From the NCBI RefSeq assembly GCF_028595285.1, contig NZ_JAQQXQ010000005.1, forward strand, positions 62,001 through 126,000: a stretch of DNA of 64,000 bases, given 5' to 3'. Both the position numbers and the translations under genes were made by a program. Below, one piece after another: positions 1 to 64,000 of the stretch (its first letter is position 1; the number at the start of each line of letters is the position of its first letter). Below the pieces are notes generated by a model that saw only the letters and a program-made list of their open reading frames with translations, was not told the DNA's origin and did not search any database. The stretch comes from Erythrobacter fulvus. Lineage in GTDB: Bacteria; Pseudomonadota; Alphaproteobacteria; Sphingomonadales; Sphingomonadaceae.

Positions 1-1814
1 GCACTGTTGTCGCCGGCCCGACTGCGCCCGCACTCAACCTGTTGGGCGGGCAGGTGCAGAACTTCGACACCTTCTTCAACCGCACGTCGAGCCTCAACAT
101 CGTGCCGGTCAACGAAGTCGATAACTACGGCGGCTCGATCCAGATGGATTACAGCGCCGGTGCGCTGAGCTTCACCTCGATCACCGCCTATCGCGAACTG
201 ACGAACTTCTTCCGTTCGGATATCGACTACACCGGTGCCGACATCGCCCGCGAACAGCGCGATCAGGGCGTCGACACCTTCACACAGGAACTGCGCGTCG
301 CGTCGGATTTCGACGGGCCGATCAACTTCCTGCTCGGCGGTTTCTACTTCGACGAGAAGATCACGCAGGAAAGCCGGATCGAGAACGGGTCGCAGATCCG
401 CGACTTCTTCGAAATCCTTGCCGGCGGTAACCCGGCGGCCGTCCTTTCAGGCGCGCCGAGCGTGTTCAACGGGGTGGAGGCCGCACTTGGCCTGCCGCAG
501 GAAAGCATCTTCCTGACCCCGCTGCTGACCAGCGAAAGCTTCCGCATGGACAACACCGCCTGGTCGGTGTTCGGTACGGTCGACTTCGAACCGGTCGACG
601 GCCTCGTGCTGACCGCCGGCTTCAACTACACCGACGACAAGAAGCGTTTCGCGCTGAGCCAGAATAGCTTCGATCCGCTGGCCAACATCAACCTTGTCGA
701 TGCGGTTATCGTCGGCCAGATCGCACAGCTGACGGCGACGCCGCCGGCCAATATCGGTCCGGCCCAGATCGCCGCCTTCCAGGCCGCCAACCCGGCTGCT
801 TTCGCCGCGATCGCGGCGGCGGCGACCAACCCGGCGCAGAACCCGCTGCTGGCACTGCAACCGTTCCAGTTCCAGCCGCCGTTCCTCGCCATTCCGAACG
901 CGGTAGAGGATGGTCGTACCAATGACGACAAGTTCACCTACCTGCTGCGCGCCGCGTATCAGTTCTCGAACGAACTGAACGTCTATTTGAGCTATGCCAC
1001 CGGCTTCAAGGCGAGCTCGGTCAACCTTTCGCGCGACAGCCGTCCGCTGGGTACCGATTTCGTTGCCGGCCCGCGTGGTTCGACGATCCTCGCGCCGTCC
1101 TCGCCGATCCGCGATGCGGGGCTGGCGGTTCCGAACCTCGTATCCGGCACCCGCTTTGCCGGTCCGGAAGAAGCCGAAGTCTACGAAATCGGCGTGAAGG
1201 GCCAGTGGGACGGCGTCGGCTTCAACCTCGCGGTGTTCGACCAGACGATCCAGGGCTTCCAGAGCTTCGCCTTCACCGGCACCGGCTTCGCCTTGCGCAA
1301 CGCAGGTGAACAGTCGGTCAAGGGCTTCGAGTTCGACACCACGATCAACCCGACCGACGGTCTGGTGCTGACCTTCGCGGTGACCCACCTCGATCCGCTG
1401 TTCGACAGCTTCACCGGTTCGGTGGTTGGTGATCTGACCGGCCAGCGGCCGGCGGGCATCCCGTCCTGGGCGATCGCCACTTCGGCAACCTACACCCACG
1501 AATGGGACAGCGGTTCGAAGCTGATCACCCGTCTGGATTACAGCCACGAAAGCAATACCGACATCAACAACGGTCTGCCGACCTTCAATGCGGCGCTGGG
1601 CAACACGGAGATCTTCCGCCGCGAGGTCAACCTCGTGAACGGCGCGATCACGCTGGCGCTCAATAACGGGATCGAACTGGGTGTCTGGGGCCGCAACCTG
1701 CTCGACGACGAATATCTGCTCACCGTCTTCGACGGCGTCGCGCAGGCGGGCACGGTTTCGGGCTATCCCAACCAGCCGCGCACCTATGGCGGCCTGGTAC
1801 GCTTCCGCTTCTGA
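1..1814 (+). CDS. TonB-dependent receptor, C-terminal part (5' end outside window)
   Basis: The reading frame is open from base 3, so the gene starts upstream; about 603 codons are visible. This is the outer-membrane beta-barrel of a TonB-dependent receptor, which imports a ligand such as a siderophore or glycan using energy from TonB. The visible part has the alternating short hydrophobic/aromatic strands and Asn/Asp-rich turns of such barrels, and ends in an aromatic-rich strand with a terminal Phe (GGLVRFRF), the usual outer-membrane insertion signal. An Ala/Pro-rich insertion near codons 235-300 looks like a long extracellular loop. The N-terminal signal peptide, TonB box and most of the plug are off the edge. 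The ligand cannot be inferred. Confidence 0.93.
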   Translation, partial: TVVAGPTAPALNLLGGQVQNFDTFFNRTSSLNIVPVNEVDNYGGSIQMDYSAGALSFTSITAYRELTNFFRSDIDYTGADIAREQRDQGVDTFTQELRVASDFDGPINFLLGGFYFDEKITQESRIENGSQIRDFFEILAGGNPAAVLSGAPSVFNGVEAALGLPQESIFLTPLLTSESFRMDNTAWSVFGTVDFEPVDGLVLTAGFNYTDDKKRFALSQNSFDPLANINLVDAVIVGQIAQLTATPPANIGPAQIAAFQAANPAAFAAIAAAATNPAQNPLLALQPFQFQPPFLAIPNAVEDGRTNDDKFTYLLRAAYQFSNELNVYLSYATGFKASSVNLSRDSRPLGTDFVAGPRGSTILAPSSPIRDAGLAVPNLVSGTRFAGPEEAEVYEIGVKGQWDGVGFNLAVFDQTIQGFQSFAFTGTGFALRNAGEQSVKGFEFDTTINPTDGLVLTFAVTHLDPLFDSFTGSVVGDLTGQRPAGIPSWAIATSATYTHEWDSGSKLITRLDYSHESNTDINNGLPTFNAALGNTEIFRREVNLVNGAITLALNNGIELGVWGRNLLDDEYLLTVFDGVAQAGTVSGYPNQPRTYGGLVRFRF

Positions 1815-1840
1815 CGCGGACGCCCGTAACGAAATGCGAA

Positions 1841-1870
1841 GGCCCCGTGCAGCGATGCGCGGGGCCTTTT
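1841..1870 (+). terminator. Rho-independent terminator of the receptor gene
   Basis: Arms 1841-1851 and 1856-1866 form an 11-bp stem (one T-G wobble) closed by a GCGA (GNRA-type) tetraloop and followed by TTTT. It lies 27 bases after the receptor stop codon. Confidence 0.85.
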
Positions 1871-1943
1871 CGTTTGCCTTGGAACAAGGATTATGGTGCC
1901 TTGAGAGGGTGTTACGCACAACGCATGAGAGGGGATCACGCAC

Positions 1944-2429
1944 ATGGAATGGATGATTTTGCCGTTCAAACGGTATGTCGATTTTCAAGGCCGTTGGCGG
2001 CGCAAGGAGTTTTGGATGTTCCAGCTCCTCAATATTCTGGTCGGGCTGCTGCTCGTCACTCCGGCCATCATCCTTTCGCCGACAAGCAGCAGTTCCGACT
2101 TCGATTCCCAGGGAGACGGTTTCTCGGCATCGGCCGACTTTGCGAGCAATTTCTCCGAAAGTCCGATCGCTTTGGTTCTGATCGGCATCTACGCTCTTTA
2201 TGCTCTGGCTACCTTTATTCCTTCGATCGCGGTCACGGTCCGGCGGTTCCATGATCGCGACATGTCCGGGTGGTGGTATCTCGGGTTCATAGTTGGCAGC
2301 GCGCTTCCGATAATCGGTTTGCTCATCGCATTGGGGTTGCTGGTTGTTATGGCCATGCCCGGCACGCCGGGCAGCAACCGCTTTGGCCCGGATCCCAAGG
2401 ATCCCTTCAGTGAAGATGTCTTCGCGTGA
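1944..2429 (+). CDS. DUF805 family inner-membrane protein
   Basis: A 161-residue protein of the DUF805 (YhaH-like) family, function unknown. The N-terminus carries the family pattern of a short amphipathic start (PFKRYVDFQGRWRRKEFW) before the first membrane segment at about 25-45. A second segment lies near 75-95. The typical FHDRDMSGWW motif follows, then a third segment near 112-136. The tail GSNRFGPDP is also characteristic. A GAGAGGGG ribosome site precedes the ATG. It stands alone between the receptor terminator and a convergent ABC permease. Confidence 0.85.
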   Translation: MEWMILPFKRYVDFQGRWRRKEFWMFQLLNILVGLLLVTPAIILSPTSSSSDFDSQGDGFSASADFASNFSESPIALVLIGIYALYALATFIPSIAVTVRRFHDRDMSGWWYLGFIVGSALPIIGLLIALGLLVVMAMPGTPGSNRFGPDPKDPFSEDVFA

Positions 2430-2442
2430 TCTTGCTGCCGCG

Positions 2443-2490
2443 CGCGCTCTGCGGGATAGCCTAGAGCTCTCGCAGAGCGCGGGCGGGTTT
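2443..2490. terminator. Hairpin between convergent DUF805 and ABC permease genes
   Basis: Perfect 11-bp arms 2443-2453 and 2471-2481 with a 17-base loop that contains the permease stop codon; GGTTTT follows on the plus strand. It probably ends transcription of the DUF805 gene and may act in both directions. Confidence 0.6.
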
Positions 2491-4986
2491 TGCGCGCAGT
2501 AGCGGCAGCGAACCCGCCAGCGCGAAGCCGAGCACCAGCGCCACGCCGAGGCCGAGCACCGCGAGCACCTGCCCCCAGTCGGGTAGCCAGTCGAATTCGA
2601 ACAGGCGGGTTATCACGACCCATGCCAGCCCGCCGCCGAGCGCCAGGGCGACCAGCGCCAGCAGGCCCGCGAGCAGGCCGTATTCGGCCAGCTGCAACAG
2701 CAGGATCTGCCTCCGGCTCGCCCCCAGCACGCGCAGCATCACCGTGTCATAGGTGCGCGCTGCCCGTGCGGCGGCAATCGCGCCCATCAGCACCGCGAGA
2801 CCCGCCAGCACCGTTACAGCCGCCGCTGCCAGCGTGGCGAGGCTGACTTGCTGGAGCAGGTTGCGCGCCTCCACCAGAATACCGCCGACCTCGATCACCG
2901 AACTTGACGGCAATTCCTTCACCAGCGCGCGCAACAGCGTTCCGCGCGCGGCGGAGTCCGCATCTTCGGGCAGATCGATGGTCGCGGCGAGATTGTGCGG
3001 CGCATCGCTGATCGCGTTGCGGCTGAACACCAATGCGAAGTTGAAGCCCATGCTTTCCCAGTCGATTTCGCGCAGGTTGGCGATGCGCGCGGTGCGCTCG
3101 ACCCCGAGAATGCCGATCGTGAGATAGTCACCGACCTTGAGGCCGGTGGCGTCGGCCAGCCGCTTGTCAATCGAAACCAGCGGCTCTCCCTGATGCACCG
3201 GGCTCCACCACTTGCCTGCGACGACGCGGTTTCCGGGCGGCACGCGATCGGCATAGGTAAGCCCGCGCTCACCGCGCAGCGCCCAAGCGCCTTCGGGGAT
3301 TTCCTCCAGATCGGCGACGCGGACCATCTTGTCCTTCTGGCCATAGGCCAGCACCGCGCCGCGCATGGTCGGGACGGAACGGATCACGGCATTGGGGAAG
3401 TCGGCCTCGACCAGTTCGAAGAAACGCGCTTCCTTGTCGCGCGGCACGTCGAGCACGAAGTAATCGGGCGCCTCGCGCGGCACGCGGCTCTGGATATTGC
3501 CGTCGATCGCGCTTTGCACTGCGGCAAGCAGCACGAAGGCGGCAAGTCCGAAGCCGAGCGCCGTCACCAGCGCGCCGGTGGGGGCGCCGGGACGGTGGAG
3601 ATTGGCAATCGCGCTTCTGAGCAGCGGGTTGGCCGGGCGCGGCAGGCGGCGGGCGAAATGCTGGATCGCCCAGCCGAGCCCCGCCAGCAATACCAGCGCG
3701 CCGCCTGCGCCGATCAGGAATCCGCCCGACAGCATCGGCTGATCAGTCGTCAGCAGCGCCAGCGCACAGATCGCGGCAAGGCCAAGGCCCGTTACCAGCA
3801 GCGCCCGCTTGTCGCGCGACAGCGGTACGATGCCCGATCGCATCAGCGCCATTGCCGGAAAGGTGCGGGCACGCAGCAACGGCGCGGCAGCGAAGGCAAA
3901 GGCGACCAGAAGGCCATATGCTCCCGCCAGCGCCAGTGGGCCGGGCGCGATGATAAAGCCGCTTTCGACCGGCAGCAGGCCTTGCAATGCGCTGGCCAGC
4001 AGCGGTGTAACAGCGACGCCCGCCAGCAGCCCAGCAAGGCTTCCCGCCAGTGCCGCGGCGCCGATTTGCAGGGCATAGATGCGCACGATGTCAGCCGAGG
4101 TCGCGCCCAGCACTTTCAGCGTAGCGATGCTGCTGCGGCGCTGGTCGAGGTAGGACGACACGCCGCCGGCAATCCCGATTCCGGCAATCACCAGCGCGGC
4201 GAGGCCAACCAGCGTGAGGAAATCGCTCATCTGCCGCACAAAGCGGTCTGCCCCGGGCGAGGCACGGTCGCGCGTGCGGAAGTCGAAGCCCGCTTCGGGG
4301 AAAGCCTCTGTCAGTTCCTCCTCGACCGCTTCGGGGTCGCGGCCCGGATCGGCAAAGGCGACGCGGTGCTTGCTCTGGTACAGCGCGCCCGGTTGCAGCA
4401 ATCCGGCCTCTGCGGGCACGCCGCGCGCGACGATCACCGTCGGGCCGAGCTGGAATCCTTCGGACAGGCGATCGGGCTCGTCCCTGATCACGCCCGCTGC
4501 GGTCAGCGTTACGGTGCCCACGCTGAAGCTGTCGCCGACCTTGATCCCCAACCGTTCGAGCGCACCCTCGGCAATCCACGCGTCATTGCCGGACGGCGCG
4601 CCGACCTCGCGCCCGTCGGCAAGCACGAGCGTCCCGAACATCGGCCACTTCGCGTCCACCGCCTTCAATTCGATCGGCGCGGCGGCATCGGGCGTGCTCG
4701 CCATGGCCTGCAAGCGGAAACCGCCCGATACCTCGCCATATTCCTGCAATGCGGCCAGTTCGTCGGCACGCAAATCGCGCTGCCAAACCTCGACCTCGAG
4801 ATCGCCGCCGAGCAGTTCCTGCCCGCTGGAAGCCAGTTCACGCTCGATCGCGGCGGTCAACGTGCCGATCGCGGCCAGGGCGGCGGTGCCGAGGAAGATG
4901 CACACCAGCAGCAGCCGCAGCCCCTTGAAGCGGGCATTGAGATCGCGCCGGGCGATGCGCCATGCGGTCGAAAGCGGCAGGCTCAT
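2461..4986 (-). CDS. FtsX-like ABC transporter permease (YbbP-like)
   Basis: An 841-residue inner-membrane permease of the MacB/LolC/FtsX superfamily, closest in size and layout to YbbP-type permeases. It begins with a short cytoplasmic stretch and a membrane segment near residues 25-45, followed by a large periplasmic domain. Two FtsX blocks of three or more membrane helices lie near 255-400 and at the C-terminus (about 715-830), with extra helices in the middle. Its start codon overlaps the stop of the upstream ATPase gene by 4 nt (ATGA), so the two are almost certainly one exporter. These systems act on lipids or lipoproteins or transmit force rather than moving small solutes. The substrate is unknown. 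Confidence 0.9.
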   Translation of the reverse strand: MSLPLSTAWRIARRDLNARFKGLRLLLVCIFLGTAALAAIGTLTAAIERELASSGQELLGGDLEVEVWQRDLRADELAALQEYGEVSGGFRLQAMASTPDAAAPIELKAVDAKWPMFGTLVLADGREVGAPSGNDAWIAEGALERLGIKVGDSFSVGTVTLTAAGVIRDEPDRLSEGFQLGPTVIVARGVPAEAGLLQPGALYQSKHRVAFADPGRDPEAVEEELTEAFPEAGFDFRTRDRASPGADRFVRQMSDFLTLVGLAALVIAGIGIAGGVSSYLDQRRSSIATLKVLGATSADIVRIYALQIGAAALAGSLAGLLAGVAVTPLLASALQGLLPVESGFIIAPGPLALAGAYGLLVAFAFAAAPLLRARTFPAMALMRSGIVPLSRDKRALLVTGLGLAAICALALLTTDQPMLSGGFLIGAGGALVLLAGLGWAIQHFARRLPRPANPLLRSAIANLHRPGAPTGALVTALGFGLAAFVLLAAVQSAIDGNIQSRVPREAPDYFVLDVPRDKEARFFELVEADFPNAVIRSVPTMRGAVLAYGQKDKMVRVADLEEIPEGAWALRGERGLTYADRVPPGNRVVAGKWWSPVHQGEPLVSIDKRLADATGLKVGDYLTIGILGVERTARIANLREIDWESMGFNFALVFSRNAISDAPHNLAATIDLPEDADSAARGTLLRALVKELPSSSVIEVGGILVEARNLLQQVSLATLAAAAVTVLAGLAVLMGAIAAARAARTYDTVMLRVLGASRRQILLLQLAEYGLLAGLLALVALALGGGLAWVVITRLFEFDWLPDWGQVLAVLGLGVALVLGFALAGSLPLLRAKPARALREL

Positions 4987-5678
4987 GCGCCCGAAGCCGT
5001 GTCCGAGACGATCACCCCGTCGGCCATGGTCAGCACCCGCTCGCAGCGCGCGGCAAGGCTGGCGTCATGGGTGATGATCAGCAGCGTCGCCCCGGTTTCG
5101 GCGCGGCGTGCGAAGAGGAGGTTGATGATCTCCTCACCGGTGGCGGCGTCGAGGTTGCCGGTCGGCTCGTCGGCGAAGATCAGTTCCGGGCGCGGTGCGG
5201 TGGCGCGGGCGATGGCGACGCGCTGCTGCTCACCGCCGGAAAGCTGGGTGGGATAATGCCCGGTGCGGTGGCCGAGCCCGACCGCTTCCAGTTCCGCCAG
5301 CGCGCGCGGCGCGGCATCCTCCATCCCGGCCAGTTCCATCGGTGTGGCGACATTCTCTGCCGCTGTCATGGTGGGCAGCAGGTGGAATGCCTGCAGCACG
5401 ATCCCGATCCGTCCCCGCCGTGCGGCAGCAAGGCCATCCTCGTTTAGCGACGTGAAATCCGCACCGGCGACCGTCAGGCTGCCGCCGCTGGCACGTTCGA
5501 GGCCGGAAAGCACCGCCATAAGCGAGCTCTTGCCCGAGCCGGAAGGACCGAGCAGCGCCACCACCTGCCCATGCGCGATGTCGAGATCGATACCCCGCAG
5601 GATCGTCACCGGCGCGGCACTGCTGCCGAGGGTGAGGGTGAGATTGCGGGCGGAGATTGCGAGAGAGGGACTTGTCAC
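4983..5678 (-). CDS. ABC transporter ATP-binding protein (LolD/YbbA type)
   Basis: A 231-residue ATPase that powers the downstream permease. Walker A GPSGSGKS is at about residues 44-51, the signature LSGGEQQ at 146-152, and Walker B LIFADE at 167-172, followed by PTGNLD, typical of the MacB/LolD/FtsE group. The start is a GTG (complement of 5676-5678). The gene overlaps the permease by 4 nt and is divergent from the esterase gene, with about 59 bases between starts. Confidence 0.93.
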   Translation of the reverse strand: MTSPSLAISARNLTLTLGSSAAPVTILRGIDLDIAHGQVVALLGPSGSGKSSLMAVLSGLERASGGSLTVAGADFTSLNEDGLAAARRGRIGIVLQAFHLLPTMTAAENVATPMELAGMEDAAPRALAELEAVGLGHRTGHYPTQLSGGEQQRVAIARATAPRPELIFADEPTGNLDAATGEEIINLLFARRAETGATLLIITHDASLAARCERVLTMADGVIVSDTASGA

Positions 5679-5737
5679 ACGGTTCCGATGGCATAGGTGA
5701 AGGGATGCAACAAGGTACTGTCACGGAAGGTTCGCGG

Positions 5738-6466
5738 ATGCACGGGCGCGGTTGGTCGAAAATGATGGTGGCGGGCGCGGCTCTGCTGGCGCTGGCGGCT
5801 TGCGGCGATCCCGCCGAAGAGGCGACCGCGCCGCCCGCTTCGGGCGCGGCGCTTGGCGCGGGCGAAGGGCCGCCGCCGATCCCGGTGATGGGGCCGGAAC
5901 GGCGCATTCTGGCATTCGGGGACAGCCTGTTTGCGGGCTATGGCCTCGAACCGGAGCAAAGTTACCCGGCGCAGCTGGAGGCGGCGCTGCGGGCCAAGGG
6001 CGTGAATGCGCGGATCGCCAATGCGGGCGTGTCGGGCGATACCAGTGCGGCCGGATTGATGCGGCTTGCCTTCACGCTCGACGCGCAAGGCGAAACCCCC
6101 GATCTGTTCATCCTCGAACTGGGCGGCAATGATCTGCTGCGTGGGCTTTCGCCGGAGGAAACCAAGGCCAATCTCGGCAAGATGCTGGACGAATTGAAGG
6201 CGCGCGGCATTCCGGTGTTGCTGATGGGGATGCGTGCGCCGCCCAATTACGGGCCGGAATACCAGGCGCAGTTCGATGCGCTCTACCGCGAACTTGCGAA
6301 GGAGCATGGCGCGGCGCTGATCCCCTTCTGGCTGGAGGATATCTATCGCGAATCCGATCTGTTCCAGGACGATCGCATCCATCCCACGGCAGAAGGGATC
6401 GAACGGCTGGTTGCCTCGACGCTCGGAGAGGTCGAAGGGGCGCTGCCCCCACCCGGCGAAGGCTAG
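5738..6466 (+). CDS. GDSL/SGNH arylesterase, lipoprotein (TesA-like)
   Basis: A 242-residue SGNH hydrolase related to TesA (lysophospholipase/thioesterase/arylesterase). I chose the ATG at 5738 because GGAAGG sits 7 bases upstream and the product then begins with a good lipoprotein signal ending LAAC (Cys22). Block I is FGDSL (Ser63), the Gly is in NAGVSGDT, block III is GGND (Asn131), and block V is DRIH (Asp212, His215), so the catalytic set is complete. It probably acts on acyl esters in the periplasm, tethered to a membrane. Its TAG stop shares the palindrome CTAG with the convergent recF stop. Confidence 0.9.
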   Translation: MHGRGWSKMMVAGAALLALAACGDPAEEATAPPASGAALGAGEGPPPIPVMGPERRILAFGDSLFAGYGLEPEQSYPAQLEAALRAKGVNARIANAGVSGDTSAAGLMRLAFTLDAQGETPDLFILELGGNDLLRGLSPEETKANLGKMLDELKARGIPVLLMGMRAPPNYGPEYQAQFDALYRELAKEHGAALIPFWLEDIYRESDLFQDDRIHPTAEGIERLVASTLGEVEGALPPPGEG

Positions 6467-7551
6467 AGCCGTTCCACGCTGCCGCCGCTGACCCGCCAGA
6501 TCGCCGCTTCTTCGCGGATCGCGTCGAAGGGGGCGAGTTCGGTGCCGGTCATCCACACCTGCGCGCGGCCTTCGCGCAGCCGCCGGAACAATTCGGTGCG
6601 GCGCACCGGGTCAAGGTGCGCGGCGACTTCATCAAGCAGCAGCACGCTCGGCCGGCCGGAGGCGGCGAGGATGCCATGGGCCAAAGTGATCGCGATCAGC
6701 ATCGCCTTTTGCTCGCCAGTCGAACAGGATGCGGCTGGCTGGCGGGTGCTGGCCATCACCACCTCCAACTCGTCGCGCTGCGGGCCCGTGAGCGCGCGGC
6801 CCGCCGCCCGGTCGCGCGGGCGATTGCGGGCGAACTCGGCGCGCAAACCGGCCTCGTCGGTCGGGCCGCCGGAGCGATAGGCGAGGGCGGGGCGCGCAAA
6901 AGGTTCCGGGGGCAGCGCCGATAATTCATCCGCCAGCCGTGCGACCAGCTCCGCCCGTGTCGCCGCCACGGCCGCACCGTGGTCTGCCGCCTGCGCTTCC
7001 ACGGCATCCAGCCAGCGCGGATCGCCCCCATGTTCAAGCAACCGTCCGCGTTCGCGCAGCGCCGCCTCCAGCGCATTGACCCGCCGCGCATGATCGGGTG
7101 CGATCGCCAGCGCCATGCGGTCCATGAAGCGCCGCCGCGCGCCCGCGCTGTCGGTGAACAGCCCGTCCATCGCCGGGGTGAGCCATGACAGCGCCAGCCA
7201 TTCGGCAAGGCTTGCCGCGCTCGCGGGCGCGCTGTTGACCCGCACCAGCCGCCGTCCGGGCTGACCCGCTTCGGTATAGGTGCCGATCCGCGCGGAGACA
7301 GTGCCCGCCTCGTTCAGACTTGCGCCGATGGCGAAAGGCAGCGGAGCATCGCCCGGCGCAGGGCGGCGAGCGAGATCGGCAAGGTTCGAACGCCGCAAGC
7401 CACGGCCCGGTCCGAGCAGCGATAGCGCTTCGAGCAGGTTGGTTTTGCCCGCGCCGTTTTCGCCCACCAGCAGGTTGAAATGGGCCGTCTCCCCAAGCGT
7501 CGTGCTTGCGTGGTTGCGGAAGTTTTCGAGGCTGATCCGGCTGAGGCCCAT
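6463..7551 (-). CDS. recF: DNA replication and repair protein RecF
   Basis: A 362-residue RecF, the SMC-like ATPase that helps load RecA at single-strand gaps (RecFOR pathway). The frame is open further upstream, but the conserved RecF N-terminus (MGLSRISLENFRNH) fixes the start at 7551. Walker A GENGAGKT is at residues 30-37, the signature CSTGEQKAM near 280, and Walker B VLLLDEVAAHLD near 310. It is not next to dnaN or gyrB. It converges on the esterase gene, sharing CTAG at the stops. Confidence 0.95.
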   Translation of the reverse strand: MGLSRISLENFRNHASTTLGETAHFNLLVGENGAGKTNLLEALSLLGPGRGLRRSNLADLARRPAPGDAPLPFAIGASLNEAGTVSARIGTYTEAGQPGRRLVRVNSAPASAASLAEWLALSWLTPAMDGLFTDSAGARRRFMDRMALAIAPDHARRVNALEAALRERGRLLEHGGDPRWLDAVEAQAADHGAAVAATRAELVARLADELSALPPEPFARPALAYRSGGPTDEAGLRAEFARNRPRDRAAGRALTGPQRDELEVVMASTRQPAASCSTGEQKAMLIAITLAHGILAASGRPSVLLLDEVAAHLDPVRRTELFRRLREGRAQVWMTGTELAPFDAIREEAAIWRVSGGSVERL

Positions 7552-7632
7552 GGCCTTTGCGCGGTTAGCGGGAGGGGCAGGATTTGGCCAGTGCGCACAC
7601 CCCGCAATCCGCAATCCCAATCCTTAGGAAAT

Positions 7633-7657
7633 TTCACCAAGCTTTCGGGAAGGTGAA
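7633..7657. promoter_or_regulatory. Candidate enhancer dyad upstream of the sigma-54 promoter
   Basis: TTCACC (7633-7638) and GGTGAA (7652-7657) form an inverted repeat with 13 bases between. The centre is about 95 bases before the expected start of the sigma-54 transcript, a usual distance for a bacterial enhancer-binding protein such as PspF. The role is inferred from position only. Confidence 0.35.
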
Positions 7658-7688
7658 CGGCATGTCGGCCGGTTGAAAGCAAAGGAAT

Positions 7689-7708
7689 GGCGGAATTCCG
7701 CCGTTTTT
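7689..7708. repeat. GC-rich 14-bp palindrome followed by a T-run
   Basis: A perfect palindrome (7689-7702, centre AATT) followed by GTTTTT, just 12 bases before the -24 element. It could be a weak terminator shielding the psp-like promoter, or a protein binding site. Confidence 0.4.
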
Positions 7709-7714
7709 CGAGTT

Positions 7715-7729
7715 TGGCACGGCTCCTGC
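7715..7729 (+). promoter_or_regulatory. Sigma-54 (RpoN) type promoter, -24/-12
   Basis: TGGCACGGCTCCTGC matches the RpoN consensus TGGCACG-N4-TTGC at every fixed base except one T, with the required GG-to-GC spacing, and is preceded by T (YTGGCACG). Transcription would start near 7741 and read into the two small peptide genes and pspC. Psp operons in enterobacteria are RpoN-dependent, which fits the downstream PspC gene. Confidence 0.7.
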
Positions 7730-7792
7730 AATGTTGTTTGCGTCCCCGGGATGGTCTCGAGGGACAGCAAAAAACACCAAGGAGATTACCCC

Positions 7793-7906
7793 ATGTTTGC
7801 CATCGAAGCTTCCGAACGCTTTTTCGCTGCTGCCTTCTCGGTCGTCATTTCGGCCGCGTTCCTGGCCTATGCGATCATCCCCGCCAGTCCGAGCCTCGTT
7901 GCCTGA
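7793..7906 (+). CDS. 37-residue membrane micro-protein, copy 1
   Basis: I recognise no named family. The ATG at 7793 is preceded by AAGGAG (7779-7784). The product is 37 residues with one hydrophobic helix (about 10-29) and ends in AYAIIPASPSLVA. The next gene encodes a 37-residue paralogue with the same start (MF) and nearly the same tail. Acidic and basic residues lie only in the first 9 positions, so the helix probably inserts as a single span. The position between a sigma-54 promoter and pspC suggests a membrane-stress role; this is inference. Confidence 0.75.
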   Translation: MFAIEASERFFAAAFSVVISAAFLAYAIIPASPSLVA

Positions 7907-7949
7907 TTTCGGCACTGACCAGCTCTTTTTTCACAAGGACCATTTGACC

Positions 7950-8063
7950 ATGTTCGGCCCCGAAACTTCTGCCCGCTTCGCCTCTGCCACCTTCGCGGTG
8001 ATCCTGACGGTTGCAAGCTTTGCCTATGCGATCATCCCCGCCAGCCCCGGCCTGACGGCGTAA
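7950..8063 (+). CDS. 37-residue membrane micro-protein, copy 2
   Basis: A paralogue of the gene at 7793, also 37 residues. The ATG at 7950 follows AAGGA (7935-7939). It has one hydrophobic segment and the tail AYAIIPASPGLTA. The two copies agree at the first two residues, at SxRF near position 8, and over most of the last 14 residues, which implies a local duplication followed by divergence with length and tail kept. It is 31 bases upstream of the PspC gene on the same strand and is probably co-transcribed with it. Confidence 0.75.
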   Translation: MFGPETSARFASATFAVILTVASFAYAIIPASPGLTA

Positions 8064-8094
8064 ACCCTAACCACGCAACAGGAGTGCGACTGAA

Positions 8095-8310
8095 ATGAAC
8101 AACGTTACCCGCAATCCCGACGGCAAGCCGCCCCGCGCTGGCTTCCGCCTCGACAAGACCAATGCGAAGGTCTTCGGCGTCTGCGCCGGGATTGCCGACT
8201 ATTTCGGCATCGATACGATGCTGGTGCGGATCGGCTTCGTCGCCGCCACGCTGCTCGGCTTTGGCAGCCCGATCCTCATCTACCTCGCGGTCGCGCTGAT
8301 CGCGGATTGA
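8095..8310 (+). CDS. pspC: PspC domain protein
   Basis: A 71-residue protein with the PspC domain, an inner-membrane sensor/effector of the phage-shock (membrane-damage) response. The motif VFGVCAGIADYFGID, followed by a membrane helix rich in Ala/Leu/Gly, is diagnostic. AGGAG (8080-8084) precedes the ATG. It is short, with no long cytoplasmic extension. No pspA, pspB or pspF is visible here. It is the third gene after the sigma-54-type promoter at 7715. Confidence 0.9.
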   Translation: MNNVTRNPDGKPPRAGFRLDKTNAKVFGVCAGIADYFGIDTMLVRIGFVAATLLGFGSPILIYLAVALIAD

Positions 8311-8354
8311 GTGCAGCGCCAGAAAAGCGGTTCCCGGTTTTCGGGCCGCTGCAC
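8311..8354 (+). other. Stem-loop directly after pspC
   Basis: GTGCAGCG (8311-8318) pairs with CGCTGCAC (8347-8354), with further GC-rich pairing inside. It starts at the base after the stop codon and may stabilise the 3' end of the cassette mRNA. Confidence 0.4.
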
Positions 8355-8372
8355 CTGATTGGACAAACCGGG

Positions 8373-8402
8373 AAGGGGCCTTTTTGGGCCCCTTTCTTTT
8401 TT
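8373..8402. terminator. Terminator between pspC and the convergent SDR gene
   Basis: AAGGGGCC (8373-8380) and GGCCCCTT (8387-8394) form a perfect 8-bp stem with a 6-base loop and are followed by TCTTTTTT. Its T-run serves the plus-strand pspC cassette. Confidence 0.85.
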
Positions 8403-9183
8403 ACATGGCGGAAATGCCGCCATCCAGTTTCAGCTCCGCCCCGGTCATGAAGCGGCTTTCATCGCTGGCGAGATAGAGCACCGCATTGGCGATGTCGTTG
8501 GGCTCGCCCACGAATTTGAGCGGGATCTGCCGCGCCAGCTTTTCCATCAGCACCTCCTTGTCGAGCGCGTGCGCCTTGGCCGTCCCGTCAAGGATCGGCG
8601 TATCGACGAAAGTCGGGTGCACCGAATTGCAGCGGATCTGCATGCCCTTCTTGGCGCAGTGCAATGCGATCGACTTCGACAGCATCCACACCGCCGCCTT
8701 TGAGGAATTATAGGCCGGCATGGTGTCGCTGGCGATCAGGCCGGCGATGCTGGAGATGTTGATGATCGATCCCGGCGCATGCTCGCGCATCAGCGGCAGC
8801 GCCTTCTGGCAACCGTGGAAGATCGAATTCACGTTGATGTCGAAGCAGCGCTGCCAGTCCTCGAACTTGCAGGTCTCGATATTGCCGGCAACGCCGATCC
8901 CGGCATTGTTGACCAGCACGTTGAGCCCGCCGAGGTGTTCGCGCGCGGCATCCACCGCGGCTTCCCACTGCGCCGGGTCGGTCACGTCATGGGCGATCGA
9001 AAAGGCGGTGCCTTCGCCCATTTCGGCATTGATGATCGCCGCGGTTTCCGCCGCGCCCGCACCATTGATGTCGGTTGCCAGCACCCGCGCGCCTTCCTGC
9101 GCCAAGCGGATGCAATGCGCACGGCCCAGGCCCTGTGCGCCGCCGGTCACCAGGGCCATCTTGCCCGCTACACGTCCTGCCAT
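8401..9183 (-). CDS. SDR family NAD(P)-dependent oxidoreductase
   Basis: A 260-residue classical short-chain dehydrogenase. The start at 9183 has GGGAGAGGA upstream and gives the normal N-terminus. The cofactor motif TGGAQGLG is at residues 13-20, NNAG at 92-95, catalytic Ser at 144-145, Tyr158 and Lys162 (YNSSK). An Asp at the end of strand 2 (ATDIN) favours NAD(H). The substrate is not deducible; relatives act on cyclic alcohols, sugars or acyl-CoA-derived ketones. It shares direction with the Nudix gene 32 bases upstream. Confidence 0.9.
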   Translation of the reverse strand: MAGRVAGKMALVTGGAQGLGRAHCIRLAQEGARVLATDINGAGAAETAAIINAEMGEGTAFSIAHDVTDPAQWEAAVDAAREHLGGLNVLVNNAGIGVAGNIETCKFEDWQRCFDINVNSIFHGCQKALPLMREHAPGSIINISSIAGLIASDTMPAYNSSKAAVWMLSKSIALHCAKKGMQIRCNSVHPTFVDTPILDGTAKAHALDKEVLMEKLARQIPLKFVGEPNDIANAVLYLASDESRFMTGAELKLDGGISAM

Positions 9184-9215
9184 ATCTTGATCCTCTCCCA
9201 AATATTCCGGTGCTA

Positions 9216-9776
9216 TCAGCCCAGCAAATTCAAAAACAGGGCGATGCGCACGTCGACCGCGTGTCCTGCGCGTCGCCATTCGGCCACGAAGCGCGAAAGA
9301 TCGCGCAAGGCAACCCGGTGAACGGTGATATTCTCGCCTTCCGTCCCGCCGCCTTCGCCCACGCGTTCCAGCGCGGTCGCCTTGAGCAGGGTGAAGCATT
9401 CCGAAACCATGCCCGGCGAGGAATAGAATTCGCCCAGCACCTCGAGGCTTCCGGCGCGATAGCCGGTTTCCTCCTCCAGCTCGCGCGCGGCGGCGAGGGT
9501 CGCATCCTCGCCTTCCTTGCCCTCGTCATCGCCGATCAGCCCGGCCGGAATCTCGAGGCAAAAGCGGCCCAGCGGTACGCGATACTGGCTGACCAGGATG
9601 ACGTGGCGCGTGCCGTCCGGGTCATCATCAAGGGCGATGATCGCGGCGGCGCGGATGCCGCGCGCGCGCCCGACATATTCCCACCGCCCGCGCTTCTTGG
9701 CCGTGATAAAGCGGCCTTCCCACATGATCTCTTCAGGCAAGTCGGCGTCGCGATCTTTGATCAAGGGGAACTCCAT
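9216..9776 (-). CDS. Nudix hydrolase, ADP-ribose pyrophosphatase-like
   Basis: A 186-residue Nudix protein that hydrolyses a nucleoside diphosphate linked to another group. The core of the Nudix box (E-x7-RELEEETGY) is near residues 91-107, preceded by EIPAGLIGD, typical of the ADP-ribose/NDP-sugar subgroup. The first Gly is two residues further from the first Glu than in the standard box. A downstream Pro/Gly motif, SSPGMVSE, also fits ADP-ribose pyrophosphatases. It lies just upstream of the SDR gene. Confidence 0.85.
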   Translation of the reverse strand: MEFPLIKDRDADLPEEIMWEGRFITAKKRGRWEYVGRARGIRAAAIIALDDDPDGTRHVILVSQYRVPLGRFCLEIPAGLIGDDEGKEGEDATLAAARELEEETGYRAGSLEVLGEFYSSPGMVSECFTLLKATALERVGEGGGTEGENITVHRVALRDLSRFVAEWRRAGHAVDVRIALFLNLLG

Positions 9777-9839
9777 CGGGTGAGGCTGGGTGGCGCTTTT
9801 CGACAGGTTCGCGCGCGGCGGGTCAAGAGGGAAGGGTGA

Positions 9840-10514
9840 TCAGACTTCGATCAGCCGATCGGGCAGCTCGTTCACGTCCTCGCTGCCGCGCGGGAAATGC
9901 TGCGACAGAACGAAGCCGACATCGCGGATGCCCGCTGCCAGCCCTTCGGCGACATGGCCCTTGCGGATATGGCTGAGCATATCGCCCATCGCCTCGCCCC
10001 AGACTTCGGCCGGAACCTTGGCGGCGATGCTTTCGTCGGCGACGATCTCGGCCCGGTGTTCGCGCATCGACAGGTAGATCAGCACGCCGGTGTGGCCGGT
10101 GGTGCGCGCCTGCGCGCCGACCTTGAACTGGCGCACTGCCTGATCGTGGACGCGTGCGGTACGGGTGGGGCCCGGCACCAGCGCGAATTTGAGCGGCTGC
10201 CATTGCTGTACCAGCATCACGACCAGGAAGGTGAGCAGGCCAAGCCCGATCACCATGCTCGCCAGCTCTCCGGTGGTCCATTCGTGGCCCCAGCCGCCGA
10301 TCAACCGGTCCCACAATTCGAGAAAGGGCAGAGGAAAGGCCGCAAAGATGCTCATCATCGTGAAAGCCGCGCCCGCCGCCCAGAGCAGCGCGACATCGGT
10401 GTAGCCGTCGCTGCGGTCGGCGAGCACGGTCACGATCTCGCCCGCGGTCGCGCTTTCCGCCTCGGTCACGGCTTCGCTGACCAATCGGTGTCCTGCCTCG
10501 TCAAGCCACGCCAT
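9840..10514 (-). CDS. TPM domain membrane protein
   Basis: A 224-residue protein with two membrane segments (about 42-62 and 88-104) and a TPM-type domain at the C-terminus (GHTGVLIYLSMREHRAEIVA). It is the last gene of the lemA-TPM-TPM run and starts 3 bases after the previous stop. Such proteins pair with a Gly-rich TPM protein and LemA in many proteobacteria. The proposed link to membrane or photosystem repair comes from distant homologues; the molecular job here is unknown. Confidence 0.85.
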   Translation of the reverse strand: MAWLDEAGHRLVSEAVTEAESATAGEIVTVLADRSDGYTDVALLWAAGAAFTMMSIFAAFPLPFLELWDRLIGGWGHEWTTGELASMVIGLGLLTFLVVMLVQQWQPLKFALVPGPTRTARVHDQAVRQFKVGAQARTTGHTGVLIYLSMREHRAEIVADESIAAKVPAEVWGEAMGDMLSHIRKGHVAEGLAAGIRDVGFVLSQHFPRGSEDVNELPDRLIEV

Positions 10515-10517
10515 GTG

Positions 10518-11387
10518 TCACCATCCCCCCGAGGCGCCGCCGCCTCCGAAAGAGCCGCCGCCGCCAGAGAATCCTCCCCCGCCGAAGCCGCCGCCTCCGC
10601 CGAACCCGCCACCGCCCCAGCCGCCGCCGTCATCGTCGCCGCCCGACAGCGCGCCGCGCAGGATCGCGCTGCCCACTTCCCACAGGATGATGTCGCGCGC
10701 GGTGTCCGCGGCATCGCGCCCGCGATCGCCCCAGGGGCCGGAGCCGCGCGAGCGGTATTTGCGCCGCCGCCCGCGTCCGGCAAGGATGGGCAGTACGAAG
10801 AAGAAGAACATGAAGGCGAGCCAGATCAGCACCCCGATCGGAAAGCCGCCGTCGCTTTGGCGCTTCTTGCCTGCCTCGGCTGCGACCTTGGCCGCTTCCT
10901 CGGGCGGGAGCTCAAGCTGGGCGATGATGGCATCCGTCCCCGCCTCGATCCCGCCGGGAAAATCGCCGTCGCGGAACCGCGGCAGGATGGCATTCTGGAT
11001 AATCAGCGCGGACAGCGCATCGGTAAGATAGCCTTCGAGGCCGTAACCCACCTCGACCCGGACCTTGCGATCATTCGGGGCGACCAGCAGCAGCGCGCCG
11101 TCATTGCGCTGGGCATCGCCAAGGCCCCAGTAGCGGCCGAGCTGGTAGCCGTAATCGGCGATATCATAGCCCTGCAGATCGGGCACCGTGGCGACGACCA
11201 GCTGGCGCTGCGACCGGGTTTCAAGCGCTTCGAGCTTGGCAGTCAGCTGTGCTTCCTGTTCGGGCGAGAGCAGGTCGGCATTGTCGACCACCCGCCCTGT
11301 CAGCTCGGGAAATTGCGGCTCTGCGGCCAGCGGGGATGCGAACAGCGCCCCCGCCAGCGCGAGCAAAAGGAGCAGGCGACGGATCAC
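10518..11387 (-). CDS. TPM domain protein with Gly-rich tail (YgcG family)
   Basis: A 289-residue protein with a signal peptide (cleavage near 22), a TPM domain at about 30-165 starting with VVDNADLLSPE, one membrane helix near 186-204, and a C-terminal tail of about 40 residues almost entirely Gly with Phe/Ser/Trp. This architecture is the YgcG/TPM_phosphatase family. It lies between lemA and a second TPM gene and starts 5 bases after lemA ends, so the three form an operon. The tail is low complexity and prone to length variation. Confidence 0.9.
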   Translation of the reverse strand: MIRRLLLLLALAGALFASPLAAEPQFPELTGRVVDNADLLSPEQEAQLTAKLEALETRSQRQLVVATVPDLQGYDIADYGYQLGRYWGLGDAQRNDGALLLVAPNDRKVRVEVGYGLEGYLTDALSALIIQNAILPRFRDGDFPGGIEAGTDAIIAQLELPPEEAAKVAAEAGKKRQSDGGFPIGVLIWLAFMFFFFVLPILAGRGRRRKYRSRGSGPWGDRGRDAADTARDIILWEVGSAILRGALSGGDDDGGGWGGGGFGGGGGFGGGGFSGGGGSFGGGGASGGW

Positions 11388-11392
11388 GCCGC

Positions 11393-11995
11393 TCAGTTCG
11401 AGGTCATGTCGAGCGTCGGCGCGGCTTCGGCGCCTTCGGTCACGGCCTTGTAGGGCACCATCGGTTCGGCCCCATGGACGACCTTCGCGCCGATGATGTC
11501 GGGGAAGGTCCGGATCGTGGTGTTATACTTGCGTACCGCTTCGTTATAGTCTCGGATGGCGACAGCGATGCGGTTTTCCGTCCCTTCGAGCTGGCTCTGC
11601 AGCGCAAGGTAGTTCTGGTTCGACTGGATCTGCGGATAGGCCTCGAAGCTGGCGAGCAGACGGCCGAGCCCGGCGCTGAGCTGGCTCTGCGCGGCAGCGA
11701 ATTCTTCCATCTTGGCCGGATCGTCGAGATCTTCGGCGGTGACATTGACGCTGGTCGCCTTGGCGCGGGCTTCGGTGACCTGAGTCAGAATGCTGCGCTC
11801 GTTCTCGCCCGCGCCCTTGGTCACTTCGGCGAGGTTGGGGATGAGATTGGCGCGGCGCTGGAACTGCGCCTCGACATCGGCCCACTTGGCCTTGGCTTCT
11901 TCCTCGGCGGCGGGAACCGAGTTGATCCCGCAAGCGGCAAGGCTGAGCGCGGCGACGGCAGCAAAGGCGCCGCGCAGCATGGTGGTGAGCTTCAT
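11393..11995 (-). CDS. lemA: LemA family lipoprotein
   Basis: A 200-residue LemA protein. The N-terminus is a lipoprotein signal ending LAAC (Cys22). The rest is a long helical bundle with the family signature NLIPNLAEVTKG, the helix KATSVNV and the near C-terminal YNTTIRTFPD. It is the first gene of the lemA-TPM-TPM operon. The function is unknown; the bundle probably sits in the periplasm on the membrane. Confidence 0.93.
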   Translation of the reverse strand: MKLTTMLRGAFAAVAALSLAACGINSVPAAEEEAKAKWADVEAQFQRRANLIPNLAEVTKGAGENERSILTQVTEARAKATSVNVTAEDLDDPAKMEEFAAAQSQLSAGLGRLLASFEAYPQIQSNQNYLALQSQLEGTENRIAVAIRDYNEAVRKYNTTIRTFPDIIGAKVVHGAEPMVPYKAVTEGAEAAPTLDMTSN

Positions 11996-12171
11996 TATCC
12001 GATCCCTCCTGATGGCGCTGCCCGAGGACAGGGGCGGCGCAGCAAGTTCCTGTATTGCCGATATAGCACACCTCCTTGGCGGTTCAAGCGGTGGAGGGAG
12101 GAAACCGTACGGCTTGGCAGCGTACGGAGAGAGTGCCAGAAGAAGGCAGCAGCGGACACAAGGGGATAGAC

Positions 12172-12609
12172 ATGCTGTCGGAATTCAAGGCTTTCATCGC
12201 CAAGGGCAACGTGATGGAACTGGCTGTCGCGGTGATCATCGGCGGCGCATTCGGAACCATCGTCACCTCGCTTACCGGCGATATCATCATGCCGCTGGTC
12301 GGCGCGATTTTCGGGGGGGCGGATTTCTCTTCCCATTTCATCCTGCTGTCCGTGCCCGAAGGTTATGAAGGCGCGATGGACGATTATGCCGCGCTGAAGG
12401 AAGCGGGTGCGGCGATGATCGGTTATGGCGCATTCGTCACCGCGGTGATCAATTTCGTGATCCTCGCCTTCATCATCTTCCTGCTGGTGCGTTACGCCGC
12501 CAAGGTCACCGCGCAGTTCGAGAAGAAGGAAGAAGAGGCCGCGCCCGCGCCGACAGGTCCGACCGAGATCGACCTGCTGACCGAGATCCGCGATGCGCTG
12601 AAGAAGTAA
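12172..12609 (+). CDS. mscL: Large-conductance mechanosensitive channel MscL
   Basis: A 145-residue homopentameric channel that opens under membrane tension to release solutes on hypo-osmotic shock. The start at 12172 follows AAGGGG. Residues 1-12 form the amphipathic S1 helix ([12 protein letters not shown]). TM1 carries the pore-lining [17 protein letters not shown], and TM2 spans roughly 81-104. The acidic/basic C-terminal helix ends [12 protein letters not shown]. The frame is open 32 codons further upstream, but that part shows no homology. Confidence 0.95.
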
Positions 12610-12615
12610 GTGTTA

Positions 12616-12639
12616 CCCCCTCCTGCCTGCGGGAGGGGG
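12616..12639 (+). terminator. GC-rich hairpin after mscL
   Basis: CCCCCTCC (12616-12623) pairs with GGAGGGGG (12632-12639), loop of 8 bases, just after the mscL stop. No T-run follows, so intrinsic termination would be weak. Confidence 0.5.
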
Positions 12640-12645
12640 ATACAC

Positions 12646-12673
12646 TTCACATTCAGGAATGCCGCGCTATATC
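12646..12673 (+). promoter_or_regulatory. Sigma-70-type promoter for ssrA
   Basis: TTCACA (12646-12651), a 16-base spacer and TATATC (12668-12673) are upstream of the tmRNA and would start transcription near 12680. Confidence 0.5.
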
Positions 12674-12679
12674 AGCCAT

Positions 12680-13017
12680 GTCGGGCAACCGACTATGGCG
12701 ATAAACTGCGCTGTGTCATAGGCGCAACGGACCCGGGGGCAGTACCCGGCGGCTCCACCAGAAGCTGCGCTTTGCGCTGTTCCTGATGGGGCCGAACTAG
12801 GATCGACGTGTGTTGAAAAGCAGTGTTTTCGTCCGGGCTGAGTAACCCGTTAAAGGCTCAAAACCAATAAGTGCCAACGACAACGAAGCACTTGCTCTCG
12901 CTGCGTAATGTGACGGCTTAACGGCCTGAATTTACAAAGCTAAGAGCACGGTTCGGACCGAACCGGGTAACAGAATCGGAAACCGGGGGCCCGGGGGAGC
13001 CTAGCAACAGAATCCCC
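12680..13017 (+). ncRNA. ssrA: tmRNA, circularly permuted two-piece form
   Basis: Rescues stalled ribosomes and tags the nascent peptide. The acceptor piece comes first and ends CGGCTCCACCA at 12760; the coding piece begins GGGGCCGAAC at 12788. This reversed order is the alphaproteobacterial permuted gene, with the 27 bases between removed in processing. GGGGCCG (12788-12794) pairs with CGGCTCC (12750-12756), giving the G3-U70 wobble needed for alanine charging. The tag frame is 12873-12908, encoding ANDNEALALAA then TAA. The T arm is atypical (GGGGGCAGTACCC), as seen in alphaproteobacterial tmRNA. The outer ends (start about 12680, end in the final hairpin about 13017) are estimates. Confidence 0.92.
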
Positions 13018-13039
13018 CACCTGATTGCAGGAGGCCGCA

Positions 13040-13741
13040 TTGCAACCCAGGCCATTTTTGTTCGCCAGCGCACTGATCGGCATGTTGGCCCAGCCGCAAC
13101 CTGCCGCCGCCTCCTCCGAAACCCGTGAAGCCTATCTCGAAAGGATGCGCGCCATCTGCGAGGTCGGCTGCCTCCAGCCGAAACAATTGCTGCGCACTGC
13201 GCGCAAGCTGCCCCCGGGTGAGACGCCGGAAATGGCGGCGGTCATCGACATCGGCGATGTTGCGGTGCGCGGGGACAAATATCTGCTGATGCAGATGACC
13301 CCCAACCTCTATGACATGACCGAGCTCGATTTCGGGATGCCGCATCTCGACCAGAGCCCGATCTCGGACCGCAACAACATTCTGATCGAAATGGATGCGC
13401 AGACGCTGTTCGATCTGCTCAACCTGCCGCAGGAAACAGATCTGTCGCCCTCCGGCAGAGCAGGGCGCGAGGGCGGAGCGGGCATCGTCGTCGATGGCGA
13501 TCGTGACCGGAAATTCGTGAAGCCCTCGCTCGCCGCGATCAAGGCGATGTTCCGCAATCGCCGCATCGTGGTGCGCGGCACGCCGCGGCTGGAGGTGCTG
13601 TTTGCGGGCGCGCGGCGCGACCGTCGACACAAGCAGCTTACGCTGATGCTGGCCAATGCAGATGATCTGGTATTGCTGCCGCGTTATGATGATGACGGCG
13701 AGCCGATTTTCGAAGGGCCTCTTGCCGGCCTCGGCGGTTAG
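13040..13741 (+). CDS. Secreted protein of unknown function
   Basis: I do not recognise this family. The best start is TTG at 13040, with CAGGAGG (13028-13034) at good spacing; the product is 233 residues with a signal peptide (cleavage after about AAAS). Two Cys (ICEVGCL) lie just after the signal. The middle has VIDIGDVAVRGDKYLL and a stretch naming Met/Asp-rich segments. A charged, Gly-rich loop (SPSGRAGREGG) near 140 could be a linker. It begins only about 20 bases after the tmRNA tail, so it may be transcribed by read-through from ssrA. Its TAG overlaps the convergent TAA stop of the next gene. Confidence 0.7.
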   Translation: MQPRPFLFASALIGMLAQPQPAAASSETREAYLERMRAICEVGCLQPKQLLRTARKLPPGETPEMAAVIDIGDVAVRGDKYLLMQMTPNLYDMTELDFGMPHLDQSPISDRNNILIEMDAQTLFDLLNLPQETDLSPSGRAGREGGAGIVVDGDRDRKFVKPSLAAIKAMFRNRRIVVRGTPRLEVLFAGARRDRRHKQLTLMLANADDLVLLPRYDDDGEPIFEGPLAGLGG

Positions 13742-13992
13742 CCTTCGCTCTCGCCCGTGCGGGCGCGCAATTCCGCCACTTCTTTTTCCAGCCGGATGCA
13801 GTCGAGCATCTTGGCGCCCGCCAGAAACACCGCGCCGGTGGTGGCGAGGAACAGCAACTGGCCGCCGAAGCCCGGAAACTGTTGGAGATAGGCCGAACCG
13901 CGCGCCGTTGACCCCAGGGCGAGGGCGTAAATGATCAGGAACGCTTCAAACCGCGTCTTGATCACGAACAGCCGACCGATCTTGCGCAGCAT
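13738..13992 (-). CDS. Small membrane protein of unknown function
   Basis: An 84-residue protein with two hydrophobic segments (about 14-30 and 45-62) and a charged, possibly coiled C-terminus (RLEKEVAELRARTGE). It resembles small two-helix proteins common in sphingomonads, for which no function is known. Its stop codon overlaps the convergent gene by 3 bases. Confidence 0.65.
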   Translation of the reverse strand: MLRKIGRLFVIKTRFEAFLIIYALALGSTARGSAYLQQFPGFGGQLLFLATTGAVFLAGAKMLDCIRLEKEVAELRARTGESEG

Positions 13993-14084
13993 GGGCTCTC
14001 CCGGGGCAGACTCGGCACCGAGACCCGGTACCGTCTTAACAATGTCGTAACCCTAACCCCATCGGCGCCGAGTCGGCAAATGCG

Positions 14085-15335
14085 TTAACCAAGCTGTGCC
14101 AGATCGAGCACGTCCAGCAAGGCGAGGCGTGCGGCAATCACGCTGGCCGCAAGGCTGTCTGTGCCAAGATCGGACGGGTCGATCTGTTCGGGCCAGTATG
14201 CTGCGATAGTCTTTTCGATCAGATCGGCCTTGGCCTCGCCGAGCAAGAAGCGCGGATCGACCGTGGCCGGATCGCACACCACCCGAAGGCGCAAACAGGC
14301 CGGGCCGCCGCCGTTCGCCATGGATTGGCGCACATCGACGGGGATCACCTGGCGGATCGGGCCATTGCCCGCGAGCATGCCTTCCACCCAGCTCCAGACG
14401 GCGGCGCTTTCGCGGCATTCCTCGGGCACGATCAGCGCCATCTCGCCCGAGGGCAGGGTGAGCAGCTGGGCGTTGAACAGATAGGTGCGGATTGCCTCTG
14501 CAAGACTGACGGCGGAGGAGGGCACCTCCACGACCTCAAGCGCGGGGAAAGCAGCCCGGATCGCGTCATAGGCGCCCTGCTGATCGGCAAAGGCCATGTC
14601 GTGGGTAAACAGCACCCGTCCGTTGGCCACCGCCACCACGTCATTGTGGAACGCGCCCGCAGCGATCGCTTCGGGGTTCTGTTCGATGAACAACGTGCGC
14701 GCTGGAGCGAGGCCGTGGGCGCGGGCGACCAGGCGGCTCGCTTGTTCGTGCTGGCGCGCGGGGAAGCGCCCGCCGGTGCGGCCATAGACGAACACCTCGA
14801 CCCCTTGCTGCTCGTGGCTCTCGCACAGCCGCATGTGGTTGGCCGCGCCCTCGTCGCCGAAGCTCGGCGGCACCGCGTCGTGGATGGCAAAGTGCCGCGT
14901 ATCGCCGAAAGCGATTTCCAGCTGGCGCTTCGTATCCGGCCATTCCTGCGCGCGGTGGAGCATGGTGACAAGGTTCGCCGGCGTCAGGTGGCAGCGCCCG
15001 TCGGCGGTGTCGGGCGCTGGGCTGACGGTCGCGGCATTGGCGGTCCACATCGACGAGGCCGACCATGGCGCGGCGTGAAGCTGCGGCGGCTCGCTCCCGT
15101 CGAGCGCCAGTGCCGCTTGCAGCGCGCTGTTGGGGCGGGGGAGTGGCAGCAGGAAACCTTGCACGCCGAGCCGCGCAAGGTTGCCGCGCATTTTCGCCAC
15201 GCCCTGAAGCGCTGCCGCGCGCGGATAGGACGGATCGCCCGCATGGCTGGCGCTGGCGATATTGCCGAGGCTGAGACCGGCGTAATTGTGCGAAGGGCCG
15301 ACGATCCCGTCGAAATTGATTTCCGTAAGGCTCAT
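14085..15335 (-). CDS. astB: N-succinylarginine dihydrolase
   Basis: A 416-residue amidinotransferase-fold enzyme that converts N2-succinylarginine to N2-succinylornithine, CO2 and ammonia, step 2 of the arginine succinyltransferase (AST) catabolic pathway. The signature FDGIVGPSHNYAGLS is at the N-terminus; the region with the catalytic Cys reads GGGPACLRLRV near residue 354. Its ATG overlaps the astA stop by 4 nt. It ends the visible AST cluster; no astC, astD or astE follows downstream. Confidence 0.95.
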   Translation of the reverse strand: MSLTEINFDGIVGPSHNYAGLSLGNIASASHAGDPSYPRAAALQGVAKMRGNLARLGVQGFLLPLPRPNSALQAALALDGSEPPQLHAAPWSASSMWTANAATVSPAPDTADGRCHLTPANLVTMLHRAQEWPDTKRQLEIAFGDTRHFAIHDAVPPSFGDEGAANHMRLCESHEQQGVEVFVYGRTGGRFPARQHEQASRLVARAHGLAPARTLFIEQNPEAIAAGAFHNDVVAVANGRVLFTHDMAFADQQGAYDAIRAAFPALEVVEVPSSAVSLAEAIRTYLFNAQLLTLPSGEMALIVPEECRESAAVWSWVEGMLAGNGPIRQVIPVDVRQSMANGGGPACLRLRVVCDPATVDPRFLLGEAKADLIEKTIAAYWPEQIDPSDLGTDSLAASVIAARLALLDVLDLAQLG

Positions 15336-16348
15336 CGCGCCACGCTCCACACCTTGTCGCCTTCGCACACGTCAAGCAGGTCGGCGCTGGCCGAATCGAT
15401 CGCGATGCCTCCATCCGCGTCCAGCACCCGCGCGCCGAAACAGGCGCGGAACGTGCCGAGCCGTCCTGTGGCCAAGATCGCGCGTTCGCCTTCCTTGACG
15501 GTGACGCCGGTGACGGTCGCCTGTGCGCTGTTCTTCACGCTGGTGACGAGGTCGGTATGCGCGACCATAGTCGGCCCGCCGTCGAAGATGTCGACATAGC
15601 CATCGTGGCGGAAGCCCTCGTTCTCCAGCATCCGCATCGCCGCGCGGCCCGTCGGGTGGGGGACACCAATCACGCTCCGCGCATCATCGTCCAGCATCGC
15701 GACATAGACCGGGTGCTTGGGCATCAGGTCGGCGATGAACTGGTTCCCGTTGATCGCGTTGAAATAATCCGCGTCCTGAAAGCTCATCCCGAAAAAGCGG
15801 CCCGCAACGCCTTCCCAGAAGGGCGAACCGCCGCGCTCATCGATGATCCCGCGCAGTTCTGCCAGAATGCGATCGGCGAAACGCGGACGGTGCATTGCCA
15901 CGAACAGGTAGCGCGAGCGTGCGAGCAGTAGGCCGAGGCCTCCGGCACGCTCGTTGGGGTGCAGGAACAGCCCGCCGACCTCGCTCGATCCTTCCAGATC
16001 GGTGACGAGGCTGAGCAATTCGGCGCGCACCGTGCGGTCTAGCTCCTGCGAATACTGAGTCAGGGTGTTGAGACGGTAGGAATAGAACGGCCAGCGCTGG
16101 CCGACCTGCGTCATCAGCTGGCAGGTGCCGCGCACCGCGCCGGTGCGGGCGTTTTCCAGCACCAGCACGAATTGTTCGTCAGCGATCGCTTCGTCGTCGC
16201 GGGCAAAAGCCGCCTCGGCGCGTTCCAGCTTGGCTTTCAACGCGGCACGATCGGGGGGCAGGTTGGTGAAGCCCCCGCCGGTCAGCTTGGCCATTTCATA
16301 AAGCGCTTCGAGATCGGAGGCGCGCGCGGCGCGCAGGCGGAAGCTCAT
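15332..16348 (-). CDS. astA: Arginine N-succinyltransferase
   Basis: A 338-residue enzyme that transfers succinyl from succinyl-CoA to arginine, step 1 of the AST pathway. The start at 16348 gives the family N-terminus (FRLRAARASDLEALYEMA). Conserved blocks include LTGGGFTNLPPDR, SEVGGLFLHPNER and FWEGVAGRFFGMSFQDAD. It overlaps both neighbours by 4 nt (M20 hydrolase upstream, astB downstream), so the three genes are translated as one unit. A single-subunit form is encoded, not the paired AruF/AruG of pseudomonads. Confidence 0.95.
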   Translation of the reverse strand: MSFRLRAARASDLEALYEMAKLTGGGFTNLPPDRAALKAKLERAEAAFARDDEAIADEQFVLVLENARTGAVRGTCQLMTQVGQRWPFYSYRLNTLTQYSQELDRTVRAELLSLVTDLEGSSEVGGLFLHPNERAGGLGLLLARSRYLFVAMHRPRFADRILAELRGIIDERGGSPFWEGVAGRFFGMSFQDADYFNAINGNQFIADLMPKHPVYVAMLDDDARSVIGVPHPTGRAAMRMLENEGFRHDGYVDIFDGGPTMVAHTDLVTSVKNSAQATVTGVTVKEGERAILATGRLGTFRACFGARVLDADGGIAIDSASADLLDVCEGDKVWSVAR

Positions 16349-17556
16349 GCAGTTGTTCCTTCGGCAAGCGCGCCTTCGGCAAGGCGCGCGATCACGCGGG
16401 CGGAAAGCGCCGCACGTTCGGCAAGGCTGGGGACGATCAGAAATTCGTTCGGCGAATGGATCGCGCCGCCGCGCACGCCCATGGTATCGACCACCGGCAC
16501 ACCGCAGGCGGCGATGTTGTTGCCGTCGCACACCCCGCCGGTCGATTGCCAACGGATGTCCTGCCCCAGCTCCGCACCACATTGGCGCACCAGATCGAAC
16601 AGCTTCTGCGCGCGGGCATCGACTTTCTTCGGCGGGCGGGTGACGCCCCCGTGGCGGTGAGTGGAAACCTCGTGTTCAGACTCAATAGTGGCCAGCAAAG
16701 CCTTGAGAGAATGATCGAAGCCTTCCATCGCTGCTGTCGATTTCGGACGGATATTGAAGCGCAGCACGGCGTGATCGGGGACAACATTATTGGCCGCCCC
16801 ACCTTCGAGCTTGGCGGGATTGACGGTGAGATCGTCGCTTTCCAGCGCCTTCAGCTGCAGGATCAGATCGGCCGCCGCGACGATCGCGTTGCGCCCCTCG
16901 TGCGGGTTGCGGCCGGCGTGGGCCGATTTGCCTGTAAAGGTGATCGAATAATTCCCTGTCCCCCCGCGCTCATGCGCCAGCGTGCCGTCGGGCAGGGCGG
17001 CCGGTTCGTAAGTCAGCGCGGCAAGCTTGCCCGCGGCCAGCTCGGCAATCAGTGCGGCGCTGGCAAGCGAGCCGGTTTCCTCGTCCGAATTGATCAGCAC
17101 GTCATAGCCGAGGCTAGACGCGCTGGCGGTCTGTTCAAAGGCGGTCAGCGCATGCAGCATCACCGCGATGCCGCCCTTCATGTCGGCCACACCGGGGCCG
17201 TTCAGCGTCTCCTCGTCCAGCCAGCGCTGGTGCTGGAACGCATGGTCGGCTGGGAACACGGTATCCATGTGTCCCGTCAGCAGGATACGGCGATTCGCTT
17301 GCGGGCGTACCCGCACCAGCAGATGCTGCCCGTGCGGCTTGTCAAAGGCGGTGCCATCGGCGGCAATCGCGGTAACCGCGGCGGGATCGACCAGTTCGAC
17401 CGTGCCGGGAAGCGCAGCGAAAGCCTCCGCCAGCGCGGTAGCCTGCTCGGCCAGTCCAGCGAGATTGGCGGTGCCGGTGTTGATCGCGCTCCATGCCTGC
17501 ACCTGCGCGAGCATGGCGGGGGCATCAAAGGCGGAAAGATCGATCTGCGCGGTCAT
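16345..17556 (-). CDS. M20 family metallohydrolase in the AST cluster
   Basis: A 403-residue zinc aminoacylase/carboxypeptidase-type hydrolase. Metal ligands and catalytic residues are visible: His96 and Asp98 in GHMDTVF, Asp125 in GPGVADMKGG, Glu159/Glu160 in SDEETGS, Glu184 in YEP, and the C-terminal His in HSPNE. A dimerisation (lid) domain starts with HERGGTGNYSITFTGKSAHAG. It is the first gene of an overlapping operon with astA and astB, so it probably removes an acyl or aminoacyl group from an arginine-pathway compound. Whether it replaces AstE (succinylglutamate desuccinylase) is open. Confidence 0.85.
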   Translation of the reverse strand: MTAQIDLSAFDAPAMLAQVQAWSAINTGTANLAGLAEQATALAEAFAALPGTVELVDPAAVTAIAADGTAFDKPHGQHLLVRVRPQANRRILLTGHMDTVFPADHAFQHQRWLDEETLNGPGVADMKGGIAVMLHALTAFEQTASASSLGYDVLINSDEETGSLASAALIAELAAGKLAALTYEPAALPDGTLAHERGGTGNYSITFTGKSAHAGRNPHEGRNAIVAAADLILQLKALESDDLTVNPAKLEGGAANNVVPDHAVLRFNIRPKSTAAMEGFDHSLKALLATIESEHEVSTHRHGGVTRPPKKVDARAQKLFDLVRQCGAELGQDIRWQSTGGVCDGNNIAACGVPVVDTMGVRGGAIHSPNEFLIVPSLAERAALSARVIARLAEGALAEGTTA

Positions 17557-17673
17557 GGCCTGCCACCTCTAGCCGCCCGCGCGCGGCTGTCCAACCCGTT
17601 GCAATCGTGTCTGCGCTGCGCCATAGGCGCGCTGTCCTCTCCTCCCCGGGCCTAACAACCGACGAGGACACGA

Positions 17674-19770
17674 ATGACCGACATGACCACCCGCGCAGGC
17701 CTTGCTGTCGATTCCCGGCTGGCGAGCTTCCTTGAAAGCGAAGTGCTTGGCCCGCTTGGCCGGGATACTGGCGCTTTCTGGAAGGGTTTCGCCGCGCTGC
17801 TTGCCGACTTTGCCCCGCGCAACGCTGCGCTGCTGGCCAAGCGCGAGAGCCTTCAGGCGCAGATCGACGCCTGGCACATGGAACGCGCCGGAAAGCCTCA
17901 CGATGCAGAAGGTTACAAGGCGTTCCTGACGCAGATCGGCTATCTCGTCCCCGAGCCGGGCGACTTCACCATCGGCACGCAGAATGTCGATCCCGAGATC
18001 GCGACCATGGCCGGCCCGCAGCTGGTGGTGCCGATCCTCAATGCGCGTTTCCTGCTCAACGCCGCCAACGCGCGCTGGGGGAGCCTCTACGATGCCTTCT
18101 ACGGTACCGACGCGCTCGATGCGGCTCCGGCACGGCCCGGTGGCTATGACGAGGCGCGCGGCGCGGCGGTGATCGCGCGCGGGCGGCAGTTCCTCGATGA
18201 GGCGCTGCCTCTTGTGGACCAGAGCTGGGCCGATCTTGAGAATGAGCACGACGGCAAGCTTCAGGACGAAAGCCAGTATGTCGGCAAAACCGACAAGAGC
18301 CTGCTGTTTTGTAACAATGGCTTGCATATCGAAGTTGTGTTCGATTCGAACACACCTGTGGGCGCGGGCGACAAGGCCGGGATCGCCGACATCATCGTCG
18401 AGGCTGCGCTCACCACCATCGCCGATTGCGAGGATTCGGTCGCGGCGGTGGATGCCGAGGACAAGCTGCTCGCCTACACCAACTGGCTCGGCATTATCCG
18501 CGGTGATTTGTCGGAGAGTTTCGAGAAGGGCGGCAAGACGCTCACCCGCACGCTGGCGGGCGACAAGAGTTATACGGCGCCCGACGGTTCGCAGCATATG
18601 CTCCCGGGCCGCAGCCTGATGTTCGTGCGCAATGTCGGCCACCTGATGACCAACCCTGCGATCCGCCTGCCCGACGGCAGCGAGATTCCCGAAGGCATCA
18701 TGGACGCGGTGTTCACCAGCGGGATCTCCACGCTTGATGTCGAGGGCAAGGGCAAGTTCGGCAATTCCCGCAAGGGCTCGATCTACATCGTGAAGCCCAA
18801 GATGCACGGGCCGGAAGAATGCGCCTTCACCAATGACTTGTTCGACGCGGTTGAGGATTTACTTCAGCTCCCACGCCACACCATCAAGGTCGGGGTGATG
18901 GACGAGGAACGCCGCACATCCGCCAACCTTGCCGCTTGCATCCATGCTGTGAAGGACCGGATCGTCTTCATCAACACCGGCTTCCTCGACCGGACGGGAG
19001 ACGAAATCCACACCTCGATGCGTGCAGGGCCCATGCTCAGGAAGGGCGCGATGAAGGGCAGCGACTGGCTAAAGGCCTACGAAGCGCGCAATGTCGCCAT
19101 CGGCCTCAAGCACGGCCTCTCGGGCAAGGCGCAGATCGGCAAGGGCATGTGGGCCGCGCCCGATCTGATGGGGCAGATGATGGTCGAGAAGATCGGCCAC
19201 CTGAAGGCGGGCGCGAACACCGCCTGGGTACCGTCGCCCACCGCCGCAACGCTGCACGCGCTGCATTACCACCAGATCGACGTGTTCGATGTGCAGAAGC
19301 ACCTGCCCGAGCCGATGGGTCTCGACGCGCTGCTTGCGATCCCGCTGGCAGACGGCGCGAACTGGTCGGAGGAGGAGGTCCGCGAGGAGCTCGACAATAA
19401 CTGCCAGGGCCTGCTCGGCTATGTGGTGCGCTGGGTCGATCAGGGCGTGGGCTGTTCCAAGGTGCCCGACATCAATGATGTGGGCCTGATGGAAGACCGC
19501 GCGACGCTGCGCATTTCCTCGCAGCATATCGCCAACTGGCTGCTGCACGGGGTGATTACCGAAGCGCAGGTGATGGATAGTCTCGCGCGCATGGCCGCCA
19601 AGGTCGATGCCCAGAATGCGGGCGATCCGCTCTACACTCCGCTCACCGGTAACGAGAATGGCCCCGCTTTCAGCGCCGCGAAGGATCTGATCTTCAAAGG
19701 CGTCGAGCAGCCCAGCGGCTACACCGAGCCACTGCTGCATCACTGGCGGCAGGTGAAGAAAGCAGGCTAG
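17674..19770 (+). CDS. glcB: Malate synthase G
   Basis: A 698-residue monomeric malate synthase (isoform G) that condenses glyoxylate and acetyl-CoA to malate in the glyoxylate shunt or glycolate use. The length fits isoform G (about 720) rather than A (about 530). Conserved blocks: [17 protein letters not shown], the long inserted domain typical of [25 protein letters not shown] and the active-site region [25 protein letters not shown] precedes the ATG. No isocitrate lyase gene is adjacent. Its TAG shares CTAG with the convergent rsmA stop. Confidence 0.96.
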
Positions 19771-20594
19771 GACAGCGCCCGTGCGAGGCTGACGAACTCC
19801 GCCACGCTGACGGTTTCGGCGCGGCGGGTTTCGTCGATTCCCAGCGCTGCCAAAGCCTCCAGCGCGCCCGGTACGCCCTTCAGGCTCTGGCGCAGCATCT
19901 TTCGGCGCTGGCCGAAGGCGGCTTCGGTGAGGCGTTCGAGCATCCGTGCCGAGACGCCTTCGGGCATCGCCGAAGGGGTCACGTGGACAATCGCGCTCAT
20001 CACCTTGGGGGGCGGGGTGAAGGCGCTGCGGTGGACTTTCATCGCCAACCTTGCCTCGGCGCGCCATTGGGCGAGCACGGCGAGGCGGCCATAGGCGTCG
20101 TCTCCGGCGGCAGCAACGATCCGGTCGGCGACTTCGCGCTGGAACATCAGCGTGAGCGAGTTCCACTGCGGCGGCCAGTTCTCTCCGCCGAGCCACTTCA
20201 CGAACAGTGCGGTGCCGACATTGTAGGGCAGGTTTGACAGCACGTGGAACGGCTCTCCGTCCATCAATGCCCCGTGATCGAGCTTCAGTGCGTCGCCCTC
20301 GATCACTGTCAGCTGACCGGGAAAAGCATCGCCCAGTTCGGCGAGTGCGGGCAGGCAGCGGCGATCCATCTCGATGGCGGTAACCCGCGCACCGGCCCGC
20401 AGCAGCGCCCGCGTCAGCCCGCCGGGGCCGGGGCCAACCTCCAGCACCCTTTGGCCCGCAAGGTCGCCCGGCACCGCCGCGATGCGGGCGAGCAGTTGCT
20501 CGTCGAGCAAGAAGTTCTGTCCCAGCGCCTTGGACGCGGACAGGCCGTGGCGCTGGATGACGTCGCGGATCGGGGGAAGGCTGGGAGGGTTCAC
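19767..20594 (-). CDS. rsmA: 16S rRNA dimethyladenosine transferase
   Basis: A 275-residue SAM-dependent enzyme that dimethylates A1518 and A1519 of 16S rRNA late in 30S assembly. The SAM loop [11 protein letters not shown] is at 51-61, acidic IEMD near 75, and the catalytic NLPYN at 121-125. The C-terminal domain includes [12 protein letters not shown]. The start is GTG (complement of 20592-20594). It is the last gene of the lptD-surA-pdxA-rsmA order that is widely conserved in proteobacteria. A REP-like palindrome separates it from pdxA. Confidence 0.96.
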
Positions 20595-20608
20595 CGGGTT
20601 TCCTTATT

Positions 20609-20671
20609 CGTTCGCCGCGAGCGAAGTCGAGAGGCTGCGCGCAGGTGTCTCGACTTCGCTCGACACGAACG
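20609..20671. repeat. REP-like palindrome, copy 1
   Basis: Perfect 15-bp arms 20618-20632 (CGAGCGAAGTCGAGA) and 20648-20662, plus outer GTTCG/CGAAC; loop of 15 bases. A second copy with the same layout is at 28965. It sits between pdxA and rsmA, 4 bases after the pdxA stop. Confidence 0.8.
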
Positions 20672-20674
20672 GGG

Positions 20675-21679
20675 TCAAGCCGCTGACCGCGTCGCCGCCA
20701 TATCCGCTGCCATCACGATTGCCGCGGCCATGGCACCGGGATCGGCCAGCCCCTTGCCGGCAATATCGAACGCCGTCCCGTGATCGGGCGAGGTGCGGAT
20801 GATCGGCAATCCGAGCGTGACATTCACGCCTTCGTCCACCTCCAGCGCCTTGATCGGGATCAGCGCCTGATCGTGATACATGCAAAGCGCTGCGTCATAG
20901 GTCGTTCGCGCGCGGGGCATGAACAGTGCATCGCCGGGGACGGGGCCGAATGCGCCTATCCCCTCTGCCTGCAACGCGGCGATAGCTGGGGCGATGATGC
21001 GCGCTTCCTCGTCACCGAATTGCCCGCCTTCGCCGCCATGCGGATTGAGCGCGGCAATCGCGAGGCGCGGGGAAGTAACGCCGAAATCGCGCATCAGCCC
21101 TGCCGCAACAATCCGTGCCTTGTGGACGATCAGATCGGGGGAAAGCAGCCCCGGCACTTCGGCCAGCGCGACATGAACCGTCAGCGGCACGGTGCGCAAC
21201 GAAGGCCCGGCCAGCATCATCACCGCATCGCGATAGGGGCGCCCGCAAGCATCGGCGAGGAATTCGGTCTGGCCAGGATAGTCCCAGCCGATCGCCGCCA
21301 GCGCGCCCTTGGAGACAGGCGCAGTGACCAGCCCGCCTGCTGCTCCCGCCAGCGCGCACTTCACGCCCCATTGCAGCGAGGCCAGTGCCAACCGCGCGCC
21401 ATCCTCTGAGGGGCGGGCTGGGTGCCACGGCCCGTCCAGCAGGGCCAGAACGGGAAGGCCCACGGCGCTTGCGAATGGCGCCTCGGCAGGGTCGGCAATC
21501 GGCACGATCGGGCAATCGATTCCGAGCTGTTCGGCAGCCCCGCGCAGCAGCTGCGGCCCGCCAACCACGAAGGCCGGTGGTGCCTTGCCCGCAGTCCGCA
21601 GCCGCGTCCATGCGCCGAGGATCACTTCCGGGCCAATACCCGCCGGATCGCCGAGTGAGATCGCGAGGGGCGCGGTCAA
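20675..21679 (-). CDS. pdxA: 4-hydroxythreonine-4-phosphate dehydrogenase
   Basis: A 334-residue enzyme of the DXP-dependent vitamin B6 pathway that oxidises 4-phosphohydroxy-L-threonine. The N-terminus LAISLGDPAGIGPEV and the blocks APVSKGALAAIGWDYPGQTE, NPHGGEGGQFGDEE and YHDQALIPIK (with metal-binding His) are diagnostic; the C-terminal block is RTSPDHGTAFDIAGKG. The start is TTG (complement of 21677-21679), 18 bases after surA ends, so it is probably co-transcribed with surA. Confidence 0.96.
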   Translation of the reverse strand: MTAPLAISLGDPAGIGPEVILGAWTRLRTAGKAPPAFVVGGPQLLRGAAEQLGIDCPIVPIADPAEAPFASAVGLPVLALLDGPWHPARPSEDGARLALASLQWGVKCALAGAAGGLVTAPVSKGALAAIGWDYPGQTEFLADACGRPYRDAVMMLAGPSLRTVPLTVHVALAEVPGLLSPDLIVHKARIVAAGLMRDFGVTSPRLAIAALNPHGGEGGQFGDEEARIIAPAIAALQAEGIGAFGPVPGDALFMPRARTTYDAALCMYHDQALIPIKALEVDEGVNVTLGLPIIRTSPDHGTAFDIAGKGLADPGAMAAAIVMAADMAATRSAA

Positions 21680-21696
21680 CGAACCCGACCGCGCGC

Positions 21697-23064
21697 TCAG
21701 TTATATTCGATATAGGCGTCGTTGCGCAGGTCGCGCAGGTAACGCTGGGCGCGCTTGTTGATGCGCTCTTCCTCAATCGAGTTCATCACCGACTGGAAGG
21801 TGGGCGCACCCGCATCGGGCGGATCGTCGCGCCCGCACAGCATCAGCACGCGCACGCCTTCCTGCACCCCGCCGAACAGCGGTGTGGTTTGCCCGATTTG
21901 CAGGTTGAGCACGATGTTGCGCAGCTGTTCGGGCAGGTTGGCGGCCTTGATCTGGTCGTTGGACACCACCTGTGCGCCGATGGCCGAAGCCCCGGCTTCG
22001 ACGTCGGCGCAGCCGCGCAGCCCCTCGATGAAGCTGCCGAACTGGCCGACCCTGGCTTCGGCCTCGGCCTCGGAAACGCCTTCGGGGAAGGCAATCGAGA
22101 TCTGCTTCAGGTTCAGCAGCGCCTCGTTCGGGTCGGCCATCAGCACCTGGCGCTTGTTAATCAGGTAGATGATCGAAAAACCGCCCGGAATCTCGATCGG
22201 GCCGTTGAGCTGGCCGGGCTGCATCGTGCGGGCGACGCTGGCAAGCTGCGGCGGAAGCTGGCCAAGCCGCACCCAGCCAAGATCACCGCCCACGACTGCG
22301 GTGGTCGCTTCGGAGAACTGGCGGGCATAGGCGACGAAGCTGCCGCCCTGCTGGAGCTGTTCGATAATCGCGTTGACGTTACGCAGCACCGCCTCGCGGT
22401 TTTCGCTGGTGGCCGACAGATAGATTTCGCCGAGCCGGTATTCGTCTGTGCCCTTGGCCTCGTTCAGGCGCTTGAGCACGTCATTGACCTCTTCCGCGGA
22501 GACGTTGACGAAGGGGATGACGTTGCGACGCAGCACATTTTCCCACGCCATCTCGCCTTCGATCTGGCGCTTGAGCGCGGCGGGAGAGGAGCCGATCGAC
22601 AACAGATATTCGTCCATCTTCTCCGGCTGGGCGCCGAAGTTCTGGGCGGCGAGCTGCTGGTAGGTCTGTTCGACTTCTTCGCGCGTGACCTTCATTTCCT
22701 GCGCTTCGGCGGCCTGGATCTTGAGCGTTTCGTCGATCAGGTTGCGCAGCACCTGCACACGCAGGCGCAGCAGCTCCTCCTCCGCGATCGGCGCTTCGGA
22801 TGCCGCCGTGACAAGCGCCACGCGCTGGTCGATGTCGGTGCCGGTAATGACAAAGCCGTTGACCACGGCGGTGGCGGTGCGGCTGTCAGGATCGGTCTTG
22901 CCGAAGATGGTCACATCCTCGGGCAGGCCAAAGGGATTTTCGGCGGTCGGTACCGCGACGGTCTGCGCCGGAGCGGCCGCCGGCACCATCGCCAGCGCGC
23001 CCAGCGCGGCCAGCGCGATGGCGCTCCGCGATGTCATTCCGGCCTTGTTTGCAAACAGCTTCAT
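21697..23064 (-). CDS. surA: Periplasmic peptidyl-prolyl isomerase/chaperone SurA
   Basis: A 455-residue chaperone that escorts outer-membrane barrels such as LptD. The start at 23064 gives a signal peptide cleaved near APAQT (about 34). The SurA N-terminal domain spans about 60-185 (VVNGFVITGTDIDQRVAL), and a parvulin-type rotamase follows from about 195 (YRLGEIYLSAT) to 300, containing VVGGDLGWV and FSIIYLINKR. The second rotamase-like half is degenerate, usual in alphaproteobacteria. It lies between lptD and pdxA on the same strand. Confidence 0.92.
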   Translation of the reverse strand: MKLFANKAGMTSRSAIALAALGALAMVPAAAPAQTVAVPTAENPFGLPEDVTIFGKTDPDSRTATAVVNGFVITGTDIDQRVALVTAASEAPIAEEELLRLRVQVLRNLIDETLKIQAAEAQEMKVTREEVEQTYQQLAAQNFGAQPEKMDEYLLSIGSSPAALKRQIEGEMAWENVLRRNVIPFVNVSAEEVNDVLKRLNEAKGTDEYRLGEIYLSATSENREAVLRNVNAIIEQLQQGGSFVAYARQFSEATTAVVGGDLGWVRLGQLPPQLASVARTMQPGQLNGPIEIPGGFSIIYLINKRQVLMADPNEALLNLKQISIAFPEGVSEAEAEARVGQFGSFIEGLRGCADVEAGASAIGAQVVSNDQIKAANLPEQLRNIVLNLQIGQTTPLFGGVQEGVRVLMLCGRDDPPDAGAPTFQSVMNSIEEERINKRAQRYLRDLRNDAYIEYN

Positions 23065-23241
23065 TCTCACTCGTTCAATCCCGCCTTTGGTAAATTCTCG
23101 CGCGACCCCACACGCATCTGTGCCGCAACTGCTGTTTCGTGGCTGAATGGAAGCTGAGTCCCGTCCGTCTCGCGCCACGCCTGCTCGCTGCCGCGACAGG
23201 CCCTTACCCCGATTTGTTGGTCCTGCCAATTCGTGGCTGCC

Positions 23242-25518
23242 TTACCGGAAGCCGAGATTGCGCAAGGCGAAGAACAGCTGAAACGTATTGCCGCGCCTTG
23301 CATCGCCCGCGTCGATGAAATCGCGCCGCCAGGTTGCGCCGAATTCGATGCAGTCGTCCGAATAGGCGACCCCGAGGCGGGTCCGGATCGGTTCGAATCC
23401 GTCAGGCTGGAACACCGGATCTTCTTCGGCATCGGTAAGGTTGAACACGCCCGAGCCGAACACCGACCAGTTACGCCGGATCGCTATACGAGCGGCGGCG
23501 CGCAGTTCCTCGCGGTCGCGCAGGTCTTCCACCGTCTGGATGTCGCGATTGAGCCGCAGATAGCCGACTTCGACATAGTTGCGGCGCGAACCGATGGTCG
23601 CGTCGATCTCGTTGCGGCGCACCGCCAGGTTGTCCTTGTCGAGCCGGAAGCGGTGGGTGAAGCTGATAAAATCGCGATAGCGGATCTGGGTTCGTCCGAC
23701 GAAATCCGATACCTTTTCCGACAGGCCTGTGCCGACCGGGAAGATCTGTTCGGAAGGATCGTCGAAGCGATAGGACTGGCCGATGGTCGTCGAGACCCGC
23801 CAGCCGGGGCGCTGCAATTCCCAGTCCACGCCCCAGGTAACGCGCGTGCCGTCTTCCACGCGATCATAACCGGGGAAGCGGTTGAGGGCGAACAGGTTCG
23901 AATCCTCAAGGTCGAAGGCGCGTGCATCCTCGTTGGGTACGGCAAGATTGCGCAGCTGCGGGCTGGCGACGATCTGCACCCGCGGTTTCAACACCTGCGT
24001 GCCGCCGAAGGCTTCGCCGACAAAGGGCCATTCGATATCGAGCGCCGCAGTGGCGACGCCGCGGCCGGTCCAGCCTTCGGTGCCGCGATAGCTCGGCGTG
24101 GCCGTGGCGAGGATGTTGTCGGTATTGTAGATGTCGCCACGCACCAGCGCGGTCAGCGTCACGACCTGACCCAGGCCCGTCAGCCGCCGCAGGTCCCATT
24201 TCGCTCCGGCAAAGGCGCGCTGCGTGTCCTGCCCGTCATTGCGCAGCAGAGCGAGGCTGTTCACCTGAAACTCGATCTCGCCGCCCAGTACCGGATCATC
24301 GACGATCTGGCGGTAATCGAGCGCGGGCAGAGCGAGCGGGATCTGCCCCTGTTCGGCATTGATCCGCAGCGTCTGGGTCGCCCAGCCAGCCAGCGAGAAA
24401 TAGGATTTGTCGGTGATCCGTTCGAGATTGATGGTCGAACGCAGGCGGTCATCGCGGCTTAGATCGTATCGGCGCAGGAAGGTGCGGTCGCTCGCCAGCC
24501 GGATCGAACCCGTTAGGCTCCATTCGGGCGAGAACTGGAAGCGCCCGTTGCTCTCGATATAGCCGCGCGGCCGGTTCTGGAAACTCTGCCCGCCGGTGAA
24601 ATCGGTGAGCCGGTCGCTCGCGGTAAGATAGCCGGTGACCTGATAGGCGCCCTTGTCCGTCAGGTGACGCCACTTCGCGCTCGCCATGGGTGCGACATTG
24701 GAAAAGACGTAGGCCCCCAGCGTCAGATCGCGATTATCCGCCAGACGCCAGTAATACTCGCCGCTGATTTCCAGCCCGTTGACCTGGCTGACGCGAAAAT
24801 CGGGAACGAGAAAACCGGATTCGGCATTGCCGTCAGTGCGCAGCGCAAGACCCGGCAGCGGCAGGATGCGCGCGCCGAACAATTCCAGCATCGCCCCCTT
24901 GAAGCGCACCCGGGCGGCCTTCTGGTCGTAGGTCACGCGGTCGGCGGTGATCCGCCAGCTCGGGTTCTTGGCGCAGCCTTCGGCATCGGTGACGGCGCAG
25001 GCCGTGTAGGCTGCGTCGGTCAGTAGCGCGATGCCGTCTTCGCCCCGTTCGGCCGAACGTGCCGCCAGCCGCCCGCCGGCACGCAGGGCGATCAGCAGTT
25101 CGGACATGGCGCCCGCCTCGAAGGTTTCACTCAATTCGACCTGGTCGGTAAACAGCTGGTTTCCGGCCTCGTCGACCAGCCGGATATTGCCGGTGGCGAT
25201 AATGGTGCCCGCGCCGCGGTCCCACGTTACCTGATCGGCACGCACCGAACGGTCGTCCGAGCGCAGGATCACATTGCCGCGCGCGGTGACGACGTCGGTC
25301 TCGTTATCGTAGCCGAGCTGTTCCGCCTCGAAATCGATCACCGGGCTGCTGGCCGGTTCGGCCTCCTCTGCCGGGGGCGGCGGTTCCTGCGCGGCCAGAA
25401 CGCTAGGCGCGGCGAAAAGCGCAAAAGCGAGAACCAGACGCGACGAGAGCCCTTGCGCCGGGAAGCGCATGGCTGGGCGCGCAGGGCCGCGCGATCCGTT
25501 CTTCAAGCCTCCCGACAT
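23242..25518 (-). CDS. lptD: LPS-assembly protein LptD
   Basis: A 758-residue outer-membrane barrel that, with LptE, inserts lipopolysaccharide into the outer leaflet. I took ATG 25518; ATG 25470 (742 residues) is also possible and places the signal peptide (LVLAFALFAAPSVLAAQ) nearer the start. An OstA/LptA-like domain begins at IDFEAEQLGYDNETDVVTAR and the beta-barrel occupies the rest. Cys pairs in the N-terminal part (YTACAVTDAEGC) and one before the end (SDDCIEFG) fit the disulfides needed for LptD maturation. It is first in lptD-surA-pdxA-rsmA and divergent from pepA. Confidence 0.93.
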   Translation of the reverse strand: MSGGLKNGSRGPARPAMRFPAQGLSSRLVLAFALFAAPSVLAAQEPPPPAEEAEPASSPVIDFEAEQLGYDNETDVVTARGNVILRSDDRSVRADQVTWDRGAGTIIATGNIRLVDEAGNQLFTDQVELSETFEAGAMSELLIALRAGGRLAARSAERGEDGIALLTDAAYTACAVTDAEGCAKNPSWRITADRVTYDQKAARVRFKGAMLELFGARILPLPGLALRTDGNAESGFLVPDFRVSQVNGLEISGEYYWRLADNRDLTLGAYVFSNVAPMASAKWRHLTDKGAYQVTGYLTASDRLTDFTGGQSFQNRPRGYIESNGRFQFSPEWSLTGSIRLASDRTFLRRYDLSRDDRLRSTINLERITDKSYFSLAGWATQTLRINAEQGQIPLALPALDYRQIVDDPVLGGEIEFQVNSLALLRNDGQDTQRAFAGAKWDLRRLTGLGQVVTLTALVRGDIYNTDNILATATPSYRGTEGWTGRGVATAALDIEWPFVGEAFGGTQVLKPRVQIVASPQLRNLAVPNEDARAFDLEDSNLFALNRFPGYDRVEDGTRVTWGVDWELQRPGWRVSTTIGQSYRFDDPSEQIFPVGTGLSEKVSDFVGRTQIRYRDFISFTHRFRLDKDNLAVRRNEIDATIGSRRNYVEVGYLRLNRDIQTVEDLRDREELRAAARIAIRRNWSVFGSGVFNLTDAEEDPVFQPDGFEPIRTRLGVAYSDDCIEFGATWRRDFIDAGDARRGNTFQLFFALRNLGFR

Positions 25519-25663
25519 GGCCTTGCCTATTGCACCGCTCGCGCCTAATCGCAATCGCGTTTGCGGTGCCGCGCACACCCTTGTCGGCGAGTGCGGGCCG
25601 TGCCGTTCCAGCCGGGGCATTATGTACGCCGGCGTCTATTTCGCCTCACCTTGCGGAGAACCC

Positions 25664-27124
25664 ATGCAGATCCATTTCACCGCCACGCCGCCCGCCGATA
25701 TCCGCCTGCATGCCCGCGTGGTAAATCAGGGCGCGGCGCTTGCCGGACTTGATAATGCGCTGGTCGAAGGCGCTGCTGCTGCACGCTTTTCGGGCCGGGT
25801 GGGGCAGGTGTTCGAAGGTTTCGCCAGCGTCGAGGGCGCGGTGAAGCGGATTGCGCTGGCCGGGGCGGGCGAGCCGGGCGCAGGCGAGCGTCCGCTCAAT
25901 TGCGAGCGCGCAGGCGCGGCGCTGACCGCCAAATATCTGGTTTCGGGCGAAACCGCGATGGTGCTCGATCTGTCGGACGCGGGCCTTTCGGCCGATGATG
26001 CGGCGGCGGTGCTGCTCGGCCTGCGGCTGCGCGGCTGGCGGCATGACAAGTATCGCACGCGTCTGGCTGCCGACAAGAAGCCGACCCTGACGACGGTTCA
26101 CGTCACCGGCGCGCCCGAAGGCACCGAGGCCGCGTGGGAGCGCGAGGCGGCGATCGCCAAGGGGGTCGAATTCACCCGCACGCTGGTTACCGAACCGGCC
26201 AATGTCATCTACCCCGCCAGCTTCGTTGCCGCGTGCGAGGAAGCCTTTGCGGGCACGGGCGTTGGCATCACGGTGCTGGGCGAGGAAGAGATGGAAAAGC
26301 TCGGCATGGGCGCGTTGCTCGGTGTCGGGCGCGGTTCGGAACGCGAATCGAAGCTGCTCGCAATCCGCTGGAACGGCGGCGCGGCGGATGACAAGCCGAC
26401 CGTGTTCGTCGGCAAGGGCGTCACTTTCGACACCGGCGGCATCTCGCTGAAGCCGCCGCCGGGCATGGAAGACATGAAGTGGGACATGGGCGGCGCAGGT
26501 GCTGTGGCCGGCGCGATGCTGGCACTGGCCAGCCGCAAGGCCAAGGCCAATGTGATCGGCGTGATGGGCCTCGTGGAGAACATGCCCGACGGCAAGGCGC
26601 AGCGTCCCGGCGACATCGTCACCACCATGAGCGGCCAGACGGTCGAGGTGCTCAATACCGATGCCGAAGGCCGGCTGGTGCTGTGCGACGCGCTGCACTG
26701 GGCGCAGGAACAGTACGAACCGGCGCGGATCGTCGATCTCGCCACGCTGACCGGCGCGATGATCATCAGCCTCGGCAACGAATATGGCGGGATGTTCGCC
26801 AATGACGATACCCTCGCCGCGCAGCTCGATGCGGCAGGCAAGACCACCGGTGACAAGCTGTGGCGGATGCCGCTGGGCAGCAATTACGACAAGCTGATCG
26901 ATTCGCCCGTCGCCGACATCAAGAATGTCGGCCCGCGCGAAGCCGGATCGATCACCGCCGCGCAATTCCTCCAGCGGTTTGTGAAGAACGGCACGCCCTG
27001 GGCGCACCTCGATATCGCCGGCATGGTCTGGGCGTCCAAGCCCGGCCACAGCTGGGACAAGGGCGCCACGGGTTACGGCGTGCGCCTGCTCGACCGGTTC
27101 GTGCGGGATGTGGTGGAAGGTTGA
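25664..27124 (+). CDS. pepA: Leucyl aminopeptidase (M17)
   Basis: A 486-residue cytosolic dizinc aminopeptidase of family M17. The ATG at 25664 has GGAGA upstream, and the product then has the usual length. Catalytic blocks: VGKGVTFDTGGISLKP (Lys and Asp metal site), MKWDMGGAGAV, and NTDAEGRLVLCDAL, with the catalytic Arg in the last. Downstream are DUF2256 and holC; pepA next to holC is conserved across proteobacteria. Confidence 0.95.
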   Translation: MQIHFTATPPADIRLHARVVNQGAALAGLDNALVEGAAAARFSGRVGQVFEGFASVEGAVKRIALAGAGEPGAGERPLNCERAGAALTAKYLVSGETAMVLDLSDAGLSADDAAAVLLGLRLRGWRHDKYRTRLAADKKPTLTTVHVTGAPEGTEAAWEREAAIAKGVEFTRTLVTEPANVIYPASFVAACEEAFAGTGVGITVLGEEEMEKLGMGALLGVGRGSERESKLLAIRWNGGAADDKPTVFVGKGVTFDTGGISLKPPPGMEDMKWDMGGAGAVAGAMLALASRKAKANVIGVMGLVENMPDGKAQRPGDIVTTMSGQTVEVLNTDAEGRLVLCDALHWAQEQYEPARIVDLATLTGAMIISLGNEYGGMFANDDTLAAQLDAAGKTTGDKLWRMPLGSNYDKLIDSPVADIKNVGPREAGSITAAQFLQRFVKNGTPWAHLDIAGMVWASKPGHSWDKGATGYGVRLLDRFVRDVVEG

Positions 27125-27165
27125 TCCGCATTTCCGGCCTCAAGTAGCGAAGCGGTAGGCCGGGC

Positions 27166-27315
27166 ATGCCGAAAATGCGCAAGAAAAGCGACCTGCCTAC
27201 CAAGACCTGCCTCGCCTGCGGGCTGCCTTTCACATGGCGCAAGAAGTGGGAGCGCGACTGGGACAATGTGAAGTATTGTTCCGATCGTTGCCGGAGGTCT
27301 AAACCCGCATCATGA
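27166..27315 (+). CDS. DUF2256 micro-protein (zinc-ribbon-like)
   Basis: A 49-residue protein. It contains CLAC and, 20 residues on, YCSDRCRR, a four-Cys zinc-ribbon arrangement, with the family motif [21 protein letters not shown] between. The function is unknown; family members often lie next to photolyase or cryptochrome genes. It overlaps the holC start by 4 nt (ATGA at 27312-27315), so the two are coupled. Confidence 0.85.
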
Positions 27316-27746
27316 AGCTGGATTTCTGGCAGGTCTCGCGCGATCCGGTAGAAAAGGTAGTAGCGCTAATCGCCCGGCGGGTTCAGGGTGAGGGCGAACG
27401 TCTGCTCGTGGTCGCTGCCGATCCCGCAAAGCGCGCCGTGATCGCGCGGGAATTGTGGCAGGCTGGACCGGAGAGCTTTCTTGCCAATGGCGAGGCCGAA
27501 GCGGCCGGGGCCGAACGCCAGCCCATCCTGCTTTCGGCCGATTGCGATCCGGCCAACGGCGCAAGCCACCTCATCATTGCGGACGGACAATTCCGCGAGA
27601 CCGAAGGGTTTGCCCGGGTATTCCTGTTGTTCACGCCGGATGCGGCCCCGGCTGCTCGTGCCGCATGGCGCGCGCAGGACGGTCGATCGGACGTGACCCG
27701 CGCCTATTTCGAGCAGCAGGACGGGCGCTGGGTGAAGAAGGGATGA
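27312..27746 (+). CDS. holC: DNA polymerase III chi subunit
   Basis: A 144-residue chi subunit, which links the clamp loader (through psi) to SSB. The N-terminus [20 protein letters not shown] and the block [13 protein letters not shown] near residue 90 match the family, and the length is typical. The start overlaps the DUF2256 gene. pepA upstream supports the assignment. Confidence 0.9.
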
Positions 27747-27811
27747 GGGCTTGCCGCGCGCGTTCCGATGAGGGATGTTGCAGCCGGCAAACGGGAGCGG
27801 GGAAGGCACAG

Positions 27812-28324
27812 ATGCGCAAGACGGCTTTGATCATCGCAAGCGGCGTGGCGCTCGCGCTGGCGGCGTGCGGTTCGGAAACTTCGGGCGAATTCACCACCGA
27901 GGACGGCGAGACTGCCGAATACACCATCGATAAGAATACCGGCGAAACCTCGATGACCCTCGAAGGCGAGGACGGCACCGCCACCTTGCGTTCGGGCGCA
28001 GACGTCCCGGTGGATCTGCCCGACGGTTTCAGCCTCTATCCCGGGGCAAAGGTCATCACCAATACGGTCGTCAACCAGCCCGACGGGACGGGGACGATGG
28101 TGATGTTCGAGACCGGCGATGCCGCAGACAAGGTTATCGCCCATTTCCGCAAGGAGGCCGAGGAGGCCGGGTTCGCCATCCAGATCGATGCCAACATGAA
28201 TGGCAGCCTGATGATCGGCGGTGAGCGCAAGAAGGACGGTTCGACTCTCTCGGTCACCGCCAACACCCATCAGGGCGATGCCACCACCGGCCAGCTGATC
28301 ATCGGTAGCAAGAAGGGCGGCTGA
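27812..28324 (+). CDS. Lipoprotein of unknown function
   Basis: A 170-residue lipoprotein. GGAAGG precedes the ATG, and the signal ends LALAAC (Cys19). The mature part is rich in Asp/Glu/Thr/Gly, with repeats of the kind TEDGET..LEGEDGTATL, then a domain with VPVDLPDGFSLYPGAKV followed by VMFETGDAADKVIAHFRKEAEEAGF, which recalls stand-alone lipoproteins that monitor envelope state. I do not recognise a named family. Confidence 0.75.
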   Translation: MRKTALIIASGVALALAACGSETSGEFTTEDGETAEYTIDKNTGETSMTLEGEDGTATLRSGADVPVDLPDGFSLYPGAKVITNTVVNQPDGTGTMVMFETGDAADKVIAHFRKEAEEAGFAIQIDANMNGSLMIGGERKKDGSTLSVTANTHQGDATTGQLIIGSKKGG

Positions 28325-28472
28325 GCAGGCCTGCACCGGCTTTTCCGGGGGAGGGGTAAGCGCGCGCGTGGCGGCATGATGCCGCTTCATCGCGGTGCTT
28401 GCCATTTTGCAGCGCAGCATCTACGGGGCGCGGCCAATATCCCCCTAAAAAGACGTTCACAGGAGCACTATC

Positions 28473-28895
28473 ATGGCGGTCACCCGCACCTTTTCGATCA
28501 TCAAGCCCGATGCCACCCGCCGCAACCTGACCGGCGCGGTCACCAAGATGCTGGAAGAAGCCGGCCTGCGCGTCGTCGCTTCCAAGCGCATCCATATGAC
28601 CCGCGAGCAGGCCGAAGGCTTCTACGCGGTGCACAAGGAGCGTCCTTTCTTCGGTGAACTCGTCGAATTCATGATGAGCGAGCCGGTGGTGGTGCAGGTG
28701 CTCGAAGGCGAAGACGCCGTCGCCCGTAACCGCGAAGTGATGGGCGCGACCAACCCCGCCGACGCCGCGCCGGGCACGATCCGCAAGGAACTGGCCCTGT
28801 CGATCGGCGAGAACACCGTCCACGGGTCGGACAGCGAAGAAAACGCGGCGATCGAAATCGCCTTCTTCTTCAAGCCGGAAGAAATCGTCGGTTGA
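28473..28895 (+). CDS. ndk: Nucleoside diphosphate kinase
   Basis: A 140-residue enzyme that balances NTP pools by phosphate transfer. The phospho-accepting His117 is in [17 protein letters not shown] at the start and [19 protein letters not shown] are classic. CAGGAG precedes the ATG. A strong terminator follows at 28918. Confidence 0.97.
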
Positions 28896-28917
28896 TCCTT
28901 CAGCCCGATGGAATTGC

Positions 28918-28949
28918 AAAGGGCCGTCCCGCGAGGGGCGGCCCTTTTG
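28918..28949 (+). terminator. Rho-independent terminator of ndk
   Basis: AAAGGGCCG (28918-28926) and CGGCCCTTT (28939-28947) form a stem extended by inner TCCC/GGGG pairing, followed by T. It lies 22 bases after the ndk stop. Confidence 0.85.
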
Positions 28950-28964
28950 CTTTGCGCCAACATC

Positions 28965-29027
28965 CGTTCGCCTCGAGCGTAGTCGAGAGGCCAGTGCGGG
29001 GTGTCTCGACTGCGCTCGACACGAACG
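28965..29027. repeat. REP-like palindrome, copy 2
   Basis: Arms 28974-28988 and 29004-29018 (15 bp with one G-T type pair) plus outer CGTTCG/CGAACG, arranged exactly as in the copy at 20609 and agreeing over most of the arms. It lies between the ndk terminator and the convergent sulfotransferase stop. Confidence 0.8.
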
Positions 29028-29034
29028 GGTGGGT

Positions 29035-30240
29035 TCAATCAACTCCCGCAAACCGCGCCAGCTGTTCGCGGTGCGCATGGTGATGCCCGCCCTCGCTCGC
29101 CGCCATCATGCGCTTCATCGCGCCGAGCGCCTGCGGGGTGAGGGCAAGGCCAAGTTCGGCATAGACGCGGGCGATCGCGCTTTCCCAGTCGGTGTTGAGA
29201 TCATCGAAGGAAGCGCGCGCTACAGGCCCCTGCCAGCCTTTCAGCGCAACCGCGACGCGTTCCTCGCGCAAGGCAATCTTGTGCCGCCAGCGCGCTTCGA
29301 TACGCGCCAGATCGCAGCTATCCGATTGCACCGCCATTTGGTTCGCCGCGAGACTGACCGCACTTTTGAGCACTGCCGCGTGATCGCGGTGCGCCAGCAC
29401 CAGCCGCGCGTCGGGGAAGAGCGAGAGGATCGTGGCCAGATCCTCGGCAAAGGCAGGCACCTTCAGCACGCGAGGCTTGTCCGCCAGCCTGCGATGGGCC
29501 GCGTCGGTCTGTAGGATGCGCTTGAATTCGCGATAGATCGGCGCGGCATCGCGTGCCTCGCTCCACGCTGAGTAGGCCGGGATGTGCCACTGCGATTCGT
29601 AGATCGAATGGTGCAGCGCCGCCGAGATCCACGCCAGCTCCTCCTCGACCTCGGTCGGGGCCATGGGGTGGATCGACTGCATCCACGGGTTGAGCAGCCC
29701 GAGCATCGCGAGTTCAACCGCGCTGGCAATGCGGTTCATGCCCCAGCGTGAAGGTACGGGGTGATAAGCGTCGCAATAGCGCGTGTGCGAATGCGCCGGG
29801 TCGGCGGCGAGCAGCTTGTGGATGCGGGTGGTGCCGCTGCGCATATGGCCGATGACGATCATCGGCGGGGCGAAGGGCGTTTCGAGCAGTTCGGGCCGGT
29901 CCTGCCACAGCGCGCCAAAGGCGAGACGGTTCTTCACCACACGCGATAACTGGCCCCAGGCCATCACTTTTCCGAGCGGGTTGAGATCGGCTTCGGTGTT
30001 CACGGCTGCGATTATCCGCGAAAGCCGTTCACGGAAATCGGCGACATCCTCGGCGCTGCGCCCGCCGTGCTCCGCGTCTTTGGCACGTGCTCCATGCGAT
30101 TTGGCGGCGAACGCCCACAAGGCATCCGAATCGAGTTCCGGCGGCGGTAGCCAGCCTTTGTCCCACGCCTTTCCCAGAAAATCGCTCGCCTGCTGGGCCA
30201 GCTTGCCGCGCGCCAGCGGATTGTCACGCACAGGGGGCAT
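29035..30240 (-). CDS. Sulfotransferase family protein
   Basis: A 401-residue PAPS-dependent sulfotransferase-fold protein. The 5'-phosphosulfate loop is IGHMRSGTTRIH (about 130-141), and the 3'-phosphate element is LVLAHRDHAAVLKSAVSL near 295. Its ATG abuts the purN stop as TGATG (one shared base), which couples it to the purine genes. Such sulfotransferases in sphingomonads modify lipids, sugars or small molecules; the acceptor is unknown. A C-terminal His-rich stretch (GGHHHAHREQ) is odd. Confidence 0.85.
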   Translation of the reverse strand: MPPVRDNPLARGKLAQQASDFLGKAWDKGWLPPPELDSDALWAFAAKSHGARAKDAEHGGRSAEDVADFRERLSRIIAAVNTEADLNPLGKVMAWGQLSRVVKNRLAFGALWQDRPELLETPFAPPMIVIGHMRSGTTRIHKLLAADPAHSHTRYCDAYHPVPSRWGMNRIASAVELAMLGLLNPWMQSIHPMAPTEVEEELAWISAALHHSIYESQWHIPAYSAWSEARDAAPIYREFKRILQTDAAHRRLADKPRVLKVPAFAEDLATILSLFPDARLVLAHRDHAAVLKSAVSLAANQMAVQSDSCDLARIEARWRHKIALREERVAVALKGWQGPVARASFDDLNTDWESAIARVYAELGLALTPQALGAMKRMMAASEGGHHHAHREQLARFAGVD

Positions 30241-31205
30241 CAGAATGCGTCCGCTGCGTCCATCAGCCGTGTCAGCCGCTTCGGCGCAACGCTGCGCCAG
30301 CTGCGCCGGAGCCATGCAGAGACCTCGTCCCAATCGACGCCCGGACGGTTGAGAATGATCCCGATCCAGCCGCTCGCGCCGTAATAGGCAGGTTTGAAAT
30401 AGATCTCCGGCTGATGTTCGACGAGGCCCAAGAGCTCGTCCATCGAGCCGGTGCGGACGAGCAGAGCGATGTGCGGCGTGCCGTGGTGCTGATCGGTGAA
30501 ATAGGCGAAGAATTTGCCCGATTTCTCCCCGCCGACGCGGAAACCCGGGCTACCGTGGCTCTCGCGTTCCTCGGTCTCGTCAAGCGCGAGGGCGCGGGCG
30601 CGCACCTGCTGGAGCAGCCATTCGGGATTGCGCCAGCGCCCGACATATTCGGCCACCGCGCGCGGATAAAGCTGGTGTTCGGCAAAGCGGACCCGCTCGG
30701 CAAGGGTTGCGGGCGTATCATCGGGTGCGATGGCCACGCGGGCCTGCGCCAGCACTTCGCCTGCATCGAGTTCGGGCGTGACCAGATGCACGCTCGCGCC
30801 CGCGTGGCTGTCCCCGGCCTCGATCGCGCGGGCGAAAGTGTCCAGCCCCTTGTATTTGGGCAGCAGCGAGGGGTGGATGTTGAGCATCCGGCCCGCCCAG
30901 CGTTCCACGAACCCGTCCGACAGGATGCGCATATAACCCGCGAGCACAATTGTTTCCGCGCCTGCGGTCTGCACCGCCGTCTCCATCGCAGCATCGTGCT
31001 CCTCGCGGGTCATGCCCTTGTGCGACAGCGCGAAGGTGGGGATGCCTTCGAGTTCGGCGAGCGCGAGACCGGGTGCCTGCGGATCATTGCTGGCGACCAG
31101 CACTACCTCGTAAGGCGCTTCTGCCATGCGGCTGGCATAGAGCAGCGCGGCCATGTTGGTGCCTATGCCTGAGATCAGAATGGCGATGCGGGCCTTTTCA
31201 GCCAA
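30240..31205 (-). CDS. purN: PurN glycinamide formyltransferase fused to a YjbR-like domain
   Basis: A 321-residue protein. Residues 4-185 are PurN, which formylates glycinamide ribonucleotide with 10-formyl-THF in purine synthesis; the catalytic Asn109 and His111 ([14 protein letters not shown]) and Asp147 ([10 protein letters not shown]) are present. Residues about 205-321 are an MmcQ/YjbR-like domain ([19 protein letters not shown], then [16 protein letters not shown]), absent from standard PurN (about 190-210 aa). The start is TTG at 31205; no ATG fits. It overlaps the purM stop by 8 nt and is coupled to the sulfotransferase gene. Confidence 0.9.
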
Positions 31206-32319
31206 GATGCGTCGCGCTCCAGTCCGCCTTGGCCGACCATGTTTCCAGGCTGCCACGCACGGTGCAGCCCTTTTCGCCCGCTTCGATCCGGCCGACCGGG
31301 AACACAGTCTCGCCCGCCGCTTCAAGCCTTGCGGTGACGACTTCGGCCTTGTCCGGATGAACCGCCAGCACCATACCCACCCCGCAGTTGAAGGTGCGGG
31401 CCATTTCCTCCGGCTCAATATGCCCCTGCGCCTGCAGGAACGCCATCAGCCGCGGCTGGGGCCACAGGTCGGCATCGACATGAGCGTGGGCGCCTTGCGG
31501 CAGGATGCGCGGAATGTTTTCGAGCAAGCCGCCGCCGGTGATGTGGGCGAGGGCGTTGATAAATCCCTCGCGGATCAGCGGGAGCAGGCTGGCCACGTAG
31601 ATGCGCGTCGGCGCGATCAGCGCGTCGATCAGCAATTGATCCTGATCGAACAGGGCGGGGCGATTCAGCTTCCAGCCCTTGTCCGCCGCAAGCCTGCGCA
31701 CCAGCGAATAGCCGTTGGAGTGCACGCCCGAGGAGGCGAGGCCAAGCAGCACGTCGCCCGCGGCAACCTTGTCACCCGTCAGCTGCTCGCCGCGTTCCAC
31801 CGCGCCGACGCAGAAGCCGGCGAGGTCATAATCGCCCGGCGCGTACATGCCCGGCATTTCCGCTGTCTCGCCGCCGATCAGCGCGCAACCGGCGTGTCTG
31901 CAGCCTTCCGCGATCCCCGCGATCACCCGCTCGGCAACGCCGTTTTCCAGCTTGCCGGTGGCGAAATAGTCGAGGAAGAACAGCGGTTCCGCGCCCTGCA
32001 CGATTAGATCATTGACGCACATTGCGACCAGATCGATGCCGACGCTATCGTGCCTGTCATGCTCGATCGCCAGCTTAAGCTTGGTGCCGACGCCGTCATT
32101 GGCCGCGACCAGCAGCGGATCGGTGTAGCCTGCCGCCTTGGGGTCGAAAAATCCGCCGAACCCGCCCAGCTCGCTGGTCGCGCCGGGACGCGCCGTGGCC
32201 TTCGCCAGCGGGGCGATGGCTTTCACCAAGGCATTGCCCGCAGCAATCGAAACGCCGGCATCGGCATAGGTGTAGCCGGTCGCCTCTGGCGCGCCGCTTT
32301 GGTTTTTCCCCGTAGTCAT
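31198..32319 (-). CDS. purM: Phosphoribosylformylglycinamidine cyclo-ligase
   Basis: A 373-residue ATP-dependent AIR synthetase, step 5 of purine synthesis. The Gly-rich loop [36 protein letters not shown] and [15 protein letters not shown] are family signatures. It is the first gene of purM-purN, overlapping purN by 8 nt. The start at 32319 gives the normal short N-terminal extension (MTTGKNQSG) before [10 protein letters not shown]. Confidence 0.96.
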
Positions 32320-32389
32320 GCACGCCGCTTTAGCCTTTCGCGCTTGGAATTCCACTCGCCATTGGGCAAAAGGCGCGCGATTTTCCCCG

Positions 32390-33682
32390 ATGAGCCTGTC
32401 TCTGTCCCTTCCCCGCCGTGATGCGCCCCAATCCCGACCGCTGCTGCGGCAGCTGGGCGGCGTGGCCTTGGCGCTGGCGTTGCTTGGGGGCGGCTATGCG
32501 CTGGTGGCACAGGTCGCGGGCGATCGCGGCATCGCGCCGACTGCGGCCAGCGCGGATATCGAGGTGCGCGGAATCAGCGTCGATGTCACCGCCGACAGCG
32601 CCGAGGAAGCCCGCGCCAAGGGCTGGCGTGAGGCGCAGCGCAAGGCCTGGGACAAGATCAAGGGGCCCAAGATTTCCGACAGCCAGCTCGACGGTCTGGT
32701 TTCCGCCATCGTGATCGAGCGCGAGCGGTTGGGGCACAAGCGCTATATCGCGACGCTCGGCGTGGTGTTCGATCGCCAGCGCGCCAGCGGCTATCTCGGC
32801 GGAGCGCAACAGGCGACTCGCTCGGCGCCGATGTTGCTGATCCCGGTCGAAGTCAGCGGCGGCACCTACACCGCCTTTGAACAGCGCAATGCCTGGCAGC
32901 GCGCCTGGGCCGGATTCAATCCGGGCCGCAGCCGCATCAATTACGTGCGCCCGAGCGGGGCAGGGGGCGATTCGCTGCTGGTCAATTTCGGCCAGACCGG
33001 GCGCCACAGCCGCGCGTGGTGGCGCAGTACGCTCGATCAATACGGCGCGGGCGACGCGCTGATGGCCTTCGCGCGGATCGATCACCAGTTCCCCGGCGGG
33101 CCGGTGAACGGCACCTTCACCGCGCGCTATGGTCCGGATAGCCACCTGCTTGAAAGCTTCACGCTTGAGGCATCGGGGCCGGACGAACTGCCCGACATGC
33201 TCGCCCGCGCAGTCGAGCGTATGGACGCGATTTTCACCGGCGCGCTCGAAAGCGGCAAGCTGCGGCCCGATCCGACCTTGCGGCTCGGCGGTTCGGGCGA
33301 GGTCGATCCCGCGATCGCTCGCCTGATCGAGATTGGCCGGGCCGTGCGTGAACGGGCTGCGGCGGATGCTGCGGCAGCGGCGGCAGGCAATCTGCCGCAG
33401 ACCAATGCGCAGCCGGTTGCCGGAGCCGAGACCAGCGAGGCGGCAGTGCGCAGCATCGTCGTCCAGTTCGCCACCCCCGATGCAGGTGCGTTTGATGCGA
33501 CGCTCGGCGCGGTGCGTGGGACGACAGGGGTGCGCGGCGTTGGCGTCACCAGCACTGCGATCGGCGGCACGTCGGTAATGAGTGTGAGCTTTGCCGGCAC
33601 GCTGGAAGAACTCGCAGCAGCGCTGGAGGCGCGCGGGCTGACGGTGCGGCGGGGATCGAACGCGCTCGCCATCAGCCGCTGA
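32390..33682 (+). CDS. DUF2066-like membrane-anchored protein
   Basis: A 430-residue protein divergent from purM. A single N-terminal membrane segment (about 24-42) is followed by a periplasmic region starting [31 protein letters not shown], which matches DUF2066-type heavy-metal-associated domains. A coiled or Ala-rich stretch sits near 330-345, then a C-terminal ferredoxin-fold-like repeat ([14 protein letters not shown]). The function is unknown. In related genomes it precedes hdaA, as here (22 bases between). Confidence 0.7.
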
Positions 33683-33703
33683 CCGGGGCCGGGAGCCGCG
33701 TCG

Positions 33704-34363
33704 ATGAGCCGCCATTCCCCTTCGCAGATCGCGCTGCCGCTGACGGCGCGCAACGCCGCCGGAGCACAGCGTATCGTCGTCGGCAATGCCAATGCGGCGG
33801 TGATCGAGGCGTTGCAGGACCCGGCGCGCTGGCCGTTCCACGTTGCCGTGCTGACCGGCCCGCCACGTTCGGGCAAGAGCCTGCTGGCGCGCTGGGCCCA
33901 GAGCCTTCCCGCAGACGGGCAGATCGAAGTGATCGACGATGCCGAGCGCGTCGACGAGACCGAACTGTTCCACCGCTGGAACGCGGTGCAGCAGGGTGGT
34001 TCGCGCGAAGGCGGGGCGCTGCTGATCGTCGCCAATGCCGATCCTGAACATGGCGGGTGGAGAATCGCCTTGCCCGATCTTGCCTCGCGCATCGGCGGTT
34101 CGCTGCAACTTGCCATCGGCGCACCCGATGATGCGATGGCGGGCGAGTTGATCCTTGCCCATGCCGAGCAGCGCGGATTGACCCTGCCCGATGGGGCGGC
34201 CGAATATCTCGTCCCGCGCACCACCCGCAGCTTTGCCGCAATCGAGTCGCTGGCGGCCACAATCGACCGCATCAGTCTTGAACGTCAGTCGCCCGCCACC
34301 ATGTCGGTATGGCGCGCCGCGCTCGAAGCCCTGCACGGGCCGGAGCAGCAGCGCCTGTTCTAG
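33704..34363 (+). CDS. hdaA: HdaA, DnaA-like regulator of replication initiation
   Basis: A 219-residue DnaA-AAA+ homologue that, with the beta clamp, stimulates ATP hydrolysis by DnaA to prevent re-initiation. The N-terminal clamp-binding motif QIALPL is at residues 8-13; a P-loop (TGPPRSGKS) lies near 51-59 and an acidic Walker B-like VIDDAE near 75. The C-terminal DnaA DNA-binding domain is absent, as expected for Hda proteins. The DUF2066-like gene upstream is a conserved neighbour. Confidence 0.88.
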   Translation: MSRHSPSQIALPLTARNAAGAQRIVVGNANAAVIEALQDPARWPFHVAVLTGPPRSGKSLLARWAQSLPADGQIEVIDDAERVDETELFHRWNAVQQGGSREGGALLIVANADPEHGGWRIALPDLASRIGGSLQLAIGAPDDAMAGELILAHAEQRGLTLPDGAAEYLVPRTTRSFAAIESLAATIDRISLERQSPATMSVWRAALEALHGPEQQRLF

Positions 34364-34403
34364 CCTGCACGAGTTGCATCGCGCGGCGTTTGGTGGGAAT
34401 GAT

Positions 34404-35141
34404 ATGGCCATGTTCGAGCGCCTGATCAGCTATCTGGACTCGGTCCGCGCGCGCGACCCGGCGCCGCGTTCGCGCTGGGAAATCCTGCTTTATCCGGGCG
34501 TTTGGGCGCTTGGCTTTCACCGCATCGCGCACTGGCTGTTCCAGGCGAAGCTCTATTTCCTCGCCCGTTTCGTGAACCATCTGTCGCGCCTTTTGACCGC
34601 GATCGACATTCACCCGGGCGCAACGATCGGGAAGAATTTCTTCATCGACCACGGCTTCACCGTCATCGGCGAGACCGCGGAGATCGGCGACAATGTGACG
34701 ATCTACCAGTGCGTGACGCTGGGCGGCACCAATCCCACCAGCGGCAAGGGCGGCAAGCGCCACCCGACGCTGATGGACAATGTCATCATCGGTTCGGGCG
34801 CGCAGATCATCGGACCCATCGTGGTGGGAGAGCGGGCGCGGGTGGGCGCCAATGCGGTGGTAACCGATGACGTGCCCGCCGGTGCGACGATGATCGGGCT
34901 GAAGGCCCGTTCGACGCTGGTGCCGGCTGAACAATGGCTGCGAGAATTCATCCCCTACGGCACGCCCTGCGACGATCCGCCTTGCGACGATGAAGGCATG
35001 CCGCGCCGCGACTGCGTCGAAAAGCTCGAGGCCGAGCTGGCGGGCGTGAAGGCCGAACTTGCGGAAATGAAGGCGCTGCTTACCGAACGCGGCGCGCCGG
35101 TGCAGGAAGAACTGCCGTTGAAGAGCGGGACCGAAGATTGA
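34404..35141 (+). CDS. cysE: Serine O-acetyltransferase
   Basis: A 245-residue left-handed beta-helix acetyltransferase that makes O-acetylserine for cysteine synthesis. Hexapeptide repeats include DIHPGATIGKNFFIDHG, VIGETAEIGDNVTIYQ, TLGGT and the conserved GKGGKRHPTL loop. A C-terminal coiled extension (KLEAELAGVKAELAEMKALL) is longer than in many CysE. ATG 34404 (MAMFERL) is preceded by GGTGGGA; 34410 is an alternative. It is 40 bases after hdaA. Confidence 0.92.
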   Translation: MAMFERLISYLDSVRARDPAPRSRWEILLYPGVWALGFHRIAHWLFQAKLYFLARFVNHLSRLLTAIDIHPGATIGKNFFIDHGFTVIGETAEIGDNVTIYQCVTLGGTNPTSGKGGKRHPTLMDNVIIGSGAQIIGPIVVGERARVGANAVVTDDVPAGATMIGLKARSTLVPAEQWLREFIPYGTPCDDPPCDDEGMPRRDCVEKLEAELAGVKAELAEMKALLTERGAPVQEELPLKSGTED

Positions 35142-35154
35142 CCGGGGACAGGGT

Positions 35155-35520
35155 TTGAAGAACGCGGGGCAGGTTCCGGGGCTGGCCGGACAGGTTGTGG
35201 CCTTCCCGGGCCGCGCGGCAGAGCAGGTCGGGTTCGAACGGCCCGAACTCATGCGCATTCTCGATCTCTACGGCCGCATGGTCGCTGCCGGGGAGTGGCG
35301 CGATTACGCGATGAGTTTCGATCGCAACGCCGCCACTTTCGCCGCCTTCCGCCGCGCCGCCGAACGCCCGCAGGCGCGGCTGGAAAAGCGCCCGGCGCTC
35401 AGGTCCAAGCAGGGGATGTGGACGCTTTTCGGCGAACACGGACAGGTGCTCAAGCGCGGGCACGACCTCGCCAACGTCCTCGCGCCGATGGAACGGCGGC
35501 TGCTGAAGGCGGTGGATTAG
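35155..35520 (+). CDS. DUF2794 domain protein
   Basis: A 121-residue protein of DUF2794, restricted to alphaproteobacteria and of unknown function. The signature is FERPELMRILDLYGRMVAAGEWRDYAM (residues 27-53), with a basic C-terminus. The start is TTG at 35155, preceded by GGGGACAGGG; no ATG is usable. Confidence 0.88.
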   Translation: MKNAGQVPGLAGQVVAFPGRAAEQVGFERPELMRILDLYGRMVAAGEWRDYAMSFDRNAATFAAFRRAAERPQARLEKRPALRSKQGMWTLFGEHGQVLKRGHDLANVLAPMERRLLKAVD

Positions 35521-35534
35521 GTTTCGCAAAAGCA

Positions 35535-35564
35535 AAGGCCCGCCCCCTTGCGGGGACGGGCCTT
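35535..35564. terminator. Bidirectional hairpin between DUF2794 and SDR genes
   Basis: AAGGCCCG (35535-35542) and CGGGCCTT (35557-35564) enclose further CCCC/GGGG pairing. On the minus strand the stem is followed by TGCTTTTG, so it best serves the SDR gene; the plus side has no clear T-run. Confidence 0.7.
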
Positions 35565-35585
35565 GCCTGATTGATGCGAACCGGA

Positions 35586-36515
35586 TCAGCCGCGTGCGCT
35601 GCTCGGACCCGTGCCGGTGACCTTCTGCATCGCCTTGAGGATGTTGGCCGACTGCTCGCTGCCCGACTGCGGGGCGATGAGGTTGGTGAAGGCGCTGATT
35701 TCCTCCCAGCGGGCGGCGAAGCCTTCGACAGTGCGCTCGCCTTCCGGCAACCACACGGCGTCGTTCATCACCGTCCAGGCCGAGTGGTAACCGCCCGCAC
35801 CCGCGCCGACGATGGCGTTGGTGGGCGCATCTTCACTGACGAGGTAAAGCGCCGCCGGCACCACGTTTTCGGGTGCGAACAGCTTGAAGGCTTCTTCGGG
35901 GAAGAGGTCTTCGGTCATGCGGGTGCCCGCGACCGGTGACAGCGTGTTGACGCGCACGTTGTACTTCGCGCCTTCGAGCGCAAGCGTCTTGGTCAGACCG
36001 GCAAGACCCAGCTTGGCTGCGCCGTAATTGGCCTGACCGAAATTGCCGAACAGACCGGTCGAGGATGCGGTCATGAGGATGCGGCCATAGCCCTGCTCGC
36101 GCATGGTTTCCCACGCCGCCTTGGTGGCGAAGGCCGAGCCGGTGAGGTGCACCTTGACGACGAATTCGAAGTCGGCGGGCTCCATCTTGGCGAAGGTCTT
36201 GTCGCGCAGAACGCCGGCGTTGTTGATGAGAACGTGCACGCCGCCCCACTTCTGCTTGGCGTCGGCGATCATCTTTTCCATCTGATCATATTCGGTCACC
36301 GAAGCGCCGTTGGCGATCGCCTCGCCGCCCATCGCCTCGATCTCGGCGACGACCTGCGCGGCCGCGTCCGAGGTGCCGGTGCCGTCCCGCGAACCGCCCA
36401 GATCATTGACGACAACCTTGGCGCCGCGGCGTGCGAGCTCCAGCGCGTAGGCCTTGCCCAGACCGCCGCCGGCGCCGGTGACGATGGCAACCTTGTCCTT
36501 GAAATCGATGCTCAT
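35586..36515 (-). CDS. SDR oxidoreductase, 17beta-HSD4 / 3-hydroxyacyl-CoA type
   Basis: A 309-residue short-chain dehydrogenase resembling the dehydrogenase half of peroxisomal multifunctional enzyme type 2 (HSD17B4). TGAGGGLG is at residues 14-21, the characteristic [11 protein letters not shown] follows strand 2, NNAG is near 97, and YGAAK is near 165. Length and the C-terminal extension after the Rossmann fold ([18 protein letters not shown]) fit this subgroup, which acts on 3-hydroxyacyl-CoA or sterol-CoA. ACAGGAGAG precedes the ATG. A perfect inverted repeat (36558-36573) lies in its promoter. Confidence 0.88.
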
Positions 36516-36557
36516 GCGTGTCTCTCCTGTCTTGCGAAGGGGCGGGCATGGCTATGC

Positions 36558-36573
36558 TTTACGCCCGCGTAAA
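36558..36573. promoter_or_regulatory. Palindromic operator candidate upstream of the SDR gene
   Basis: TTTACG-cccg-CGTAAA, a perfect 6+6 inverted repeat 43 bases upstream of the SDR start codon. The shape fits a TetR- or MerR-type repressor of acyl-CoA catabolism; the regulator is not in the window. Confidence 0.45.
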
Positions 36574-36649
36574 CCCGATTGCGGGCGCTGCGTGGCACTT
36601 TCTCTCGCCCCATGCAACAGTCGAACTGACAGAGTGCGATGCCGTAGGG

Positions 36650-37345
36650 TCAGGTGGCGCGTTCGAGGCCGTGCAAGGCGGGAATCAGGCCCGCAAACGA
36701 ATCGATCACCGCGTCCGCGCCCAGCTCGTGCGGGGGGCGGTCGCAATAGCCATAGGCCGCCGCGATCACCGGAACGCCCGCGGCTTTGGCGGCGCGCACA
36801 TCATAGGTCGAATCCCCGATGAAGGCCATGCGCCCGCCGCCGGTCGCCGTGCGCGCGGCCAGAACCGGGGCGGGATGCGGCTTGGCGAGGAACTGGCCGT
36901 CTTCGCCCTTGCCCATGGAATCGCCGCCGATCACGGTTTCGAACGCGCCGATCAGATCGAGATGGGTGAGGACATTGCGGGCGAAGGCTTCGAACTTGTT
37001 GGTCACCACCGCCATCCGCACACCCTGCGCGGCGAGCTCATCCAAAGCTTCGCGCACGCCGGGATAGGGCACGGTGTGGACCGCGTTGTTCTGTTCGTAA
37101 AATGCCAGCATCGCCTTGTAGAGCCGCTTGAATTCGTCCTGCGGCAGGCCGCCCTGCGCCTCAACCGCGCGGGCGAGCATGATCTTGGCCCCGCCGCCGA
37201 TCAGATCCTTGCTGGTTTCAACCGAAACCTCTTCAAAGCCGCCCAGCACCAGCGCGTGATTCACCGCCGCGCCCAGATCGCGGAAGGTATCGAGCAGGGT
37301 GCCGTCGAGGTCGAAGCCGATCGCGTCGAAGGGAATTTTGTTCAT
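36650..37345 (-). CDS. gph: HAD hydrolase, phosphoglycolate phosphatase-like
   Basis: A 231-residue HAD-IA phosphatase. Motif I FDLDGTLLDT is near residues 12-21, motif II VVTNK near 115, motif III Lys in AKPHPAPV near 155, and motif IV IGDSTYDVRAA near 180. This arrangement is typical of Gph, which removes 2-phosphoglycolate. It is divergent from glmU, with about 76 bases between starts, a likely shared promoter region. Confidence 0.88.
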   Translation of the reverse strand: MNKIPFDAIGFDLDGTLLDTFRDLGAAVNHALVLGGFEEVSVETSKDLIGGGAKIMLARAVEAQGGLPQDEFKRLYKAMLAFYEQNNAVHTVPYPGVREALDELAAQGVRMAVVTNKFEAFARNVLTHLDLIGAFETVIGGDSMGKGEDGQFLAKPHPAPVLAARTATGGGRMAFIGDSTYDVRAAKAAGVPVIAAAYGYCDRPPHELGADAVIDSFAGLIPALHGLERAT

Positions 37346-37421
37346 CCGCGTGCGCGTGGCGGATGCTTCTTCATTCCGCAAGCATTTGCTGGCAGATGCG
37401 GCATGACTTACAGGGGCCGAC

Positions 37422-38789
37422 ATGAACGACACGACCACTCCCTTTGCCGCCATCATCCTTGCTGCGGGCAAGGGCACCCGCATGAAGAGCGATACGCACA
37501 AGGTGCTGCACAAGATCGCCGGGCGCGCGATGCTCGAACATCTTATGGCGAGCGTCGATGAGCTGGCGCCGGAACGCCTTGCCGTCGTCGTGGGCGCGGG
37601 GCGCGAACAGATCGAGGCAGCGGTGGGCGACCGCGCGGCGACCTGCCTTCAGGAACCGCAGCTCGGCACAGGGCACGCGGTGCAGCAGGCCGAAGGCGCG
37701 CTGGCGGGTTTTGCGGGCGATGTGCTGGTGCTGTACGGCGATGTGCCCTTCGTGAAGGCCGCGACGATGCGCGCCATGCTCGAACGGCTCCACGCGCCCG
37801 ACAGTCCTGCTGCCGTGGTGCTGGGCTTCGAACCCGACGATCCGCTCGCCTATGGCCGGGTGATCGCGGATGACGACGGCCGCATCATCAAGATGGTCGA
37901 ATACAAGGACGCTGACGAGGGCGAGCGGGCCTGCCACCTGTGCAATTCCGGCCTTATCGCAGCCCGGGCCGAAGATCTGTTCGCGCTGCTGCGCCGGGTC
38001 GGCAATGACAATGCCCAGGGCGAATACTACCTGCCCGATATCGTCAATATCGCCATTGCCGACGGGCGCACCTGCGCGGTGATCGTGGCGACAGGTGCCG
38101 ACGAGGTATCGGGGATCAATTCGCGCGCCGAACTCGCCGCTGCGGAAAGCCGCTGGCAGGCCGCCCGCCGGCTTCGGGCGATGGACGAAGGCGCAACCCT
38201 GATCGCGCCGGATACGGTGTTCTTCAGCTGGGACACGCAGGTCGGCCGCGATGTCACGATCGAACCCAATGTGTTCTTCGGACCCGGCGTGACCATTGCC
38301 GACAACGTGCTGGTGCGTGCCAATTCCCATATCGAGGGCGCGAAACTGGCGAGCGGCGTCAAGGTCGGCCCCTTCGCCCGCCTGCGTCCGGGCACGGTGA
38401 TGGAGGAGGGCAGCTTCATCGGCAATTTCGTCGAGGTGAAGAACGCGGTGATGCACGCAGGCGCCAAGGCGAGCCACCTCACCTATCTGGGCGATGCCAC
38501 CATCGGTGCCGGCGCGAATATCGGCGCAGGCACTATCACTTGCAATTACGACGGTTACTTCAAATACCGCACCACCATCGGCGAGCGCGCCTTCATCGGT
38601 TCGAATTCGGCGCTGGTCGCGCCCGTCACCATCGGCGCGGATGCGATCGTGGCGGCAGGTTCCACCGTCAGCCGCGACGTCGCGCCTGGCGAGCTCAGGA
38701 TGGTGCGGGCCGAACAGCTGGTGAAGCCCGGCTGGGCCGACCGCTTCCATGATGCGATGAAAAAGAAGAAAGCGGCGGAAAAGAAGTGA
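37422..38789 (+). CDS. glmU: Bifunctional GlcN-1-P acetyltransferase / UDP-GlcNAc pyrophosphorylase
   Basis: A 455-residue enzyme making UDP-GlcNAc for peptidoglycan and LPS. The N-terminal uridyltransferase has LAAGKGTRMKS; residues from about 245 form the left-handed beta-helix acetyltransferase with ATIGAGANIGAGTITCNYDG. The C-terminus is Lys-rich (KKKKAAEKK). The stop overlaps the HNH gene start by 4 nt (GTGA). Confidence 0.97.
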   Translation: MNDTTTPFAAIILAAGKGTRMKSDTHKVLHKIAGRAMLEHLMASVDELAPERLAVVVGAGREQIEAAVGDRAATCLQEPQLGTGHAVQQAEGALAGFAGDVLVLYGDVPFVKAATMRAMLERLHAPDSPAAVVLGFEPDDPLAYGRVIADDDGRIIKMVEYKDADEGERACHLCNSGLIAARAEDLFALLRRVGNDNAQGEYYLPDIVNIAIADGRTCAVIVATGADEVSGINSRAELAAAESRWQAARRLRAMDEGATLIAPDTVFFSWDTQVGRDVTIEPNVFFGPGVTIADNVLVRANSHIEGAKLASGVKVGPFARLRPGTVMEEGSFIGNFVEVKNAVMHAGAKASHLTYLGDATIGAGANIGAGTITCNYDGYFKYRTTIGERAFIGSNSALVAPVTIGADAIVAAGSTVSRDVAPGELRMVRAEQLVKPGWADRFHDAMKKKKAAEKK

Positions 38790-39061
38790 GCAACGAGCTA
38801 GCCCCGCTCACCTGCTGGCTGTGCGAGCGCCCCTTGGGCGACATCATCCAGTGGCATCACCCCGTACCCAAGGCCAAGAAGGGCAAAGTGAAAGTGCCGG
38901 TGCACCCGATCTGCCACAAGACGATCCACGCGAATTTCACCAATAACGAGCTGGCACGGATCGGAGACAATACCGAAGTGATCCGTGCCAATCCCGCCAT
39001 CGCCAAATTCGTCGCCTGGATCGCGAACAAGCCCGCCGATTTCGACGCACCGACCCGCTGA
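38786..39061 (+). CDS. Small HNH endonuclease-like protein
   Basis: A 91-residue protein starting with GTG overlapping the glmU stop. It has CWLC near residue 10, then WHHPVPKAKKGK and HPICHKTIHANF, a Cys/His arrangement of HNH nucleases (zinc-stabilised beta-beta-alpha). Small orphan HNH proteins of this type are common in sphingomonads, function unknown. Translational coupling to glmU is clear; a functional link is not. Confidence 0.8.
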   Translation: MSNELAPLTCWLCERPLGDIIQWHHPVPKAKKGKVKVPVHPICHKTIHANFTNNELARIGDNTEVIRANPAIAKFVAWIANKPADFDAPTR

Positions 39062-39075
39062 GGCGGGCTAGGCGC

Positions 39076-39327
39076 TCAGGCGTCCTGCATCCGCGCCGCC
39101 TCGCTGCTGCGGGCCCCTCCGCTGGCGATATAATCGGCTTCCCACTGTTCGAACTCGGTGCGGCTCAGCAGGTAGCGCTGGCGCGCCTCGTGAAAACTGA
39201 TCGCCTGTTCCCGCACGGCGCGCACCACGTCATCCTTGCGCGCTTTCGACCAATGGACGCGGTGGCTCTTGGGCAGGCCGTATCGCTTGATCGCTTCGGA
39301 AATCGAAATATCCCTGGGGTACGCCAT
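39076..39327 (-). CDS. DUF1153 / SciP-like regulator
   Basis: An 83-residue helix-turn-helix protein of DUF1153. In Caulobacter the family member SciP binds CtrA and blocks its transcription activation in G1. The core VHWSKARKDDVVRAVREQAISFHEARQRYLLSRTEFEQW matches the family. AAGGAG precedes the ATG. Upstream is a 250-base intergenic region with a hairpin at 39394. Whether it acts like SciP here is inference. Confidence 0.8.
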   Translation of the reverse strand: MAYPRDISISEAIKRYGLPKSHRVHWSKARKDDVVRAVREQAISFHEARQRYLLSRTEFEQWEADYIASGGARSSEAARMQDA

Positions 39328-39393
39328 TCGTCAGCTCCTTCTCGTGCTCGTGCTGTCATCGCCCCCGATGAACACAAGTCTTGCGGAGCAGGC

Positions 39394-39421
39394 TTAACCA
39401 GACCCTGCGGAACAGGGTTAA
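39394..39421. promoter_or_regulatory. Dyad upstream of the SciP-like gene
   Basis: TTAACC (39394-39399) and GGTTAA (39416-39421) flank an inner ACCCTG/CAGGGT pair, giving an extended inverted repeat about 70-95 bases upstream of the start codon. It contains no two TTAA boxes at CtrA spacing. It may be an operator or a leader hairpin. Confidence 0.35.
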
Positions 39422-39524
39422 ATTGCCCTTTACGACCCGTCCCGTGCCGCGCGTGCGACGAGCCGAGGGCAAAGTGTCGGCTTGTTTTACAGGCAGTTGC
39501 GTTGGCCTACGGCGGCTAACGCAA

Positions 39525-39556
39525 AAGGGGCGGCTCCTTGCCGGAAGCCGCCCCTT
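39525..39556 (-). terminator. Terminator of the S9 peptidase gene
   Basis: Perfect 11-bp arms 39525-39535 and 39546-39556; read on the minus strand the stem ends in CCTTTTGCG. It is 24 bases beyond the peptidase stop. Confidence 0.8.
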
Positions 39557-39579
39557 GCGTGGCCATTACGATGCGAAGG

Positions 39580-41736
39580 TTACTCGCCCGATAAAGGTTC
39601 GGGCGCGTCCATCAGGCGCTGCATCAGGTAGATGAATTGCAGCGCCTGAAGCTTGGCGCGCTGTTCGTTGTCGACCCCGCCGGAATGGCCCCCGGTGGTG
39701 TCCTCGAAGTAGTAATAAGGCTGGCCCAGCGCCTTCAGCTTGGCCGCACCCTTGCGCGCGTGGGCGGGGTGAGTGCGGTCGTCAGCCGTGGAGGCCCAGA
39801 GGAACGGTGCGGGGTAGTCCACGCCCTCCACAATCTTCTGATAGGGCGAATATCCCTCGATCCAGGCGCGCTGTTCGGGAATGCGCGGATCGCCATATTC
39901 GCCGATCCACGATGCCCCGCGCCCGATGAGGTGATAGCGCAGCATGTCGAACAGCGGGATCTGCACGATCGCCGCGTTCAGCAAGTCTGGCCGCTGGGTG
40001 AAGAAGGTGCCCACCAAGAGCCCGCCCTGCGAGCCGCCTTGGATGCCGAGGTGCTGCGGCGAAGTGAAGCCGCGCTTCACCAGATCCTCGCCCACCGCGA
40101 TGAAATCGTCCCAGGTGCGCTGCTTGTTCTCGCGGATTGCGGTCTGGTGCCACATCGGCCCGAACTCGCCCCCGCCGCGCATATTGGCGAGCACATAGGC
40201 GCCGCCCTTTTCCACCCACAGCTTGCCGGTGGAACCGAGGTATCCCGGCAGGCGCGGCACCTGAAAGCCTCCGTAGCCGGTGAGCAGGGTTGCGGTGCTG
40301 CCGTCCAGCGTCATGTCCTTGGGCTTGACGATGAAATAAGGGATCTTCGTCCCGTCCTTGCTGGTCGCCTCGTGCTGTTCGACCTCCATGCCTTCGGGGT
40401 CGAAATAGGCCGGGCTGGTCTTGAGCACGGCGGGCGCATCAGTGCCGTCCGAATAGTAAAGCGTGGTCGGTTCGAGGAAACCGCTCACCGTGTACATGAT
40501 CTGGTCGGTCTCGTCCGAGGAGGCCGCAATGCTGAGCGTCGCGTTGTCGGGCAGGGGCACCTGCTTGCTGACCCACGCGCCGTTTTCAAAATTGAACTGC
40601 AGCACCTTGCCCACGACATTGTCGAGCAGCGTCACGAACAGCGCATTGCCGGTGATCGAACCGCCCTGCTTGGTCTGGCGTTCGCCCGGCGCCCACACCA
40701 GCGTCTTCTTCGCGCCGTTGGGGTTGGCCTTCCATTCCTCCAGATCGACCGCGATCAGGCTGTCGGCGGGGAAGGTTTGCCCGTCCACCGTCCAGTCCAC
40801 ATCGGTCGAAAACAGCAGGTGGCCGTCAACGATGCCGTAGGGCGCGGCCTTGGTCGGAATGTCCATCTTCAGCCATTCGCCGTCCTTCCAGACGTAGAAC
40901 AGGCGTTCGTGAAAGCTGATCCCGCGATAGGCGGTGCGGGCGTGGATCGTGCCGGTATTGTCGCGCAGCAGGCTGGCGCCTGCCGAAACGTCGGTGGGAT
41001 CGCCGCGGAAGATTTCCTCGGCATCCTCGATCGCCGTGCCGCGCTTCCAAACGCGGCTGGTGAAGGGATATTCGCTTTCGGTCAGCGTATCCTCGCCGAA
41101 GCTGCGGCTCACCAGCAGCGTGTCCTCGTCGATCCAGCTCGCGCCGCCCTGGCTCTTGCTGTCGAGTACGAAGCCGCCTTCGACGAACTGCCTGGTCGAG
41201 GTGTCGAATTCGCGCAGGATGGTGGCATCTTCGCCCCCGTCGGACAGCGCGATCAGGCACTTGGTGCGCGCGGGCGGCAGGCAGGACGAGCCCTGATAGA
41301 CCCATTCCTTGCCTTCCGCCTTGGCGAGCGCGTCGATGTCGAGCACCACTTCCCATTCCGGGCTGTCGGTGCGGTAGCTTTCCAGCGTGGTGCGGCGCAG
41401 GACACCCTTGGGGTTCGCTTTGTCCTGCCAGAAATTATACAGGCCGTCGGGGCGGAAGCTGACGAAGGGGATGCGATCATTGCTGTCGAAGATCGCCAGC
41501 GCCTCGGCCTTGAGCTGGGCATAGCGCGGGTCGGCTTCGAAGGCGGCCAGCGTGCGCTCGTTCTCCTTGGCGACCCAGTCCAGAGCCTCGGGGCTGCGTG
41601 CCTCTTCCAGCCAGATGAAGGGATCCTGTTCGGGGCCGGGAACGCCGGGAACGGGGGTTTCGTTGGCGGCTGCAGCGCCGGTGGTTGCAGTGATCGTCAT
41701 AGCGAGTGCCAGGGCAAGGGTTGAGACAAGTTTCAA
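39580..41736 (-). CDS. Prolyl oligopeptidase family (S9) serine peptidase, exported
   Basis: A 718-residue S9A-type peptidase with an N-terminal beta-propeller and a C-terminal alpha/beta hydrolase domain. I chose TTG at 41736 because GAGGAGAGG lies 4 bases upstream and the product then has a clean signal peptide (cut near AAANE); upstream ATGs lack a ribosome site. The nucleophile Ser569 is in GIQGGSQGGLL, Asp in STADDRTHP, and His in TGGHSGG. It probably digests proline-containing peptides in the periplasm. It lies alone between terminators. Confidence 0.9.
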   Translation of the reverse strand: MKLVSTLALALAMTITATTGAAAANETPVPGVPGPEQDPFIWLEEARSPEALDWVAKENERTLAAFEADPRYAQLKAEALAIFDSNDRIPFVSFRPDGLYNFWQDKANPKGVLRRTTLESYRTDSPEWEVVLDIDALAKAEGKEWVYQGSSCLPPARTKCLIALSDGGEDATILREFDTSTRQFVEGGFVLDSKSQGGASWIDEDTLLVSRSFGEDTLTESEYPFTSRVWKRGTAIEDAEEIFRGDPTDVSAGASLLRDNTGTIHARTAYRGISFHERLFYVWKDGEWLKMDIPTKAAPYGIVDGHLLFSTDVDWTVDGQTFPADSLIAVDLEEWKANPNGAKKTLVWAPGERQTKQGGSITGNALFVTLLDNVVGKVLQFNFENGAWVSKQVPLPDNATLSIAASSDETDQIMYTVSGFLEPTTLYYSDGTDAPAVLKTSPAYFDPEGMEVEQHEATSKDGTKIPYFIVKPKDMTLDGSTATLLTGYGGFQVPRLPGYLGSTGKLWVEKGGAYVLANMRGGGEFGPMWHQTAIRENKQRTWDDFIAVGEDLVKRGFTSPQHLGIQGGSQGGLLVGTFFTQRPDLLNAAIVQIPLFDMLRYHLIGRGASWIGEYGDPRIPEQRAWIEGYSPYQKIVEGVDYPAPFLWASTADDRTHPAHARKGAAKLKALGQPYYYFEDTTGGHSGGVDNEQRAKLQALQFIYLMQRLMDAPEPLSGE

Positions 41737-41887
41737 GCGTCCTCTCCTCAAGAGCGATTTCGAGCGTACTGCCATCAGTGCGCGGCTCGGAAATCGCGCC
41801 AGAAAACAAAGAAAGCGATCTCTCGCTTTCCGAAATACCGAGCGCATTTGTGGCCGGATAGGCCCGCAAAGGGAAGGGGATACAAAC

Positions 41888-41914
41888 AAAAAGGGCGAGC
41901 CATCGGCCCGCCCC
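41888..41914 (-). terminator. Second (duplicated) atp operon terminator
   Basis: Minus-strand hairpin GGGCGGGCC/GGCTCGCCC with a GAT loop, followed by TTTTT; an exact copy of the terminator at 41967 created by the 79-bp duplication. Confidence 0.8.
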
Positions 41915-41966
41915 TGTTGGTCGTTCGTCGATTGCCTGAAGGTGTCAGCCTTCGACATGCTCCGCC

Positions 41967-41993
41967 AAAAAGGGCGAGCCATCGGCCCGCCCC
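41967..41993 (-). terminator. First atp operon terminator
   Basis: Hairpin of the same sequence, 31 bases beyond the atpC stop on the minus strand, followed by TTTTT. Confidence 0.85.
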
Positions 41994-42023
41994 TGTTGGT
42001 CGTTCGTCGATTGCCTGAAGGTG

Positions 42024-42281
42024 TCAGCCTTCGACATGCTCCGCAAGCACGGTGAGGCCCTTTTCGTTGACCTCGGCAAAGCCGCCGCGCACCTGAATGA
42101 CTTCAGGCGCAGCGCCCGCGCTGGCGAACACCTGCACTGCGCCGTCGCGGATCGTGCTCATGAAAGGCGCGTGGCCTTCGAGCACCCCGAATTCGCCCTC
42201 GGTGCCGGGGACGACCACCATGTGGACGTCTTCCGAACGGACGAGCTTGGCCGGGGTGACGAGTTCGAAGTGGAGGGGCAT
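42024..42281 (-). CDS. atpC: ATP synthase F1 epsilon subunit, short form
   Basis: An 85-residue epsilon subunit that forms part of the central stalk. It has the N-terminal beta-sandwich ([32 protein letters not shown]) with GGFAEV near the end, but lacks the C-terminal two-helix inhibitory domain found in E. coli epsilon (139 aa). Short forms are known in alphaproteobacteria. It is the last gene of atpHAGDC, 6 bases after atpD ends. Its 3' end is duplicated in tandem downstream. Confidence 0.93.
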
Positions 42282-42287
42282 GGTGCC

Positions 42288-44637
<2,350 letters not shown>

Positions 44638-44649
44638 GTCAGGGCGTCC

Positions 44650-46744
<2,095 letters not shown>

Positions 46745-46951
46745 GCGCGTGCAGTCCTCTTGCGAAGCTTCGATGAGTAATTGCTTGGGCCTCGGGTACA
46801 GGGCGAGCGGAGAGGCTGCCCGCAAGGCTGGCGCGCGCCTAGCAACAGATTCCCGTTCCTGCAAGCCGGTGGACGGGATTCTCTGGACACGGCGGCTCGT
46901 GCGGGACAGATTGCGCGTAACGAGGCGGCAATCGCCCGAGGGAGAGGATCG

Positions 46952-47779
46952 ATGGAAATGACGGCGATGGCTCCGCGTTGCGGGGTCGAGATTTCGGGCG
47001 TGTCGCTTAGCCGGTGCAGCGATGCCGATATGGCGGCGATCAAGCAGGCGATCTACGAACACGGCGTGGCGGTGTTCCGCGATCAGGACTTCGTACCGGA
47101 GGATCATATCGCCTTCGCCAAACGCTGGGGCGGGATCGACCTGAATAACTACTTCCCGCTCGATCCGCGCTGGCCGGAAATCGCACTGGTGAGCAAGGCG
47201 CCCGACCAGACCACCAATATCGGCGGGGCGTGGCATACCGATCATTCCTATGATCAGATCCCGGCAATGGGATCGATTCTTGTCGCCCGCGTGCTGCCGC
47301 CGGCAGGAGGCGATACGCTGTTCGCCCACATGGGCGCAGCCTACGACGATCTGGACGACGACACCAAGGCCGCGATCGAGCATCTTGAGGCGTTCCACAC
47401 CGCCGACCATGTCTACAAGGCGGATGGCCTTTATTCGCAGACCGATCAGGGCAAGAGCCTGCGCGGGCAGGATCTGAAGACCGGCGCGGTGCACCCGGTG
47501 GTGATCCGCCATCCGGTTACGGGCCGCCGGCTGCTCTATGTCAACGGTGCCTTCACGATCAATTTCGTCGGCCAGACCCGCGAGGAAAGCATGCCGCTGC
47601 TGTCAAAGCTGCTCGCCGCCGCAGTGAAGGAGGACAACCAGTGCCGCGTGGTGTGGAAGCCGGGCACGGTGGCGATCTGGGACAACCGCACAACCTGGCA
47701 CAACGCGCTCAATGATTATCACGGTCACGCGCGCGAAATGCATCGCATCACGCTGAGTGGCGAGGCGCTGGCGGCCTAG
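46952..47779 (+). CDS. TauD/TfdA family Fe(II)/2-oxoglutarate dioxygenase
   Basis: A 275-residue dioxygenase. The Fe ligands are His95 and Asp97 (WHTDHS) and His250 (TWHNAL); the 2-oxoglutarate-binding Arg is in [16 protein letters not shown] precedes the ATG. The family oxidises taurine, 2,4-D, alkyl sulfates and similar substrates; the substrate here is not evident. Its TAG shares CTAG with the convergent unknown gene. Confidence 0.9.
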
Positions 47780-48786
47780 GGTGCCGGTGTGGCGGAGTCT
47801 GTGCAGGCGACAGTGACACCTTTCGCGCAATCTTCCCGGCGAATGTCCTCGTAGGCGGCGAGAACGAAACTCTCCAGCCGGGTCCCGGGATCATTGGGCC
47901 GCATCGCATAGAGGCCGCGCAGATAGGCACGATCAACGGCCGTCAGTTCCTGCGGCGCTTCCAGGGGATCGAGGTCGAACAGGTTGAGAATCGAATCCGC
48001 CGGATTTTCCTCTTCGAATTCGACTGTGGGCTGTGGCTCGGCGAGCAGTCGCATCGTCGCAAAGTCCGCGATCTGATCGAGGTGAACCCCATCCAGCCGA
48101 TCGACATCGAAGACAAGGACGGAAAGCACGCGTTCGAGGCTGAAAGGGATCTTGAACCGCGAGACGCCGCTGCTCGACGTCGTCGGGACTGCCTGGCCGG
48201 CGCTTGCGGAAAGGGCTTCGGCGCCGGTAATTCCTGCGCCTGCGAATGTCCCGCTCTGGAGAAGCGGCCTGCCCCGCGCATCGGCAATCCGTGACAGTGA
48301 CCATCCGATCGCGACATCGCCGCGTCGCTGCGCCGCCTTGATCTTTCGATTTACGCCCGCGTTGAAAAGGCGGGGCTGCTCCTCGCGAAGTCTTTCTATC
48401 AATTGTCCGGGGCGCCTGACGATGATCACCAGTGCATTATGCTCGCAGCCGGGCTCTGCGACGTGGAAGCCGGCCGTCCGGGTGTTCTCCTCAATCCGGG
48501 CAGCGACTTGCGCGCCGAGGGTTTCACCCAAACCCGAGACCTGAAGGCATAGCGGCGCCTGAAAGCGTGTCAGAGGCCTGCTGAAAGTGCGCCCGCGCAT
48601 CGCCACATCGCGCAGGGCATCGCGCAGTTCTTTTCTCTCCAGCTCCTTCTCACCCTCAACGATGATCGGATTGCCTTCACGGCCTTGCAGATCTTCGCCG
48701 ATCTCGTCGACATTCTGCGCTTGCGCGGGAAGGGCGAGCAGTGCAGCAATGATTGCAATAGGGCCAAGATGGCGCCTGACGCTCAC
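47776..48786 (-). CDS. Secreted protein of unknown function, paralogue A
   Basis: A 336-residue protein with a signal peptide (cut near PAQAQ). It is a tandem paralogue of the next gene upstream: both share CLQV/CVHV-SGLGETLG, a Cys before NALVIIV..RP..L..RLREE, a VFDV..LD.VHL.Q.ADFAT block, and ELTA.DRAYL.GLY.M near the end. Two Cys close to the C-terminus could form a disulfide. The family is not one I can name; similar pairs occur in sphingomonads. It overlaps paralogue B by 4 nt. Confidence 0.75.
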   Translation of the reverse strand: MSVRRHLGPIAIIAALLALPAQAQNVDEIGEDLQGREGNPIIVEGEKELERKELRDALRDVAMRGRTFSRPLTRFQAPLCLQVSGLGETLGAQVAARIEENTRTAGFHVAEPGCEHNALVIIVRRPGQLIERLREEQPRLFNAGVNRKIKAAQRRGDVAIGWSLSRIADARGRPLLQSGTFAGAGITGAEALSASAGQAVPTTSSSGVSRFKIPFSLERVLSVLVFDVDRLDGVHLDQIADFATMRLLAEPQPTVEFEEENPADSILNLFDLDPLEAPQELTAVDRAYLRGLYAMRPNDPGTRLESFVLAAYEDIRREDCAKGVTVACTDSATPAP

Positions 48787-49724
48787 GATCCTTCCTCTGC
48801 CTCGCCAGCCTGATAGGCGGCCAGGGCGAACCCGCCGAGGCGGCTGCTCCAGGCGTTGGGCTCCATCGTGTAGAGTCCCTTGAGATAGGCCCGGTCAAGC
48901 GCGGTCAGTTCTGCCGGTGCCTTGCGCGGGCCAAGTTCGAACAGGCTGAGGATGGTGGGCACATCGTTCGATGTCGCCGCGACATCCGCACGCGGTGTGG
49001 CCAGCAGTTGGACGGTGGCATAGTCTGCCAGCTGGACGAGATGCACATCGTCCAATTTTCGCACGTCGAACATAACCACCGACAGATCCTTGGACCGGCT
49101 GAAGGGCACCTTTACCCGCGAAGGCGAGAAGGCATCGGTCTGCGGCCAAGCGAAGTTAGCATTGGCGGCGACCACCAGCCCGCCCGGCAGCGCCGCATTG
49201 CCCACCAGCGGCGCACCGCGCGAATTGCGCAGGCCGCCCAGGCTCCAGACGATTGCCGGACGGTTGGTGCGCAACTGCGGCTCGATCTGGCGAATGCTCG
49301 CCACGCTGAACATCTGCGGCTTTTCCTCGCGCAGGCGGGCGACCAGCCGTTCGGGCCGGTTGACGACGATCACCAGCGCGTTGGTCTCACAGCCGGGCTT
49401 GCCGGTTTCCAGTCCCGCGGCCAGCGCATTGGCGCGGATACGGTTGCCGACTTCACTGCCCAGAGTCTCGCCGAGCCCCGCTACATGGACGCACAGGGCG
49501 TCATGAAAACGCGGGATCGGATCGAAGGGGGATCGGCGCTGGAAGATCTCGCGCACCCCGTCCTTTACCTCGGCAGCGGTCAGCGGGCGTTCGCCGACCA
49601 CCTCGATCGTGGACAGGTCTTCGGTGCGGATGTTGACGGTATCGCGCTGGGCGGAAACGGCCCCTGGCGCAAGTACCAGAGCAAGCGCAGCAAGGCCGGC
49701 ACCAAGATTTGGACGAATTGCCAT
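48783..49724 (-). CDS. Secreted protein of unknown function, paralogue B
   Basis: A 313-residue protein with a signal peptide (APGAVSAQ, about residue 26). The start at 49724 gives that signal. It shares the blocks listed for paralogue A in the same order and lacks its C-terminal Cys pair. Its stop overlaps the start of A (ATGA), so they are translated together. Upstream (49725-49788) is a 64-base gap to the protease gene. Confidence 0.75.
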   Translation of the reverse strand: MAIRPNLGAGLAALALVLAPGAVSAQRDTVNIRTEDLSTIEVVGERPLTAAEVKDGVREIFQRRSPFDPIPRFHDALCVHVAGLGETLGSEVGNRIRANALAAGLETGKPGCETNALVIVVNRPERLVARLREEKPQMFSVASIRQIEPQLRTNRPAIVWSLGGLRNSRGAPLVGNAALPGGLVVAANANFAWPQTDAFSPSRVKVPFSRSKDLSVVMFDVRKLDDVHLVQLADYATVQLLATPRADVAATSNDVPTILSLFELGPRKAPAELTALDRAYLKGLYTMEPNAWSSRLGGFALAAYQAGEAEEGS

Positions 49725-49788
49725 GACATCATCCCGTTTTATGCTTGGATTATAGGGATATAATGTCTCTTGCCAGATGAATGCCGGA

Positions 49789-51360
49789 TTAAGGCGCGCC
49801 CCCGCTTTGACGGGCGACGCAATCAAACACCAACCTTTCGTTCGGCCGATCGGGCAGCAGCGCAACCAGCGCGGATTGCTGTTCGCCTAGCGTACGCGCA
49901 GCCTCGCTTACCTGACAGGCGGGCGGAGTGTACTTGCCGCGGGCGGCGACCACTTTCGCCATATCCGCCTGCCCCAGCAAATAACGGTCGGTGCGGAATG
50001 TGCGGGTGGCCGGATCATAAGTGTTGACCGCGACCGCAGCCTCGTCCTCCAGCACCAGCACGCGGCTCCATTCGCCGCCTGCCGAAAGGCCGTATTGCGT
50101 GCGCCCGTTGACGCAGCCATCGGCGTTCCAGTCCAGCGCGACGTCGTCGGCGCGCGCGCTGGTGACCCGGCTGCGGTCGGGCAGGAAGGAACATAGCAGC
50201 GCCCCGTCGGCGGCCTGCGAAGGCGCACCGGCAGCGCTACCGCCTGCGTCCCCGTCCTTTTCTGCCTCGGCAAGGGCAGCGGCCACGCGGTCCTCGATCT
50301 CGGCAAGGCCAGGCCGGGTGAGCCACAGCAGCCCAGCAATAATCACCGCCGCGCCCGCCGCGCCTGCCGCCAGTCCGGCGCGCTTGCTGGTGGCCGGATC
50401 GCGCCGCCACTGCACGGCGGCCGCCCCGCTGCCGACTGCAACCAGCAGCGCGATCAGGGCCAATGCCATGGCGTTCTCGCGCGCCTCGAGCACTTCCATC
50501 TGCGCCGTCAGGCGCGCCTTTTCGCGCACCTCGCCCAGCCGCGCCGCGCGTGCGGCCAGCCGCTCGCGCGCGTCGCTTTGCGCCGCTTCGAGCCGCTGGC
50601 GTTCCTCGGCATTGAGCTCGTCGATCGAACGGCAGGGCAGGGCGTTGGTTACCGGCTCGACCTTGTTGTCGCGGAGGAACGGCAGCAATTCGCGCAAGGA
50701 AACCGCAAAGTAGAATTCGGCATCCCCGCTATCCGAATCCGCGCCGAAGGAATTGACCCCGAGCACTCGTCCGCACCCGTCGAGCAGCGGGCCGCCCGAA
50801 TTGCCGCGCGCGATCGGGGCGGTGTGGAGAATGGTGTCGAATTGGCGGCTGGGCCGCTCGCCCGACAGGAAACCGCGCGATTTGACCGGCGGCTGGGCGC
50901 GGAAGATGTCGTCCATCGTCAGGCCCTGTGCCAGATCGACATTCATCGGATAGCCCACCGCCCAGACTTCGCCCAAATCGCGTCCCACGCCGCCCGCCAG
51001 CGTCAGTGGTGGCAGACGCAGCGTGCCGCGGGCGATTTCGATCAGCGCCAGATCATTGCGCGGCGAAACCGCGATCACCCGCGCGAAAGTGCCGCCTTCG
51101 CCCTCGCTCGGCACCACGCCGATGCGCAGCGTATCGTCCTGCAAGGCTTCCTGAATGACATGGGCATTGGTGACGATCCGCGTCGGACTGACGGCAAAGC
51201 CGCTGCCATGGGTGACGGGCACCAGCGCGCCGTTATTGTCCCCGATCACCACCACGCGCACGACTCCGCGCGCAGCGGCGTCGATGTCGCCGGGATCGGC
51301 GGCCAGCGGGGCGGCGAGGGCAGCGATAAGCAGCGCAAGGGCGCGGAACATGAGGCGCAT
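49789..51360 (-). CDS. Trypsin-like serine protease with two membrane helices
   Basis: A 523-residue protein. A signal peptide (1-20) precedes an S1C/trypsin-like protease domain (about 30-230) with His67 (TNAHV), Asp103 (RNDLALIE) and Ser188 (RGNSGGPL). A coiled region (about 253-297, ERQRLEAAQSDARERLAARAARL) leads to two membrane helices (about 299-318 and 331-350), then an unknown C-terminal domain with several Cys (LLCSFL, ADGCVNG, FDCVARQSGG). No PDZ domain, so it is not a standard DegP. It may cleave periplasmic targets while anchored in the membrane. Confidence 0.8.
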   Translation of the reverse strand: MRLMFRALALLIAALAAPLAADPGDIDAAARGVVRVVVIGDNNGALVPVTHGSGFAVSPTRIVTNAHVIQEALQDDTLRIGVVPSEGEGGTFARVIAVSPRNDLALIEIARGTLRLPPLTLAGGVGRDLGEVWAVGYPMNVDLAQGLTMDDIFRAQPPVKSRGFLSGERPSRQFDTILHTAPIARGNSGGPLLDGCGRVLGVNSFGADSDSGDAEFYFAVSLRELLPFLRDNKVEPVTNALPCRSIDELNAEERQRLEAAQSDARERLAARAARLGEVREKARLTAQMEVLEARENAMALALIALLVAVGSGAAAVQWRRDPATSKRAGLAAGAAGAAVIIAGLLWLTRPGLAEIEDRVAAALAEAEKDGDAGGSAAGAPSQAADGALLCSFLPDRSRVTSARADDVALDWNADGCVNGRTQYGLSAGGEWSRVLVLEDEAAVAVNTYDPATRTFRTDRYLLGQADMAKVVAARGKYTPPACQVSEAARTLGEQQSALVALLPDRPNERLVFDCVARQSGGAP

Positions 51361-51446
51361 GGGCAGGGCTTATAACGCCTTTTGCGCGGCGCGCGAGATT
51401 GAACGCAAGACTTGGGGGGTGCGGCAGGGCTTTCGTTCTGGCAGAG

Positions 51447-51462
51447 TGTTTCACGTGAAACA
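51447..51462. promoter_or_regulatory. parS site (ParB centromere)
   Basis: TGTTTCACGTGAAACA, a perfect 16-bp palindrome identical to the canonical chromosomal parS bound by ParB. It lies across the start region of ada. I found no second copy in the window. Confidence 0.85.
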
Positions 51463-52492
51463 TTTGCAGAACATTACTGACGAGGAACGCTGGCAGGCCG
51501 TGCTGGCCAAGGACCGCAGCTATGACGGCGCCTTCGTCACGGGGGTGCATTCGACCGGCATCTATTGCCGCCCGTCATGCCCGGCGCGGGCCCCTTTGCG
51601 CAAGAATGTGTGCTTCTACGCGAACCCGAAAGAGGCTGAAGAGGCTGGCCTAAGATATTGTAAATGCTGCTCTCCTGATCACCAGAGCGCGGAAGAGGCC
51701 TGCGTGCTGGCCGCCATTGCCGCGATCCGCCGGAACGGCGCAATGACGCTGGAGGCGCTCGCCGATCTTACCGGTTACACCCCCACGCATTTCCAGCGGC
51801 TGTTCACCCGCAGCGTCGGCCTGTCCCCTGCCGCCTTCGCCCGCGCACTGCGCGAGGAGCGCGTGCGCGATGCGCTGAGTTCGGGGGAAAATGTGGCGAG
51901 ATCGCTCGAACTTGCGGGCTATTCGGGGGCAAAACAGTTCTACGCGCAGACAAAAGGCAGGCTGGGCATGGCGGCGAGCGATTGGAGCAGGGGCGGCGCG
52001 GGCCGCGTGGTGCATTGGGCGGTGCTGGACACCTCGCTGGGGGACATGCTGGTGGCGGCGACCGACAAGGGCGTGTGCTGTCTGGCCTTCGGCGAAGGCG
52101 AGGCGGAACTGCGCGCCCGTTTCCCCAAGGCGCAGCTTGAGCCTGCGGGCGAGGATTTCCGCGATCTCTTCGCGCAGGTGCTGGCGGCGGTCGAACAGCC
52201 GGGAACGGGTTCTGCGGCAATTCCGCTCGACGTCAAAGGCACGGCCTTCCAGCAGCGGGTGTGGGAAGAATTGCGCCGCATCCCTTGTGGAGAGACGCGC
52301 AGCTATGGCGAGCTTGCCGCTGCCCTCGGCAACCCCAAGGCATCTCGCGCGGTAGGCGGGGCCAACGGGGCGAATAATGTCGCGGTGCTGATCCCCTGCC
52401 ACCGCGTGATCGCCAGCGATGGCACGCTTGGCGGCTATGCCTATGGCCTTGCGATCAAGGCGGAACTGCTGCGGCGCGAGGGCGCGGACTGA
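51455..52492 (+). CDS. ada: Ada, bifunctional DNA repair / transcription activator
   Basis: About 345 residues from the GTG at 51455 (the start is uncertain: 51446, 51464 or 51419 are other GTG/TTG options; the GTG at 51455 is inside parS). The N-terminal Ada zinc domain has YCRPSC and RYCKCC (four Cys ligands; the first accepts methyl from phosphotriesters). An AraC-type HTH follows (LADLTGYTPTHFQRLF), then the O6-methylguanine methyltransferase with the acceptor Cys in IPCHRVI near the C-terminus. All three domains are complete. Confidence 0.9.
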   Translation: MKHLQNITDEERWQAVLAKDRSYDGAFVTGVHSTGIYCRPSCPARAPLRKNVCFYANPKEAEEAGLRYCKCCSPDHQSAEEACVLAAIAAIRRNGAMTLEALADLTGYTPTHFQRLFTRSVGLSPAAFARALREERVRDALSSGENVARSLELAGYSGAKQFYAQTKGRLGMAASDWSRGGAGRVVHWAVLDTSLGDMLVAATDKGVCCLAFGEGEAELRARFPKAQLEPAGEDFRDLFAQVLAAVEQPGTGSAAIPLDVKGTAFQQRVWEELRRIPCGETRSYGELAAALGNPKASRAVGGANGANNVAVLIPCHRVIASDGTLGGYAYGLAIKAELLRREGAD

Positions 52493-52750
52493 TCAGCCTT
52501 GCGGATCAGGTTCGCCGCCCGGCGCGAAGGGTTCGGGCGCGGGGGCCGTGTCTTCGCCCTGTGCCGGGCTCTGGCCCACACCGGTGCCGGTTCCCATATC
52601 CTCGATCAGGATCGGATCCTCGACTGTGCCATCGCCGTCGCCCGAGGGATTGAACAGGACGATGATCGCCAGCATGCCGAGCAGCGCGATCAGGGTCGGC
52701 CACAGCCATTTGCTGCGGGGGGAATTCGGGTTGGTTGCGGGTGTGACCAT
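52493..52750 (-). CDS. Small membrane protein with acidic/Pro-rich tail
   Basis: 85 residues from ATG 52750, with AGGAGG upstream. One membrane helix (about 16-33) and a Gly/Asp/Pro-rich tail (DGDGTVEDPILIED, then EPFAPGGEPD). Function unknown. Its stop is adjacent to the ada stop in TGATCA. Confidence 0.65.
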   Translation of the reverse strand: MVTPATNPNSPRSKWLWPTLIALLGMLAIIVLFNPSGDGDGTVEDPILIEDMGTGTGVGQSPAQGEDTAPAPEPFAPGGEPDPQG

Positions 52751-52980
52751 AATGGCCTCCTGTTCTTCAATTATGCGGCGGCGCAGGTGGCACCGCGCGC
52801 CTGTCTCTGAACGAACGGGCCGCGCCTGCGGGGCGTTCCGGTTTTTCGGTTGAAGCGAGGCACCGGCGCGATGCGGCGAGCCGGGCGAGGGCGTTTCAAG
52901 CACGCGCCGACGGGCCGCTGGTCAAAGCAAAGTTATTGATAACAAAGACGCAGGAAGAACAAGGCCTCGCCCGGAGCGGT

Positions 52981-53751
52981 TCAGCACACCGTCTTGCCGA
53001 CACAGGATTGGACGCTGCGCTCCCTGTTCCTGATGCCACTATAATACGTCCTGTCATCATCGTCCGACGATCGTCGGTCGGCGACGTATCTCGGGCCGAA
53101 AGTCAGCCCCAATGGCCGCCCGGCATCGTCGAGTTGAAGAACCGCAGTCCGCCGCCCGCCGGATCTGGTCTTGTTCTTGTACAGGTAGATGCTGAAATTT
53201 CCGGCGACCATGGTCCTCGACAAGCGGAAGCTCCCGCCGACATAGGGCGCCAGTCGGGCCTCATCGAAGCTGTCGAGATAGATCAGACCGTCCAGCGTTG
53301 CGTCCCCGCCGCTCACCACCGCCTCTGCAAAGGCGCGCAGCAGGGGGCGGACCGATGGCAGATCGGATCTTGCCTGCGCGATCGCGGTCGGCTGCGCGCC
53401 TTCCAGCGTGCGATTGATCGCAAAGCCGATAAGCCTGCCGTCCTCGTTGAAACGCACCGCTGTCGATCGGGCGATTTCGCCCGAAGGATGATCGGCAGGG
53501 CAGCGCCAGTCGAAGATCACGAAACTGGCGGCACCCCCTCCACGCACGGTCGCAGGACAGCCCGCCAGTTTCTCGAGCTCGGCATATTCTTCCTTGCTGA
53601 GCGGCGGCAGCAGCTCTTTCTGGATGTCGCTTTGCCCTTCGAAAATGGCATTGGCGAGTTTCGCCGCCGTCACCGAATAATCGTCAGCCCAAGCGGTGCT
53701 TGCCGAAACCAGCAGCAGGAAAGCGATCACAGAACGGAACCGGTTTGGCAT
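52981..53751 (-). CDS. Secreted protein of unknown function
   Basis: 256 residues with a signal peptide ending AWADD (about 22). GGGGAAGGA precedes the ATG. Cys near 65 and 84, and a Cys pair at the C-terminus (SCVGKTVC), suggest disulfides. No family recognised. A 230-base gap to the next gene upstream (52751-52980) holds only its 3' flank and a short AT-rich dyad (52932-52943). Confidence 0.65.
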   Translation of the reverse strand: MPNRFRSVIAFLLLVSASTAWADDYSVTAAKLANAIFEGQSDIQKELLPPLSKEEYAELEKLAGCPATVRGGGAASFVIFDWRCPADHPSGEIARSTAVRFNEDGRLIGFAINRTLEGAQPTAIAQARSDLPSVRPLLRAFAEAVVSGGDATLDGLIYLDSFDEARLAPYVGGSFRLSRTMVAGNFSIYLYKNKTRSGGRRTAVLQLDDAGRPLGLTFGPRYVADRRSSDDDDRTYYSGIRNRERSVQSCVGKTVC

Positions 53752-53838
53752 GTTTCCTTCCCCCCACGGTCAGACACGCAGGCGCGAGTATACATGACCG
53801 GCGTCGGGATGCGAATCGGCCGGGGGGGGAGGGCGGCC

Positions 53839-54474
53839 TCAATCCAGCTTTGGCGGCATTCCCGGTTCGCAGTTGGCCATTGCTTGTCTGTAGGCAGGAC
53901 GTTCGCCGATGCGCTTCAGATAGGCCTTGAGGTTCGGCAAGTGGTCGATGGCCATGCCGCTCATCGCGCGGCTGGTGGTGAGCTGGAAACCCATCATGAT
54001 GTCCGCCGTGGTGAGTTGGCTGCCGCCGAAATACTCCGCCTCGCCCAGCCGCTTTTCGACGATCGCCCAGCCTTTCTGCACCCGGTCGGCAACGAAGGGA
54101 GGCAACTCGCTCGCGCCCATGAACTGGGCAACCAGCGCCATCATGCCGTTGGTCATGAAGGTGGCGTTGGCCCAGTGATAGTAGAACAGGTGATCGGCGA
54201 AGTCCGGATGATCGGGGCCGGGGACAAGGGCGGTGCCGGGCGCATATTTCGCCACGATCCAGTCCATGATCGCGCCGCTTTCCCCCAGCACGAAGTCGCC
54301 ATCGGTAATGACAGGCGCAATGCCCATCGGGTGCAGCGCCTTGTATTCATCAGGCGCGAGCCGATTGTCGGTGCGGCGATTATAGAGCTTGAGGTCGTAA
54401 TCCAGCCCCAGCTCCTCGGCCAGCCAGACGATGCGTTCGGATTGCGACAGGCGCAGGTGGTGGATGGTCAGCAT
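53839..54474 (-). CDS. Glutathione S-transferase family protein
   Basis: 211 residues. The N-terminal thioredoxin-like domain has SQSERIVWLAEELG and the cis-Pro region GIAPVITDGDFVLGESGAI (Glu-Ser binds glutathione gamma-Glu). The C-terminal helical domain has LTTADIMMGFQL. It overlaps the photolyase stop by 7 nt, so the two are co-expressed. Substrate unknown. Confidence 0.88.
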   Translation of the reverse strand: MLTIHHLRLSQSERIVWLAEELGLDYDLKLYNRRTDNRLAPDEYKALHPMGIAPVITDGDFVLGESGAIMDWIVAKYAPGTALVPGPDHPDFADHLFYYHWANATFMTNGMMALVAQFMGASELPPFVADRVQKGWAIVEKRLGEAEYFGGSQLTTADIMMGFQLTTSRAMSGMAIDHLPNLKAYLKRIGERPAYRQAMANCEPGMPPKLD

Positions 54475-56051
54475 TTCTCGGCCTCTCCCGTTTCGTTTCG
54501 CGCCCATCCTTTGCGGGCGGGGATAAGAGAGTCGAGAAACTTTTCCGCGCTTGTCCGATATTCGGCCTTCTTGGCCTCGCCCATCCGGTCCCAGGTGGCG
54601 AAGATGCGGCCGATGCGGTGATTGCTCTCCAGCCTTTCGCGGTTGCGCTCCATGAAATGCCAGTAGAGCGGATTAAAGGGGCAGGCGCCGTCGCCGGTCT
54701 TCTGGCTGACCTTGTAACGGCACTTGCCGCAATAGTCGGACATCTTGTTGATGTAGTTGCCGGACGCCGCATAGGGCTTGGTCGCCAGATTCCCGCCATC
54801 GGCGTAAAGCACCATCCCGGCGACATTGGGCAGCTCCACCCATTCGAGGGCATCGGCATAGACCGCCAGATACCAGTCGGCGACGTCCTGTGGATCGATC
54901 CCTGCGATAAGGCAGAAATTGCCGAGCACCATCAGCCGCTGGATGTGGTGCGCGTGCGCGTCTTCCCGCGTGGTGCGGATGCAGTCGGCAAGGCATCGCA
55001 TGTCCGTCTCGCCCGTCCAGAAGAATTCGGGCAGCGGCCGCGTTGCATTGAGCTCGTTGGCCTCGGCCAGCCCCGGCATTGCATGCCAGTAGAACCCGCG
55101 CACATATTCGCGCCAGCCGATGATCTGGCGGATAAAGCCTTCGACCGAATTCAGCGGCGCGCGGCCAGCGCGGTATTCTTCCTCGGCGCGCTGGCACAGC
55201 TCCAATGGCTCCAGCAGCCCGATATTGAGGCTGGTGGACAGCATCGAGTGGTAGAGATCGTCCTCTCCATGCACCATCGCATCCTGATAGGGGCCGAACT
55301 TGGCAAGGCGGCGCGCGAAGAAGGCATCTGCCGCCTCCAGTGCCTGTTCGCGCGTGACCGGCCAGCCGAAGGGTTCGAGATCGCCGAAGTGATCGGCAAA
55401 CCGCTCACCGACGAGTGCAATCACCTCCTGTGTGATGTCGTCGGGCGCGAATTTGGGAGCGGGCGGCGCTTTCAGCCCTTCCTTGGGCGGTTCGCGGTTG
55501 TCGGCGTCGTAATTCCACTCGCCGCCTTCGGGCTTGCCGTCATCGCGCATCAGCAACCCGGTTTTCCTGCGCATCTCGCGGTAGAAATATTCCATCGTCA
55601 GATGCTTGCGACCCTCGGCCCAGTCGCGGAAGTCGGCATGGGTGGCGATGAAGCGGGTGTCGGGCAGGATGCTGACGGGGCAGGGCAGGCGGCCCTCCCA
55701 TTCATCCATTGCGCGGGCCACGCGCCATTCGCCGCTTTCGGTTACGCGCAATTCTGACGGGGCGCGGCGTTCGCAGGCGCGCGCCACCTCGCCGGTGAAG
55801 CTGCCGGTATTGTCCGGATCATCCAGCGTGACGTAATCGACCGTGAAGCCTTCTGCCCGCAGTGCCTCGGCAAAATGGCGCATGGCCGCAAAGATCAAGA
55901 CGATCTTCTGCTTGTGGTGCTTCACATAGGTCGCCTCATCCCACACCTCCATCATCAGGATGACGGTGTTGTCGGGGGAGAGACCATCAAGGCTGGAGAG
56001 ATTGCGCGAAAGCTGGTCGCCAAGGATCGGCACGAGAACGGGAGAGGTCAT
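54468..56051 (-). CDS. FeS-type bacterial cryptochrome/(6-4) photolyase (PhrB-like)
   Basis: A 527-residue FeS-BCP. The N-terminus VLVPILGDQLSRNLSSL and the core block GFIRQIIGWREYVRGFYW are typical. Four Cys, at residues 353, 441, 444 and 457 (DMRC, YCGKC, GACPF), match the [4Fe-4S] ligands of Agrobacterium PhrB, each shifted by three residues. It repairs (6-4) photoproducts with FAD and light. It is followed by a GST gene with a 7-nt overlap and is itself downstream of priA. Confidence 0.92.
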   Translation of the reverse strand: MTSPVLVPILGDQLSRNLSSLDGLSPDNTVILMMEVWDEATYVKHHKQKIVLIFAAMRHFAEALRAEGFTVDYVTLDDPDNTGSFTGEVARACERRAPSELRVTESGEWRVARAMDEWEGRLPCPVSILPDTRFIATHADFRDWAEGRKHLTMEYFYREMRRKTGLLMRDDGKPEGGEWNYDADNREPPKEGLKAPPAPKFAPDDITQEVIALVGERFADHFGDLEPFGWPVTREQALEAADAFFARRLAKFGPYQDAMVHGEDDLYHSMLSTSLNIGLLEPLELCQRAEEEYRAGRAPLNSVEGFIRQIIGWREYVRGFYWHAMPGLAEANELNATRPLPEFFWTGETDMRCLADCIRTTREDAHAHHIQRLMVLGNFCLIAGIDPQDVADWYLAVYADALEWVELPNVAGMVLYADGGNLATKPYAASGNYINKMSDYCGKCRYKVSQKTGDGACPFNPLYWHFMERNRERLESNHRIGRIFATWDRMGEAKKAEYRTSAEKFLDSLIPARKGWARNETGEAEKC

Positions 56052-56086
56052 GCGGGGGTTACGCAGAGCGCCCCCTTTCGGTTTCC

Positions 56087-58252
56087 TCAAACGAAGGAAT
56101 AGGGGTCGATATCCACGCCCACTCGCACGCCGGGGGCAAATTGCACCGCGCCGATCCAGTCGCGCAAGCAAGCCTGCAGGTTGGCGCTGCGCCGCGCGTT
56201 GACGAGGAAGCGATAGCGGTAACGCCCGCGCAGCAACGCCAGCGGGGCGGGGGCGGGGCCGAGGATCTGCACATCGTCCAGACGCGGGCGCGCATCGCCC
56301 AGCCGCACCGCCGCCTCGCGCGCTTCCCGCTCGTCCTCCGAGGACAGGATGATCGCCGCCCAGCGACCGAAGGGCGGCGCGCCCGCATCGCGGCGGGCCT
56401 CCGTTTCGGCAGCGTAGAAGGCGTCGCGGTCACCATCGGCCAGCGCGGCGATGACGGGCGCATCGGGGTGGCGGGTCTGGATCAGCACCTCGCCCGGCTT
56501 GGCCCCGCGTCCCGCGCGCCCTGCGACCTGTGCGACCTGCGAATAGGTGCGCTCGGCCGCGCGCAGATCGCCGCCTTCAAGCCCCAGATCGGCATCGACC
56601 ACGCCCACCAGCGTCAGTTCGGGAAAGTGGAACCCCTTGGTGACGAGCTGCGTGCCGATGATGATGTCGATCGCCTTGTTCTCGGCCTCGGCGATGAACT
56701 GCGCGGCGCGTTCGGGGGTGTTGAGCGTGTCCGAGGTGGCAACCGATATCCGCGCTTCGGGGAAGAGGTCGCGCACCTCGTCGGCGATACGTTCCACCCC
56801 CGGCCCGCAGGCGACCAGGCAGTCGCTCTCGCCGCATTCGGGGCAGGCATCGGGCACCCTCGTTTCGAACCCGCAATGGTGGCAGGCAAGCCTCGAGGAC
56901 AGCCGGTGTTCGACCAGCCATGCGCTGCACGAAGGGCATTTGAACCGGTGCCCGCAATTGCGGCACAGCGTCAGCGGGGCATAGCCGCGGCGGTTAAGGA
57001 ACAGCAGGCTCTGTTCGCCCTTGTCCAGCCGATCACGCAAGGCATCAACCAGCGGCCCGGCGAGCCAGCGCTGGCTGCCCGGTTTCTCCTCGGTCAGATT
57101 GATAAGGCGCACCGTGGGCAGGCTCGCCCCGCCGAAACGGCTGGGCAGGTCGAGCTTCTCGTAAATGCCCTGCGCCGCCATATGCAGGCTTTCCAGCGCG
57201 GGCGTGGCGCTGGCGAGCACGACGGGAATGGCTTCGAACCGCGCGCGCATCACCGATACGTCGCGCGCGTTGTATCGCACCCCGTCATCCTGCTTGAAAC
57301 TGATCTCGTGCGCCTCGTCGACGACAATCAGGCCGAGATTGGCATAGGGCAGGAACAGCGCCGATCGCGCGCCCACAACGACCTGCGCCGATCCGTCGGC
57401 AATCGCCCGCCACGCGCGGCGCCGTTCGGTCGATTTAAGCGAGGAGTGCCACAGCACCGGCGCCGCGCCGAAGCGGGCGGCAAAGCGCGCGAGAAAATTC
57501 TCGGTCAGCGCGATTTCGGGGAGCAGGACGAGCACCTGACGGCCAAGCCTGAGCGCCTCGGCCACGGGTTCGAAATAGGTCTCGGTCTTGCCCGATCCCG
57601 TCACCCCGTCGAGCAAGAAGGGGGCGAATTTGCGCGCGGTGACCGCCGCCACCAGCCGCGCGGCGACGGCCGATTGTTCAGGCGAAAGATCGGGCGGGGC
57701 ATGTCCGGGATCGGCGGGCGTATAGGGGCGATCGATGGCGACGGTGACCGGCTCGATCACCCCCTGATTGACGAGGCCGCGCAGCACCCCTTCGGAAACA
57801 CCCGCGATGCCCGCCAGTTCGCGCATCGTGCCCTGTTCGCCCTCCAGCGCCTCGATCGCGGCGCGGCGCTGCGGCGTCATGCGTTCGGGGGTTCCGCCCG
57901 AAAGGCGGTATTCGGTCATCGTCGCCGGCCCGCCCAGCGCGCCGCCGCTGGCCAGCGCCATGCGCGCCACGCTGGCGAGCGGGGCGCAGTAATAGTCGGC
58001 AGTCCATTCGATCAGCCGCCGCAGCGGGGCGGGGAGCGGCGGTACAGGCAGGACTTCGAGAATCGGGCGCAGCCGCTCGAAAGCGATTTCCGCGCCCGGC
58101 AGGCGCCCTTCGTCCCAGACGATGCCCGTCACCTTGCGCGGCCCCAGCGGCGCGATCACCACGCTGCCGGCAGGCGCGTCCACCCCCTCGGGCAGCCGGT
58201 AATCCAGCGGCCCGAGCGCGGCGTTGAGAACGAGGAGGCGAACGCGGTTCAT
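56087..58252 (-). CDS. priA: Primosomal helicase PriA
   Basis: A 721-residue helicase that restarts stalled replication forks. Walker A DGVTGSGKTE, DEAH box VVDEAHE, motif ASATPALES, and a zinc region CRNCGHRFKCPSC followed by CHHCGFETRVPDACPECG. GTQLVTKGFHFPELTLVGVVDAD is motif V. It starts about 55 bases from the divergent DUF4197 gene. Confidence 0.96.
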   Translation of the reverse strand: MNRVRLLVLNAALGPLDYRLPEGVDAPAGSVVIAPLGPRKVTGIVWDEGRLPGAEIAFERLRPILEVLPVPPLPAPLRRLIEWTADYYCAPLASVARMALASGGALGGPATMTEYRLSGGTPERMTPQRRAAIEALEGEQGTMRELAGIAGVSEGVLRGLVNQGVIEPVTVAIDRPYTPADPGHAPPDLSPEQSAVAARLVAAVTARKFAPFLLDGVTGSGKTETYFEPVAEALRLGRQVLVLLPEIALTENFLARFAARFGAAPVLWHSSLKSTERRRAWRAIADGSAQVVVGARSALFLPYANLGLIVVDEAHEISFKQDDGVRYNARDVSVMRARFEAIPVVLASATPALESLHMAAQGIYEKLDLPSRFGGASLPTVRLINLTEEKPGSQRWLAGPLVDALRDRLDKGEQSLLFLNRRGYAPLTLCRNCGHRFKCPSCSAWLVEHRLSSRLACHHCGFETRVPDACPECGESDCLVACGPGVERIADEVRDLFPEARISVATSDTLNTPERAAQFIAEAENKAIDIIIGTQLVTKGFHFPELTLVGVVDADLGLEGGDLRAAERTYSQVAQVAGRAGRGAKPGEVLIQTRHPDAPVIAALADGDRDAFYAAETEARRDAGAPPFGRWAAIILSSEDEREAREAAVRLGDARPRLDDVQILGPAPAPLALLRGRYRYRFLVNARRSANLQACLRDWIGAVQFAPGVRVGVDIDPYSFV

Positions 58253-58306
58253 CTTGGGGTTATATGGCGACCGGCATAGGGCAGGGGCAAGCTTGGAGAG
58301 AAGCCA

Positions 58307-59005
58307 ATGAACGGGAATGTCGCTGCCACCCCCACCCGCCGCGCCCTGCTCGCCGGCGTAGCCGGCGGCGGTGCCCTGCTGCTGTTGCCCGCCTGTGCCA
58401 GTACCGGCGGCGGCTACAGCATGGAAGAGGCGGTGCGCCGCCTGCTGCTGATCGCCGCCGACAACGCCTTCGCCCGCCTGACCGCGCCCGGCGGCTTCTG
58501 GGACGAACAGGTGGCAAGGATCGGCCTCGACCAGTTTCTCGGGAGCCGCGGCAACACGCTGTCGCGCATCCTAACCTCGCAATTGTTCAAGGACCGGCTG
58601 GAGGAACGCTTTGCCGGTTTCGCGATCGAGGCGAGCTTCCGCGCTGCGCCGGTGGTGACCGATGCCGTGCGGGTGATCGGCTTTGCCAATGCAATCGAAC
58701 TGGTGCGCGGCGGGCCGAGCGCGGCGAGCACTTATCTGCGCGGCGAGATGGGCACCGCCTTGCTCGATGCGATGGTGCCCGAACTGGGCGATGCGATCCG
58801 GCTGGCCGAAGATCCGCTGGTGGGAGAGGCGCTGGGCGCGCTCACCGGCATCAGGGTCGGAGAGGTGGCATCGCGCATCGGGCGCGAGGTTGACGATGCG
58901 ATCTGGGGCGAAATCGCGGCAGAGGAAGCCGCGATCCGTGCCGATCCGCGCGCGACCCGCGATCCGCTGCTGATCGGCGTGTTCGGGCTCGGCTCGCGCC
59001 TCTGA
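58307..59005 (+). CDS. DUF4197 lipoprotein
   Basis: 232 residues. The N-terminus has a twin-Arg-like TRRALLAG, a hydrophobic stretch, and a lipobox ending PAC (about Cys30), so it is probably a lipoprotein. The domain has NAIELVRGGPSAASTYLRGEMG, matching DUF4197. Function unknown. Convergent with the DUF2490 gene across the palindrome at 59001. Confidence 0.8.
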   Translation: MNGNVAATPTRRALLAGVAGGGALLLLPACASTGGGYSMEEAVRRLLLIAADNAFARLTAPGGFWDEQVARIGLDQFLGSRGNTLSRILTSQLFKDRLEERFAGFAIEASFRAAPVVTDAVRVIGFANAIELVRGGPSAASTYLRGEMGTALLDAMVPELGDAIRLAEDPLVGEALGALTGIRVGEVASRIGREVDDAIWGEIAAEEAAIRADPRATRDPLLIGVFGLGSRL

Positions 59006-59014
59006 CGCGTCAGA
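59001..59014. repeat. 14-bp palindrome holding two convergent stops
   Basis: TCTGACGCGTCAGA is perfectly palindromic; the plus-strand TGA (59003-59005) and minus-strand TGA (complement of 59010-59012) are its mirror halves. Confidence 0.85.
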
Positions 59015-59666
59015 AATGCCAGGTGATCGTGGTCAGCGGCACGTGGGTGATACGGTCGGTGCGTGATCCGCGCGGAAACACCACCAGCCAGTAACCCGCC
59101 CCCAGATCAAGCTGCTTGCCGATCCGGTGAATGACGGCGGCCTGCGCGCGCCATTGTTCGGTCGATGCGCCTTGTCCGGCATTGCGGCCCTGCAACAGGC
59201 CGAACCATTCGCCGTTAAGGGTTGCGCGCCAGCCTTCGGCGATCGGCTGGGTGTAGAGAATCCGCTGGCGCAGCCGCAGCTCCATCCGGTCGGCCCCGTC
59301 GAAGAAGCGTTCTTCCAGCCGCGTGCGCGATTCGAACCGGCCTTTCACCAGAATGATCTGCTGGTGCGGGCGCAATTCGGTGAGGCCGCCGGCATCCAGC
59401 ACCATCATCCCGCCGCCCGCGCGCACGCCCTCGGCAAGCTGGTGATCGACGTTGAAGCGCAGCGTCTGCTGGTCGCCCCCGCGCGCGTCCGAACGCCAGC
59501 GCTGGGATCCGTCCACCGTCAGGGTGGTGCCGTCCGCAACCTCGCCGGTGGCGAAGGTCAACAGCCAGAATTGCGTGTCTTCCTCTGCCGCAAGCGCTTT
59601 CGATGGTTGCCAAGCGGCGGCGAGGGCGGCAAGCAGCAGCGCGAATGACACGATCGGTCTGGCCAT
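59010..59666 (-). CDS. DUF2490 domain outer-membrane-like protein
   Basis: 218 residues with a signal peptide (cut near KALAAE). The rest is a run of amphipathic beta strands ending TTITWHF with a terminal aromatic, as in small barrels; DUF2490 proteins are predicted outer-membrane proteins of unknown role. Divergent from the aldolase gene, about 60 bases between starts. Confidence 0.8.
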   Translation of the reverse strand: MARPIVSFALLLAALAAAWQPSKALAAEEDTQFWLLTFATGEVADGTTLTVDGSQRWRSDARGGDQQTLRFNVDHQLAEGVRAGGGMMVLDAGGLTELRPHQQIILVKGRFESRTRLEERFFDGADRMELRLRQRILYTQPIAEGWRATLNGEWFGLLQGRNAGQGASTEQWRAQAAVIHRIGKQLDLGAGYWLVVFPRGSRTDRITHVPLTTITWHF

Positions 59667-59726
59667 GCGTGCGCCTTTAGGCTTCCCGCGCTGCGCTGAC
59701 CACTCGAAAACCTCTGGAGTGAACCC

Positions 59727-60380
59727 ATGAAATTCTTCGCCGACACTGCCGAAATCGACGCGATCAAGGATCTCGCCGCCACGGGCCTGCTCGACGGGGT
59801 GACGACCAATCCCTCGCTGATTGCCAAGTCGGGCCGCGATTTCATGGAAGTGACCAAGGAAATCTGCGCCATCGTCGACGGGCCGGTCAGCGCCGAGGTG
59901 GTCGCGCTTGATCATGCAACGATGATGAAAGAGGCGGAAGTCCTCCGCAAGATCGCGGATAATGTCTGCATCAAGGTGCCGCTGACGGTTGACGGCCTCA
60001 AGACCTGCAAGGCGCTTACAGGCGAGGGCACGATGGTGAACGTCACGCTTTGCTTTTCGGCCAATCAGGCGCTGCTCGCGGCCAAGGCCGGGGCGACCTT
60101 TATCTCGCCTTTCGTCGGGCGGCATGACGACAACGGCTTCGACGGGATGGACCTGATCGAGGATATTCGCCTGATCTACGACAATTATGATTTCGAAACC
60201 GAAATTCTCGTCGCCAGCGTGCGCCATGTCACCCACGTGTTGCAGGCCGCCAAGATCGGCGCCGACGTCATGACTGCGCCGCCTGCGGTGATCCACGCGC
60301 TGTTCAAGCATGTGCTGACCGACAAGGGCATCGAAGGCTTCCTTGCCGACTGGGCCAAGACGGGCCAGAGCATCCTTTAA
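59727..60380 (+). CDS. fsa: Fructose-6-phosphate aldolase / small transaldolase
   Basis: A 217-residue TIM-barrel enzyme of the FSA/TalC group. The Schiff-base Lys is in VCIKVPLT (near residue 86), the N-terminal FFADTAEID is typical, and [11 protein letters not shown] follows. The length separates it from long transaldolases. It may make or break fructose-6-phosphate or act as transaldolase. cobT begins 6 bases later. Confidence 0.92.
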
Positions 60381-60386
60381 AGACGC

Positions 60387-62225
60387 ATGGCCGACCAGTC
60401 CCCGCTCGATCTGTTCAAGCAGGCGCTCACCGGCGCGTCGCGGGCGATTGCGCGCGATCCGGAGGTCGAGGTCGCATGGAGCGCCGATGTGCCGGGCAGC
60501 GCGGGCAACCGCTTCCGCGTGCCGCTGCCGGGGCGCGATCTGCCTGCCGATCAGGTGCGCGAGGCCCGCGGTTTCGCCGATAGTTTTGCGCTGAAACTGC
60601 GGCACCACAACGCCGCGCTGCATGCGAAGTCCGCTCCGCCAGAGCCTATCGCGCGCGCCTGCTACGACGCGATCGAGCAGGTGCGGTACGAGGCGCTGGG
60701 CGCCAACCGTTTCGGCGGGATCAAGGCCAATCTCGACGCGGCGACCGAACTGCGCACTGCGGGCGACAAGATCGTGCGGGCGCAGAATTCCTCCGAGGTT
60801 CCCTTGCAGACCGCGCTTGCCCTGCTGGTGCGCGAGGCGCTGACGGGCGAGGCAGTGCCGGAGAAAGCACGCGGCGGCATCGAGCTGGTGCGCGATTTCC
60901 TCGAAGAGAAGGTCGGCGGCGATTTCGCCGGGCTGGCCGAGAAGATCGGCGATCAGGAGGAATTCCAGAAGCTCGCGCTCGACATGCTGCGCGAACTCGA
61001 TCTGACGCGGCCCACCGACGCCCCCGATGAAAGCGATTCGGACGACGCCGAGGACGAGGATGGGGCCGAGGACGATCAGACCGGCGAGGATGAAAACCAG
61101 GGCGAGGGCGATCCGCAGGCCGCCGAAATGGCTGGCGACATGGCCGAAGGCGACGGTGAGGGCGCGGAAAGCTCCGACGCTCAGGCCGACAGCGAGATGT
61201 CCGAAGGCGAACCGGGCGAGGACGGCGATGCCTCCAACGCGCCCGTGCGCCCGAACCGCCCGCAGGCCGAAGTGCCGCCGAGCGTCGATTACAAGGCCTA
61301 TACCACCCGCTTCGACGAAGAAGTGGCCGCGCCCGACCTGTGCGATGCGGAAGAACTGGATCGCCTGCGCGCCTATCTCGACAGCCAGCTGACGGGGCTT
61401 CAAGGGGTGGTGACGCGGCTGGCGAACCGTTTGCAGCGCCGCTTGATGGCGCAGCAGAACCGCAGCTGGGATTTCGATCAGGAAGAAGGCGTGCTCGACG
61501 CTGCGCGGCTCTCCCGCGTGATTGTCTCGCCCGGCACGGCCCTGTCCTACAAGGTCGAACGCGATGTCGAGTTCAAGGACACCATCGTCACGCTGCTGAT
61601 CGACAATTCGGGCTCGATGCGCGGGCGGCCGATCAGCATTGCCGCGATCAGCGCCGACATTCTGGCGCGCACGCTTGAGCGGTGCGGGGTCAAGACCGAG
61701 ATCCTCGGCTTCACCACCCGCGCCTGGAAGGGCGGACAAAGCCGCGAGACGTGGCTCGCCGATGGCAAGCCGCAGAACCCCGGCCGCCTCAACGATCTGC
61801 GCCACATAGTCTACAAGCAGGCCGACGAGCCTTGGCGCCGCGCGCGCCGCAATCTCGGCCTGATGATGCGCGAGGGGCTGCTGAAGGAGAATATCGACGG
61901 TGAGGCGCTGATCTGGGCGCATTCCCGCCTGCTCCATCGCCCCGAGGAACGCCGCATCCTGATGGTGATCTCCGACGGCGCGCCGGTGGACGATTCGACC
62001 TTGTCGGTGAACAGCGCCGGCTATCTCGAAGCGCATCTTCGCAGCGTGATCGAGTGGATCGAAAAGGCTTCGCCCGTGCAGCTGGTCGCCATCGGCATTG
62101 GCCACGATGTGACGCGGTATTACCGGCGCGCGGTGACGATCATGGATGTGGAACAGCTCGGCGGCACGATCATGGAACAGCTCGCCGAACTGTTTGAGGA
62201 TGAGAAGGGCACAAAGAGAAAATGA
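60387..62225 (+). CDS. cobT: Cobaltochelatase subunit CobT
   Basis: 612 residues. N-terminal alpha region, an acidic Asp/Glu-rich linker (about 212-290), then a von Willebrand A domain with MIDAS DNSGSM (Asp406, Ser408, Ser410). With CobS it forms the AAA+ chaperone of the aerobic cobaltochelatase CobN. cobS is not in this window. The stop overlaps the nitroreductase start by 4 nt. Confidence 0.95.
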
Positions 62226-62896
62226 GCAAGGCCACCACTGTTACCGAAGCCGTCACCTCCCGCCGCTCGATCCGCGCCTTTCTCGACAAGCCGGTGGATC
62301 TCGAAACGCTGACCCGCGTGATGGACACCGCGCGCTGGGCGGCCTCGGGCTGCAATTATCAGCCGTGGGAAGCAAGCATCGTCACCGGCCAGCCGCTCAA
62401 GGACTTGCAGGCGAAGATCACCACGTCCGCGCCTCAGCAGGCCGAGTACGACTGGGCCGCGCCGGGGCAGGAGGATGCCTACAAGGAACGCCTCAACGCC
62501 GTGTCGGCGGGGATGTTCGGGGCGATGGGCATTGCGCGCGATGATGGCGCGGGGCGCATGGCGGCGATGATGAAGAACGCGGTCAGCTTCGATGCGCCCG
62601 CCGTGCTGTTCGTCTATTTCCCGCGGTTGATGAAGGAAGCCCAGTGGTCGGACACCGGCATGTGGCTGCAAACCGTCGCGCTGCTGCTGCGCGAGGAAGG
62701 GCTGGATAGCTGCTTTCAGGAATACATGGCGCTCTATGCCAACGTGATCCGCGACTTCCTCGGCCTCGATCACGAACGCTACATGTTCTTCTGCGGCATG
62801 GCGATCGGCTACCGCGATCCGGATGCGCCGGTGAACAATTTCGAACGCCAGCGCGTGCCGCTCGACGAGCAGGTGAAGTTCATCGGGTTCGAGTGA
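62222..62896 (+). CDS. Nitroreductase family flavoprotein
   Basis: 224 residues. The N-terminal [14 protein letters not shown] and [13 protein letters not shown] are the FMN-binding motifs; the C-terminal [23 protein letters not shown] matches the family. Lacks the features of BluB, so a role in B12 ligand synthesis is unlikely. Its ATG overlaps the cobT stop. Confidence 0.9.
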
Positions 62897-62937
62897 GATA
62901 ATTGACGGAAGGGCGTAGGCTGGCCAAAGCGCGTGCC

Positions 62938-64000
62938 ATGACCGACGTGCCTCTCAAACTGTTCAACTCGCTCACCCGTTCGCTCGAGGTGTTCGAGCCC
63001 GTCCATCCGGGCGAGGCGCGCGTCTATACCTGCGGGCCGACGGTCTATAACTACCCCCACATCGGCAATATGCGCGCCTATGTCTTTGCCGATGTGCTGG
63101 GGCGCACGCTGAGCTGGAAGGGCTACAAGCTCACCCACGTCATCAACATCACCGATGTCGGCCACCTCACCGACGATGCCGACGCGGGCGAGGACAAGAT
63201 GGAGAAGATGGCTGCGGAAAAGGCGCAGTCGATCTGGGACATCGCCGAGCATTACAAGCAGGCCTATTGGGCCGATGTGAAGGCCCTCAACATCCGCCAG
63301 CCGGCGCAGTGGACGGTCGCGACCGATTACGTCCCGCAGATGATCGAGTTTGCTAAGGGCATTGCGGACAAGCACTGCTACGAGCTTGAGAGTGGGCTCT
63401 ATTTCGATGTTTCGACCGTTGCGGATTACGGCCGTTTGGCGCGTGCCAATACCGAGGAGGGCGAGGGCCGGATCGAGGCCGTCGAGGGCAAGCGCAACGC
63501 CGCCGACTTCGCGATCTGGCGCAAGACTCCGCCGGGAGAGACGCGGCAGATGGAGTGGGACAGCCCGTGGGGCAAGGGCGCGCCGGGCTGGCACCTTGAG
63601 TGTTCCGTCATGTCAGGCGAGGTGCTGGGCTTTCCCTTCGACATCCACACCGGCGGGATCGACCACCGCGAAATCCACCACCCCAACGAGATCGCGCAGA
63701 ATCAGGCGCATTGCTGCACCAATGGCCTCGACGATCCGAGGAATTCCGGCGCGCGCATCTGGATGCACAACAACTTCCTCGTCGAACGATCGGGGAAGAT
63801 GTCGAAGTCTTCCGGAGAGTTCCTTCGGCTGCAACTGCTGATCGACAAGGGTTACCACCCGCTCGCCTATCGCCTGATGTGCCTTCAGGCGCATTATCGC
63901 AGCGAGCTGGAGTTCAGCTGGGAAGGGCTGGGCGCCGCCCTGACACGGTTGAAGCGGATGGTGATGGCTTTCGCCAAGTGGCGCGAGAAGCTGCCCGATA
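62938..64000 (+). CDS. cysS: Cysteinyl-tRNA synthetase, 5' part (3' end outside window)
   Basis: About 354 codons before the window ends. Class I synthetase that charges tRNA-Cys. The HIGH-like motif HIGN is near residue 41, the zinc Cys in TCGPTVYNYP, and KMSKS near residue 287 (SGKMSKSSGE). The ATG at 62938 gives the usual N-terminus (LKLFNSLTRSLEVFEPV). Confidence 0.96.
   Translation, partial: MTDVPLKLFNSLTRSLEVFEPVHPGEARVYTCGPTVYNYPHIGNMRAYVFADVLGRTLSWKGYKLTHVINITDVGHLTDDADAGEDKMEKMAAEKAQSIWDIAEHYKQAYWADVKALNIRQPAQWTVATDYVPQMIEFAKGIADKHCYELESGLYFDVSTVADYGRLARANTEEGEGRIEAVEGKRNAADFAIWRKTPPGETRQMEWDSPWGKGAPGWHLECSVMSGEVLGFPFDIHTGGIDHREIHHPNEIAQNQAHCCTNGLDDPRNSGARIWMHNNFLVERSGKMSKSSGEFLRLQLLIDKGYHPLAYRLMCLQAHYRSELEFSWEGLGAALTRLKRMVMAFAKWREKLPD

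Follow-up and report, generated by a model that had tools for sequence, protein, structure and literature searches.

The ada locus and its parS word

The window, i.e., the whole stretch of 64,000 nt analysed here, corresponds to C16:62001-126000 of a 3.11 Mb draft genome of 20 contigs, in the following called the source genome. Its ada gene (Table 1) is identified by NCBIfam NF011964 (354.4 bits, cut-off 345) and encodes the Pfam domains Ada_Zn_binding, HTH_18 and methyltransferase. A gap of 85 bp separates it from a divergent open reading frame, and an exact parS word lies at the ada edge of this gap. The most upstream ada start codon is a GTG (51446-51448), the last two bases of which are the first two of parS; alternative starts are GTG 51455 and TTG 51464. 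A scan for sigma-70-like promoters, i.e., for that promoter type only, gave none in 51300-51560, and a terminator scan at ada found none.

Table 1. Features discussed for the window
Feature	Coordinates	Strand	Remark
tmRNA gene	12665-12999		called by ARAGORN (asterisk-marked); tag ANDNEALALAA
Tandem duplication	41887-42044		79-bp stretch, perfectly duplicated
Divergent neighbour ORF	49789-51360	-	reads like a trypsin-type protease; label from the translation alone
ada, O6-methylguanine-DNA methyltransferase with AraC-type HTH	51446-52492	+	parS corresponds to codons 1-6, (M)FHVKH
parS, exact TGTTTCACGTGAAACA	51447-51462	.	overlaps the ada start
GAACAT extension, half-site-like	51469-51474	+	GAAC starts 6 bases beyond parS

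The preliminary description of this DNA had called the site a perfect canonical parS palindrome at the translation start of ada, covering a candidate start codon, and had judged a chance origin of the 16-mer unlikely. Our results agree on all of these points. The site is an exact 16-bp palindrome of the TGTTYCACGTGRAACA kind (two wobble positions free), and it is the sole match within the window even if up to three mismatches are allowed; dinucleotide shuffles contained any such loose match in 8 out of 100 cases (mean 0.08). Throughout the source genome, the exact word is present 15 times, another 13 copies deviate at one position and 2 at two positions, and the reversed control yields none.

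Chromosomal parS sites load ParB and mark the centromere, with their usual place being near the origin and parAB. A cognate parB is present in the source genome (C12:130332) and has four exact sites beside it (C12:126748-129280), or four exact and two one-mismatch sites when the adjoining range C12:124543-129280 is considered. The encoded ParB carries LGKGLGALLGE, GERRWRA and KSRSHVAN, which we take to be motifs of chromosomal ParB proteins. The other 11 exact words, that at ada being one of them, are spread across ten contigs. The earlier suggestion that the window lies within an origin-proximal ParB-loading zone is not supported: parB and its site cluster are on another contig (C12), and in two relatives, G003 and G022, the distance between the orthologous ada site and parAB amounts to about 851 and 934 kb, respectively, with parAB serving as the stand-in from which we infer the origin position. 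Given these distances from the parAB cluster, 51447-51462 is a parS as judged from its sequence, but it is located outside the ori domain and is not an origin-marking centromere site.

Conservation at ada

Among 80 ada loci, 32 have a parS word at the same place (23 exact, 4 in the Y/R form TGTTYCACGTGRAACA and 5 with one mismatch), and it is absent in 48, one of which (L188) stops short of the ada start. Since the 32 loci had been picked by the word, such that counting their codons 2-6 is circular, we repeated the test on 30 loci for which the only criteria were that Ada is 79% or more identical and that the start is present. All 30 carry parS (22 exact, 3 TGTTTCACGTGGAACA, 5 with one mismatch), i.e., the site is conserved at ada in these relatives.

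The codons of this protein-picked set were compared as well. Codon 2 is TTT in 30/30 loci, with phenylalanine elsewhere in ada being encoded by TTT and TTC at a ratio of 95:255. Codon 5 reads AAA in 27 and GAA in 3 loci, and this Lys/Glu change tracks the parS variant. Outside of parS, codon 8 ends in G in 29/30 loci even though nine amino acids are encoded there, and 28/30 have AAC as codon 9. The first codon varies (ATG 14, GTG 14, TTG 1, GCG 1), and over codons 13-62 the loci agree in 57% of third positions (ungapped comparison, 29 loci). The word is kept although synonymous sites drift, and the codon pattern fits a constraint on the DNA and not on the protein.

Two classes of genomes

For a genus survey, we counted sites in 61 congeneric genomes, 52 of which have at least 90% completeness and at most 5% contamination. 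Per genome, between 0 and 52 copies are exact. Counts of TGTTYCACGTGRAACA are bimodal, i.e., 0-5 copies in 32/61 and 7-68 copies in 29/61 genomes; the reversed control gives 0 in all. The listed site coordinates of G025 and G035 coincide with those of G068 (E. colymbi) and G077 (E. cryptus), respectively, which puts the window in the Erythrobacter/Porphyrobacter group. The same split is seen for 39 titled genomes that came from the 80 ada loci: a parS at ada goes with 13-69 copies in all 14 cases, and its absence with 1-4 in all 25. High counts are found, e.g., in Erythrobacter sp. WG (69), Porphyrobacter sp. AAP60 (54), E. cryptus and E. colymbi (30 each), E. donghaensis (20) and E. tepidarius (19), and the 25 low-copy genomes comprise, by title, 16 from Qipengyuania or Aurantiacibacter and several from Erythrobacter. 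In each of the seven low-copy genomes with listed places, all sites are within 3.6 kb. In a ParB tree of 22 genomes, a branch supported at 100/99 separates the nine dispersed genomes from the rest.

When 387 alphaproteobacterial genomes are screened, 15 show at least seven copies, the source genome among them. Two others were sampled in part. The AT-rich genome G478 (0.9 Mb) has 154 copies of TGTTYCACGTGRAACA, and most of 13 copies seen in 71 kb (L260-L266) are flanked by CAAACATAAA-like arms, either on a single side or on both, which looks like an independent case of a mobile palindrome centred on parS. Genome G293 (1.8 Mb) has 79 copies, with 12 in 160 kb (L267-L274) partly forming tight clusters of ATTGTTTCACGTGAAACAAT-like words and near variants. 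Both look like cases separate from the Erythrobacter dispersal.

Positions round the chromosome

Site positions were compared with G003 and G022, two one-contig relatives with 45 and 47 dispersed sites. The set of the source genome consists of 19 sites, i.e., the 11 exact and 8 of the 11 one-mismatch dispersed sites. Counterparts exist for 14/19 in G022, for 12/19 in G003 and for 17/19 in either, where our own arithmetic gives a chance expectation of one to three shared positions per comparison. The ada site is one of the orthologous positions (L013 in the source genome, L021 in G003, L149 in G022). Between G003 and G022, 26 sites pair one-to-one with a common flanking gene, and 17 of these pairs have two or more genes in common. 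The flanks of 21 non-coding orthologous pairs are 38% identical over 40 bp, such that the sites have outlived their surroundings at shared positions. Many scattered copies far from the origin, which the preliminary description had named as an observation against its reading, are indeed present, but the copies are conserved and not noise.

The distances of dispersed sites from parAB are compatible with a uniform distribution (KS p 0.26 for G003, 0.67 for G022). The smallest gap between dispersed sites is 8.3 kb in G003 and 11.6 kb in G022, which is above random in both (P 0.004 and 0.0002). Compared with random placement, the spread of gaps is reduced in G022 (P 0.017), which is not the case in G003 (0.77). 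The part of G003 most distant from parAB is sparse, with 6/45 sites in the last quarter, and the largest gap is 401 kb (P 0.09). A search for a dif-like pattern as mark of the terminus gave no match in G003, G022, G026 and G043, and one three-mismatch match in the source genome that we did not use.

With regard to genes, for which we used a home-made caller that possibly misplaces starts and stops, 38/45 dispersed sites of G003 and 38/46 of G022 are intergenic (one further G022 site is unplaced). Gaps between convergent genes hold 22/45 and 26/46 sites, where 0.4 and 0.35 are expected, and gaps between divergent genes hold 3/45 and 1/46. As most sites are between or past genes, regulation of adjacent gene starts cannot be their general purpose.

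A phased 11-bp array beside parS

Many dispersed sites are accompanied by a tandem array with a unit of 11 bp (YCAGACCCCYT in G003, YTAGACCCCCT in G022). At least two units within 140 bp are found on one side of parS for 24/45 sites in G003 and 39/47 in G022, and on both sides for none; control flanks show an array in 1/4800 and 2/5320 cases, respectively. The distances of the nearest unit to parS cluster near 19, 30, 41, 52 and 63 bp. That is, they equal 8 modulo 11 in 14/24 (G003) and 28/39 (G022) cases, with nearly all of the rest being one off (Rayleigh test about 1e-8 and 3e-14). Such a phase at period 11 places array and parS in one helical register. No bias of array orientation relative to parAB is observed, as 15/24 (G003) and 17/39 (G022) arrays are on the parAB side. 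Where a convergent gap holds both elements, parS is located 4-31 bp past the stop codon of the array-free side in 13/14 cases in G003 (48 bp in the remaining one) and in 20/24 in G022 (at least 110 bp in the others).

A search for the array pattern that disregarded parS gave matches in 6/6 genomes of the dispersed clade (1 match in the source genome) and in 0/7 low-copy genomes. Among the matches listed, 15/18 array places in G022 have a parS within 120 bp and 11/17 in G003 have an exact parS. We inspected 20 array loci without a listed exact-type parS: 13 have a parS-like word with at most two mismatches, including L247 with the full TGTTYCACGTGRAACA word, one has a word with at most three, and 6 have none.

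Two roles of the array and its surroundings in transcripts were tried and rejected. A general role of the C-rich array as a Rho utilisation site was discarded because it is sense about as often as antisense in codirectional settings (9 vs 7). An extended RNA hairpin round parS is not seen either, with the 45 G003 sites giving -21.83 vs -21.94 for flank-swapped sequences (sd 0.53). Neither mark of a terminator, i.e., extended stem or sense-strand C-rich array, is therefore found.

In the source genome, a degenerate period of 10-11 bp can be made out by eye beside about 8/19 sites, and the ada site is without the 11-bp array. Instead, the ada site is a member of a smaller class marked by GAAC six bases past parS. 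This offset is found for 8/19 examined dispersed sites of the source genome (about 0.17 expected) as well as for 3/45 sites in G003 and 4/47 in G022; one of these 15 GAAC-bearing sites also has an array. The exact word CATTTGCAGAACAT occurs three times in the source genome, each time against a parS.

The reader of the sites

The two wobble positions provide information about what reads the sites. In G003, 52/54 words are of the T/A type. In G022, which is part of the dispersed clade, 0/55 are, i.e., 52 are TGTTCCACGTGGAACA and 3 are mixed. The change affects both site sets, as TGTTCCACGTGGAACA is found for 7/8 parAB-proximal and 45/47 dispersed sites. Accordingly, both wobble positions differ in 21/21 orthologous non-coding pairs of G003 and G022, where the identity of the other 14 core positions follows from the choice of sites and carries no weight. 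Within 3.5 kb of parB, both words are exact in 8/8 genomes of the dispersed clade besides G022, and 13 low-copy genomes have mixed words there, most of which carry C/G at one wobble position or at both.

Since dispersed and parAB-proximal words have changed together from T/A to C/G, i.e., the dispersed sites follow the specificity of the proximal ones, ParB is the most economical reader. We thus consider a single reader of both sets, most likely ParB, to be indicated by this joint change. T/A and C/G forms coexist in other genomes (exact words are 46/68 in G040, 20/30 in G025 and 15/22 in the source genome), such that the wobble may be tolerated and not strictly read.

A family search finds a single ParB-family match in G003 and likewise in G011, which have 52 exact sites each; a dedicated Noc-type paralogue was found in neither by this search. 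Other dispersed genomes show up to 10 matches, e.g., 4 in the source genome, 6 in G022 and 10 in G025, with one each above the family cut-off in the source genome and G022. In genomes with several matches, a second reader besides ParB is possible. The word CATATGTAGAACAT, which flanks the parS of L001, is found exactly again at L018:1813-1826 (C19:11177-11190 of the source genome), where a second ParB-like gene has its match at a distance of 70 bp; the 101 bases viewed there contain no parS.

The ParB of G022 (L083) has GHAKTL where the other 21 aligned proteins have GH(A/V)RAL. It further reads SHIANMHR at a place that is SHVANMMR in other members of its clade. Its HTH differs from that of G003, including a K at the position aligned to R204 in our own alignment; R204 contacts DNA in Caulobacter ParB (numbering after PMC7383237). 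These differences may be a lead on what changed specificity.

Discussion

Taken together, the ada site probably belongs to a network of parS sites that is specific to this clade, extends over the whole chromosome and serves to organise the nucleoid. More tentatively, the clade may possess a distributed, holocentric-like centromere in which parS and phased arrays form modules and ParB and its partners act chromosome-wide. As part of this still tentative reading, no two modules would be closer than about 8-12 kb, and they would often be placed between convergent genes.

Under such a model, the chromosomal ParB would load as a CTP clamp at every dispersed site, such that ParB and its recruits (SMC or a MipZ-type division regulator) would be spread over the nucleoid and not just near parAB. 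The phased array may bind a second factor, which would provide the loading site with a direction or boundary. Placement past gene ends would keep ParB off promoters, and the cluster beside parAB would be retained for segregation. An effect of ParB on ada expression is possible; its occupancy of the ada start would probably lower or gate expression, as a local exception and not as the purpose of the network.

Livny et al. 2007 is reportedly the basic survey of how parS sites are distributed; the comparison made here draws on later papers. Among the matches listed in a search of open-licence PubMed Central titles and abstract starts, there was no description of parS dispersal in Erythrobacter or Porphyrobacter. 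The sites resemble a common chromosomal ParB-parS centromere in the 16-bp word, the ParB motifs and the cluster beside parB, but there are tens of them round the chromosome, whereas the maxima in Table 1 of PMC7022226 are 22 for Myxococcus xanthus and 21 for Streptomyces coelicolor, all in the ori domain. B. subtilis also has several sites off its main cluster; its parS sites span about 0.75 Mb according to PMC8357415, whereas here the whole chromosome is covered, with convergent gaps and phased arrays. The SegB protein of Sulfolobales is likewise a segregation protein with many sites scattered over the chromosome (PMC12284271), but it belongs to the archaeal SegAB system, and according to that source most of its sites are inside genes, with the main share close to segAB.

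The position of parS is regarded as tightly restricted, and from studies of other bacteria one would expect the dispersed arrangement to do harm. The alphaproteobacterium Caulobacter is reported to tolerate a second parS cluster only within a zone of about 500 kb (PMC5815017), and strong sites set far apart lead to Smc collisions in B. subtilis (PMC8357415). According to the latter source, scattered parS is confined to a small number of lineages and would seem counterproductive if such collisions are to be avoided. From these findings, the dispersed state should cost fitness unless it is compensated.

Among the alternatives, a role of the dispersed sites as a ParB reservoir is unlikely but has a precedent in P. 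aeruginosa, where ParB is found on hundreds of half-parS sites, i.e., at many places far from the origin, and where the authors favour a reservoir (PMC10419367). Occupancy of this kind is predicted in our case, and the sites differ: single 7-bp half sites are described there, while full palindromes at positions common to species are found here. A reservoir would require neither shared positions nor convergent placement, minimal spacing or a phased array, all of which are observed.

It is quite unlikely that another DNA-binding protein, e.g., a global regulator, reads the dispersed motif and that its parS identity reflects convergence or co-option. The position of the ada site on a gene start, the few sites between divergent genes and the further ParB-like genes of the source genome and G022 would suit such a regulator. 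It is opposed by the joint word change of both site sets in G022, by the location of most sites between or past genes and not at divergent promoters, and by the single ParB-family match in G003 and G011.

We regard it as very improbable that the site is retained to regulate ada, i.e., that ParB represses or times the alkylation response. The word at the ada start in all 30 loci with an Ada identity of at least 79% would be explained thereby, but dozens of other sites, mostly off gene starts, would not, and the scanned region shows no promoter of the sigma-70-like type.

The probability of a Noc-like occlusion, in which dispersed sites mark the nucleoid and keep division off, appears similarly small. 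Noc is recognised by binding sites of a ParB relative that are dispersed, and in alphaproteobacteria MipZ is a target of ParB; a MipZ version of this reading is possible. However, Noc/NBS of Firmicutes features its own sequence, a dedicated paralogue and terminus exclusion. Here, the word is that of parS, one ParB-family match is present in G003 as well as in G011, and no significant gap is found opposite parAB, but G003 has few sites in that part.

Finally, passive spread of a mobile or terminator-like palindrome containing parS is extremely unlikely: placement past stop codons does recall repetitive palindromes, and most copies seen in the unrelated AT-rich G478 are within a longer palindrome, but positions are common to different species, 39 paralogous G022 sites share on average 31% identity in the flanks that lack an array (higher only in the first few bases), RNA stems in G003 are no better than flank swaps, and the array has no transcript sense.

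If the clade does have such a distributed centromere, Erythrobacter would on one occasion have departed from the rule that bacterial centromere sites cluster near the origin and re-engineered it, and the protein on the array would be a new chromosome-organising factor. The clade includes cultured members and has 7-69 sites round the chromosome, such that ParB, SMC and division under distributed loading are directly testable. Sister lineages with few clustered sites provide a ready control, and the genome-wide word change in G022 offers a natural experiment in ParB specificity.
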